Source: an uncultured Caryophanales bacterium (lineage in GTDB: Bacteria > Bacillota_I > Bacilli_A > RF39 > UBA660). From it: DNA of 36,724 bases. The position numbers and the translations under genes were made by a program. The DNA lies in NCBI GenBank assembly GCA_946408655.1, contig CAMJTE010000006.1, positions 1 to 36,724 of the forward strand, given 5' to 3'. Shown in pieces: positions 1 through 36,724 of this stretch. The notes under the pieces are model-generated. The model was given only the letters and a program-made list of their open reading frames with translations. It had not been told where the DNA came from and searched no databases. Within the stretch, counting starts at the first letter, position 1. The number at the start of each line of letters is the position of its first letter.

Positions 1-20
1 ATTGTACCAAATTGCTGGCG
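1..20. repeat. Left terminal inverted repeat of the IS91-like element
   Basis: ATTGTACCAAATTGCTGGCG matches the reverse complement of 2411-2430 at 19 of 20 positions; the difference is A versus C at position 9. Similarity stops directly after base 20. It starts at the first base of the window, as expected if the contig was cut at the end of a repeated element. Confidence 0.85.
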
Positions 21-99
21 CAAAGTCTATAAGCATCTAAAGTTCAATGCTTTAAATATAGTATTATTATGTATATGAAGTATAAAAATATGAAGTAAA

Positions 100-246
100 A
101 GTCACATTCCTTACTTTAATTGAAAAAAGAACGTGATTTATGGTAATATATATACCATTAACTTTTCCGGCAAGATAAAGTTAATCACGTTCGATATATA
201 TACTACCATAATTTAATAAGAATGTGAACCTCTTTCGGAAAAGTTA
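100..246 (+). promoter_or_regulatory. Highly structured leader of the IS (nested inverted repeats)
   Basis: An outer 10-bp perfect inverted repeat GAACGTGATT (129-138) / AATCACGTTC (183-192) encloses two smaller hairpins: ATGGTA (140-145) / TACCAT (153-158) and TAACTTT (159-165) / AAAGTTA (177-183). This resembles a three-way junction. TAACTTTTCCG (159-169) can instead pair with CGGAAAAGTTA (236-246), just before the ribosome site of the recombinase gene. A further pairing TCACATTC (102-109) / GAATGTGA (220-227) encloses the whole unit. The mutually exclusive pairings suggest either an RNA switch controlling the recombinase or a folded single-strand DNA end recognised by the HUH transposase. 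Which one cannot be told from sequence alone. Confidence 0.55.
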
Positions 247-278
247 AATAAATTTTCGACGATGGGAGGTTTTTATTT

Positions 279-1133
279 ATGTCTGAAGATTTACAAAAAG
301 TTAAAACTCTGTTAAAAGTTAGAGGTTGTAGTGGTAGAACGGTAACCACCTACATCAGTTGTATAAACCGTTTTAAAAATTATTTTGAAGGAAGGGATTT
401 AGAAGATTTAAATGAAGAAGATATACTGGAATATATTAAAGTAAATTTTGTTGATTTAGATTATTCACCAGCTTCTATTAATGTTAATAGAGCTGCAATA
501 AAATATTACTATTTAGTTAATTTTAAAAAAGAACTTAATGATACATTATTACCATACTGTAAAGTTTATAGAAGGTATCCTTATATCCTTGATACAAGGG
601 ATGTAATAATTTTGCTTAATTCTACAAATAATTTAAAACATAAAATATGGATTGCTTTAGGTTATGGCTCTGGTCTTCGAGTACATGAAATTGCTAAACT
701 CAAAATAGGTGATTTTTCTCATAATCTTCACAAGATTAGGGTTGTTGGAAAAGGGAATAAAGAAAGATTTGTTCCATTTCCAGAATTCACCTATAGATTA
801 TTATTAAAATACTATGAAAAATATAAAAATGAAATTGAAAAAAATGATAATTGTTTATTTCCTAGCATAAGAAAAGACTATGATAGTATTCATGTTTCCG
901 AACAAACAATAAAAAATACTTTTTCAAAAACTAAGAAGAAATTTAATTTAGGACCTGAAGTAACTTTTCATACACTTAGACATTCTTTCGCTACAGATTA
1001 CATTAGAAAAGGTGGAGATGTTTGGAAATTAAAAAGTATGTTGGGCCATGATTCGATTAATTCAACTATGATATATCTTCATATGGCAAATGATTTTAGT
1101 GAAATCCATTCTCCATTAGATGAGGGATTATAA
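279..1133 (+). CDS. Tyrosine recombinase/integrase of the IS91-like element
   Basis: The 284-residue protein has the two-domain layout of phage-type tyrosine recombinases. An N-terminal SAM-like core-binding domain (about 1-95) contains the usual start of helical repeats, and the C-terminal catalytic domain spans about 100-275. The catalytic set is visible: Arg134 in GSGLRVHEI, Lys158 in GKGNKE, His231 and Arg234 in HTLRH, His257 in LGH and the nucleophile Tyr266 in STMIYLH. The start is an ATG preceded by GGGAGG. Its stop overlaps the next start (TAATG), so it is co-translated with the transposase. It probably acts in recombination or resolution of the element; whether it is needed for transposition is unknown. 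Confidence 0.9.
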   Translation: MSEDLQKVKTLLKVRGCSGRTVTTYISCINRFKNYFEGRDLEDLNEEDILEYIKVNFVDLDYSPASINVNRAAIKYYYLVNFKKELNDTLLPYCKVYRRYPYILDTRDVIILLNSTNNLKHKIWIALGYGSGLRVHEIAKLKIGDFSHNLHKIRVVGKGNKERFVPFPEFTYRLLLKYYEKYKNEIEKNDNCLFPSIRKDYDSIHVSEQTIKNTFSKTKKKFNLGPEVTFHTLRHSFATDYIRKGGDVWKLKSMLGHDSINSTMIYLHMANDFSEIHSPLDEGL

Positions 1134-2251
1134 TGTATACAGTACAAGATATATTTAAATTATATGGGCCTACTTATATTCAAAATCATAATCTTTCTAA
1201 AGAAGAATGGAAAGTTTATAATGCAATTATGAATTGTAAAACAGGTAGTTTAGGATATCACACTATTACTTGTGAACATTGTGGAAATACTATTACTGCA
1301 TTTAATAGTTGTCGTAACAGGCATTGCCCTATGTGTCAAGTGTATGCAAGAGAAAAGTGGATTAATAAAGAATCAGAATTCCTTTTAGATTGTCCATATT
1401 TTCATATTGTTACTACAGTTCCACAAGAGTTAAATGAAATCGCTTTATATAACAAGAAGGTTTTTTATAATATTTTATTTAAAGCAACAAGTGATGCTAT
1501 TATGACTTTATCAGAAGATCCAAAATGGCTAGGCGCAAAAGTAGGAATCACATCTATTCTCCACACTTGGGGACAAACAATGGAATTTCACCCACATATT
1601 CATTCGATTGTTACTGGTGGTGGGATTAAGAATAATAAATGGATTAATAAAAATAATGAATATTTATTTAAGGTTCAAGTATTATCATCTTTATTTAAAA
1701 ACAAATTCTTGGCTTTACTAAAAAAAGAAAATTTAACATTTCCTGAAAGCTTATCACATTTAAATGATAATAGGCAGTTTAACAAATTTCTAGAACCGCT
1801 TTATAAAAAACAATGGGTAACTTACATAGAGCCACCTAAAGGTTCTCCAGAAAATGTTATTGAATATATTGGAAGATATTCATTTAGAATAACTATATCT
1901 AATGAAAGAATAAAAAGTATAGATAATGGAATGATAACATTTGAATATAAAGATTACAAAGATAATGGAAAAATTAAACTTATGACTATAACAGCAGAAG
2001 AGTTTATTAGAAGATTTCTAATGCATGTATTACCTGATAAATTTACCAAAATTAAACATTATGGAATACTTACCAACAGAAACAAAAAAAGTTTAATAAA
2101 ACTTTGTAGAATGTTAATAAAGCAAGCTATCTATAGTGACTTTACAAGTGCGATAACAAGAAAGAGAAAATTACCTGAATTTGAATGTTCTGAATGTGGT
2201 CATAAAAAATTTATCTATGCCTTTTACTATCGATCCAGATGTGCAATTTAA
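1133..2251 (+). CDS. IS91/IS801-type HUH (Y2) transposase
   Basis: The 372-residue protein carries an N-terminal zinc-binding domain (Cys47, Cys50, Cys60, Cys65, Cys68; CRNRHCPMC). It then has the HUH metal-binding motif HPHIH at 153-157 and the two-tyrosine motif YIGRY at 245-249, with Tyr245 and Tyr249 as candidate nucleophiles. A conserved GILTNR follows at 311-316. The C-terminus has a second cysteine pair (CSEC, about 352-355) and ends within a further Cys-containing tail. The length fits IS91-family enzymes. It would nick the element end and move one strand into the target. The gene overlaps the recombinase stop by one base, indicating translational coupling. It appears intact. Confidence 0.92.
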   Translation: MYTVQDIFKLYGPTYIQNHNLSKEEWKVYNAIMNCKTGSLGYHTITCEHCGNTITAFNSCRNRHCPMCQVYAREKWINKESEFLLDCPYFHIVTTVPQELNEIALYNKKVFYNILFKATSDAIMTLSEDPKWLGAKVGITSILHTWGQTMEFHPHIHSIVTGGGIKNNKWINKNNEYLFKVQVLSSLFKNKFLALLKKENLTFPESLSHLNDNRQFNKFLEPLYKKQWVTYIEPPKGSPENVIEYIGRYSFRITISNERIKSIDNGMITFEYKDYKDNGKIKLMTITAEEFIRRFLMHVLPDKFTKIKHYGILTNRNKKSLIKLCRMLIKQAIYSDFTSAITRKRKLPEFECSECGHKKFIYAFYYRSRCAI

Positions 2252-2398
2252 CTATATTAATGAAACACTATATCCGCATATATTTGGGGGTAAGAGGGCT
2301 TTTACTCTAAAATAGAAATAATATAACTTTTAGTTAATAACAATTCATATTAACTATAAAAATTCAATGTTTAAAAATAATACTTTCCCCTATATAAA

Positions 2399-2469
2399 AT
2401 CTATAACGCTCGCCAGCAATTGGGTACAATAGCGTTATAGATAATTTTATGACTAAAATTATCTATAAC
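2399..2469. repeat. Overlapping hairpins at the right IS boundary
   Basis: ATCTATAACGCT (2399-2410) is the exact reverse complement of AGCGTTATAGAT (2431-2442), so the 20-nt right terminal repeat sits in the loop of a 12-bp stem. The right arm is reused in a second perfect 16-bp palindrome, GTTATAGATAATTTTA (2434-2449) / TAAAATTATCTATAAC (2454-2469), with a TGAC loop. The two structures are mutually exclusive. One arm lies inside the element and the rest outside it. Confidence 0.75.
2411..2430. repeat. Right terminal inverted repeat of the IS91-like element
   Basis: CGCCAGCAATTGGGTACAAT is the inverted copy of bases 1-20 with one mismatch. It defines the right boundary of the element and lies in the loop of a 12-bp hairpin. 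Confidence 0.85.
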
Positions 2470-2515
2470 TTTCTAGACATTATAACACATATAATAAATA
2501 AAAAAAAGCATTTTT

Positions 2516-3298
2516 TTATAAATACTTTTTTATAATATCAGTAACCACTTGATAACCACTATCATTTAAATGTAACCCATCATCGGAATAATCACTATTT
2601 AATTTATTATCTTTTAAAAGATCATCATATATATTTATGTATTGAGTATTTTTTTGTTCTTTGGTCATTTTTTTTATCTTTTTATTGAGAGCTACAATTC
2701 TATCGTTATCTCTAGTTTTAACCATAAATTCGTCTAAGTCTTTATTTACAGGATATATTGACTCAACATAAATTTTTGTTTGTGGACAAACATCCATGAT
2801 TTTAATTAATATTGTTTTTATATCATTAACTATTTTTTCATCATCATCATTCATTAATTGATTTGTACCAATAAGTAAAAACACCTTTGAAGGATTATAT
2901 TTATACACTCTATTATACATATCATTTATTATATCATCAGACACATTACCATTTATCCCACTATTTACAACATTATGATCTGGATAAAACTTATCTAAAT
3001 CATAAAAGTCTGTTATAGAATCCCCCAAAAAAACAAGGTTTTCAGCAACAATATCTTTATATTTTGTAACAGTTTTTATTTTTGTTTTATGATGATTAAA
3101 TGTCACAAAATGATAACTTATAAATATTATAAATATTAAAATCACAGCAAGTAATAATTTAACTAAAGAATTATAATACATTATATTATTATATGTAGGT
3201 ATTTTTGGAAAAAATGTCCTTCTATAATTAACTTTTCTTTTACTATTTTTATTCACAGCTAACCACTCCAATTCAGGCATTAAATTATTTTTACGCAA
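2516..3298 (-). CDS. Membrane-anchored SGNH/GDSL hydrolase
   Basis: This 260-residue protein has a basic cytoplasmic N-terminus, one strong membrane segment (about 46-66) and an extracellular SGNH domain. SGNH blocks are clear: FLGDSIT with Ser94 as nucleophile, NSGING (112-117), GTNQ (144-147) and DGLH with Asp240 and His243. Such enzymes are esterases or acetylhydrolases on carbohydrates or lipids. Its position at the end of the tagO-rml cluster suggests trimming of O-acetyl groups on surface polysaccharide, but that is inference. The listed start is TTG and the first ATG is at residue 7. Neither has a clear Shine-Dalgarno site, so the start is uncertain. The IS91-like element sits just downstream. 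Confidence 0.85.
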   Translation of the reverse strand: MRKNNLMPELEWLAVNKNSKRKVNYRRTFFPKIPTYNNIMYYNSLVKLLLAVILIFIIFISYHFVTFNHHKTKIKTVTKYKDIVAENLVFLGDSITDFYDLDKFYPDHNVVNSGINGNVSDDIINDMYNRVYKYNPSKVFLLIGTNQLMNDDDEKIVNDIKTILIKIMDVCPQTKIYVESIYPVNKDLDEFMVKTRDNDRIVALNKKIKKMTKEQKNTQYINIYDDLLKDNKLNSDYSDDGLHLNDSGYQVVTDIIKKYL

Positions 3299-3472
3299 AC
3301 TAATAATAGATTACCACATTTTATTAAATGTGTAAATAGTATTATTTTAAATATAAAAATACGATTACTCATATTTATTATTACTATTTAATGATATCAC
3401 AATTTTTAATCACTCAAAATAGTAATTTTTAATTTTAATTTAATACATGTAAAAAAACGTAAAAAAAGAAGC

Positions 3473-4477
3473 TTAGTCTTTATAAGCATTCTTATATTCA
3501 CCAGATTTAATATTATTAATCCAATCTTGATTATTAACATACCAATCAATAGTTTCTTTAATACCACTTTCAAAAGTATATGTACGATTCCATCCAAGTT
3601 CTTTCTCTACTTTAGTAGAATCAATTGCATATCTTAAATCATGCCCTGGTCTGTCAGTTACATATTCTATTAAATCTTCTGATTTACCTAATTGTTTTAA
3701 TATAGTTTTTACTACTTCTAAATTAGTTCTTTCAGAATGTCCACCTAAATTATAAACTTCACCTACACGACCATTTCTAACAATTAAATCAACCCCAATG
3801 TTATGATCAATTACATGAATCCAATCACGAACATTCTCGCCTTTACCATATACTGGTATTTTCTCATCATTTAATGCTTTACTAATAACAACAGGAATTA
3901 ACTTTTCTGGAAATTGATAAGGTCCATAGTTATTAGAACAACGAGATATAGTTACAGGAAGTCCAAATGTTCTATGATATGCCATTACAAGTAAATCGGC
4001 ACTTGCTTTAGAAGATGAGTAAGGACTTGATGTATGTAAAGGTGTAGATTCAGTAAATAATAAATCTGGTCTATCTAAAGGTAAATCTCCATATACTTCA
4101 TCAGTAGATACTTGATGATATCTTTTAATATTATGACGTCTTGATGCATCCATTAATGTTTGTGTACCAATTATATTTGTTATTAAAAATAATCTTGGAT
4201 TCTTAATAGAATTATCAACGTGTGATTCTGCAGCAAAATTAATTACTATATCAAAATTTTCTTCATCAAATAATTTTTCTACAAACTCTGAATCAGTAAT
4301 ATCACCATGCACAAATTTATAATTATCTTTACCTTCTAAATCTTTAATATTATTATAATTACCTGCATATGTTAATGCATCTAAACATACAAAATAATCT
4401 TCAGGATACTTATTAACTACATAATGCATGTAATTACTTCCAATAAACCCTGCTCCACCAGTTACTAAAAACTTCAT
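3473..4477 (-). CDS. rfbB: dTDP-glucose 4,6-dehydratase
   Basis: RmlB converts dTDP-glucose to dTDP-4-keto-6-deoxyglucose, the second step of dTDP-L-rhamnose synthesis. The extended SDR fold is shown by the N-terminal NAD motif GGAGFIG, the STDEVYG strand holding the catalytic Thr-Asp-Glu, and the YSSSK Tyr-Lys pair. RPGHDLRYAID near the C-terminus is also typical. The track starts 18 residues earlier. I choose the ATG at 4477 because MKFLVTGG is the normal family N-terminus, AAAGGA lies just upstream and only one base separates it from the rmlD stop. It is the last rml gene of an A-C-D-B operon. A weak AAAGA/TCTTT hairpin with a T-run follows the stop. Confidence 0.96.
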   Translation of the reverse strand: MKFLVTGGAGFIGSNYMHYVVNKYPEDYFVCLDALTYAGNYNNIKDLEGKDNYKFVHGDITDSEFVEKLFDEENFDIVINFAAESHVDNSIKNPRLFLITNIIGTQTLMDASRRHNIKRYHQVSTDEVYGDLPLDRPDLLFTESTPLHTSSPYSSSKASADLLVMAYHRTFGLPVTISRCSNNYGPYQFPEKLIPVVISKALNDEKIPVYGKGENVRDWIHVIDHNIGVDLIVRNGRVGEVYNLGGHSERTNLEVVKTILKQLGKSEDLIEYVTDRPGHDLRYAIDSTKVEKELGWNRTYTFESGIKETIDWYVNNQDWINNIKSGEYKNAYKD

Positions 4478-4478
4478 A

Positions 4479-5378
4479 CTACACATCCTTTCTATGTTTA
4501 ATAAGAATTTTAGCTTCTTCTTTATCTTCATTAATTAATTCTTGTTTATATCTTAGAACTGCATCCTCCCAAGATGGAAGTCTTGAAAAGCCTGCATCAT
4601 CTAGAGATTTCTTACTTAATTTTGAATTAAGTGGACGAGTAGCTTTTTGTGGATAACTACTAGTTGGAATAGGATTTACTTCCATACTAATATTACTACT
4701 ATCAAAAATATACTTAGCAAATTCAGCCCAACTACAGAATCCCTCATTATTAGCATGATATGTACCATATTTATCAGTCGCAACCATATCAACTAAAAGG
4801 CGAGATAAATCAACTGTGTATGTAGGAGAACCTATTTGATCACAAACTACATTAAGACTATCTCTTGATTCAGATAATTTTAACATAGTACGAATAAAGT
4901 TCTTACCATTAATACCAAATACCCAAGAAATTCTTACTATAAAATGATTCGGATAACTTCTAACAGCCTCTTCTCCTTGAAATTTAGTTAATCCATAAAC
5001 ACTTAAAGGATTTGTCTTATCATCTACTTCATACATTCCTTCTTTAGTACCATCAAAAACATAATCAGTACTAATATAAACTATTTTTGCCCCAACTTCA
5101 CGAGCAGCATCTGCCATGTTTTTAGCGCCTATATAATTAACTTTTTCACATAATTCTTTATTATCTTCCGCACCATCTACATTAGTCCATGCCGCATTAT
5201 GAAATATAACATCTGGTTTTATACTTGTTACTTTTTCCATTACTGCATCTCTATCAGTAATATCCATATCAGCTACATCTGTAGGAAATATATCAGAATC
5301 AGCAACACCTCTATTTTTTAATTCACGAACAATATCATAACCTAATTGTCCATTATATCCTGTTACTAAATATTTCAT
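4479..5378 (-). CDS. rfbD: dTDP-4-dehydrorhamnose reductase
   Basis: RmlD performs the final NAD(P)H-dependent reduction giving dTDP-L-rhamnose. The 299-residue protein shows the Rossmann motif GYNGQLG (7-13), the STDYVFDG strand (about 103-110) and the Tyr128/Lys132 catalytic pair in YGLTK. The C-terminal part binds the sugar nucleotide (PTYT, ATRPLNS). Its start overlaps the rmlC stop by one base (TAATG), and its own TAG stop lies one base before the rmlB ATG, so the genes are translationally coupled. The C-terminal tail is slightly longer and more charged than usual. Confidence 0.96.
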   Translation of the reverse strand: MKYLVTGYNGQLGYDIVRELKNRGVADSDIFPTDVADMDITDRDAVMEKVTSIKPDVIFHNAAWTNVDGAEDNKELCEKVNYIGAKNMADAAREVGAKIVYISTDYVFDGTKEGMYEVDDKTNPLSVYGLTKFQGEEAVRSYPNHFIVRISWVFGINGKNFIRTMLKLSESRDSLNVVCDQIGSPTYTVDLSRLLVDMVATDKYGTYHANNEGFCSWAEFAKYIFDSSNISMEVNPIPTSSYPQKATRPLNSKLSKKSLDDAGFSRLPSWEDAVLRYKQELINEDKEEAKILIKHRKDV

Positions 5379-5962
5379 TATTTATTCTCCTTATATGTAA
5401 AGTATTTTGGACTTTTTGATAAAACTAAATGTTTTTGATCCTTATCTGATAATAATGGTTCATTAATACCATATTCTTCAAACATTTCGTTCCATGGAAT
5501 ATTAAGTTCTGGATCATTCCATAGAATTCCTGCCTCTTTATCTGGCGCATAATCGTTATCAATTAAGTATTGAAAGATTGTATTATCTTCTAAACTTATA
5601 AAACCATGCGCAAATCCACGTGGAACAAATAATTGACGATTATTATCTGGAGTAAGTAATACACTTGTATACTTTCCATATGTAGGGGAACCCTCACGTA
5701 TATCTACAACAACATCAATTGCTTTTCCGTTTATAACTTCCACAATCTTTGCTTGACATTTAGGATCCTTTTGAAAATGTAATCCTCTAACAACACCTTT
5801 AGAACTTTTTGAACGATTTGCTTGTACTACACGTTCAAATTTTATTTTATTCTTATCATAATCTTCTTGAATAAAATAAGGTGAAAAATATCCTCTATCA
5901 TCACCAAATCTATTTGGTTCAATAATATAACAATCTTGTAATTCAGTTTCTATAATTTTCAT
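5378..5962 (-). CDS. rfbC: dTDP-4-dehydrorhamnose 3,5-epimerase
   Basis: RmlC epimerises C3 and C5 of dTDP-4-keto-6-deoxyglucose. The 194-residue cupin shows the family signature GVVRGLHFQ with catalytic His62, the later VPRGFAHGF with His119, and Tyr132 in QYL. The spacing and length match the family. It overlaps rmlA upstream and rmlD downstream by a single base each (TAATG at both junctions), which indicates a tightly coupled operon. Confidence 0.96.
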   Translation of the reverse strand: MKIIETELQDCYIIEPNRFGDDRGYFSPYFIQEDYDKNKIKFERVVQANRSKSSKGVVRGLHFQKDPKCQAKIVEVINGKAIDVVVDIREGSPTYGKYTSVLLTPDNNRQLFVPRGFAHGFISLEDNTIFQYLIDNDYAPDKEAGILWNDPELNIPWNEMFEEYGINEPLLSDKDQKHLVLSKSPKYFTYKENK

Positions 5963-6852
5963 TATTTTCTCCTCTTTTCAACTAATCTGCTTAAATACTG
6001 CCCATATTTATTCTTTCTCATAACTTTCGCACTTTCTAATACTTCATCTTTTGATAGCCATTTTTTCTCATACGCAATTGCTTCTGGACAGCAAACGATT
6101 TTATCCTTATTCTCCTCTACACTTCTAATCATATTTGCTGCATCAATCAAACTATCAAAAGTTCCTGTATCAAACCAAGTATATCCATCTCCAAGCAAAC
6201 ATGCTTTAAGTTTACCTTGAGCTAGATATTGTGCATTAAGTGATGTTATTTCTAATTCACCACGAGCTGAAGGTCTAACAAGTGCAGCCTCATCACTAAC
6301 TCCTTTTGGATAAAAATATAAACCAGTAATTGCATAATCACTCTTAGGTTCTGTAGGTTTTTCTTCTACACTCACAACATAAGTACCTGATTCTGATTCA
6401 TCAATTTCCATAATACCAAATCTCTCTGGATCTTTTACTTGATATCCAAAAATTGTAGCCTTACCATTCTCTGCATTAACAATAGCCTCTTTAAGTAATT
6501 TTTCAAAATCATTACCAAAGAAAATATTATCTCCTAAAACCATTGCGCATGGCTCATCACCTATAAACTCACGCCCAAGTAAAAACGCTTGAGCAAGTCC
6601 ATCTGGTGATGGTTGAATAACATAAGATAGTTTAACTCCTAATTTTTTACCATCTTCTAGTAATCTTTTAAAACTAGGTTGATCCTCCCTTGTCGTAATA
6701 ATTAGAATATCTCTAATTCCTGCTTGCATTAAAACAGATAGTGGGTAGTAAATCATTGGTTTATCATAAACTGGTACCAATTGTTTACTCTCTCCTTTTG
6801 TAATAGGATAAAGTCTTGTTCCAGACCCTCCTGCTAATATAATACCCTTCAT
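5962..6852 (-). CDS. rfbA: Glucose-1-phosphate thymidylyltransferase
   Basis: RmlA makes dTDP-glucose from glucose-1-phosphate and dTTP and commits carbon to dTDP-rhamnose. The N-terminal nucleotidyltransferase signature GGSGTRLYP (8-16) is followed by KQLVPVYDKP. The metal-binding VLGDNIFFG is near residue 105, and EEKP and TWFDTG are also present. The length of 296 residues is normal. It is the first rml gene after tagO, with a 58-bp gap and an upstream GGGAGG site. End-product feedback at an allosteric site is known for the family but not visible here. Confidence 0.97.
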   Translation of the reverse strand: MKGIILAGGSGTRLYPITKGESKQLVPVYDKPMIYYPLSVLMQAGIRDILIITTREDQPSFKRLLEDGKKLGVKLSYVIQPSPDGLAQAFLLGREFIGDEPCAMVLGDNIFFGNDFEKLLKEAIVNAENGKATIFGYQVKDPERFGIMEIDESESGTYVVSVEEKPTEPKSDYAITGLYFYPKGVSDEAALVRPSARGELEITSLNAQYLAQGKLKACLLGDGYTWFDTGTFDSLIDAANMIRSVEENKDKIVCCPEAIAYEKKWLSKDEVLESAKVMRKNKYGQYLSRLVEKRRK

Positions 6853-6910
6853 AATACCTCCCTTTCAATTATAACATGTTTTATGTATTATATTCAAATT
6901 TACACTTTTA

Positions 6911-7951
6911 TTACTTTTTATTAAAAATCACATTGGTATTTAATACTAAATATATAAATATAAACATTAATAGTCCATATATAATCATACCAATTAACTG
7001 ACTATATAATGTATATATGACTGATGCAATAGAAAATAAAATTGTAATTAAATATATAGTAAGCACAGTCTTTCTTTGTGAATAATTTTTCTTTAATAAC
7101 TGATGATGTATATGTGCCTTATCAGGAGTTGATATACTCTCACCCTTTAATTTTCTTCTAATTATCGCAAATGTCGTATCAAGTATTGGTACAACTAATA
7201 TAAACAAAGGTATAATTATCGCACTCATCATAGTTCCCTTAAAACCAAGAAGCGTAATAACTGCTATCATTAATCCCAAAAACATCGAGCCGGAGTCCCC
7301 CATAAATATCTTAGCTGGATTAAAGTTATGAAATAAAAATCCTACAGTTGAACCAAACATAATAAGAGTCAAAGTAGTTGCAAGTGCAAACTCTCCTTTA
7401 ATTACCCCGATAATACCTATAGTAAGAAAAAATATTGCAGATATCCCACCAGCTAGTCCATCTAATCCATCAATAAAATTCATACAATTAATACACCCAA
7501 GTATAAAAAACACAGTAACTACATAAGCAAACCAGCCAAAATTTATATATAATCCAAAGAAACTTACATCTCGTAATAATAAGCCTCCATAAACTACTAC
7601 AATCAGACTTGCAATAAATTGTCCTATTAATTTATAACGTGCCCGAAGTGGTTTTATATCATCTATCATACCAGTAATAAGTAATACAAAACTACTAATA
7701 AGTACCGAATTCATCAAATAAGTATGATTTCCAAATAACATATATCCAAGAAGAAATCCCGCAAATATACCAAGGCCACCAAGTCTTGGCATAGGTTTCT
7801 TATGAATTTTTCTTTCATTTGGAATATCTAATGCATTAACATGAAATGCAATTCTTTTAATAATCGGTATAAAAAATCCTACAAAAATCATCGGTATAAA
7901 TACCATCATTAGTATTACATAAATATTAGTTTCATCTAAATTAGTAAACAT
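6911..7951 (-). CDS. tagO: TagO/WecA-type undecaprenyl-phosphate sugar-1-phosphate transferase
   Basis: This polytopic enzyme (346 residues, about ten membrane segments) transfers GlcNAc-1-phosphate, or a related sugar phosphate, to undecaprenyl phosphate. That starts wall teichoic acid or other surface polysaccharides. Diagnostic motifs are PRLGGLGI near residue 50, DDIKP (about 93), NCMNFIDGLDGLAGG (about 155-169), FMGDSGS (about 215-221) and HIHHQLL (about 281-287). The HHxL-type loop separates WecA/TagO proteins from MraY. It heads the minus-strand unit tagO-rmlACDB. A strong promoter lies about 50 bp upstream. The exact donor sugar cannot be read from sequence. Confidence 0.88.
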   Translation of the reverse strand: MFTNLDETNIYVILMMVFIPMIFVGFFIPIIKRIAFHVNALDIPNERKIHKKPMPRLGGLGIFAGFLLGYMLFGNHTYLMNSVLISSFVLLITGMIDDIKPLRARYKLIGQFIASLIVVVYGGLLLRDVSFFGLYINFGWFAYVVTVFFILGCINCMNFIDGLDGLAGGISAIFFLTIGIIGVIKGEFALATTLTLIMFGSTVGFLFHNFNPAKIFMGDSGSMFLGLMIAVITLLGFKGTMMSAIIIPLFILVVPILDTTFAIIRRKLKGESISTPDKAHIHHQLLKKNYSQRKTVLTIYLITILFSIASVIYTLYSQLIGMIIYGLLMFIFIYLVLNTNVIFNKK

Positions 7952-7996
7952 ACATTATCATCCTTACTACACAATTTTTCTTCTTTAATTTATTTA

Positions 7997-8026
7997 ATTA
8001 TATCATATTAAAACATATTTTGACAA
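7997..8026 (-). promoter_or_regulatory. Promoter of the tagO-rml unit
   Basis: On the minus strand TTGTCA is followed after 18 nt by TATAAT, and TGA directly before the -10 gives an extended -10 element. It lies about 50 nt upstream of the tagO ATG and is the best promoter seen for the polysaccharide unit. Confidence 0.7.
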
Positions 8027-8122
8027 TAAATTAAAAAATTATGACATGATATGTAATATGCTTTTTTCTAATTAAAGTAGAAAACATAATTATATTAAAA
8101 AATACATTTTCACATATTATGC

Positions 8123-9286
8123 TTACTTATTATTAATTACACTACTAATAGGTATATAATAATTATTATCACCAAGTGGAATTAACTCTTCATAAAGAGA
8201 AATAAGTCCCCCAGTTCCTAATTTAACATTTGCTTTTTCTAAATACTTAAAGGTTTTAAGCATTGTTCTATTAGGATTAGCTGTCTTTTTAATTTCAAGT
8301 GGATATACTTTACTGTTTTTAGTAATAATTAAATCTATCTCTTCTATTTCTTTATTTCTAAAATGAGTTATATCAAGAGGAATTGAGTTATTATCATATG
8401 ATTTTATAATTTCAGAAACAATATACGTTTCTAAATAATTACCAGATTCACTACTTAATTGTAATTCCCTCGTGCTTGTAAATCCAGCAAGAAAAGAACA
8501 TAATCCAGAATCCATAAATACTATCTTTGGTAAATGAGTTAATCTTTCAATCTTTTTATTATGATAAGGCTCTAAAAGATAAATAATTCTACTCGATACT
8601 AAAACATTTACCCACTCTTTAATAGTATTAGAAGATACATCTACATCATTTGCGATATCAGAATAATTTAACGTCTTTCCGTTTCTAATAGCTAAAACTC
8701 TCATGAATTTATTAAAAGTTTCAATATTACCTACGTTTATAAGTTTTCTAACATCTTTTTCAATATAAGTATTTACATACGAAGCAAAAAACATGTTTCT
8801 ATCCATATTTTTTACACTACAAAGTTCTGGCATTCCACCATTATAGATAATTTCAAATAATTCGTTAACATTAATATTGTTACTCTTTTTAAGATTATCA
8901 GGATCAAATACTATATTATTAGTACTATTATTAATCTCTTTATATGTTAGCGAATTCATCTTTATAATTCCAACTCTTCCAGCAAGAGATTCCGTCACAT
9001 TCTTCATAAGTTCAAAAGTTTGCGAACCAGAAAGCCAATACTGTCCCCTAGAATTATCATTATCAACTTCCATTTTTATATAGGAAAATAGTTCTGGCGC
9101 ATATTGTATTTCGTCAATAAACAGAGGATTTCCAAAAGTTTGCAAGAACAATCTAGGATTAATTTTAGCTTCAGCGCGTAATGACTCATCATCAAGCGAT
9201 ACCATTTTCATATTATCAGGCATCATCTCTTTCAAAATTGTAGTTTTTCCAACTTGTCTTGGTCCAGTTACTGCCAAAACATCAAA
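8123..9286 (-). pseudogene. 5'-deleted AAA (AAA_14) ATPase with DUF4143
   Basis: The ORF begins at a TTG directly before the Walker A motif (GPRQVGKT). In family members about 20-25 residues precede this point. In frame upstream only FDV can be read before a TAA stop. There is no ATG and no ribosome site, so the true start and N-terminus are missing. The rest is well preserved: Walker B LFIDEIQ, WLSGSQ, a winged-helix region, DUF4143, and a C-terminal PD-(D/E)xK-like pair (EEIDLII then LEIKK). Two direct repeats abut the broken end, which suggests a short-homology deletion. It may still be translated weakly from TTG. It is one of three relatives in the window, and the others are intact. Confidence 0.7.
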
Positions 9287-9317
9287 TTAGTCAAATACTT
9301 ACTTCAAATTAGTCAAA
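9282..9317. repeat. Direct repeat pair upstream of the first ATPase/DUF4143 gene
   Basis: TCAAATTAGTCAAA occurs at 9282-9295 and again at 9304-9317, a period of 22 bp (two helical turns). Each unit contains TTTGA twice on the gene strand. The pair lies immediately 5' of the damaged ATPase gene and is comparable in layout to the repeats at 33255-33292 and 35788-35837. Confidence 0.8.
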
Positions 9318-9405
9318 AGAATATTTAACAACAGTCACGTAAAATCTATTAAAACTATTTCATTTTTATGATTTTTATTATATAATTTAACTAGGATGTG
9401 ATAAG

Positions 9406-10095
9406 ATGAAAAAAGATAAGAACAGATATATAGATTTATCTGATATAAAAGAAGATGAAATGGATAAAACTGCATCATTTACAGATTTAATGTCTAGAGA
9501 AGAATTAAAGGAAAGAAAAAGAATTAAAGAAGAAGAACAAACTCGTGAGTTAAAAGAGATATTAATGAACGATGATGATAAAAAAGAGTTAAGGAAAGAA
9601 CTAAAGAAAAAAGAAAAACGCGAAAAGAGAATTGCCAAAGAAGAGAAAAGATTGGAAAGTATTGCAACGAAAGAAATTAATGACAAAATAAAGGATAATA
9701 CTTTAGTAGATGATGAAGATTTAAAAGATTTAACTAAAACTCAAAAATTACTTGATTTAACTAATGAAATAAAAGTTTCAATGCTTAATAATGTTGATGA
9801 AAATATTAAGGTTGAAAAGAAAAAATTTGGTATTGGTAACATTTTAATATCTGATTTACTTATAATTATATCTTTAGCATTTTATATTTACTCAATACTA
9901 TTTACTAATTATCAGAATAATCAATTATACTTGCTTATAGGTGGTTTAATAATACTATCTATGATTATGTTTTTCTGTATATCAATTATAAGTAGTAAAA
10001 CATTGTCTAAAGTATTTTCTGTATTTATTTACCTTATATTTATAGGATACATATTATTTAATTTAATATTAGTACTTGGAATAATCACATTGTGA
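9406..10095 (+). CDS. Coiled-coil membrane protein of unknown function
   Basis: I do not recognise this 229-residue protein. The first ~140 residues are extremely charged, rich in Lys and Glu, and are predicted to form a long cytoplasmic helix or coiled coil (for example KKELRKELKKKEKREKR). About 145-229 form three hydrophobic segments (ISDLLIIISLAFYIYSILF, LYLLIGGLIILSMIMFF, VFSVFIYLIFIGYILF). The ATG follows AGGATG. It stands alone on the plus strand between minus-strand genes. Its TGA stop lies inside a strong intrinsic terminator. The antisense ORF at 9387-9686 is a low-complexity shadow. Confidence 0.75.
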   Translation: MKKDKNRYIDLSDIKEDEMDKTASFTDLMSREELKERKRIKEEEQTRELKEILMNDDDKKELRKELKKKEKREKRIAKEEKRLESIATKEINDKIKDNTLVDDEDLKDLTKTQKLLDLTNEIKVSMLNNVDENIKVEKKKFGIGNILISDLLIIISLAFYIYSILFTNYQNNQLYLLIGGLIILSMIMFFCISIISSKTLSKVFSVFIYLIFIGYILFNLILVLGIITL

Positions 10096-10105
10096 TTATT
10101 TTTTT
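10080..10105 (+). terminator. Intrinsic terminator of the 9406-10095 gene
   Basis: AATAATCAC (10080-10088) pairs with GTGATTATT (10092-10100) around a 3-nt loop, followed by a run of T. The TGA stop codon is part of the stem. Confidence 0.85.
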
Positions 10106-10108
10106 GTA

Positions 10109-10130
10109 CAAAAAAGTAGCTAAGCTACTT
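10109..10130 (-). terminator. Intrinsic terminator of the glucosaminidase operon
   Basis: On the minus strand AAGTAGC-TTA-GCTACTT is followed by a T-run. It includes the TAG stop of the 10125-11438 gene. It lies back to back with the plus-strand terminator at 10080-10105. Confidence 0.85.
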
Positions 10131-11438
10131 CATGTTTTTAATTCTATTAAACAAAATTAGTAAGAATAACATTAACATTAATATTGATGTTGAAAGTATT
10201 GCGATAGTTACTAAATATTTATTGTTAAGAATAGATAAATTTTCTAAATCTTGAGTCTCATACCTTTGTAATGTCTTATCTTTACTATCGTATCTATACC
10301 ATCCTAAAGAACCTGTATTAACATTCATTCCATATACTAAGTAAAAATCACTTTTCTTATTAGCCTTATAGGAAGTAACTTTATCACCATTTATATCAAT
10401 ATTAACTTTCTTTAGTCCTTTTGGAACACTACTAGGTTTTGTATAATATAGTTTAATACTATTAAAAGTTATTTCATGATAAATAGAATAAGATTTACTC
10501 TTAGGATCATATATATATAACTTAATATTACCTTTTTCATCTTTTAAACCAACTAGTATATAACCTGTAATCTCATTATATAAAGCAGGCACTTTTTTAT
10601 TATCAATACCAGCTTCAATTGGACTAAAATTATCAGGAGCAGTTAGTTGTTCTACTTTTTTTACAACATTATAATTCTTTTTACCTATCTTAACTTTTAT
10701 TGGATCAATATCTTTAACGTTAATAGTTATGCTATATACTCTTTCATTACCATTTTCGGCAATAACAGTAATTTTTATATTATTAACTCCATCAGTAAGT
10801 TTAATACTACCCGTTCCAATAATATTTGCGTTATCGTCACTTGGAGTAGCTGTAATATTAACACTCGTTACATCTTCATCTACATCAAGAGTATATTCTG
10901 TTTTTTCTTTATCAAAATCTAATTCATATCCTTCTACTTTTAAACTAGATAAATAATTATCAGAACTATACTCTTTATTAATATCTATTGTATCATCACC
11001 ATAGTCATAAGATTGCTTATTCTTCTTACTGCTTGATGAACCATTATTATTAGAATTATTGCCTCTACTTGGTTCTACAACTCTAACTGTAATAGATTTA
11101 CTAGTTGTATAATCCTGTTCATTTCCAGGTTCCATTGTAGTTGCCGATATAGGCGTAACTGTTATTGTCGCACTACCAGCCTTTTTAGCCGTAAAATTCG
11201 CACTTACAAAACCACTTTCAATCCAGTCAGTTTGCATACCTCCATCTAAAACCGAAGTATCACTAGAGCTAATTCTAAATTTACCCTCAATGCCATTTAG
11301 ACTAACAGAGATAGTTACTCTATCAGATACAGTAGCAGTAGTAGGGCTTGCTGAAACATTCATTGATGCAGCAAGCATGTGGGGTAAAAACATAATACTA
11401 GATAAAACTATAGTTATAAATAATAATATTTTTTTCAT
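10125..11438 (-). CDS. Membrane-anchored surface protein with cadherin-like beta-sandwich domain
   Basis: The 437-residue protein has a signal peptide (about 1-24). An Ig/cohesin-like beta domain (about 25-125) is followed by a Ser/Asn-rich linker (GNNSNNNGSSSS, 130-142). A cadherin-like beta-sandwich domain (about 160-243) holds YLSSLKVEGYELDF and the typical NGNERVYSI ending. A beta-rich region follows (about 250-400), then one C-terminal membrane segment (about 410-432) and a short basic tail. It is therefore held on the outside of the cell. It starts 8 bp after the glucosaminidase, and that gene's TAG stop is built into its AGGTG ribosome site. It may help place or anchor that enzyme. No catalytic domain was recognised. 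Confidence 0.8.
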   Translation of the reverse strand: MKKILLFITIVLSSIMFLPHMLAASMNVSASPTTATVSDRVTISVSLNGIEGKFRISSSDTSVLDGGMQTDWIESGFVSANFTAKKAGSATITVTPISATTMEPGNEQDYTTSKSITVRVVEPSRGNNSNNNGSSSSKKNKQSYDYGDDTIDINKEYSSDNYLSSLKVEGYELDFDKEKTEYTLDVDEDVTSVNITATPSDDNANIIGTGSIKLTDGVNNIKITVIAENGNERVYSITINVKDIDPIKVKIGKKNYNVVKKVEQLTAPDNFSPIEAGIDNKKVPALYNEITGYILVGLKDEKGNIKLYIYDPKSKSYSIYHEITFNSIKLYYTKPSSVPKGLKKVNIDINGDKVTSYKANKKSDFYLVYGMNVNTGSLGWYRYDSKDKTLQRYETQDLENLSILNNKYLVTIAILSTSILMLMLFLLILFNRIKNMK

Positions 11439-11445
11439 ACATCAC

Positions 11446-13515
11446 CTATTGTTCTATTGTTGACTTTCCAAGTACAACATTCTTTAATTTTCCATAATCA
11501 GCCGCAGTTACTGTTTTACTATGATTAACATCACTAGCTTCGATTTGAGCATCAGTTAAATTACTATTACCTAATACATAATTCTTAATTTTAGCATAAT
11601 CTACTGCAGTAATTTTACCATCACCATTAACATCACCATATACTACTGTTTTTAAAGTCTTTTCTTCATCTTTAGTTTTAATAGTTACACTATAACCTGT
11701 TTTAATAGTATCACTAGCAACTACTTTGCCAGTTGTATCTTTAATAGTAACAGTTGCATTACTTCCAATCTTATTTGTAATTTGATTAATATTAGAACCA
11801 ACACTAAATCCCATTAAATATTTATTATTATTCTTAATACCAGCGTTATTAAGTACATTCTCTACACTAACTTTATTATCTGAATTATCAGGAATAGGAG
11901 CAGCTTCTCTAATAATATTTATTGTGTAAGTACGTGTATCACCATTTTGTGCATTAACTGTGATATTATGTTTAGTATTATCACTTGTTAAACTAACATA
12001 ACCTGTCCCACTTATACTAGCATTAGAATTAACAGTTTCCGCATTTATAGTTACACTATTAACTCCACTTTTTACATAATAGTTATAATTAGTTACACCA
12101 CCATCAAATGATGAAACACTACTACCATTTATACTTAATGATTTTAAATAATTATTAGGATTTCCAGTATTAGGTAAACTAGTAGTTGCGGGCATATTAT
12201 TATAAACTGGAATGTAGAAGACAAATGAAGAGTCAAGTATTTTAGAATCATTATAAGATTTATATACTGAATTACCCTCAATCATTGGTGCTTGAATATT
12301 AGTTTGATATTGATGTTCAAAGTTATTACCACTTCTACTATTTACATTAGCAACTACATCCCATTTTTTAAAGTAAATTGTATTTTGTCCAATATTGATA
12401 TAGTTTTCACCAATCCATTTAGCCCCACCACGAATAGCTTTGTCTAAAGAATTCCATGGTCGATTATAAGTAGTAGTTTGATATCCACTACCTGTAGCCC
12501 AATAAAGACCATTGTATACTGGATTAGTTCCACTATATGCTCCTATATTATATGGATTATAAATACCGGAATAAGTATTTCCGTTATAAGTAAATGTTCC
12601 ACCACTTATTGCAGTAGTCGCATAACTATGTCCTCCTACTTCTTGTTTAGATAAAGAAGCAAGATATACTGGACTTACTTGTGACTCAGATGCCGCAGTT
12701 ATAAATGATGTTGCATAATTATTTAAATAATCTCCATTTAATAATTTTTGAACTACTGATAATGTTTGTAAATCTTTTTCATAAGCAAGTGCTTCAAACT
12801 GGAATACATACATATCAATTAAGAAATTTCTTGGATCCATATAGTAAGCAATAGTATCATAGTTAGCCGCAAACCAATCAGAACCATCATATGCTTTAAA
12901 TGTATCTGTATAGTAGTTATAAGAACCAGCCCAAGTATTTAGATAACCTACATTATTATAACCACCAGTTACCTCTAATAAACTATTTCCAAGAGTATTT
13001 TCACGACTTACAGCGTAATTAAAATCAATTCCTGTATTAACTGCAATAAACTTCCAATTAGGATGTGCAGCCTTTAAAATAGATAGTTTAGAAAAATAAC
13101 TCTCAGGAAATCCAGCATTAATAAATTCAGCCGTGTAGTTATTATCTACTTCCCCTTCTCTTTTTAGATTGCTATTACAGAAATATCCTGTATATACTTT
13201 AGATGGATTATTTTGAAATGAATAGTTAACTTTTACATAATAGGTATCACATCTAGTTTTATTAGGCGAAGCATAAGTTGCACCTTCTATTACGGTAACC
13301 TGATCTCCTGTATCAAGCCATACAACACCCGATACATATGAATCAAAATCAGTATCACGATATAAACACTTACCGGTTGAAGTACTTTTTAACTCACACT
13401 TAGCTCCATCAGTAATCAATACCGTTGCCTTATAATCAGCCTTAACAAAATTATTGAAAGCAAATACTGATACAAAGAAAACAAATATAAATATAAATCT
13501 CTTTAAACTATTCAT
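11446..13515 (-). CDS. Secreted beta-N-acetylglucosaminidase (LytD-like) with dockerin
   Basis: A 689-residue exported cell-wall hydrolase. In order it has a signal peptide (about 1-27), an SH3-like N-terminal module (about 28-115), and a glucosaminidase domain (about 130-430; KAAHPNWKF, and SKQEVGG with the likely catalytic Glu). A cadherin-like beta-sandwich domain follows (about 455-540; YLKSLSING, NGDTRTYTI). The C-terminus has two dockerin type I repeats (about 622-685). The first is canonical (DVNGDGKITAVDYAKIKNYV) and the second partly degenerate (DVNHSKTVTAADY). It would cleave glycan strands of peptidoglycan. I take the ATG at 13515, with AGGTAGG upstream, instead of the GTG three codons earlier. 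It forms an operon with the anchored protein downstream. Confidence 0.87.
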   Translation of the reverse strand: MNSLKRFIFIFVFFVSVFAFNNFVKADYKATVLITDGAKCELKSTSTGKCLYRDTDFDSYVSGVVWLDTGDQVTVIEGATYASPNKTRCDTYYVKVNYSFQNNPSKVYTGYFCNSNLKREGEVDNNYTAEFINAGFPESYFSKLSILKAAHPNWKFIAVNTGIDFNYAVSRENTLGNSLLEVTGGYNNVGYLNTWAGSYNYYTDTFKAYDGSDWFAANYDTIAYYMDPRNFLIDMYVFQFEALAYEKDLQTLSVVQKLLNGDYLNNYATSFITAASESQVSPVYLASLSKQEVGGHSYATTAISGGTFTYNGNTYSGIYNPYNIGAYSGTNPVYNGLYWATGSGYQTTTYNRPWNSLDKAIRGGAKWIGENYINIGQNTIYFKKWDVVANVNSRSGNNFEHQYQTNIQAPMIEGNSVYKSYNDSKILDSSFVFYIPVYNNMPATTSLPNTGNPNNYLKSLSINGSSVSSFDGGVTNYNYYVKSGVNSVTINAETVNSNASISGTGYVSLTSDNTKHNITVNAQNGDTRTYTINIIREAAPIPDNSDNKVSVENVLNNAGIKNNNKYLMGFSVGSNINQITNKIGSNATVTIKDTTGKVVASDTIKTGYSVTIKTKDEEKTLKTVVYGDVNGDGKITAVDYAKIKNYVLGNSNLTDAQIEASDVNHSKTVTAADYGKLKNVVLGKSTIEQ

Positions 13516-13538
13516 CACACACACCTACCTTCAATCTA

Positions 13539-13547
13539 ATTATAACA
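13539..13547 (-). promoter_or_regulatory. Extended -10 promoter of the glucosaminidase operon
   Basis: TGTTATAAT on the minus strand is a perfect extended -10 located about 24 nt before the ATG. No good -35 is present at the normal spacing. Confidence 0.5.
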
Positions 13548-13575
13548 AATTTCGACAAATAAATAAAGTAGTTCA

Positions 13576-13604
13576 TGAAAAAAATAGGTATATTAAATAC
13601 CTAT
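13576..13604 (-). terminator. Intrinsic terminator of the type III toxin gene
   Basis: ATAGGTAT-TTAAT-ATACCTAT on the minus strand followed by at least seven T. The toxin TAA stop lies in the loop. Confidence 0.88.
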
Positions 13605-14084
13605 TAGTTCTTTATCAATACTTAGTTCTTCTAGCATCATTTGCTTTATTTTATCAATATCCGGAAAGAATAAATTAATACCTTTTTTCTTTAAATTCAT
13701 CATTTCTTTAAAACTATTTAAAATTTTCTTTTGAATATACTCAGCAACTTTTGCTGGAATTCCATTAAAAACATGGACATGGTCTATATATTTTTCTAAC
13801 GTTGGAAATGCATTTTGAAGCAATATCGCATGTTCTCTTTCTAAAAACTTATCAATTAGTATTATATTACAAAAACCATACTTTTTTATTTTACTATCAA
13901 TGTTCTTCTTATATTTATCAACATTAGAACTTATTGGAATAAACCATAATATATCTTTATCTTTTATAGTAAAATATGTTGGACGTTTTTTACCACGTTC
14001 ATGATTAGTCATCAAATTATCATCATTAACAATATCAAAGAAACTATCTTTTATATGATACAGATATCCAGTTTTTACCTTCAT
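13593..14084 (-). CDS. cptN: Type III toxin-antitoxin toxin, CptN/ToxN-like endoribonuclease
   Basis: The 163-residue protein matches the CptIN-family pattern of the ToxN/AbiQ group. It has the N-terminal GYLYHIKDSFFDIV strand, RPTYFTIK, the ILWFIPISS segment, KYG...NIILI, the hydrophobic ILLQNAFPTLEKYIDH and a C-terminal NLFFPDIDKI. These toxins are sequence-specific RNases that are bound and silenced by their own RNA repeats, and relatives act as abortive-infection anti-phage systems. The context supports the call: upstream on the same strand lie two 43-nt RNA repeats, an attenuating terminator and a perfect promoter, the canonical type III layout. The ATG is preceded by AGAGGTG. The toxin ends in its own terminator. 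Confidence 0.88.
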   Translation of the reverse strand: MKVKTGYLYHIKDSFFDIVNDDNLMTNHERGKKRPTYFTIKDKDILWFIPISSNVDKYKKNIDSKIKKYGFCNIILIDKFLEREHAILLQNAFPTLEKYIDHVHVFNGIPAKVAEYIQKKILNSFKEMMNLKKKGINLFFPDIDKIKQMMLEELSIDKELIGI

Positions 14085-14102
14085 TACAACACCTCTTAAG
14101 AT

Positions 14103-14134
14103 ACAAAAGGAAACTTTAAATTAATAAAGCTTCC
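14103..14134 (-). terminator. Terminator between RNA antitoxin and toxin
   Basis: On the minus strand GGAAGCTTTA-TTAATT-TAAAGTTTCC (10 pairs including one G-U) is followed by TTTTG. In type III systems this leaky terminator sets the ratio of antitoxin RNA to toxin mRNA. Confidence 0.82.
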
Positions 14135-14255
14135 AAATTTACCAGCAGGATTATTTATTACTCGCACCACCTGTAAGCGAGAAACATTGACTAACAGGAT
14201 TATTTATTACTCGCACCACCTGTAAGCGAGAAACATTTACATTAATAATTAATGC
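14109..14255 (-). ncRNA. cptI: CptI-like antitoxin RNA (two repeats)
   Basis: The transcript is predicted to start about 7 nt after TATACT (near 14255), run through two identical 43-nt repeats and end at the terminator at 14103-14134. In each repeat CTCGC pairs with GCGAG, and CAGG in the enclosed loop can pair with CCTG at the 3' end of the unit, giving an H-type pseudoknot as known for type III antitoxins. The toxin is expected to cut the RNA into single repeat units and bind them. Two repeats is a low number, but matches what is known of CptI systems. Confidence 0.85.
14146..14237. repeat. Tandem 43-nt direct repeats of the antitoxin RNA
   Basis: Two identical 43-nt copies lie at 14146-14188 and 14195-14237 (period 49, spacer GACTAA on the plus strand). 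They encode the pseudoknot units of the antitoxin RNA. The 6-nt spacer and copy number exclude a CRISPR array. Confidence 0.93.
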
Positions 14256-14261
14256 AATTAA

Positions 14262-14290
14262 AGTATACTACTTTTTTTAAATAGTGTCAA
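14262..14290 (-). promoter_or_regulatory. Promoter of the CptIN locus
   Basis: TTGACA, exactly 17 nt, then TATACT on the minus strand: a near-perfect housekeeping promoter, as expected for an antitoxin RNA that must be abundant. The -35 context TTTGACACTA recurs at 14949. Confidence 0.88.
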
Positions 14291-14311
14291 ATCAATTTTC
14301 TTGATATTTCA

Positions 14312-14695
14312 TCAAGTTATAATTAAACTTTTTTCTTTTAATCTATTGATTTTGCTTTGATTTACGGGATAAAAGGTAGCAAGATAATTATCTCCACTAT
14401 GTTTTAATTTTAATTTAACTACAATACAAATTTCATCTTTAAATTTACCAAAATATAACAAAGATTTTCTTTTCTTATCAAAATACACAAACAAAAGTTT
14501 TTTAATGATTTTATTAATATTAGACATTGCATAATTATAACTATCAATTGATGTAAACTCAGATATATGTTTATAAGTATGTTTATATAATCCACCAGAT
14601 TGAATAATTATTTGATTTTCATACTCTTGTAAATCATATTTCCTAGCAATTTTCCTACTAATTCTTCCAACAACTTTATTAAATTTCTTTTTCAA
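14312..14695 (-). CDS. Small PBECR/RelE-fold-like protein, candidate nuclease
   Basis: The 127-residue basic protein has an N-terminal helical region. The rest follows a pattern I associate with PBECR domains (phage Barnase-EndoU-colicin-RelE-like): a His-containing helix (KHISEF), then II...V, SLLYFGK, CIVVKLKL and NYLATFYPVNQSKINRLKEK. The match is by eye and weak, so a nuclease function is inference. The start is TTG with AGGGGA about 9 nt upstream. The gene sits directly downstream of a structured ncRNA with its own terminator, and directly upstream of the CptIN promoter. No protein antitoxin is next to it. Confidence 0.5.
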   Translation of the reverse strand: MKKKFNKVVGRISRKIARKYDLQEYENQIIIQSGGLYKHTYKHISEFTSIDSYNYAMSNINKIIKKLLFVYFDKKRKSLLYFGKFKDEICIVVKLKLKHSGDNYLATFYPVNQSKINRLKEKSLIIT

Positions 14696-14722
14696 TATGT
14701 ATTTCCCCTGACTGTAAATTTA

Positions 14723-14750
14723 ATAACTAACCCACACAATAAGTGTGGGC
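14723..14750 (-). terminator. Terminator of the structured ncRNA
   Basis: GCCCACAC-TTATT-GTGTGGG on the minus strand (7-bp GC-rich stem) followed by the T-rich TTAGTTATT. The T-run is interrupted, so some read-through into the 14312-14695 gene is possible. Confidence 0.7.
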
Positions 14751-14866
14751 ATTAAGTAAATAAGGTAGTCTCCCAGTCCTACATGTATTCTTTCGGAATA
14801 TCCTACTCAAACTTATCAAATAAGCGTTAGTGCAAGAAGAAAATTTACACCCTCTTATTTACCTAT
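14725..14866 (-). ncRNA. Compact structured ncRNA, possibly raiA-like
   Basis: A closing stem of 11 pairs joins AGGTAAATAAG at the 5' end (14864-14854) with CTTATTTACTT (14764-14754). Inside are at least three hairpins: GTGTAA/TTGCAC, CTTAT-TTG-ATAAG and TATTC-CGAAA-GAATA. A GTAG/CTAC helix encloses GACTGGGAGA. A terminator hairpin follows. The region is less AT-rich than its surroundings and a perfect TATAAT sits just upstream. SRP RNA, tmRNA, RNase P and T-box signatures are absent. The segments GTAGGACTGGGAG and ATTCCGAAAG remind me of the raiA motif of Bacillota, but I cannot confirm this. Confidence 0.65.
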
Positions 14867-14870
14867 TAAT

Positions 14871-14949
14871 ATTATATGACAACAAACATAAAATTAATGA
14901 TAAAATTTGTTGCTAGAAATAATTTAACATATTTTTAAACTAGTGTCAA
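14871..14949 (-). promoter_or_regulatory. Two candidate promoters of the ncRNA locus
   Basis: A distal promoter has TTGACA (14949-14944), 17 nt, then TAAATT (14926-14921). It shares TTTGACACTA and the T/A-rich spacer with the CptIN promoter. A proximal TATAAT (14876-14871) with a poor -35 would start the RNA at about 14864, exactly at the closing stem. Between them CAACAAA/TTTGTTG can form a hairpin. Confidence 0.55.
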
Positions 14950-15076
14950 ATCACGTTTTTCATTAAAAATCTAAGTTTTTACAGTATAATATTTACAGTT
15001 TATCATAAAATGCTATACAATTTTTATTTTTTTGCACTATTTATAGCAATTATATTTTTTCAAATTTTCACCAAAT
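14950..15076. other. AT-rich intergenic stretch without recognised feature
   Basis: Nothing coding was seen between the distal ncRNA promoter and the RDD gene. It is over 80% A+T with T-runs on both strands and no stable hairpin. Together with 14696-14949 it forms the longest gene-free stretch in this part, and the ncRNA fills most of it. Confidence 0.6.
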
Positions 15077-15811
15077 TTATTTATTTTCCTTAACATTTTT
15101 CTTAGGAATATACTCAACTTCATCTTGTTTATTACTAATATCAATTACTTTAGTTCCAGCAATATAATCATGAAGTCCTCTTGCATCACTTGTCATAAAT
15201 ATCATAATTAGAATTAGTATTTCAACTATAGATTGAATATTACTAACTACATAATTAGCCATGTAAAAATCATTAGCGCTAAATATATTAACAAAAATAA
15301 TTAAAACAAGATTAATAATTACACCATTTAATATCGCACATCTAATTAAATAATTAAATATAGTTAATTCTCCTTCTTTATTCTTAACTACTTTTAATTT
15401 CATAAGTTTTTTACCAACAGTTTGTCCATTCATAGAAAATTGAAATATACCAAAGTACGCAATAACTATCGCAATAGAAATAATAGTAGAAATAACAGAA
15501 TTCTTAGATATTTCGTAATTAAATTTCTTTATTTGTTTTTCATAACCTTTTTTATAATCATTATAACTATTTTTAATCTCATTATATTTTTTCTTAGTAA
15601 TCTTTTTATCCTTATATTTTTCTTTAGCATTCTCATATTTATTTTCTAACTTTTCATATTTATCAACATATACTTGATACTCTTTAGCTACCTTTTCATG
15701 ATTATCATATTGATAATTAATCTGTTTAATATTAGTAAGCCCAAATACAACTACACTAACTATAACCATATCGATAAAATATGCAGCAATTCTTTTAAAT
15801 CTTGTATTCAT
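15077..15811 (-). CDS. RDD-family membrane protein
   Basis: The 244-residue protein shows the family name residues: Arg near the start of the first membrane helix (FKRIAAYFIDMVIVSVVVF), the conserved Asp inside that helix, and the closing ARGLHDYIAGTKVI. GQTVGKKLMKLKVV after the second helix is the other hallmark. A long charged coiled-coil insert (about 40-100) lies between helix 1 and helix 2, longer than usual. RDD proteins are poorly understood; some affect ion or compatible-solute transport. The ATG has AAGGAG upstream. Confidence 0.85.
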   Translation of the reverse strand: MNTRFKRIAAYFIDMVIVSVVVFGLTNIKQINYQYDNHEKVAKEYQVYVDKYEKLENKYENAKEKYKDKKITKKKYNEIKNSYNDYKKGYEKQIKKFNYEISKNSVISTIISIAIVIAYFGIFQFSMNGQTVGKKLMKLKVVKNKEGELTIFNYLIRCAILNGVIINLVLIIFVNIFSANDFYMANYVVSNIQSIVEILILIMIFMTSDARGLHDYIAGTKVIDISNKQDEVEYIPKKNVKENK

Positions 15812-15875
15812 AACACCATCTCCTTACTAAAACTATATCATACTTTTAATTTAAAATAAATATAATTATTAAAAT

Positions 15876-15903
15876 TTAAAATAAATGATTATCACGCAAT
15901 CAT
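15876..15903 (-). terminator. Weak terminator of the ORF6N gene
   Basis: ATGATT-gcgtgat-AATCAT on the minus strand followed by TTATTTT. The stem holds the TGA stop. It is only 6 bp and AT-rich, so strength is doubtful. Confidence 0.45.
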
Positions 15904-16799
15904 ATAAATCCAATTATTTTATTAATATCAGTAATTAATGAATTCTTTATACTATCGTCATGGATAATATCTATACTAGATTTTCTATATCCAATATGAT
16001 TTATAGAATTACCTGAATGATACACCTTATCTTTATCAATTATAAAATATCTGTCATGGAACGTATCATCATAATATACTTTTAAATTATGATAGTCACT
16101 ACTATATTTATCTATATCTAACTTAGTAAGTTTACTCCTCTTACCAGTTATAAGAATAACATTACAATCTAAATTTTTAATCATATCAAGTATAGTTTTA
16201 TCAGTATATCTATCTACTATAATCAATTCTTCTTTTGTTTCACTAAATATATCTAACACTTTAGAATATGCATCATAAATCTTACCATTAAAATATACTT
16301 CATTAATCTCTTTATCTTTCTCTAACTTATCAAGTGATTCTTGAATTATTTTAATATCATAATCATGTTCTAATACCATATTATTGATATATTTTTGTTC
16401 AAGTAAATTAGAAGATATATAATGTCTCATAGATACAAAAGCATCCATAATTCTAATACTAACTTCAACAGCAATTTTTGATTTCAAAATTGTACTTAAC
16501 ATAGCCACACCTTGTTCTGTAAAAACTCTAACTTTATATCTTCTACCACCATGCAACTTCTCATAACTTGAAGTCAAAATTTTTGACCTCAAGTTATCAT
16601 ACTCATCTTTTTCTAAAATCCATGAAAACCTTTCAGGAAACTTTTTAGGATTATTCTTTACTGCCTGATTAACTTCCTTTGTTCCATTTTTACATCCGTA
16701 AAGTAAAGCCAAATCTGAATCCAACATTACATATTTACCTCTAATCTCATAAATCATATCTTCTACTTTTACATCATTTTTAACAACAACTTCTTGCAT
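15900..16799 (-). CDS. ORF6N-domain protein with C-terminal PLD-like (HKD) motif
   Basis: I start this at the ATG at 16799 because GGAGGT lies 8 nt upstream; the track start is 15 codons earlier. The 299-residue protein has an N-terminal ORF6N (KilA-N-related) DNA-binding domain: IRGKYVMLDSDLALLYG, RFPERFSWIL-like and VFTEQGVAMLSTILKS. A coiled stretch follows. The C-terminal domain contains HDRYFIID, an HxRx4D variant of the phospholipase D HKD motif, followed by SGNSINHIG. Such proteins occur in phages and accessory regions. A regulator or a nuclease-linked DNA-binding role is possible, but its function is not known. Confidence 0.75.
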   Translation of the reverse strand: MQEVVVKNDVKVEDMIYEIRGKYVMLDSDLALLYGCKNGTKEVNQAVKNNPKKFPERFSWILEKDEYDNLRSKILTSSYEKLHGGRRYKVRVFTEQGVAMLSTILKSKIAVEVSIRIMDAFVSMRHYISSNLLEQKYINNMVLEHDYDIKIIQESLDKLEKDKEINEVYFNGKIYDAYSKVLDIFSETKEELIIVDRYTDKTILDMIKNLDCNVILITGKRSKLTKLDIDKYSSDYHNLKVYYDDTFHDRYFIIDKDKVYHSGNSINHIGYRKSSIDIIHDDSIKNSLITDINKIIGFI

Positions 16800-16830
16800 T
16801 ACAAATACCTCCAACTCAAATATAATAAGT

Positions 16831-16859
16831 ACTCTAGCACACATCTAAACTACTGTCAA
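16831..16859 (-). promoter_or_regulatory. Promoter of the ORF6N gene
   Basis: TTGACA, 17 nt, TAGAGT on the minus strand, about 32 nt before the ATG. The -35 context TTTGACAGTAGTTTA is close to those of the ncRNA and CptIN promoters. Confidence 0.65.
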
Positions 16860-17009
16860 ACAGGCACTTTATTAATAATTGATACCATATTTATACAATA
16901 TTTTAATTTTTGTATATCAGTATTTAAAATATTGTAAATAATACTGTACAGAATAACATAAAAGCAAAAAAAAATAGAAATTTTAATTCTATTTATACAA
17001 TCACAAACC

Positions 17010-17060
17010 ACACAAAAAGCGGGTGCAAGAGAATCGACTAAAGCCGCTTCTCTTGCACCC
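17010..17060 (-). terminator. GC-rich 13-bp hairpin with T-run, likely strong terminator
   Basis: GGGTGCAAGAGAA (17021-17033) and TTCTCTTGCACCC (17048-17060) form a perfect 13-bp stem with a 14-nt loop. On the minus strand it is followed by GCTTTTTGTG. It is about 175 nt downstream of the pilin-like stop. The stem is far more GC-rich than the surroundings. Confidence 0.7.
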
Positions 17061-17122
17061 CCTATCCCTTCACTTACTCTGGTTGCCAAGTTTATGCCAT
17101 CATTTATTTCATCATGTAGTCA

Positions 17123-17197
17123 GAAAGTGCCAAGATTATATCTTGACACTTTCCTCCGAGCAAGACAAGCTTGCCTTACAAATCACTTCGTGATTTG
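17123..17197. repeat. Two hairpins directly downstream of the pilin-like gene
   Basis: GAAAGTG-c-CAAGAT (17123-17136) pairs with ATCTTG-a-CACTTTC (about 17140-17153), a 13-bp stem with one mismatch. CAAATCAC-TTC-GTGATTTG (17179-17197) is a perfect 8-bp stem. CAAGCTTG between them is a short palindrome. No T-run follows either hairpin, so they are not obvious terminators. Confidence 0.6.
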
Positions 17198-17236
17198 CAT
17201 TAATCCATACTTTAATTAATCCCAAGCATCTACTTA

Positions 17237-18172
17237 CTAACTAACTTTAGTTATATCAGTAGATTTTGAGAGTTCAAGAACGGGACGGACCATATAACTG
17301 CTCGAAACACCGCCGTCGTCGCTGAGACCATTGACGAACACATTCCACACGTTAGAGGAGTCTGCTTTTGGAGTCATTGTCCAATACCAATAATTACTAT
17401 TATATACCCAAGTTGGGACATTTTCATTAACATCAGGATATACTCCAGCTCCTGCACTAGTTATACTCCAATCATATCCTAAATTAGGTAACAATTCATC
17501 AAATGTAATCAATCTTGCAGTTGCACTATCACCAGATTTAACCGCACCTTCTGCCCACTTATCTACTACTTGTTTTACTGTAGAAGTTGTGTAATCAACT
17601 GAACTTCCATATTGTACTTTTCCATATCCATTAGATTCTGATATAGTAATACCACTTAAATTTAAAGCATCCATTTCTGTTTTAGTAAGTGGATTTTCTT
17701 TTAATAGTTTTACTGTATCATTAGTAGTATCACTATCTTCTATTACATAGTATGTAACATTATTATATGATACATGATCACCTACAGTATATGCAGTATA
17801 AGTTGGAGCTGGTGGAGTCTTGTCAGTTCCATATGTATAATCTACTGTTCTTCCTCCTACTGTGCAACCTGTTAGATATACTGATGAATCAGAATTTAAC
17901 TGTGTAGTTGAACATTCAACTTTATTTCCACTATACTCAATAGTTAGTTGATCAACTGAAGTTGGGAATGTACCTGTATCTAATAAATATCCAGCAATTG
18001 CAAGTTCAATTGATCTACCATATGCATCAATGCTTCTTTTATCTGCTGCAATTCTAGCCTTTCTAATTATGTTCATTACCAGTGGGGTAACAATAAGAGC
18101 AAGTATAGCCATAATTACTAATACTGCAATCAATTCAATCAAAGTGAATCCTCTCTTTTTTAACTTTGTCAT
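17237..18172 (-). CDS. Type IV pilin-like protein with variable-looking C-type-lectin/FGE-like tail
   Basis: I start at the ATG at 18172, with GAGAGG upstream, giving 311 residues; the track start is 34 codons too early. The N-terminus KKRGFTLIELIAVLVIMAIL is a class III signal peptide cut before Phe by a prepilin peptidase. The hydrophobic helix is followed by a pseudopilin-type region with two Cys. The C-terminal half (about 190-305) ends in a pattern typical of FGE/C-type-lectin-like or DUF6273 domains: YWYWTMTP, VWNVFVNG and the closing VRPVLELS. The last ~80 nt before VRPV are GC-rich with C/T-ending codons, unlike the rest of the gene. It may be a surface or pilus-borne binding protein. 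Confidence 0.8.
   Translation of the reverse strand: MTKLKKRGFTLIELIAVLVIMAILALIVTPLVMNIIRKARIAADKRSIDAYGRSIELAIAGYLLDTGTFPTSVDQLTIEYSGNKVECSTTQLNSDSSVYLTGCTVGGRTVDYTYGTDKTPPAPTYTAYTVGDHVSYNNVTYYVIEDSDTTNDTVKLLKENPLTKTEMDALNLSGITISESNGYGKVQYGSSVDYTTSTVKQVVDKWAEGAVKSGDSATARLITFDELLPNLGYDWSITSAGAGVYPDVNENVPTWVYNSNYWYWTMTPKADSSNVWNVFVNGLSDDGGVSSSYMVRPVLELSKSTDITKVS
17275..17352 (-). other. Putative DGR-type variable region in the pilin-like gene
   Basis: In 17281-17340, 34 of 60 bases are G or C by hand count, in a genome near 30%. On the coding strand nearly every codon ends in C or T (TTC, GTC, CTC, AGC, GAC, GAC, GGC and others). This is the outcome expected when adenines of AAY codons in a template repeat are mutagenised. 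It lies at the C-terminus of a lectin-like fold just before VRPV, where DGR variable regions usually sit. No reverse transcriptase or template repeat is present in this window, so the call is inference. Confidence 0.45.
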
Positions 18173-18192
18173 ATATATAACCTCTCTTTCTA

Positions 18193-18219
18193 ATAAGGTA
18201 TCTTTGTTCCTTACCTTAT
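18193..18219 (-). promoter_or_regulatory. 5'-UTR hairpin next to the pilin-like ribosome site
   Basis: ATAAGGTA (18212-18219 strand-complement) and TACCTTAT (18193-18200) form an 8-bp stem with an 11-nt loop, ending about 7 nt before the GAGAGG site. Upstream lies TTGCAA, 18 nt of TA repeats, and TATATT as a possible promoter. Confidence 0.5.
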
Positions 18220-18296
18220 GAATATAGTATACTATATATATATATTGCAAGCCTTTTTTTAAAATTTTACACATGATTTACAGTTTATATAAAAAG

Positions 18297-18318
18297 AAAA
18301 AGTAGAATTAACTACTCT
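18297..18318 (-). terminator. Terminator of the alaS operon
   Basis: AGAGTAG-TTAATT-CTACTTT on the minus strand (7 pairs with one G-U) followed by TTC and T-rich sequence. The alaS TAG stop is in the stem. Confidence 0.6.
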
Positions 18319-20078
18319 AATACTGCTTTTATTCTTCTAACACCTGCACTACTAGCTTCTTCTTTTTTTATTTTAAAGTGTCCTAGTTCTTTAGTGTTTT
18401 TAACATGAGGTCCTCCACATATTTCCATAGATACATCTCCAATTTTATATACATTAACAATATCTGGATATTTATCTATAAATTCATGTTCTGCGCCTAT
18501 CTCTACTGCTTTTTGTTTGGGCATTTCTTCTTTTGTAACAACAAGTTCTTCACCAATCCATTTATTAACTAGATTTTCAACTTGTTCTTTTTCTTCCGTA
18601 GTTAACTTATGATCACATGAAAAATCAAAACGCATTCTTTCAGCTGTAATATTAGAACCTTTTTGATGACAATCAGGTGATACTACAACTTTTAAAGCAG
18701 CATTTAGAAGGTGTGTTGCGGTATGATATTTAGTTTCAACCTCACCACTTGATGCAAGACCACCTTTAAACTTTCCTGCAGATGCTGTTCTTGATAATTC
18801 TTGATGTTTTTTAAATCTTTCTTTAAATCCTTCTACATCAACTTCTAAATTATTATCTTTAGCAAGTTCTTCCGTTAATTCAATTGGAAATCCATAAGTA
18901 TCATATAATCTAAATGCAACTGTTGCATCAATCATATTACCTTCTAAATTTCTTGTTGCCTTTTCAAACTCTCTTAATCCTTTTTCTAATGTACGATTAA
19001 ATTTAACTTTCTCATCACGAAGAACTGTAAGTACAACATCTTTATTCTCTTCTAATTCCTTATAATACTTCTTATACTCATCGATGATTGCAAGAGCAAT
19101 AACACTTTCAAAGTCACTATTAATATCTATTTCAAGTTTTTTTGCATGTCTAATTGCTCTTCTTATTAGTCTTCTTAAAATATATCCTTGATCAGTATTA
19201 CTTGGTTTTATTGATGCATAATCAGCTGAAATAAATACTGCAGTACGCATATGATCAGCAATAATACGCATGCTTTTCTCATTACCAACATAGTTTTTAT
19301 TAGATACATCTTCTATCTTTTTAATAATATTAGTCCAAATACTAGATTTATAGTTATCATCTACTCCTTCTAATACTGCTTGAACTCTCTCAAGTCCCAT
19401 ACCTGTATCAACATTTTTACGAGGTAGTTGTGAAAATGTATTATCAGGATTATGCATATATTCCATAAATACATTATTCCAAATCTCAACCCAATTATCA
19501 TCTTCTGGATCAAAAACTTTAGGCACATCTCCATCTGTTCTATAATAGAATATCTCTGTATCAGGTCCGCAAGGTCCAGTTAATTCCATATTAGGCCACC
19601 AGTTATTAGACTCATCCATATAAGCAATATGATCCTTACTTATACCAAGACTCTCCCAAAGTTTAGCAGAATACTTATCTGCATCAACTAAATCATTTCC
19701 TCTAAACACAGTAACTGCAAGTCTATCTGGATTAATTTTTAAAACATCTGTTAAAAATTCATAACTCCATGTAATACTTTCTTTCTTAAAGTAATCACCT
19801 AAACTCCAATTACCAAGCATCTCAAAAAATGTATGATGTGTTTTATCTCCTACTTCATCTAAGTCATTAGTACGAATACATTTTTGATAATCACATAGTC
19901 TTGTACCAAGTGGATGCTTTTCCCCTTTTAAATAAGGAATTAATGGCTGCATTCCAGCTGTATTAAATAGTACTGATGGATCATTTTCTGGTACCACTGG
20001 ACTAGATGGAATTTGTACATGTCCCTTACTTACAAAGAAATCTATATATAAATCTCTTAATTTTACAACTTTATTCAC
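18312..20078 (-). CDS. alaS: Alanyl-tRNA synthetase, short form without C-Ala domain
   Basis: It charges tRNA-Ala. The class II catalytic core is at the N-terminus (NTAGMQPLIPYL, TNDLDEVG, HHTFFEMLGNWSLGDYF), followed by the tRNA-recognition helical domain. The second half is the editing domain with its zinc ligands, HTATH (about 456-460) and CGGPH (about 558-562). The protein stops at 588 residues, soon after GHFKIKKEEASSAGVRRI, so the C-terminal oligomerisation/C-Ala part of usual ~870-residue enzymes is absent. A clean stop inside a terminator shows this is natural, not a break. The start overlaps the dNMP kinase-like gene by 4 bp (ATGA). Confidence 0.96.
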   Translation of the reverse strand: MNKVVKLRDLYIDFFVSKGHVQIPSSPVVPENDPSVLFNTAGMQPLIPYLKGEKHPLGTRLCDYQKCIRTNDLDEVGDKTHHTFFEMLGNWSLGDYFKKESITWSYEFLTDVLKINPDRLAVTVFRGNDLVDADKYSAKLWESLGISKDHIAYMDESNNWWPNMELTGPCGPDTEIFYYRTDGDVPKVFDPEDDNWVEIWNNVFMEYMHNPDNTFSQLPRKNVDTGMGLERVQAVLEGVDDNYKSSIWTNIIKKIEDVSNKNYVGNEKSMRIIADHMRTAVFISADYASIKPSNTDQGYILRRLIRRAIRHAKKLEIDINSDFESVIALAIIDEYKKYYKELEENKDVVLTVLRDEKVKFNRTLEKGLREFEKATRNLEGNMIDATVAFRLYDTYGFPIELTEELAKDNNLEVDVEGFKERFKKHQELSRTASAGKFKGGLASSGEVETKYHTATHLLNAALKVVVSPDCHQKGSNITAERMRFDFSCDHKLTTEEKEQVENLVNKWIGEELVVTKEEMPKQKAVEIGAEHEFIDKYPDIVNVYKIGDVSMEICGGPHVKNTKELGHFKIKKEEASSAGVRRIKAVLE

Positions 20079-20608
20079 TTTATCACCTTCATTAAATCAT
20101 TAATCTTTTTATTTAAATCTTCTATACTACCATCATTGATAATTTCATAATCAAAAGAATCATAGTCATCTAAATCAACCTCAGTTGAATGTTTTTTCTC
20201 ATCATCCGTAAGTCCACTATCAAAATTAGGTCTTACAACTTTGATTGCAACAACATTATCAAAATTTTCTTTAACACTATCTATTTCCACTTTAAATCTT
20301 GCATCTGATATCGTAATTACGTCAAAGTAATGTCTGTAAACCATTATATCACCAATCATTCTTTTTACAAAGAATAATGGATCTATTTTCTTTCTTATAA
20401 CTTCACTACCCAATTCTTGTAATAATTCTCTTGGTTTATCAGTATCATCACCATCCCAATTAGATATCTTTTTAGCATACTCTTTTATATAAGATGAAAA
20501 CTGTAAATTAATACTTTTAATACCTTTTTCACTATAATATTTTCTAATCATACTACACACTGTATCTTTACCTTGTCTAGCTTTACCACCTATTATAAAT
20601 ATTTTCAT
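20075..20608 (-). CDS. Deoxynucleoside monophosphate kinase-like P-loop protein
   Basis: The 177-residue protein begins with a P-loop GGKARQGKDT (about 7-16). It later shows SDARFKVEID, a strand-loop typical of phage-type dNMP kinases, and VVAIKVVRP. It probably phosphorylates a nucleotide or related small substrate; the substrate cannot be told. It overlaps both neighbours by 4 bp (ATGA), sitting between the AI-2E-type permease and alaS, so it is translated as part of a single operon. Its upstream ribosome site lies in the permease coding end. Confidence 0.7.
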   Translation of the reverse strand: MKIFIIGGKARQGKDTVCSMIRKYYSEKGIKSINLQFSSYIKEYAKKISNWDGDDTDKPRELLQELGSEVIRKKIDPLFFVKRMIGDIMVYRHYFDVITISDARFKVEIDSVKENFDNVVAIKVVRPNFDSGLTDDEKKHSTEVDLDDYDSFDYEIINDGSIEDLNKKINDLMKVIK

Positions 20609-21786
20609 TCTTCCTCCATAATTTCTTCATTATTACTAAATATATGTAATTTAGAATCAACAAACTCTACTATTACTTTACCAACACTAATTATAGGTGT
20701 AGATAAAAGCATACCAACTATACCAAAGAAATGGCCAAATACAAGTAATCCTACAATGATTGTAACAGGATGTAGTTTAGTAGTTTTACTCATCACTATT
20801 GGAGATAGTATGTTACCTTCTAATGTTTGAATTACAATAATTGATAAAGTTACTCCAATACCTACTCCCATTCCTTGAGAGAATGCAACTATAATAGCTG
20901 GTGCACCTCCGATATAAGGTCCAGCATAAGGAATAACATTCATTAAAGCACAAAATAATGCGAATAATAATGGAGACTTTAAACCTATAAGTGCAAAAGC
21001 AATAGAACATGCAACAAATATGATAGTTGCATCAAATAGTGCACCATTTACATAACCTCTTAAAGCTTTAGTGATTTTAGTTGCTAATGCTTTAGTTGAT
21101 TTGTGAAGCTTCTTTGGTACAAATATCATTAATGAATCTCCTACATTATTAAATCCAAGAAGTAAGAAGAAACCAATTAACATACCAAGCAAGAATGTGC
21201 CTGCACCTGCTATAAAACCTCTTACTATACCAACTATATGATTAGGTAAATCATTATAAATTCCGTTAGCGTAACTATTTGTAATAGATAATAATTTATC
21301 TTTTAAATCACTTGTATTAATTGCATCAATATTATTAAAATGTCCTAGTATCTTATCAATTATCGATTCAATATTAGTTATTATTTTAGGAACTAACTGT
21401 GAAAGATCTGATATCTGATTATAAGCAAGAGGAATAATACTATTAAGTATTAAATAGATAATCGCAATTAAAACTACATAGGATAATGATACTCCAATTA
21501 TCCTTCTAATACCTTTTTTCTGCATGTAATTAACAACCGGATTTAAAAGCCAAGCTATAACTATACCAATAAACAAAGGTGTTAATATGGATAATATATT
21601 TAATATTATCTTAAATACACTTAACTCTTTAAATACTCTAAGACAAATATATACTGCAAGAACAATAATAAGTACCAAAAACACATTAAGTATTTTTTTA
21701 CTTATCTTTAGTATATCATTTAAATCTTTATAATTAACTTTCCTCTTATTCATAATATTATCTTTAATATCTTTTAACTTTTGCAT
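20605..21786 (-). CDS. AI-2E family transporter (YueF/PerM-like)
   Basis: A 393-residue polytopic protein with about eight membrane segments. It shows family features: a basic N-terminus, an early pair of helices (VFLVLIIVLAVYICLRVF; ILTPLFIGIVIAWLLNPVV) and a large middle soluble-amphipathic region (about 115-180). Conserved C-terminal motifs include IPYAGPYIGG and ILSPIVMSKTTKLHPV. Members export or import small signals or act as Na/H antiporters, so the name does not fix the substrate. The ATG follows AGGAGG. It is the first gene of the operon with the dNMP kinase-like gene and alaS. Confidence 0.9.
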   Translation of the reverse strand: MQKLKDIKDNIMNKRKVNYKDLNDILKISKKILNVFLVLIIVLAVYICLRVFKELSVFKIILNILSILTPLFIGIVIAWLLNPVVNYMQKKGIRRIIGVSLSYVVLIAIIYLILNSIIPLAYNQISDLSQLVPKIITNIESIIDKILGHFNNIDAINTSDLKDKLLSITNSYANGIYNDLPNHIVGIVRGFIAGAGTFLLGMLIGFFLLLGFNNVGDSLMIFVPKKLHKSTKALATKITKALRGYVNGALFDATIIFVACSIAFALIGLKSPLLFALFCALMNVIPYAGPYIGGAPAIIVAFSQGMGVGIGVTLSIIVIQTLEGNILSPIVMSKTTKLHPVTIIVGLLVFGHFFGIVGMLLSTPIISVGKVIVEFVDSKLHIFSNNEEIMEEE

Positions 21787-21858
21787 AAGCCCTCCTTATA
21801 CTCTTTTTATTTTTCATGTTAGTCTTCCGATTATATCTCTTTAAAAAATCTTAATTAA

Positions 21859-22872
21859 TTACTTAATATCCGCATTCTTCATATCCAATATAAACTTATC
21901 AAAATCAGATTCAAAAACTTTATCTTGAACAACTCTATATTTTTCAAATTCTGATAGTGCAAAACTTTCTGCAATCTTATGTGTTACTTTACCAGGGTTA
22001 TTAAGCACTTCTCTTCCATTAAATTCTAAAAAAACATCTAATCTTTTCTTCCAATCATCCATTGTCATTGGTATATGCCTTTCCGCTTGGTCTTCAGCAT
22101 AGTCTAAATACATTGTAACAATTCTTTCTAAAGATTTTAACTCTTCTTTTGTTAAATAATTTTTAGCAATCACAACATCAGATACCATTATTTTACCATT
22201 AGGAGAGTTTTTCCGGTTTGTAAGTCCCATGTTTTCTTTTTTATGATTCGCTCTTTTGACTATAACCTCAGCTGCAGTGTTTCCGTGAGTTGCATAATGC
22301 ATTTTATTTTGAACTGTTTTAAAGAATTCTTTTGTAATAGGTGAAGATACATTATAATCTAAGCTGGTTGCATATATATCAGTAATTTTCTGATAAAAAT
22401 TTCTTTCACTAATACGTATTTCCCTTATTTCTTGTAATAAATCATCAAAATAATTTTCGTTTAGAAAAGCACCATTTTTTAATCTTTCTTTATCTAAAGC
22501 ATATCCTTTAATAGTATAATTTTTTAAAACATTAATTGCCCACAATCTAAAATCAATTGCTCTTTTACTATTAACTTTAAATCCAACTGCAATAATAGCA
22601 TCTAAATTATAATATTTAGTTTTATAATTTTTACCATCTCGAGCAGTATGTAAGAAATCCTTACATACTGAATTTTTATCTAATTCATTATTTAAAATAT
22701 TATTAAGGTGCATAGTAATATTATTTCTTGTAGTTTCAAAAAGTTCAGCAATTAATTTTTGACTTAACCATACTGATTTATCATCAACTATTGCCTCAAT
22801 AGATTTTTCTTTTTTCTGTTTAGTAAATATTAAAAATTCTGCTGTCGAATTTCTTATTTGTAATGTTTGCAT
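21859..22872 (-). CDS. rhuM: RhuM family protein
   Basis: The 337-residue protein aligns by eye over its full length with the RhuM (virulence protein) family. It shows VWLSQKLIAELFETTRNNITMHL-type N-terminal winged helix, then TKYYNLDAIIAVGFKVNSKRAIDFRLWA, GYALDKERL, and the C-terminal TMDDWKKRLDVFLEFNGREVL. RhuM was named from a Salmonella pathogenicity island, but its biochemistry is unknown. It often occurs on mobile or defence-rich regions. The N-terminal half looks DNA-binding (Bro/KilA-like logic). The ATG has GGAGGT upstream. It is the last gene of the yhcG-DUF1653-rhuM cluster. Confidence 0.88.
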   Translation of the reverse strand: MQTLQIRNSTAEFLIFTKQKKEKSIEAIVDDKSVWLSQKLIAELFETTRNNITMHLNNILNNELDKNSVCKDFLHTARDGKNYKTKYYNLDAIIAVGFKVNSKRAIDFRLWAINVLKNYTIKGYALDKERLKNGAFLNENYFDDLLQEIREIRISERNFYQKITDIYATSLDYNVSSPITKEFFKTVQNKMHYATHGNTAAEVIVKRANHKKENMGLTNRKNSPNGKIMVSDVVIAKNYLTKEELKSLERIVTMYLDYAEDQAERHIPMTMDDWKKRLDVFLEFNGREVLNNPGKVTHKIAESFALSEFEKYRVVQDKVFESDFDKFILDMKNADIK

Positions 22873-22903
22873 GAAAACCTCCTGATTACATATAAATATA
22901 TGA

Positions 22904-23149
22904 CTATTTTGCTACACTATCTATTTCTTGTAATTCAAATCTATACTTTTGTTCTACATTTGGATATTTCTTATGATCTACTTCACTTAGAAACATATCA
23001 AGTGGTCTAATCCAAAGACTATAATCACCATATAATCTTCTATAAACAACATACTTTTCCTTTGTTTCAGAGTGATTTGCAACATCAACAACTAAATAAC
23101 AGTCGCCTTTAAAGTGTTTATAAACTCTATTTATCTCAATTTCTCTCAT
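22904..23149 (-). CDS. DUF1653 family small protein
   Basis: An 81-residue protein with the clear DUF1653 pattern: [33 protein letters not shown], then [14 protein letters not shown]. The fold is small and beta-rich. The function is unknown, though members are common next to nucleotide-metabolism or accessory genes. The ATG overlaps the last codon and TGA stop of yhcG by 4 bp, so the two are translationally coupled. A ribosome site (AGGAGGAG) lies within the end of yhcG. Confidence 0.85.
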
Positions 23150-24156
23150 AACTCCTCCTCAATATCAATATGTAATTCGATATCTTCTTTAGTTGGTAAT
23201 TCTTTTAATAAATCAGTAGATAGTTTATCAAATATCTTATATTCACTTACACCAACTGGTTTATTTATATATTTAAGAGTATAATCAACTATTTTATCAC
23301 TTTTATCTTGACATAATATAATACCAATAGATGGATTATCATTACCATCTTTAACCTCTTCATCAAGTGCAGTAAGATAAAAAGCCATCTTACTTGCAAA
23401 TTCTGGCTTAAATTCTACGACTTTAAGCTCTACTGCTATATAACACTTTAATTTCACATGATAGAAAAGTAAATCAATATAAAAGTCATGATTATCAACA
23501 GTAATTTTATACTAGTTACCAACAAACGAAAAGCCAGTGCCCAATTCTAATAAAACATTCTTAAGTCTATCTAACATTTTATTTTCTAATTCTTTTTCTT
23601 TATAATCATTATTTAATTCAATCAAATCAAATACATATGAATCTTTCATTAGGTTGTCCGCTAAATCGCTATTTTGTTTTAAAGTAATTTCAAAATTATT
23701 ATGTTTAATACTCTTTACTTGCCTTGTATATAGATCTGTATCTATTTGATATATCAGAATACTTTTTGACCATCCCTCTATAATACACCTTTCCATATAC
23801 CATTTACGAATTTTAAAATCTTTTACCTTTTCAATAAGTTTTAGGTTATGTTTCCATGGTATTTTTGCACCTAGGTGCAAAAATTCATCTTTATCCTTAT
23901 ATTCTTCATAAAAAGCCTTCATATAATTTAAATTTCTTGCAGAAAAACCTTTTAAACTAGGAAAAGAAATTTTTAATTCTAAAGCAAGAGTATCTACAAA
24001 CTTATTTCCCCATTTAAAATTATCAGATATAGTTTTACCAATGTTATAATATAAATGAATTAATTTTGCATTAGCATCAGCCATTATATCTAATTGAGTC
24101 TTACTAACCATATTTTTAATATTATCTGTTATCTCTTTAATTGAATTATCTAGCAT
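23146..24156 (-). pseudogene. yhcG: YhcG (DUF1016) PDDEXK nuclease interrupted by an in-frame amber codon
   Basis: Two track ORFs (23512-24156 and 23146-23457) are one gene. Reading through a single TAG gives a continuous 336-residue frame, matching the normal family length. The N-terminal DUF1016_N domain (about 1-150) is followed by the nuclease domain with YIDLLFYHVKLKCYIAVELK, the D...ExK-like core. The TAG replaces a codon that is usually Gln in the conserved GFSFVGxQY segment, consistent with one CAG-to-TAG change. TAG is a true stop elsewhere here, so recoding is unlikely. The second half could restart at the GTG at 23457, but would lack part of the nuclease core. YhcG proteins are linked to restriction and phage defence loci. 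Confidence 0.82.
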
Positions 24157-24197
24157 ATTACCTCCAAGAAATTTACTGTATTTAATAGAAAAACGAC

Positions 24198-24740
24198 TTA
24201 CACACTCATTAAGTCTTTTTCTTTTTCTTTAAACTTTTCATCAACTATTTTGTTATATTTATTGATTAGCTCTTGTACATCATCTTGACCTGCTTTGATT
24301 TCATCTTCAGGAAGTTCTAACTTTTTAATATCATTATTCGCATCTTGACGAATATTTCTTAAAGCAATACGACAATCCTCTGCACATCCTTTTGCTTGTT
24401 TTACATATTCACGGCGAGTTTCTTCTGTAAGTGCAGGAATATTAAGAATAATAACCTCACCATTATTATTTGGAGTAAGACCTATATTTGCTTCATATAT
24501 TCCTTTTTCAATTGCTTGTAAACTACTTTTATCAAATGGTTTAATATGCATACTTCTTGCTTCTGGTACTGATATAGTTGCAAGTTGTTTTAAAGGTGTA
24601 GGCGCACCATAATAATTAACCATAACTGAATCTAATATTGCAGGATTAGCTCTACCTGCTCTAATATTATTAAATCTTTTTTCTAATGCCTCGATTGATT
24701 TATCCATTTCTAACTCTACATTCATTAATATTTCATCCAT
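24198..24740 (-). CDS. frr: Ribosome recycling factor
   Basis: RRF works with EF-G to split post-termination ribosomes. The 180-residue protein shows the family hallmarks: RFNNIRAGRANPAILD, VNYYGAPTPLKQLATISVPEARSM, IYEANIGLTPNNNGEVI, the LTEETRREYVKQAK hinge-to-tail, and a long C-terminal helix. I start at the ATG at 24740 with AGGAG upstream; the track begins nine codons earlier inside the fic end. It lies two bases after the fic TAA stop, in an operon with proS and fic. This is not the usual tsf-pyrH-frr context. Confidence 0.96.
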   Translation of the reverse strand: MDEILMNVELEMDKSIEALEKRFNNIRAGRANPAILDSVMVNYYGAPTPLKQLATISVPEARSMHIKPFDKSSLQAIEKGIYEANIGLTPNNNGEVIILNIPALTEETRREYVKQAKGCAEDCRIALRNIRQDANNDIKKLELPEDEIKAGQDDVQELINKYNKIVDEKFKEKEKDLMSV

Positions 24741-24742
24741 AT

Positions 24743-25399
24743 TTATTCTCCTATTCCATCTATACAATTATCAATTATAAACTTTTTTAACTCTTTATTA
24801 TCATTAGTTTCATAATACTTAATCAAATAAGTAAAATACTGCCCAATTAACTCAACAGGAACATTAATAATACCAAGTCCATTTTTAATAAATTCCTTAT
24901 TAGCTACTAAATTAGCAACTCTCTTATTACCATCTTGAAACATTTGACTTCTCTGTATCCAGCAAAACAGATTAATTGCCATATCTTGCTTATCACTATT
25001 TTTTAGAATTTCTTCAAGTTCAGATTCATAATCACATTCACAAGGTAATTTTGGTCTCCAAGATGTACCAGTGATACCTACTCCATGTTCTCTATAATCT
25101 CCAAGTGGATAAACATTCTGTCCTTTACATATTTCAAAATGAATTTTCTTTATATAATCAATTGTCAACTTATCATCTATAGTATTTATAACATACTCCC
25201 ATGCATCCTTTAAACCTTTAAGTTTAAGCATATTATCTACCGATATATGTCCATTATTAACATTGTTATAAAAATCTACCGTATCAGCAAATGTAACTGC
25301 AATACCTTCAAGATTCGCACTTTTATAAATATTATCTATTATTTTTCTTTTCGCAAAAAATATATTATCTTCTTTAGTCATATTATATAACTGTTTCAT
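24743..25399 (-). CDS. Fic-domain protein with degenerate active site
   Basis: The 218-residue protein has a Fic fold. The Fic core at 152-160 reads QMFQDGNKR, where the canonical motif is HPFxxGNGR. The catalytic His is replaced by Gln152 and the second Gly by Lys159, while Phe, Asp, Gly, Asn and Arg remain. The N-terminal inhibitory motif (S/T)xxxE(G/N) is present as SANLEG at 27-32. AMPylation by the standard route is therefore doubtful; a changed chemistry or a binding role is possible. The ribosome site AGGTGG overlaps the proS TAG stop, and frr follows within two bases. Co-expression with two translation genes is the striking part of its context. Confidence 0.85.
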   Translation of the reverse strand: MKQLYNMTKEDNIFFAKRKIIDNIYKSANLEGIAVTFADTVDFYNNVNNGHISVDNMLKLKGLKDAWEYVINTIDDKLTIDYIKKIHFEICKGQNVYPLGDYREHGVGITGTSWRPKLPCECDYESELEEILKNSDKQDMAINLFCWIQRSQMFQDGNKRVANLVANKEFIKNGLGIINVPVELIGQYFTYLIKYYETNDNKELKKFIIDNCIDGIGE

Positions 25400-25406
25400 A
25401 AACCAC

Positions 25407-26834
25407 CTAATATTGTATTCCCCATATTACATTATGCTTAGCATCACTACCACAACATACACATTTACCTGTAATTAATTTATCTTCAGTAATACATCTA
25501 GATTTACAACCACGAATCTCTTTAATCTTCTCTTCACATTCCTTTTTACCACACCAATCTGCTTTAATAAATCCAGGTTGTTTATTAAGTATTTCCTCCA
25601 TCTCAGTTAAGTTAGTTGCAGTAAATGTTAATTCATCACGTCTTTTTAAAGCTCGCTCATACATATCTTTTTGAATAGTATCAAGCAACTCTTTAGTGTA
25701 ACTTACATAATCAATATTACTATCTACTACTATCTTTTCTCTTGTATCACGACGTGCAAAAGTTACTTTATTTTCCTTTAAATCACGCGCACCAATCTCA
25801 ATCCTTACTGGTATCCCATTAACTTCAGCTTCGGCAAACTTGAATCCAGGTGATTTATCTGTTTTATCTATATAAGTAGTAATACCATTATTATTAAGTT
25901 CATCTTTTACTTTTTCGCATAAACTATCTACTTCATCACTGTTTCCAATTGGAATAATTACAACTTGTTTTGGAGCGATTTTTGGAGGTAATACAAGTCC
26001 ATAGTCATCGCTATGTACCATAATTAATCCACCAATCATTCTAGTAGTAGTCCCCCAAGATGTTTGATAAGCATATTCTAATTTATTATCTTTATTAGAA
26101 AACTTAACATCATATGCTTTTGAAAACTTCTGCCCAAAGTAATGAGAAGTTCCTGCTTGCAAAGCAACACCATTATACATTAATGCTTCATTAGTTATAG
26201 TATACTCTGCACCTGCAAATTTTTCTTTTTCTGTTTTTAATCCAGAAATAGAAGGTATTGCAAGTATTTCATGGAAGAACCATTTATATACCTCAGCCAT
26301 TTTTCTCGTTTCTTCTTCTGCTTCAATACTTGTTGCATGCATAGTATGACCTTCTTGCCATAAAAATTCACGACTTCTTAAAAATGGTCTTGTTTCACGC
26401 TCCCATCTTAATACATTACACCATTGATTATAAAGCATAGGTAAATCACGATAAGATGTAATATGAGTTTTATAGTAATCACAGAATAATGTTTCTGAAG
26501 TTGGTCTAATACATAATCTTTCTTCTAATTTTTTAGAACCACCTTGTGTTACCCAAGCAACCTCAGGAGCAAATCCTTCTACTAATTCTGATTCTTTTTT
26601 TAGTAAATTTTCTGGAATTAATAGCGGCATAGAAACATTGGTGTGTCCTAACTCCTTAAATTTCTTATCTAATATATCTTGCATCTTCTCCCAAATAGCA
26701 TACCCGTTAGGTTCAATTGCCATACATCCTTTAACAGATGTATAATCACAAAGATGTGCAGATCTAACTACATCAGTATACCATTTAGCAAAATCTTCAT
26801 CTCTTTTTGTAATACTTTTATTTTGAGCATTCAT
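25407..26834 (-). CDS. proS: Prolyl-tRNA synthetase, archaeal/eukaryotic-type
   Basis: It charges tRNA-Pro. The 475-residue protein is class II with motifs GCMAIEPNGYAIWEKM (motif 1 region), LRWERETRPFLRSREFLWQEGHT (motif 2) and GGLIMVHSDDYGLVLPP (motif 3 region). An anticodon-binding domain (about 290-390) follows. The C-terminal domain holds a zinc-type Cys set (KKEC, GKCVCCG) and ends in Tyr, as is typical of the archaeal/eukaryotic form. The bacterial-type INS editing domain is absent. The ATG is preceded by AGGAGG. It heads the proS-fic-frr operon. Confidence 0.96.
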   Translation of the reverse strand: MNAQNKSITKRDEDFAKWYTDVVRSAHLCDYTSVKGCMAIEPNGYAIWEKMQDILDKKFKELGHTNVSMPLLIPENLLKKESELVEGFAPEVAWVTQGGSKKLEERLCIRPTSETLFCDYYKTHITSYRDLPMLYNQWCNVLRWERETRPFLRSREFLWQEGHTMHATSIEAEEETRKMAEVYKWFFHEILAIPSISGLKTEKEKFAGAEYTITNEALMYNGVALQAGTSHYFGQKFSKAYDVKFSNKDNKLEYAYQTSWGTTTRMIGGLIMVHSDDYGLVLPPKIAPKQVVIIPIGNSDEVDSLCEKVKDELNNNGITTYIDKTDKSPGFKFAEAEVNGIPVRIEIGARDLKENKVTFARRDTREKIVVDSNIDYVSYTKELLDTIQKDMYERALKRRDELTFTATNLTEMEEILNKQPGFIKADWCGKKECEEKIKEIRGCKSRCITEDKLITGKCVCCGSDAKHNVIWGIQY

Positions 26835-26894
26835 AAATACCTCCTCAAGCTATATTGATTATATAATAAATAGTAAAAAATGTAAATTGTTTTA

Positions 26895-26918
26895 AAGAAA
26901 AAAGAAGCGATTGCTTCT
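26895..26918 (-). terminator. Terminator after the spoIIP unit
   Basis: AGAAGC-AATC-GCTTCT on the minus strand followed by six T. It lies about 28 nt after the stop of the 110-aa gene and separates that unit from proS. Confidence 0.85.
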
Positions 26919-26945
26919 AACTAAAAATGAATAATTAAACAACTA

Positions 26946-27278
26946 CTACTCTTCTGCTAAACGCGCAATAGTATCAAAGAAACCAACTACTCCTTTATTA
27001 ACTAAAGTACTTACTCCATTTGAAATACTATAACCAGCATTAGATAACTTATTACTATAGTTTTTAGTTGTTGTAGTTGTATATTTAGTAAGATCTACTT
27101 TCTTGCCAGATTTAACATCATTTTCAAACTCTTTAATCTTTTCTTTAGTAAGACTCATTTTCTTATAATTTTGAAAATCCATATATCCAGATTTTTGTGA
27201 TGTATAAATTGTAATATAGGCAATAAATAAAAATATAAATATTACTTTAAATACTTGATTTTTCTTTTTATTACTCAT
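26946..27278 (-). CDS. Small single-pass membrane protein next to spoIIP
   Basis: I do not recognise this 110-residue protein. A basic start (MSNKKKNQ) is followed by one membrane helix (about 10-26: VFKVIFIFLFIAYITIY). The extracellular part has a helical charged stretch, a Thr-rich segment (TTTTTK, about 67-72) and a C-terminal helix (VVGFFDTIARLAEE). Its start overlaps the spoIIP end by 8 bp, so the two are translated together. A role with SpoIIP, for instance as an anchor or regulator at the membrane, is inference. A terminator follows. Confidence 0.7.
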   Translation of the reverse strand: MSNKKKNQVFKVIFIFLFIAYITIYTSQKSGYMDFQNYKKMSLTKEKIKEFENDVKSGKKVDLTKYTTTTTKNYSNKLSNAGYSISNGVSTLVNKGVVGFFDTIARLAEE

Positions 27279-28248
27279 TTATATACTCTCCTATAATTTC
27301 TACAAGTACATCTATTGTATTAGTAACCTCTTCTAAATTATTCTTATCACCTCCTAGTTCAATTAAAATAATATTATCTTTTAAATCTTGATTATATACT
27401 CCATTTACTCCGTATCCTTCTTTTTGTAATACTCCTCTAGATAGTGTAGGATATTTAGATGTTATTCTATCATTAATGCTACTTGCAACAGCTAGATTAG
27501 ACTGATATGTATCATACTCTTTACCTATTACAAACATTACTTTAGCATAGTTTTTAGAATCTATTGTTGTAGTAGATACATCTTTAGGTGTAGAATCTCT
27601 ATGCAGGTCAATAAATAATTTTACAGTAGGATATTTATCTAATGCAGGCTTTAAATAAAACCTACTTGCTTGATAAGACTTACTATAATCAAGTTTATTA
27701 TTATCTAAATAAGCAGTTATATCATCTTCCATAACTATTGTTTTAATACCCTTATTATTAAGCTTTTCTTGCATAATATGACTAGCCAAAAACACATTAG
27801 GTTGAACATTATAATCTTCCATATACTCTTTACTATATTCTTCTTTTTGATGAGAATTATATATATAAATAAGAGCATCATCACTTACTTTTTCATTTTT
27901 TTCTTCATTCTTATCTTTGCTAACTACAACACTTTCTTCTTTTACATCATCTTTATTCTTACTACCACTAGGAATTTCTTCTTTATAAACTGCTCTATTT
28001 ACTAACATATTACTTGGAGTATTAATTATATTTTCTTTAGCATAATCATAAAATTTACTAAATATATTTTCATCCTTTTTATCATAACTATACTTTCTAT
28101 CTAGAAACATAGAACTAATTACTAAATCTTTATGACGAGCAAATAAATTAGTAATGAACTTGAATATAAATATCGTAATTATTATTAATAATATCGCTTT
28201 AAATAGAGCCATCTTTTTTACTCTTCTTTTTGGTTTAAATCGTTGCAT
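27271..28248 (-). CDS. spoIIP: SpoIIP-like peptidoglycan amidase/endopeptidase
   Basis: SpoIIP degrades septal peptidoglycan during engulfment in spore formers, working with SpoIID and SpoIIM. The protein (about 325 residues from the ATG at 28248) has a basic N-terminus, a membrane helix (about 14-36), a Lys/Glu-rich linker and a C-terminal catalytic domain. That domain shows IYIYNSHQKEEY, LFIDLHRDS and NIILIELGGDKN, giving the zinc ligands expected in this amidase fold. The track start is nine codons earlier; GGTGA before the ATG is a modest ribosome site. Sporulation in the host cannot be concluded from one gene. Confidence 0.85.
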   Translation of the reverse strand: MQRFKPKRRVKKMALFKAILLIIITIFIFKFITNLFARHKDLVISSMFLDRKYSYDKKDENIFSKFYDYAKENIINTPSNMLVNRAVYKEEIPSGSKNKDDVKEESVVVSKDKNEEKNEKVSDDALIYIYNSHQKEEYSKEYMEDYNVQPNVFLASHIMQEKLNNKGIKTIVMEDDITAYLDNNKLDYSKSYQASRFYLKPALDKYPTVKLFIDLHRDSTPKDVSTTTIDSKNYAKVMFVIGKEYDTYQSNLAVASSINDRITSKYPTLSRGVLQKEGYGVNGVYNQDLKDNIILIELGGDKNNLEEVTNTIDVLVEIIGEYINE

Positions 28249-28310
28249 ATCATCACCATTTATAATATAATACAAATAAAATTAAAATTTTGTCATTTAA
28301 TGGAGGCTAC

Positions 28311-29066
28311 ATGAATATTAAAAAATACCTAAAAACATTTAAGATTGGCACTAAAACTATGTTTAAAGAATTCTTTAATAAAGAAACTAATAAAAGACAA
28401 AGAGCAAACATGTGGACATTTCAAAGATTAATTATCCCAATAGTTACTTTAATTACATCATTAATTGGTTTAATTAATGGAATAATACCTTTACTAATTC
28501 TTTCTAGCGCACTCATTGGTTATGGTGGACTTACTGATTATTTTGATGGTAAAGCAGCAAGAAAATACGGCGCAACAAGTGAGTATGGTAAATTACTTGA
28601 TCAAGTATGTGATAAATTTTTTGCTGGAATGGTTAGTATTTCTATTTCTATTATTAATCCAATATATATTCCAATAATTTTATTTGAACTTGGTATTGCA
28701 GGAGTGAATATGTTTTATAAGCATAAATATCCAAATATTAATGATAAAAGTTCTCTAATAGGCAGGATTAAACAATGGCCATTATTCTTAAGTTTATTTT
28801 TAGGTTTCTTATCACCAATAAATCAAGCGCTAAATATAATTACTACAATAATTGTATTAATAACTACATTACTTCAATCAGCAACACTAACAGAATATAC
28901 AATATCAAAATATAAACAAGCAAGTATTATTGATAGTAACAAAAAGAAAGTAATAAATATTCCTAAAGAAAAAAATAAAACTAATTCAAAAACAAAAATA
29001 ATAACTTATAAAAAAACATTAACTTATAAAAAATATAAAGTTAAAGTAAAAAAAAAAGATTACTAA
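28311..29066 (+). CDS. CDP-alcohol phosphatidyltransferase family protein
   Basis: The signature D-G-x2-A-R-x8-G-x3-D-x3-D is complete in DYFDGKAARKYG...GKLLDQVCDK. It transfers a phosphatidyl group from CDP-diacylglycerol to an alcohol in phospholipid synthesis; PgsA-like glycerol-phosphate use is likely but not shown. Membrane helices follow (about 90-195). Two extensions are unusual: a basic N-terminal segment of about 35 residues (KKYLKTFKIGTKTMFKEFFNK) and a Lys-rich C-terminal tail of about 50 residues. The ATG at 28311 follows GGAGG; the track TTG start is seven codons early. It is divergent from spoIIP and overlaps the next, convergent gene by 4 bp. Confidence 0.88.
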   Translation: MNIKKYLKTFKIGTKTMFKEFFNKETNKRQRANMWTFQRLIIPIVTLITSLIGLINGIIPLLILSSALIGYGGLTDYFDGKAARKYGATSEYGKLLDQVCDKFFAGMVSISISIINPIYIPIILFELGIAGVNMFYKHKYPNINDKSSLIGRIKQWPLFLSLFLGFLSPINQALNIITTIIVLITTLLQSATLTEYTISKYKQASIIDSNKKKVINIPKEKNKTNSKTKIITYKKTLTYKKYKVKVKKKDY

Positions 29067-29081
29067 TCTTGGGTAATCTTT
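29053..29081. terminator. Bidirectional terminator between convergent genes
   Basis: AAAAGATTAC (29053-29062) and GTAATCTTTT (29072-29081) form a perfect 10-bp stem with a 9-nt loop. On the minus strand a run of nine T follows; on the plus strand only four. Both stop codons lie inside it. Confidence 0.8.
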
Positions 29082-29737
29082 TCTAATGCCTCAGAAAAAC
29101 TATTTACATGGTGTAAGAATTTATTATTATTACTTTCTATTACATATGAATTATACTTTGCAAGTGATATATCATTATCATTTTTGCATATTGTATATAC
29201 TTTATTATCACTTAAGTTATAATAATTAATTAAATAATCTAATGTACTTGCCTTAGATACTTTACTATTTGTAATATTAATAAAGTTGTTAGATACATAA
29301 GTATTTAGTCCATGAAACTTATCATTTAAAGCCTTTTCTATCTTTTCTGCTACAGTTCTATTACTATACTTAGCAACTATCTTATTAGCTGATCTAAAGT
29401 AATCACTAACAAAACCTGTTGATACATCAATTTTAACATAGTCAATATATTTACTTGATTCAAGTGCATTATAAATAGGTCTTACATACTCTTTATCTAT
29501 ATCAACTCTATATATTACATTTAAAAACTGATCAAATATAGTCGCACCATCATTACATATATAATAATTACATTTTAATTCTTTATTATTAATTATACTA
29601 TTTACATTACTAATATTCTTACCAGTATCTATTATAAACATATTTCCATCATCTACAAATTTATTAACTAACTCTATATTCTTATCTAATTCATTTACAA
29701 ACACTATATCACTAAAAGAACTAACCAATATCTTCAT
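29063..29737 (-). CDS. HAD-superfamily (Cof-like) protein lacking the nucleophile
   Basis: The 224-residue protein follows the Cof/HAD-IIB layout: an N-terminal strand, CNDGATIFD (normally SNGA), the cap domain, and C-terminal SKASTLDYLINYY with CKNDNDISL replacing the usual GDxxND. The first motif should be DxDGT, but reads VSSFSDIVF, so the phosphorylated Asp is missing. It is probably not a normal phosphatase and may be regulatory or a binding protein. The start is taken at the ATG at 29737 (GGTAGG upstream), five codons after the track TTG start. It lies 7 bp after the neighbouring hypothetical gene. Confidence 0.75.
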   Translation of the reverse strand: MKILVSSFSDIVFVNELDKNIELVNKFVDDGNMFIIDTGKNISNVNSIINNKELKCNYYICNDGATIFDQFLNVIYRVDIDKEYVRPIYNALESSKYIDYVKIDVSTGFVSDYFRSANKIVAKYSNRTVAEKIEKALNDKFHGLNTYVSNNFINITNSKVSKASTLDYLINYYNLSDNKVYTICKNDNDISLAKYNSYVIESNNNKFLHHVNSFSEALEKITQD

Positions 29738-29744
29738 AACTAAC

Positions 29745-30275
29745 CTACCCAACTATTATATTACTAATAAAATCTAATAAATTATTAAATGTATCACTAA
29801 TTAAATAAATTAAATTTTTAAACTTACTACTTTTTGCATTACTGTTATCTATTATAATTAATTTAGTATTATCATATTCTTTAATACTAATCTTACTATT
29901 ATACCTTTTATATTTAAGTAAATAATCTGTATCTATATCTGATGTTACATAAAAATATATAACACCTTTAGATAAATAAATAGAATCTTTAAATACATAT
30001 TTATAATGCTTCATAATCTGTTCATAATCGCAAATGATATAATTAATACTATTCTTTTTAAAATACTTATGTAATTTCTTTATATTAATACTTTTACCAT
30101 TAGATTCTAACTTCCTTTTTTTCTTTTGAAATAAACTAATTCTTTCACTCTTACTTATTTCATAAGCATTAACCTTTTTATTCTTTTTTAATACATTAAT
30201 TAGTTTATCGTCTATGCCTAGTGCAAGAACATTACCTTCCATCTTTTTTATTTCATCGAATAAATATTTAAACAT
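29745..30275 (-). CDS. Hypothetical protein, faint methyltransferase-like N-terminus
   Basis: I do not recognise this 176-residue basic protein. Its N-terminal half has an alternating pattern: GNVLALGIDDKLINVLKK, then VNAYEIS, and later INYIICDYEQI. This resembles a small Rossmann/SAM-methyltransferase strand order but lacks the glycine-rich motif. The C-terminus is amphipathic (LIYLISDTFNNLLDFISNIIVG). The ATG at 30275 is preceded by AGGTG and overlaps the end of tcdA by 8 bp. It forms an operon tcdA-this gene-HAD-like gene. Confidence 0.65.
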   Translation of the reverse strand: MFKYLFDEIKKMEGNVLALGIDDKLINVLKKNKKVNAYEISKSERISLFQKKKRKLESNGKSINIKKLHKYFKKNSINYIICDYEQIMKHYKYVFKDSIYLSKGVIYFYVTSDIDTDYLLKYKRYNSKISIKEYDNTKLIIIDNSNAKSSKFKNLIYLISDTFNNLLDFISNIIVG

Positions 30276-30945
30276 GCAAATCACCTACTATATCATTGAT
30301 TATATAACTTGTAATTAGTAATCCTGCTGTTGCAGGTACAAAGGAATTAGATGGAATTGTTTTAATACCTTTTTTTATAGGTAATTCCTTACTACATACA
30401 ACAGTTAATTTTTTAATCCCCATCTTCCTACAATTACTTCTTATTATCTTTGCAAGTGGATCATAATTTGTTTTATAAATATCCGTAACTTGAAGTAGTG
30501 ATGGATTCATTTTATTACCTGTACCCATAGATGATATTAGTTTAATACCTAACTTATTACATACTCTAATAATACTTAACTTAGTCTTAACTGTATCACA
30601 TGCATCAACTACATAGTCATAATCAGTAATAATAGCATCTATATTACTATCATCAACAAAAGTATTAATAGCAGTAACATTACAATCAGAATTAATAGAC
30701 TTAATTCTTTTTTCTAATACTTCTACTTTAGATAAGCCAATGTTATCGTGTGTCGTCATAAGTTGCCTATTTAAATTAGTTATATCAATTACATCATTAT
30801 CTATAATAGTAATATTTGATATACCACATCTAACCAGTGATTCAACAGTATAACTACCTACTCCACCTACACCTATTACTAATATTTTCTTGACTTTAAT
30901 ATCATTTATTTTATCTCCAACTAATAATTCAAATCTTTCAAACAT
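30268..30945 (-). CDS. tcdA: tRNA threonylcarbamoyladenosine dehydratase
   Basis: TcdA (YgdL/CsdL) makes cyclic t6A at position 37 of tRNAs reading ANN codons, using ATP. It is an E1-like ThiF protein: GVGGVGS nucleotide motif (25-31), IDNDVIDITNLNRQ with Asp and Arg60, a DACDTVKTK loop (about 112-120), SSMGTGNKMNP and the C-terminal PATAGLLI. The 225-residue length fits. The family normally acts with the CsdA/E sulphur relay, which is not present here. The ATG has AGAGAG upstream. Confidence 0.92.
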   Translation of the reverse strand: MFERFELLVGDKINDIKVKKILVIGVGGVGSYTVESLVRCGISNITIIDNDVIDITNLNRQLMTTHDNIGLSKVEVLEKRIKSINSDCNVTAINTFVDDSNIDAIITDYDYVVDACDTVKTKLSIIRVCNKLGIKLISSMGTGNKMNPSLLQVTDIYKTNYDPLAKIIRSNCRKMGIKKLTVVCSKELPIKKGIKTIPSNSFVPATAGLLITSYIINDIVGDLHV

Positions 30946-31002
30946 ATTATCACTCTCTAAATAACTATCTAAATTGTATCATATTTAATAAAAATTATAA
31001 AT

Positions 31003-31026
31003 AGAAAAAAATACGATTTCTCGTAC
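31003..31026 (-). terminator. Terminator downstream of the 31118-31831 gene
   Basis: TACGA-GAAA-TCGTA on the minus strand followed by at least seven T. It is 90 nt after the annotated stop but right after the readable C-terminal remnant at 31028-31105, which suggests the gene originally ended there. Confidence 0.7.
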
Positions 31027-31027
31027 T

Positions 31028-31105
31028 TTAATCTTGCCATTTACTACTATAGTAATAATATTTACCATCTGATTGTTTTTTAAATGTCCAGATGTATGTG
31101 TGTGA
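31028..31105 (-). pseudogene. Possible detached C-terminal remnant
   Basis: In the same frame as the upstream gene, after three stop codons, the sequence reads HTYIWTFKKQSDGKYYYYSSKWQ and a stop. The composition is protein-like (Trp, Tyr, Gly turns) rather than random AT-rich reading. It ends exactly at the terminator. It may be the original tail of the 31118-31831 protein, cut off by a frameshift in the A7 run or the CACACACA run. Confidence 0.4.
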
Positions 31106-31117
31106 TTACTTTTTTTA

Positions 31118-31831
31118 TTAACCTTCACTGTAATATTGAAGACTTGCAAGGTTTTCAGTCAAATCATAGAAACTGCCATCAGAACGAAGTGCAACTATAG
31201 AATGATATCCGCCACCAGGACTTTTTGGACTAACACCTACTGATAAAAATTTTGTAACGTTCGTAACACCATCAATTTTTCCATATGATTTTATATTATT
31301 GTTTTTTAATGCATAGAATAAAGGTATATATTCTACACTACCATCTTCTAAAAGTATTAACACCGTACTACAACTTGCAGATTGTCCCATACTATCTGTG
31401 AAAACATCTACTATTTTACCAGATATATTTTCAATTTTTATATCTTCATTTCCACTTTTTTCAGAATTTAAATTAAAGTAATCCTTATTTACAAAATCCC
31501 AATTAATTGAAATCATACAAGTATTACTATTACAATCAACATAAATACCATTCATTGTATAATTAGTTGTTACTCTATAACTCATTTTTTCAGTGTCAGA
31601 ATTAAGGCTTTTACTTTCATCAAGACTAATTGTAACTAATTTATTCTCATTACCCGAATCAACTGCTTTATTTGTATTATCTTCTTCTTTTTTTTCTGCA
31701 ACATTATTTTTTTCAATCTTGCTTTCTCCTTTAATACCAAATAAATTCTTATCATATGCAATAAACACACACAATCCTAGTATGATTGCAATCAGTAATA
31801 TAACTATTACTATAAAACTTTTCTTGTTCAT
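31118..31831 (-). CDS. Membrane-anchored extracellular protein of unknown function
   Basis: I do not recognise this 237-residue protein. A membrane helix (about 5-26: SFIVIVILLIAIILGLCVFIAY) is followed by a charged Lys/Glu/Asn linker (about 35-65). The beta-rich domain (about 66-237) contains a Cys pair (CNSNTC, about 102-107), STVLILLEDGSVEYIP and IVALRSDGSFYDL. These repeated strand-DGS-turn motifs could be small propeller or RCC1-like blades. The ATG has GGTAGGAG upstream. The protein may be shortened: a readable tail continues after the stop. Confidence 0.7.
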   Translation of the reverse strand: MNKKSFIVIVILLIAIILGLCVFIAYDKNLFGIKGESKIEKNNVAEKKEEDNTNKAVDSGNENKLVTISLDESKSLNSDTEKMSYRVTTNYTMNGIYVDCNSNTCMISINWDFVNKDYFNLNSEKSGNEDIKIENISGKIVDVFTDSMGQSASCSTVLILLEDGSVEYIPLFYALKNNNIKSYGKIDGVTNVTKFLSVGVSPKSPGGGYHSIVALRSDGSFYDLTENLASLQYYSEG

Positions 31832-31889
31832 TTTTCTCCTACCTTTCTACAGTAATAGTACAATACATCTTAAAAAAATACAATCATTT

Positions 31890-31931
31890 TAGATAAAAAT
31901 AAAACTAGTTTACACTTTTTATGTAAACTAG
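31890..31931 (-). terminator. Terminator of the second ATPase/DUF4143 gene
   Basis: CTAGTTTACA-TAAAAAG-TGTAAACTAG on the minus strand (perfect 10-bp stem) followed by TTTTATTTTTA, 9 nt after the stop. Confidence 0.85.
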
Positions 31932-31939
31932 ATAATTAT

Positions 31940-33217
31940 CTATGGTCTAAGTGAAGTAATTGGAATAATATAAATACCAGTTTCTTTATCTTTGACTATT
32001 GCTTCATAGTGACCTACTATAATACACATAAACTTAGGTTTTTTATGAACATTTTGATAAAACTTATTTAAACTATTTTTCGCTTCTTCAATACTTTTGT
32101 CATTTAGTTTAATTTCAACTGCAGCATATTCTCCTGATGGAAATTCTAATATTGCATCTACTTCATCACCAGATACATTATCTCTAAAGTGATATAATTC
32201 GCCATCTAAATAATCCATGTATATTTTTAAATCTCTTTCTACTAAAGACTCAAACATTAAACTAAATGTATTAAGATCATTAAATAGTTTTTCTTTAGTT
32301 AAAGCGAGTGCAGCACATGCTAAAGAAGGATCTACTAAGTGTCTTTTAGCAGTTTTACCTACTCTTTTAGAAGAACGATAGTTTATTTCAAAAGCTTCTT
32401 GATTATTAATGAGAAATAAATCATCTAAGACACCTAAGTAGTCAGCTATGGTTTGTCTACTTTCAATTAATTCAGTTTCATTTTCATATTCTTCAATATC
32501 TTTTACAATTGTATTATAACTAGCTAAAGAAGACTCATTTCGTGCAAGAGAACGAATTAGCATTCTCATTTTACGACTATTCCTTTTTTTATCTTTTCTC
32601 TCATGAATATCTTTTGTAACAATTGATTCAATGTAATCCTTAGGAATTAAATCGATATTTTTCTTTCCAACATTTGCTGGCCAACCACCTCTAATAATTA
32701 AATTAGCAAGTTCATCGAGTTCTACTTTTCTTTCATATTTACATTCAACTTTATCATTAAACATATCAGTAATTGATACATTTCCAGATGAATCACCTGA
32801 CTCATATAAACTCATTGGATACATGTGCATACTTGCAATTCTACCTGTACCAGAGTGAAACACTTCATCCTCTTTTTCTTCTTTACTGAGTGTTGTTGAA
32901 CTTGTTAATATAAATTTACCTGTATCTTGAGTTTTATCACATTCGTGTCTTACCAAATCCCAAGTGCTTGGAACTATTTGCCATTCATCAATCAACTGTG
33001 GCCACTCATTTATAAAAATATATTTAGGATCAACCTGTGCAAGTTCTCTTGATGGTTTTTCTGTTAAATAAATAACACTATTAGCATGATTTAATGAAGT
33101 CCAAGTTTTTCCACACCATTTTGGCCCCTCGATCGAAACAGCTCCAAAAACATCTAAATACTTACTTATTCTTTCATCTACTAATCTTTTTTGATAATTA
33201 TCATTTTTTAAGCTCAT
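31940..33217 (-). CDS. AAA (AAA_14) ATPase with DUF4143
   Basis: A complete 425-residue member. The N-terminus RLVDERISKYLDVFGAVSIEG is followed by Walker A GPKWCGKT (31-38). YIFINEWPQLIDEW occupies the Walker B position, and FILTSS is sensor-like. DUF4143 fills the rest, with a C-terminal PD-(D/E)xK-like pair: DEVDAILEF then AAVEIKL. The biological role of these ATPases is unknown; they are abundant as multiple paralogues in gut bacteria. It has its own terminator. Two direct repeats lie 38-75 bp upstream of its start. The ribosome site is GAAGGAG. Confidence 0.88.
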   Translation of the reverse strand: MSLKNDNYQKRLVDERISKYLDVFGAVSIEGPKWCGKTWTSLNHANSVIYLTEKPSRELAQVDPKYIFINEWPQLIDEWQIVPSTWDLVRHECDKTQDTGKFILTSSTTLSKEEKEDEVFHSGTGRIASMHMYPMSLYESGDSSGNVSITDMFNDKVECKYERKVELDELANLIIRGGWPANVGKKNIDLIPKDYIESIVTKDIHERKDKKRNSRKMRMLIRSLARNESSLASYNTIVKDIEEYENETELIESRQTIADYLGVLDDLFLINNQEAFEINYRSSKRVGKTAKRHLVDPSLACAALALTKEKLFNDLNTFSLMFESLVERDLKIYMDYLDGELYHFRDNVSGDEVDAILEFPSGEYAAVEIKLNDKSIEEAKNSLNKFYQNVHKKPKFMCIIVGHYEAIVKDKETGIYIIPITSLRP

Positions 33218-33254
33218 AAATTTTATTCTCCTTCAGTTATATTGCATCATATTG

Positions 33255-33292
33255 TTTAACCACTTTCAATGCTTTTATTTAACCAGTTTCAA
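33255..33292. repeat. Direct repeat pair upstream of the second ATPase/DUF4143 gene
   Basis: TTTAACCACTTTCAA (33255-33269) and TTTAACCAGTTTCAA (33278-33292) differ at one base and have a period of 23 bp, about two helical turns. On the gene strand each contains TTGAAA. They end 38 bp before the ATG. Confidence 0.85.
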
Positions 33293-33339
33293 ATTTGCTG
33301 CTTATCAATTTTTAGAGAAAAACTATTTAGTTAACTTTT

Positions 33340-34416
33340 TTACATGTCCCTTTCATATGGAGTAAACTCAAAATCAAAATATATATAATAACCACCATTA
33401 GGTTTTCTTAAATAGTTATATATTAATTCATCTGCACACTTAGATACTTTATTAATTCTAATACAACCATTCTCAGTTAATACAAGTGGTACTACATATC
33501 TTTTTTTAGCTTTTACATCTGTTATATATTTATTATCAATATAAGTATCACTTTTGTAAACCTTAGTTGCACTCCTAAATTTTTTAAAACTATCTCTTAT
33601 ATACTTATCTTCACAGTTTATTATTTTATTAATTATTTCTTTTTCTGATAATGTATATAAATCATCTATAGTAAGATATCCAGCGTTATTCATTGATTTA
33701 CAAATATCTGCTAAAAATTGCATAACACATCTATCTTTATCACTAACCCATTCTGGCCATAATCTTGATACTGTACGGATATATTCTTCACAAACTTCTT
33801 TATCTTTAAAAGTTAATTCTATAATTCCGTCTTCATTTTTAGCTATCACTACATTATTATAGATTTTCCTAATTCTATCTAAATCCCAAACTCTAAAAAA
33901 TGTTAATCCACTTGAAAAATTATACTCAAATCTATCGGCAGATAATTTAGGTGTATCGTTATCAGCAATTGGATATATCTTATAATCAGTAACACTTTCT
34001 AATTTTATATTATCTCGATTTAACAAACTCATTATTTCTTTTGAGTTTCTAATCATATCAGTTGTACGTTCTTCAGTTGATTCTTGAGTTAAAGAGTCCC
34101 CATTCATAAAATCAATACAATGTTTAAATACTGGCGTTGCGATATCATGAAATAAACCAGCTAAAGTCTGCTTTTTATCATGTGTAAAATGCCATATAAT
34201 AAGCGCTACTGCCACACTATGATCTAAATTAGAATAAAAGTATTTAACATCAAAACATTTAGAATAATCAGTTCCACAGCTCATACTTATTTTACCAATT
34301 CTATCCATTTCTTTAGTATTAATATAATCAAATAACCACTCCGGAAATTCTGGTGATAATATTTTAAAGTATTCTTTTATCTCTTCATTTAAATTAATAT
34401 AATATTCACTATTCAT
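33340..34416 (-). CDS. HD-domain phosphohydrolase-like protein
   Basis: The 358-residue protein carries an HD motif set: His66 in NLDHSVAV, His90-Asp91 in GLFHDI and Asp161 in SADRFEY. This gives the four metal ligands expected of a phosphohydrolase. Substrates of related proteins include nucleotides and cyclic nucleotides, and the substrate here is unknown. The C-terminal ~140 residues are helical with a beta ending (YYIYFDFEFTPYERD). It starts 17 bp after the third ATPase gene and is probably co-transcribed with it. No clear Shine-Dalgarno site precedes the ATG, so it may depend on coupling. Confidence 0.78.
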   Translation of the reverse strand: MNSEYYINLNEEIKEYFKILSPEFPEWLFDYINTKEMDRIGKISMSCGTDYSKCFDVKYFYSNLDHSVAVALIIWHFTHDKKQTLAGLFHDIATPVFKHCIDFMNGDSLTQESTEERTTDMIRNSKEIMSLLNRDNIKLESVTDYKIYPIADNDTPKLSADRFEYNFSSGLTFFRVWDLDRIRKIYNNVVIAKNEDGIIELTFKDKEVCEEYIRTVSRLWPEWVSDKDRCVMQFLADICKSMNNAGYLTIDDLYTLSEKEIINKIINCEDKYIRDSFKKFRSATKVYKSDTYIDNKYITDVKAKKRYVVPLVLTENGCIRINKVSKCADELIYNYLRKPNGGYYIYFDFEFTPYERDM

Positions 34417-34432
34417 ATTCGTAGTAGCTTTT

Positions 34433-35731
34433 CTATAAGAATATAGCCATATATAAAGGAATACTAATTACATTATCAGATATGCCTATATTTTTAGATG
34501 ATAACTTAAATCCTTTTTTTACACCCCATTTATCAATAATTGATCTCATTGATTTTGATTTAGTATTATCTGCAGACTTAACTTCAATTGCAACAGCACA
34601 ATCATCATATCTTATAAAGAAATCCATTTCAATTGTTGAATTGTGTTCAAAATAGTATAGTTTCTTACCAAGTTTTGCAAATATATCACCTATTACATTT
34701 TCATATATTGCACCCTTATATATCCCTAAATTACCATTCAGAACTTCCTTTGCAGAACCATCTTCAAGCATCGCCATTAAAAGTCCGGTATCTCTCATAT
34801 ATACCTTAAAAACATCTGATTTAGCATTACCTTCAAAAGGTAGAGATGGTGTAGATAAATTATAGCAAAAATTAATTATGTTAGCATCATATAACCATTG
34901 TAAACTTCCTTGATACTTCTCTGCCTTGCCACCACTACTAACTAGATTATAACGAAATTTTTTATAATCTTTAGATAAATGTTTAGGTATTGATAAAAAA
35001 CAATCTCTAATTTTTGCTTTTTCACTTTCTTTAGCATATTTTCCTATATCCATCTTATAATCTTCAATGATATCTTTCTGTATTTTTAATACGTTTATAA
35101 AATTATGACTATTTACAAATTCTGAAACAACTGCAGGCATTCCACCAACAATTATGTATTCTTTAAATAACTCCATCATTTTATTATGAATAGAATCTGG
35201 TATTGTTTCTAATTTATCAAAATACTCTTTCAAATAAACAAGTGCATCTTTATTCATTCCATTTGCAATACAAAATTCTTCAAAATCCATAGAATGCATC
35301 TCTAAATGTTCCACATAACCAACTGGATATGATGGTACTTCGTCTCTATAGTTAAGTCCTAATAACGAACCACTTGCAATTACATCAAACCTTGCATCCA
35401 TTGTTAAAAATTTTAATGCTGTAATCGCGCGAGGACATTCTTGTATTTCATCTAAAAATATAATTGTTTCATTTGGAACTAAATTAATGTCAGGTATTAT
35501 TATAGTTAATCTTTTTATAATATTATCAACATCTAATCCACCATCAAATATAGAAGCATATTCATCATTTTCAAAAAAGTTAATCGCTACATAGTTTTTA
35601 TAATTTTCACGACAAAACTTATCAATTATATATGTTTTTCCTACTTGTCTTGCACCTTTTACAATCAAACTTTTTTTATTTTTATTCTTTTTCCAATTAA
35701 GCAAATCTTGATATATTTTTCTTTCTAACAT
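34433..35731 (-). CDS. AAA (AAA_14) ATPase with DUF4143
   Basis: A complete 432-residue member of a different subgroup. MLERKIYQDLLNWKK is the standard N-terminus, then Walker A GARQVGKT (26-33), INFFEND, Walker B IIFLDEIQECPRA and DVIASGSLLG. DUF4143 follows, with the closing EMDFFIRYDDCAVAIEVKSAD nuclease-like pair. The role is unknown. It has a GGTGA ribosome site and an extended -10 (TGATACAAT) close upstream. Two 17-bp direct repeats lie 57-106 bp upstream. It probably forms a two-gene unit with the HD-domain gene. Confidence 0.9.
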   Translation of the reverse strand: MLERKIYQDLLNWKKNKNKKSLIVKGARQVGKTYIIDKFCRENYKNYVAINFFENDEYASIFDGGLDVDNIIKRLTIIIPDINLVPNETIIFLDEIQECPRAITALKFLTMDARFDVIASGSLLGLNYRDEVPSYPVGYVEHLEMHSMDFEEFCIANGMNKDALVYLKEYFDKLETIPDSIHNKMMELFKEYIIVGGMPAVVSEFVNSHNFINVLKIQKDIIEDYKMDIGKYAKESEKAKIRDCFLSIPKHLSKDYKKFRYNLVSSGGKAEKYQGSLQWLYDANIINFCYNLSTPSLPFEGNAKSDVFKVYMRDTGLLMAMLEDGSAKEVLNGNLGIYKGAIYENVIGDIFAKLGKKLYYFEHNSTIEMDFFIRYDDCAVAIEVKSADNTKSKSMRSIIDKWGVKKGFKLSSKNIGISDNVISIPLYMAIFL

Positions 35732-35787
35732 AAAATCACCACAGTTATTGTATCACATAATTTTAATAATAGATAGCATTTCGCCAT

Positions 35788-35837
35788 TTTTTCAAAGGAA
35801 TGTTGTATGCACTATCGAGATTTTTCAAAGGAATGTT
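35788..35837. repeat. Direct repeat pair upstream of the third ATPase/DUF4143 gene
   Basis: TTTTTCAAAGGAATGTT occurs identically at 35788-35804 and 35821-35837, period 33 bp (about three helical turns). On the gene strand it reads AACATTCCTTTGAAAAA. The pair lies upstream of the candidate extended -10 promoter. Confidence 0.9.
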
Positions 35838-35864
35838 AGTTATTTAATGCTTTTTTAGTATTTT

Positions 35865-36670
35865 TTACAACAAATATTCTAAAAACTTCTTAGTTGCAAA
35901 TGTTAAGTTAATACCTTTATTAGTAGCTAATATAATATCTACTCTAGGAATATCTTTATTAATGTTTAATTCTTTTAGATTAGGATAGTTCCTTTGTGCT
36001 AAATCAATTAGAGTATAACCAATACCAAGTCCGGCATTAGTAAACTCAAGCACTAACTCTTGACTTACTACTTCCATCTTAGGTTTTAGTATAATTCCGT
36101 TAGAAAGGCAATAATTATCTAAACTTTTTCTGCTATTTGACTCTTTCTTTTGTAAAATTAAAGGATAATTATTGATATTATTTATAGAATTTATATCATC
36201 TTTATAGTGTTCAGGATTATAAATAAAACCTTCTTTTAATTTTTTAATTACTTTTAATTCAATACCACTCTCTTTAATATCACTTTCATTATATATAACA
36301 AAATCTAATTTACCTCTTTTTAAATCTTCAATTAGATTACTTGTAAGTTCGTTAGTAATTTTAATATCTATATTAGGATAATTCTTATGAAATTCTTGTA
36401 TCTTATCCATTAATACTAATTTAGTTAAAGTTGTTGATATTCCTATTTTAATTTCTCCTTTATCTAAATCCTTAAAAGATGTAAATTCTGCTTCAGCATT
36501 ATTAATTAATTCAAGTGCATCTTTAATATAACTATAAAACATCTTTCCCTCTTCGGTTAATTCCATACCTTTATTACTTCTTAAAAATAGTGTTCCACCA
36601 AGTTCTGATTCCAACTTTTTAATTGATTGACTAATTGCTGGTTGTGATATAAATAACTCTTCACTAGCGC
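35865..36670 (-). pseudogene. LysR-family regulator, 5'-truncated by an IS
   Basis: The track ORF starts at an internal TTG, but the frame continues upstream through ASEELFISQPAISQSIKKLESELGGTLF, the LysR winged-helix recognition region. It breaks at 36670, where unrelated IS-end sequence begins and an in-frame TGA follows. About the first 18-20 residues are missing. The effector-binding domain (about residues 90 onward) is intact, with typical FHKNYPNIDI and NAGLGIGYTL. The regulator is probably non-functional in this form. Its target genes cannot be inferred, because the divergent neighbour is replaced by the IS. Confidence 0.85.
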
Positions 36671-36724
36671 GAGGCTGCTGAAAAAGTCAAACTAAAAAAG
36701 ATGATATAGAACATTCTGTTCAGA
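36671..36724. mobile_element. End of an insertion sequence (IS1182-like by appearance)
   Basis: GAGGCTGCTGAAAAAGTC starts where the LysR frame breaks, and looks like the terminal repeat of IS1182/IS5-type elements as I recall them. A small hairpin GAACA-TTC-TGTTC is near the window end. Only about 54 bp are visible and the exact junction is uncertain by a few bases, so the family is a guess. Confidence 0.45.

Follow-up and report, generated by a model that had tools for sequence, protein, structure and literature searches.

DGRs of the BPP-1 type need a hairpin after the variable repeat (VR) of their target gene, with GC-rich stems of 7 to 10 bp and 4-nt GRNA loops (PMC3240598). As reviewed in PMC12632263, which cites Macadangdang et al. 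2024, DGRs of Bacteroides diversify type V tip pilins. In Faecalibacterium prophages, the DGR targets have a DUF6273 domain with a C-terminal VR (PMC11792537); this domain has been modeled as a C-type lectin (PMC10743442). Here, we describe a gene that, with a probability of about 93%, encodes a surface protein akin to type IV pilins and subject to diversification by a DGR.

A type IV pilin-like gene and its GC-rich tail

The window, i.e. the whole stretch of DNA analyzed (36,724 nucleotides), is contig C6 of a MAG (1.44 Mb in 108 contigs, 84% complete) of a gut or rumen bacterium. The gene and its parts are as follows:

17237-18172, minus strand: gene of a prepilin-type protein of 311 aa, the presumed DGR target (Pfam N_methyl 4.4e-8, TIGR02532 3.5e-8)
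18089-18160, minus strand: type IV prepilin N-terminal methylation motif (PF07963, 4e-8; residues 6-29 of the translated stretch)
17240-17806, minus strand: DUF6273-like C-terminal domain (PF19789, E=0.002, under the cut-off)
17285-17362, minus strand: putative VR of 26 codons, DSSNVWNVFVNGLSDDGGVSSSYMVR, delimited by its ungapped match to the class-1 template repeat (TR) of a very close relative (G004)

The translation begins with MTKLKKRGFTLIEL, likely from the ATG at 18172, in favor of which an upstream ATG at 18274 was dropped, and the stop codon occupies 17237-17239. The earlier note, made from the sequence alone, had called the product pilin-like, and this was borne out by the prepilin motif that both Pfam and TIGR02532 found at the N-terminus. 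Both hallmarks of a type IV pilin, the methylation motif and a hydrophobic helix (residues 12-67 in the AlphaFold2 model), are present. The model (pLDDT 84.7, pTM 0.85) comprises a long N-terminal helix and a compact C-terminal domain. The lectin- or FGE-like nature that had been proposed for the tail segment found weak support in the sequence, where the DUF6273 match stays below the Pfam cut-off; the same profile matched four of eight pilin family members, at best with 1e-4. With the pilin model as query, Foldseek retrieved phage proteins with DUF6273, the lowest E being 1.5e-5, while C-type lectins came out on top among PDB structures at a non-significant level (E>0.1). The domain alone also retrieved the tip pilin 4eps of B. 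ovatus, again non-significantly and with no gain over the whole protein. As judged from the model, the C-terminal domain is probably C-type-lectin-like. PilB-like (PF00437) and PilC-like (PF00482) genes of type IV pilus assembly occur in 7/7 genomes of the genus. The VR-bearing pilin may serve as an adhesin and could be a tip, minor or major subunit of the pilus.

The mean GC of the window is 27%, and the island of 57% GC described previously was confirmed, as 34 of the 60 bases at 17270-17329 are G or C, a rare value for such a window. The limits given for the tail in the earlier note (17262-17352) turned out to be shifted, the TR-homologous segment being 17285-17362; the 60 bases from its starting point have 52% GC, equalled or beaten at 0.2% of window positions, and the GC of its full 91 bases is equalled or beaten at 0.08%. 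The 26 VR codons have a GC3 of 0.65, compared with 0.12 in the remaining gene (Fisher p=5e-9), and 46% of them end in C, as against 4% of the other codons. The preference for codons ending in C or T that had been ascribed to the tail was likewise recovered (81% of VR codons versus 49% elsewhere in the gene, Fisher p=0.002), as was the conserved C-terminal VRPV, which reads MVRPV.

Elsewhere in the window, a 692-aa protein (11446-13524, minus strand) pairs a cadherin-like domain with a dockerin domain of type I (PF00404, 3.8e-13), and its neighbor (10125-11438) combines another cadherin-like domain with a C-terminal hydrophobic segment. A tyrosine recombinase-like ORF (279-2251, plus strand) adjoins an IS91-type Y2 transposase.

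Template repeats, reverse transcriptases and elements 3' of the variable repeat

Complete cassettes were found in genus-mates, in the order pilin with VR, MutS_I-like ORF, Avd-like ORF, reverse transcriptase (RT) and TR. The RTs have about 400 aa and GxxxSQ-type motifs (IGNPVSQ, IGSMSSQ, LGCVSSQ) where QGxxxSP would be, and the closest PDB sequence is 8ub7 'Reverse transcriptase' (E=1.5e-32), the DGR RT of BPP-1; on these sequence features, we place them in the DGR clade. The Avd-like ORF, read from the sister cassettes, matched the curated models NF033474 (about 3e-10) and bAvd (1e-9), both below their cut-offs, and also, with 1e-8, the PHROG 'Avd protein of DGR'. On contig C74 of the window's own genome (see below), the corresponding upstream part is unassembled. 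The ORF between the target pilin and Avd (L062 2734-3147, L057 2740-3162) matched PF01624 with 4e-8. Some DGRs are reported to include a MutS-like accessory ORF, and a link of this one to mismatch tolerance is possible. The TR lies directly 3' of the RT stop in six loci of sister genomes (L057, L058, L060-L063) and on C74. By sequence, the sister TRs form three classes, and after every one of them comes the motif ACAAGTNTTATTCCTC, which is strongly conserved right after the TR in L062, L060 and L057 and is likely part of the RNA bound by the RT. A pattern match to this motif with one mismatch was also noted on C34 and left out of consideration. Across the family, a DGR RT profile matched 92 of 193 sampled genomes at 1e-15, the weaker matches possibly including other DGR lineages or other RTs.

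The window tail matches a template of G004, one contig of which (C11) has the same gene order and an almost unchanged AlaS; its pilin shares 97% identity with that of the window over the first 75 residues, where the contig ends. When the class-1 TR of G004 was used as a blind query of the window's own genome, the top match was 17285-17362 (E=1.6e-12). In the ungapped alignment of 78 bases, VR and TR differ at 13/26 adenines and 4/52 other bases (p=5e-5), so that 13 of the 17 differences lie at template adenines; with gaps allowed, the differences are 10/25 and 1/51, respectively. The four non-adenine differences may reflect a change in this genome's own TR or an indel. The template AAY codons read TTC, GTC, GAC, GAC, GGC and TAT in the VR, and an AAA codon reads CTC; the change of AAY to NNY accounts for the GC-rich, C- or T-ending codons of the tail. 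In window coordinates, the AAN codons of the template correspond to 17294-17296, 17312-17320, 17324-17326, 17330-17338, 17342-17344 and 17351-17353.

The comparison was extended to TR and VR from one and the same genome, using plain alignment scoring without a bonus for adenines. Six such pairs differ at 83/167 adenines and 3/341 other bases. Three of the pilins are from G001 (C19, 10/28 adenines and 0/51 other bases; C18, 12/27 and 0/58; C37, 18/32 and 0/55), one from G005 (C13, 16/26 and 1/61), one from G004 (C1, 12/28 and 2/59) and one from C74 (15/26 and 0/57, p=6e-10). With reversed TRs as a control, no score in the entire set exceeded 20.5, compared with 49-59 for the five pairs of G001, G004 and G005. 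On these alignments, the differences are almost confined to template adenines, as in DGRs.

The sixth pair resides in the window's own genome. Its contig C74 starts within a DGR RT, whose last 55 aa are encoded at 51-218 (profile A1) and were missed by RVT_1 because they alone had been assembled; a class-2 TR (about 288-376) and then a second pilin (681-1622) follow, and this TR and VR also differ by 12 bases in length, in frame. The earlier note had postulated an RT elsewhere in the genome and a template matching the tail except at adenines. A DGR RT was found in the form of the C74 fragment, together with its own TR and a pilin VR that diverges from this TR at adenines only, whereas the class-1 RT and TR expected for the window tail were not detected in this 84% complete MAG with RVT_1, profile A1 or the sister TR as query, and the template of the tail itself is known from the sister species. 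In G001 and G004, the class-1 cassette adjoins rpoC, the C-terminus of which is also absent from the assembly. Since rpoC is an essential gene, its locus was simply not assembled, and the absence of the neighboring cassette is therefore uninformative. Presumably, the class-1 cassette sits beside rpoC, in sequence missing from the assembly.

The only RVT_1 matches in this genome were rejected as DGR RTs, since they belong to a group II intron (C14) and to a retron of an Ec107-like kind (C36, L022 1213-2220); RTs of 321-329 aa similar to the latter occur in genus-mates. A fourth, shorter RT type of 365 aa with small ORFs beside it was seen in G005 (L059 1318-2412 on C26, and L180 on C8); no TR was recognized beside either copy, and that on C8 is broken into two frames.

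The elements located at and beyond the 3' end of the VR are as follows:

17269-17295, minus strand: constant VR 3' end and next codons, candidate IMH (initiation of mutagenic homing), ATATGGTCCGTCCCGTTCTTGAACTCT
17179-17197, minus strand: predicted hairpin CAAATCAC-GAA-GTGATTTG, 42 bases past the first base of the stop codon
17160-17174, minus strand: second short predicted hairpin, GCAAG-CTTGT-CTTGC, from the fold of a 90-base stretch
17018-17063, minus strand: long inverted repeat followed by a T-run, from an inverted self-match of the sequence; also on C65

The sequence ATATGGTCCGTCCCGTTCTTGAACTCT is also present on C65 and differs at its first base alone on C19 of G001; it would act as the IMH, with an approximate boundary. 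The first hairpin is identical on C19 of G001, while on C65 it reads CAAATACC-GAA-GGTATTTG, i.e. both sides of the stem have changed and pairing is kept. The 90-base stretch of the window that contains the hairpins has a DNA fold z-score of -3.4 (range for four such post-VR stretches, -2.2 to -4.1), and the chance of finding an 8-bp stem with a 3-base loop in 100 random bases of 27% GC is about 0.6%. Thus predicted, the hairpin fits what is expected after the VR of a DGR. The inverted repeat is likely the terminator of the pilin gene.

Proposed diversification and competing explanations

The same-genome TR/VR pairs, the DGR in the window's own genome and the sister-species template support the claim of the earlier note that the tail is diversified by a DGR. 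In the mechanism that we propose, the TR RNA would be copied by the error-prone DGR reverse transcriptase with Avd, the errors being placed at template adenines. The cDNA would then replace the VR at 17285-17362, in one direction only, guided by the constant 3' end and by the hairpin just past the stop codon, so that AAY codons of the template would become NNY codons. The pilin would be carried to the surface by the machinery of type IV pili and there expose a binding face that keeps changing. Such activity presumably persists in this strain at present.

The alternative that survives best, though we regard it as rather unlikely, is that the VR is a relic, written by a DGR in the past and fixed or slowly decaying since the class-1 cassette was lost. 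This would agree with the lack of that cassette in the assembly, and strains of Treponema denticola do keep VRs without an RT (PMC4891356). Decayed paralogs also exist: frameshifted VR-like tails or genes with a stop codon were found on C10 (shifted tail frame) and C65 (stop codon) of the same genome and on C29 of G001. However, the VR of the window, unlike the decayed copies, has near-perfect identity to the template outside adenines, a high GC and an intact hairpin; moreover, the missing cassette says little when the adjoining rpoC end is missing too, and another DGR is present in the genome.

The pilin family to which these copies belong is large, with 15 matches at E<=1e-20 in the window's own genome, 29 in G001, 22 in G004 and 37 in G005, which are not exact gene numbers because one gene can give several matches and a good number of genes are situated at the ends of contigs. 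Besides the gene described here, the window's own genome holds at least seven full or near-full copies. Across the family, the body of the protein is conserved and the tail variable, and most tails are decayed and have lost their match to the TRs. Among 69 long ORFs of the family set, similarity to any TR correlated with tail GC (Spearman 0.46, p=7e-5), which would fit formerly DGR-written tails drifting towards AT; it is a lead only, as the correlation was computed on related genes. A tentative extension, which we think doubtful, is that this small-genome gut lineage has several DGR cassettes at work in parallel, every one of them pairing a separate template class with a single pilin targeted at present, and that dozens of retired variants are archived. 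If so, type IV pilus binding would be diversified by hypermutation together with the expansion of archived copies. A second set of prepilin-like proteins of about 500 aa was also observed (G005 C26 71-1582, C27 and C39; G001 C13 7496-8998); these have conserved WLLSP...RPSLYL ends with a variable stretch between, and no match to the TRs was found for them.

Numerous paralogs per genome with a conserved body and a variable tail also make recombination plausible, and gene conversion of the pilE/pilS type could in principle shuffle the tails without any retroelement. Yet the TRs lie outside the pilin genes, directly after the RT, and differ from their best VRs almost solely at adenines, a restriction that gene conversion does not yield. 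This explanation is contradicted for the seven best VRs and, although it could still act on older tails, is very improbable for the window gene. Least probable of all, to the point of being negligible, is that the GC-rich tail came from a foreign donor or was shaped by ordinary strong selection on a binding loop, as the sharp GC shift inside an AT-rich gene is directly explained by the AAY-to-NNY change and the template is present in the same lineage.

Comparison with known systems

Adhesion, motility, DNA uptake and phage entry are among the processes driven by type IV pili. A type IV pilin whose end is written by a DGR would give a bacterium a surface organ whose binding diversity is programmed, and, with a DGR-like RT in about half of the 193 family genomes, this may be a common route of surface variation in uncultured gut and rumen bacteria. 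No report linking DGRs to prepilins was found in a literature search that lacked most subscription papers and all bioRxiv preprints.

The proposed system resembles the DGR of Bordetella phage BPP-1 (mtd/avd/TR/brt) in its RT and Avd, in the adenine-specific change of the TR, in the position of the VR at the target C-terminus and in the hairpin after the VR (PMC3240598). It differs from the latter in being chromosomal, in targeting a pilin instead of a tail fiber, in the MutS_I-like ORF that precedes Avd, in the presence of several cassettes per genome and in its predicted hairpins, which have GAA-like triloops and stems that are not GC-rich. As in Bacteroides (PMC12632263), the target of diversification is a pilus protein whose binding domain is C-terminal; the targets there are type V lipoprotein pilins, whereas those described here, from an Erysipelotrichaceae/Bacilli lineage, are type IV prepilins that bear an N-methylation motif. 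The Faecalibacterium prophage targets likewise have the VR at the C-terminal end of DUF6273 (PMC11792537), and DUF6273, also found in the tentaclins, has been modeled as a C-type lectin (PMC10743442); these are phage proteins, while here the DUF6273-like domain follows a prepilin N-terminus in one polypeptide. For TvpA of Treponema denticola, a genome can also hold multiple remote targets, not all of them with a cassette (PMC4891356), and two DGRs with 18 TR/VR-like loci are known for Trichodesmium (PMC8867640); the targets there are different, and the single pilin family described here draws on three TR classes. The mechanism is a known one, and the type IV pilin appears to be a new target class for a DGR system.
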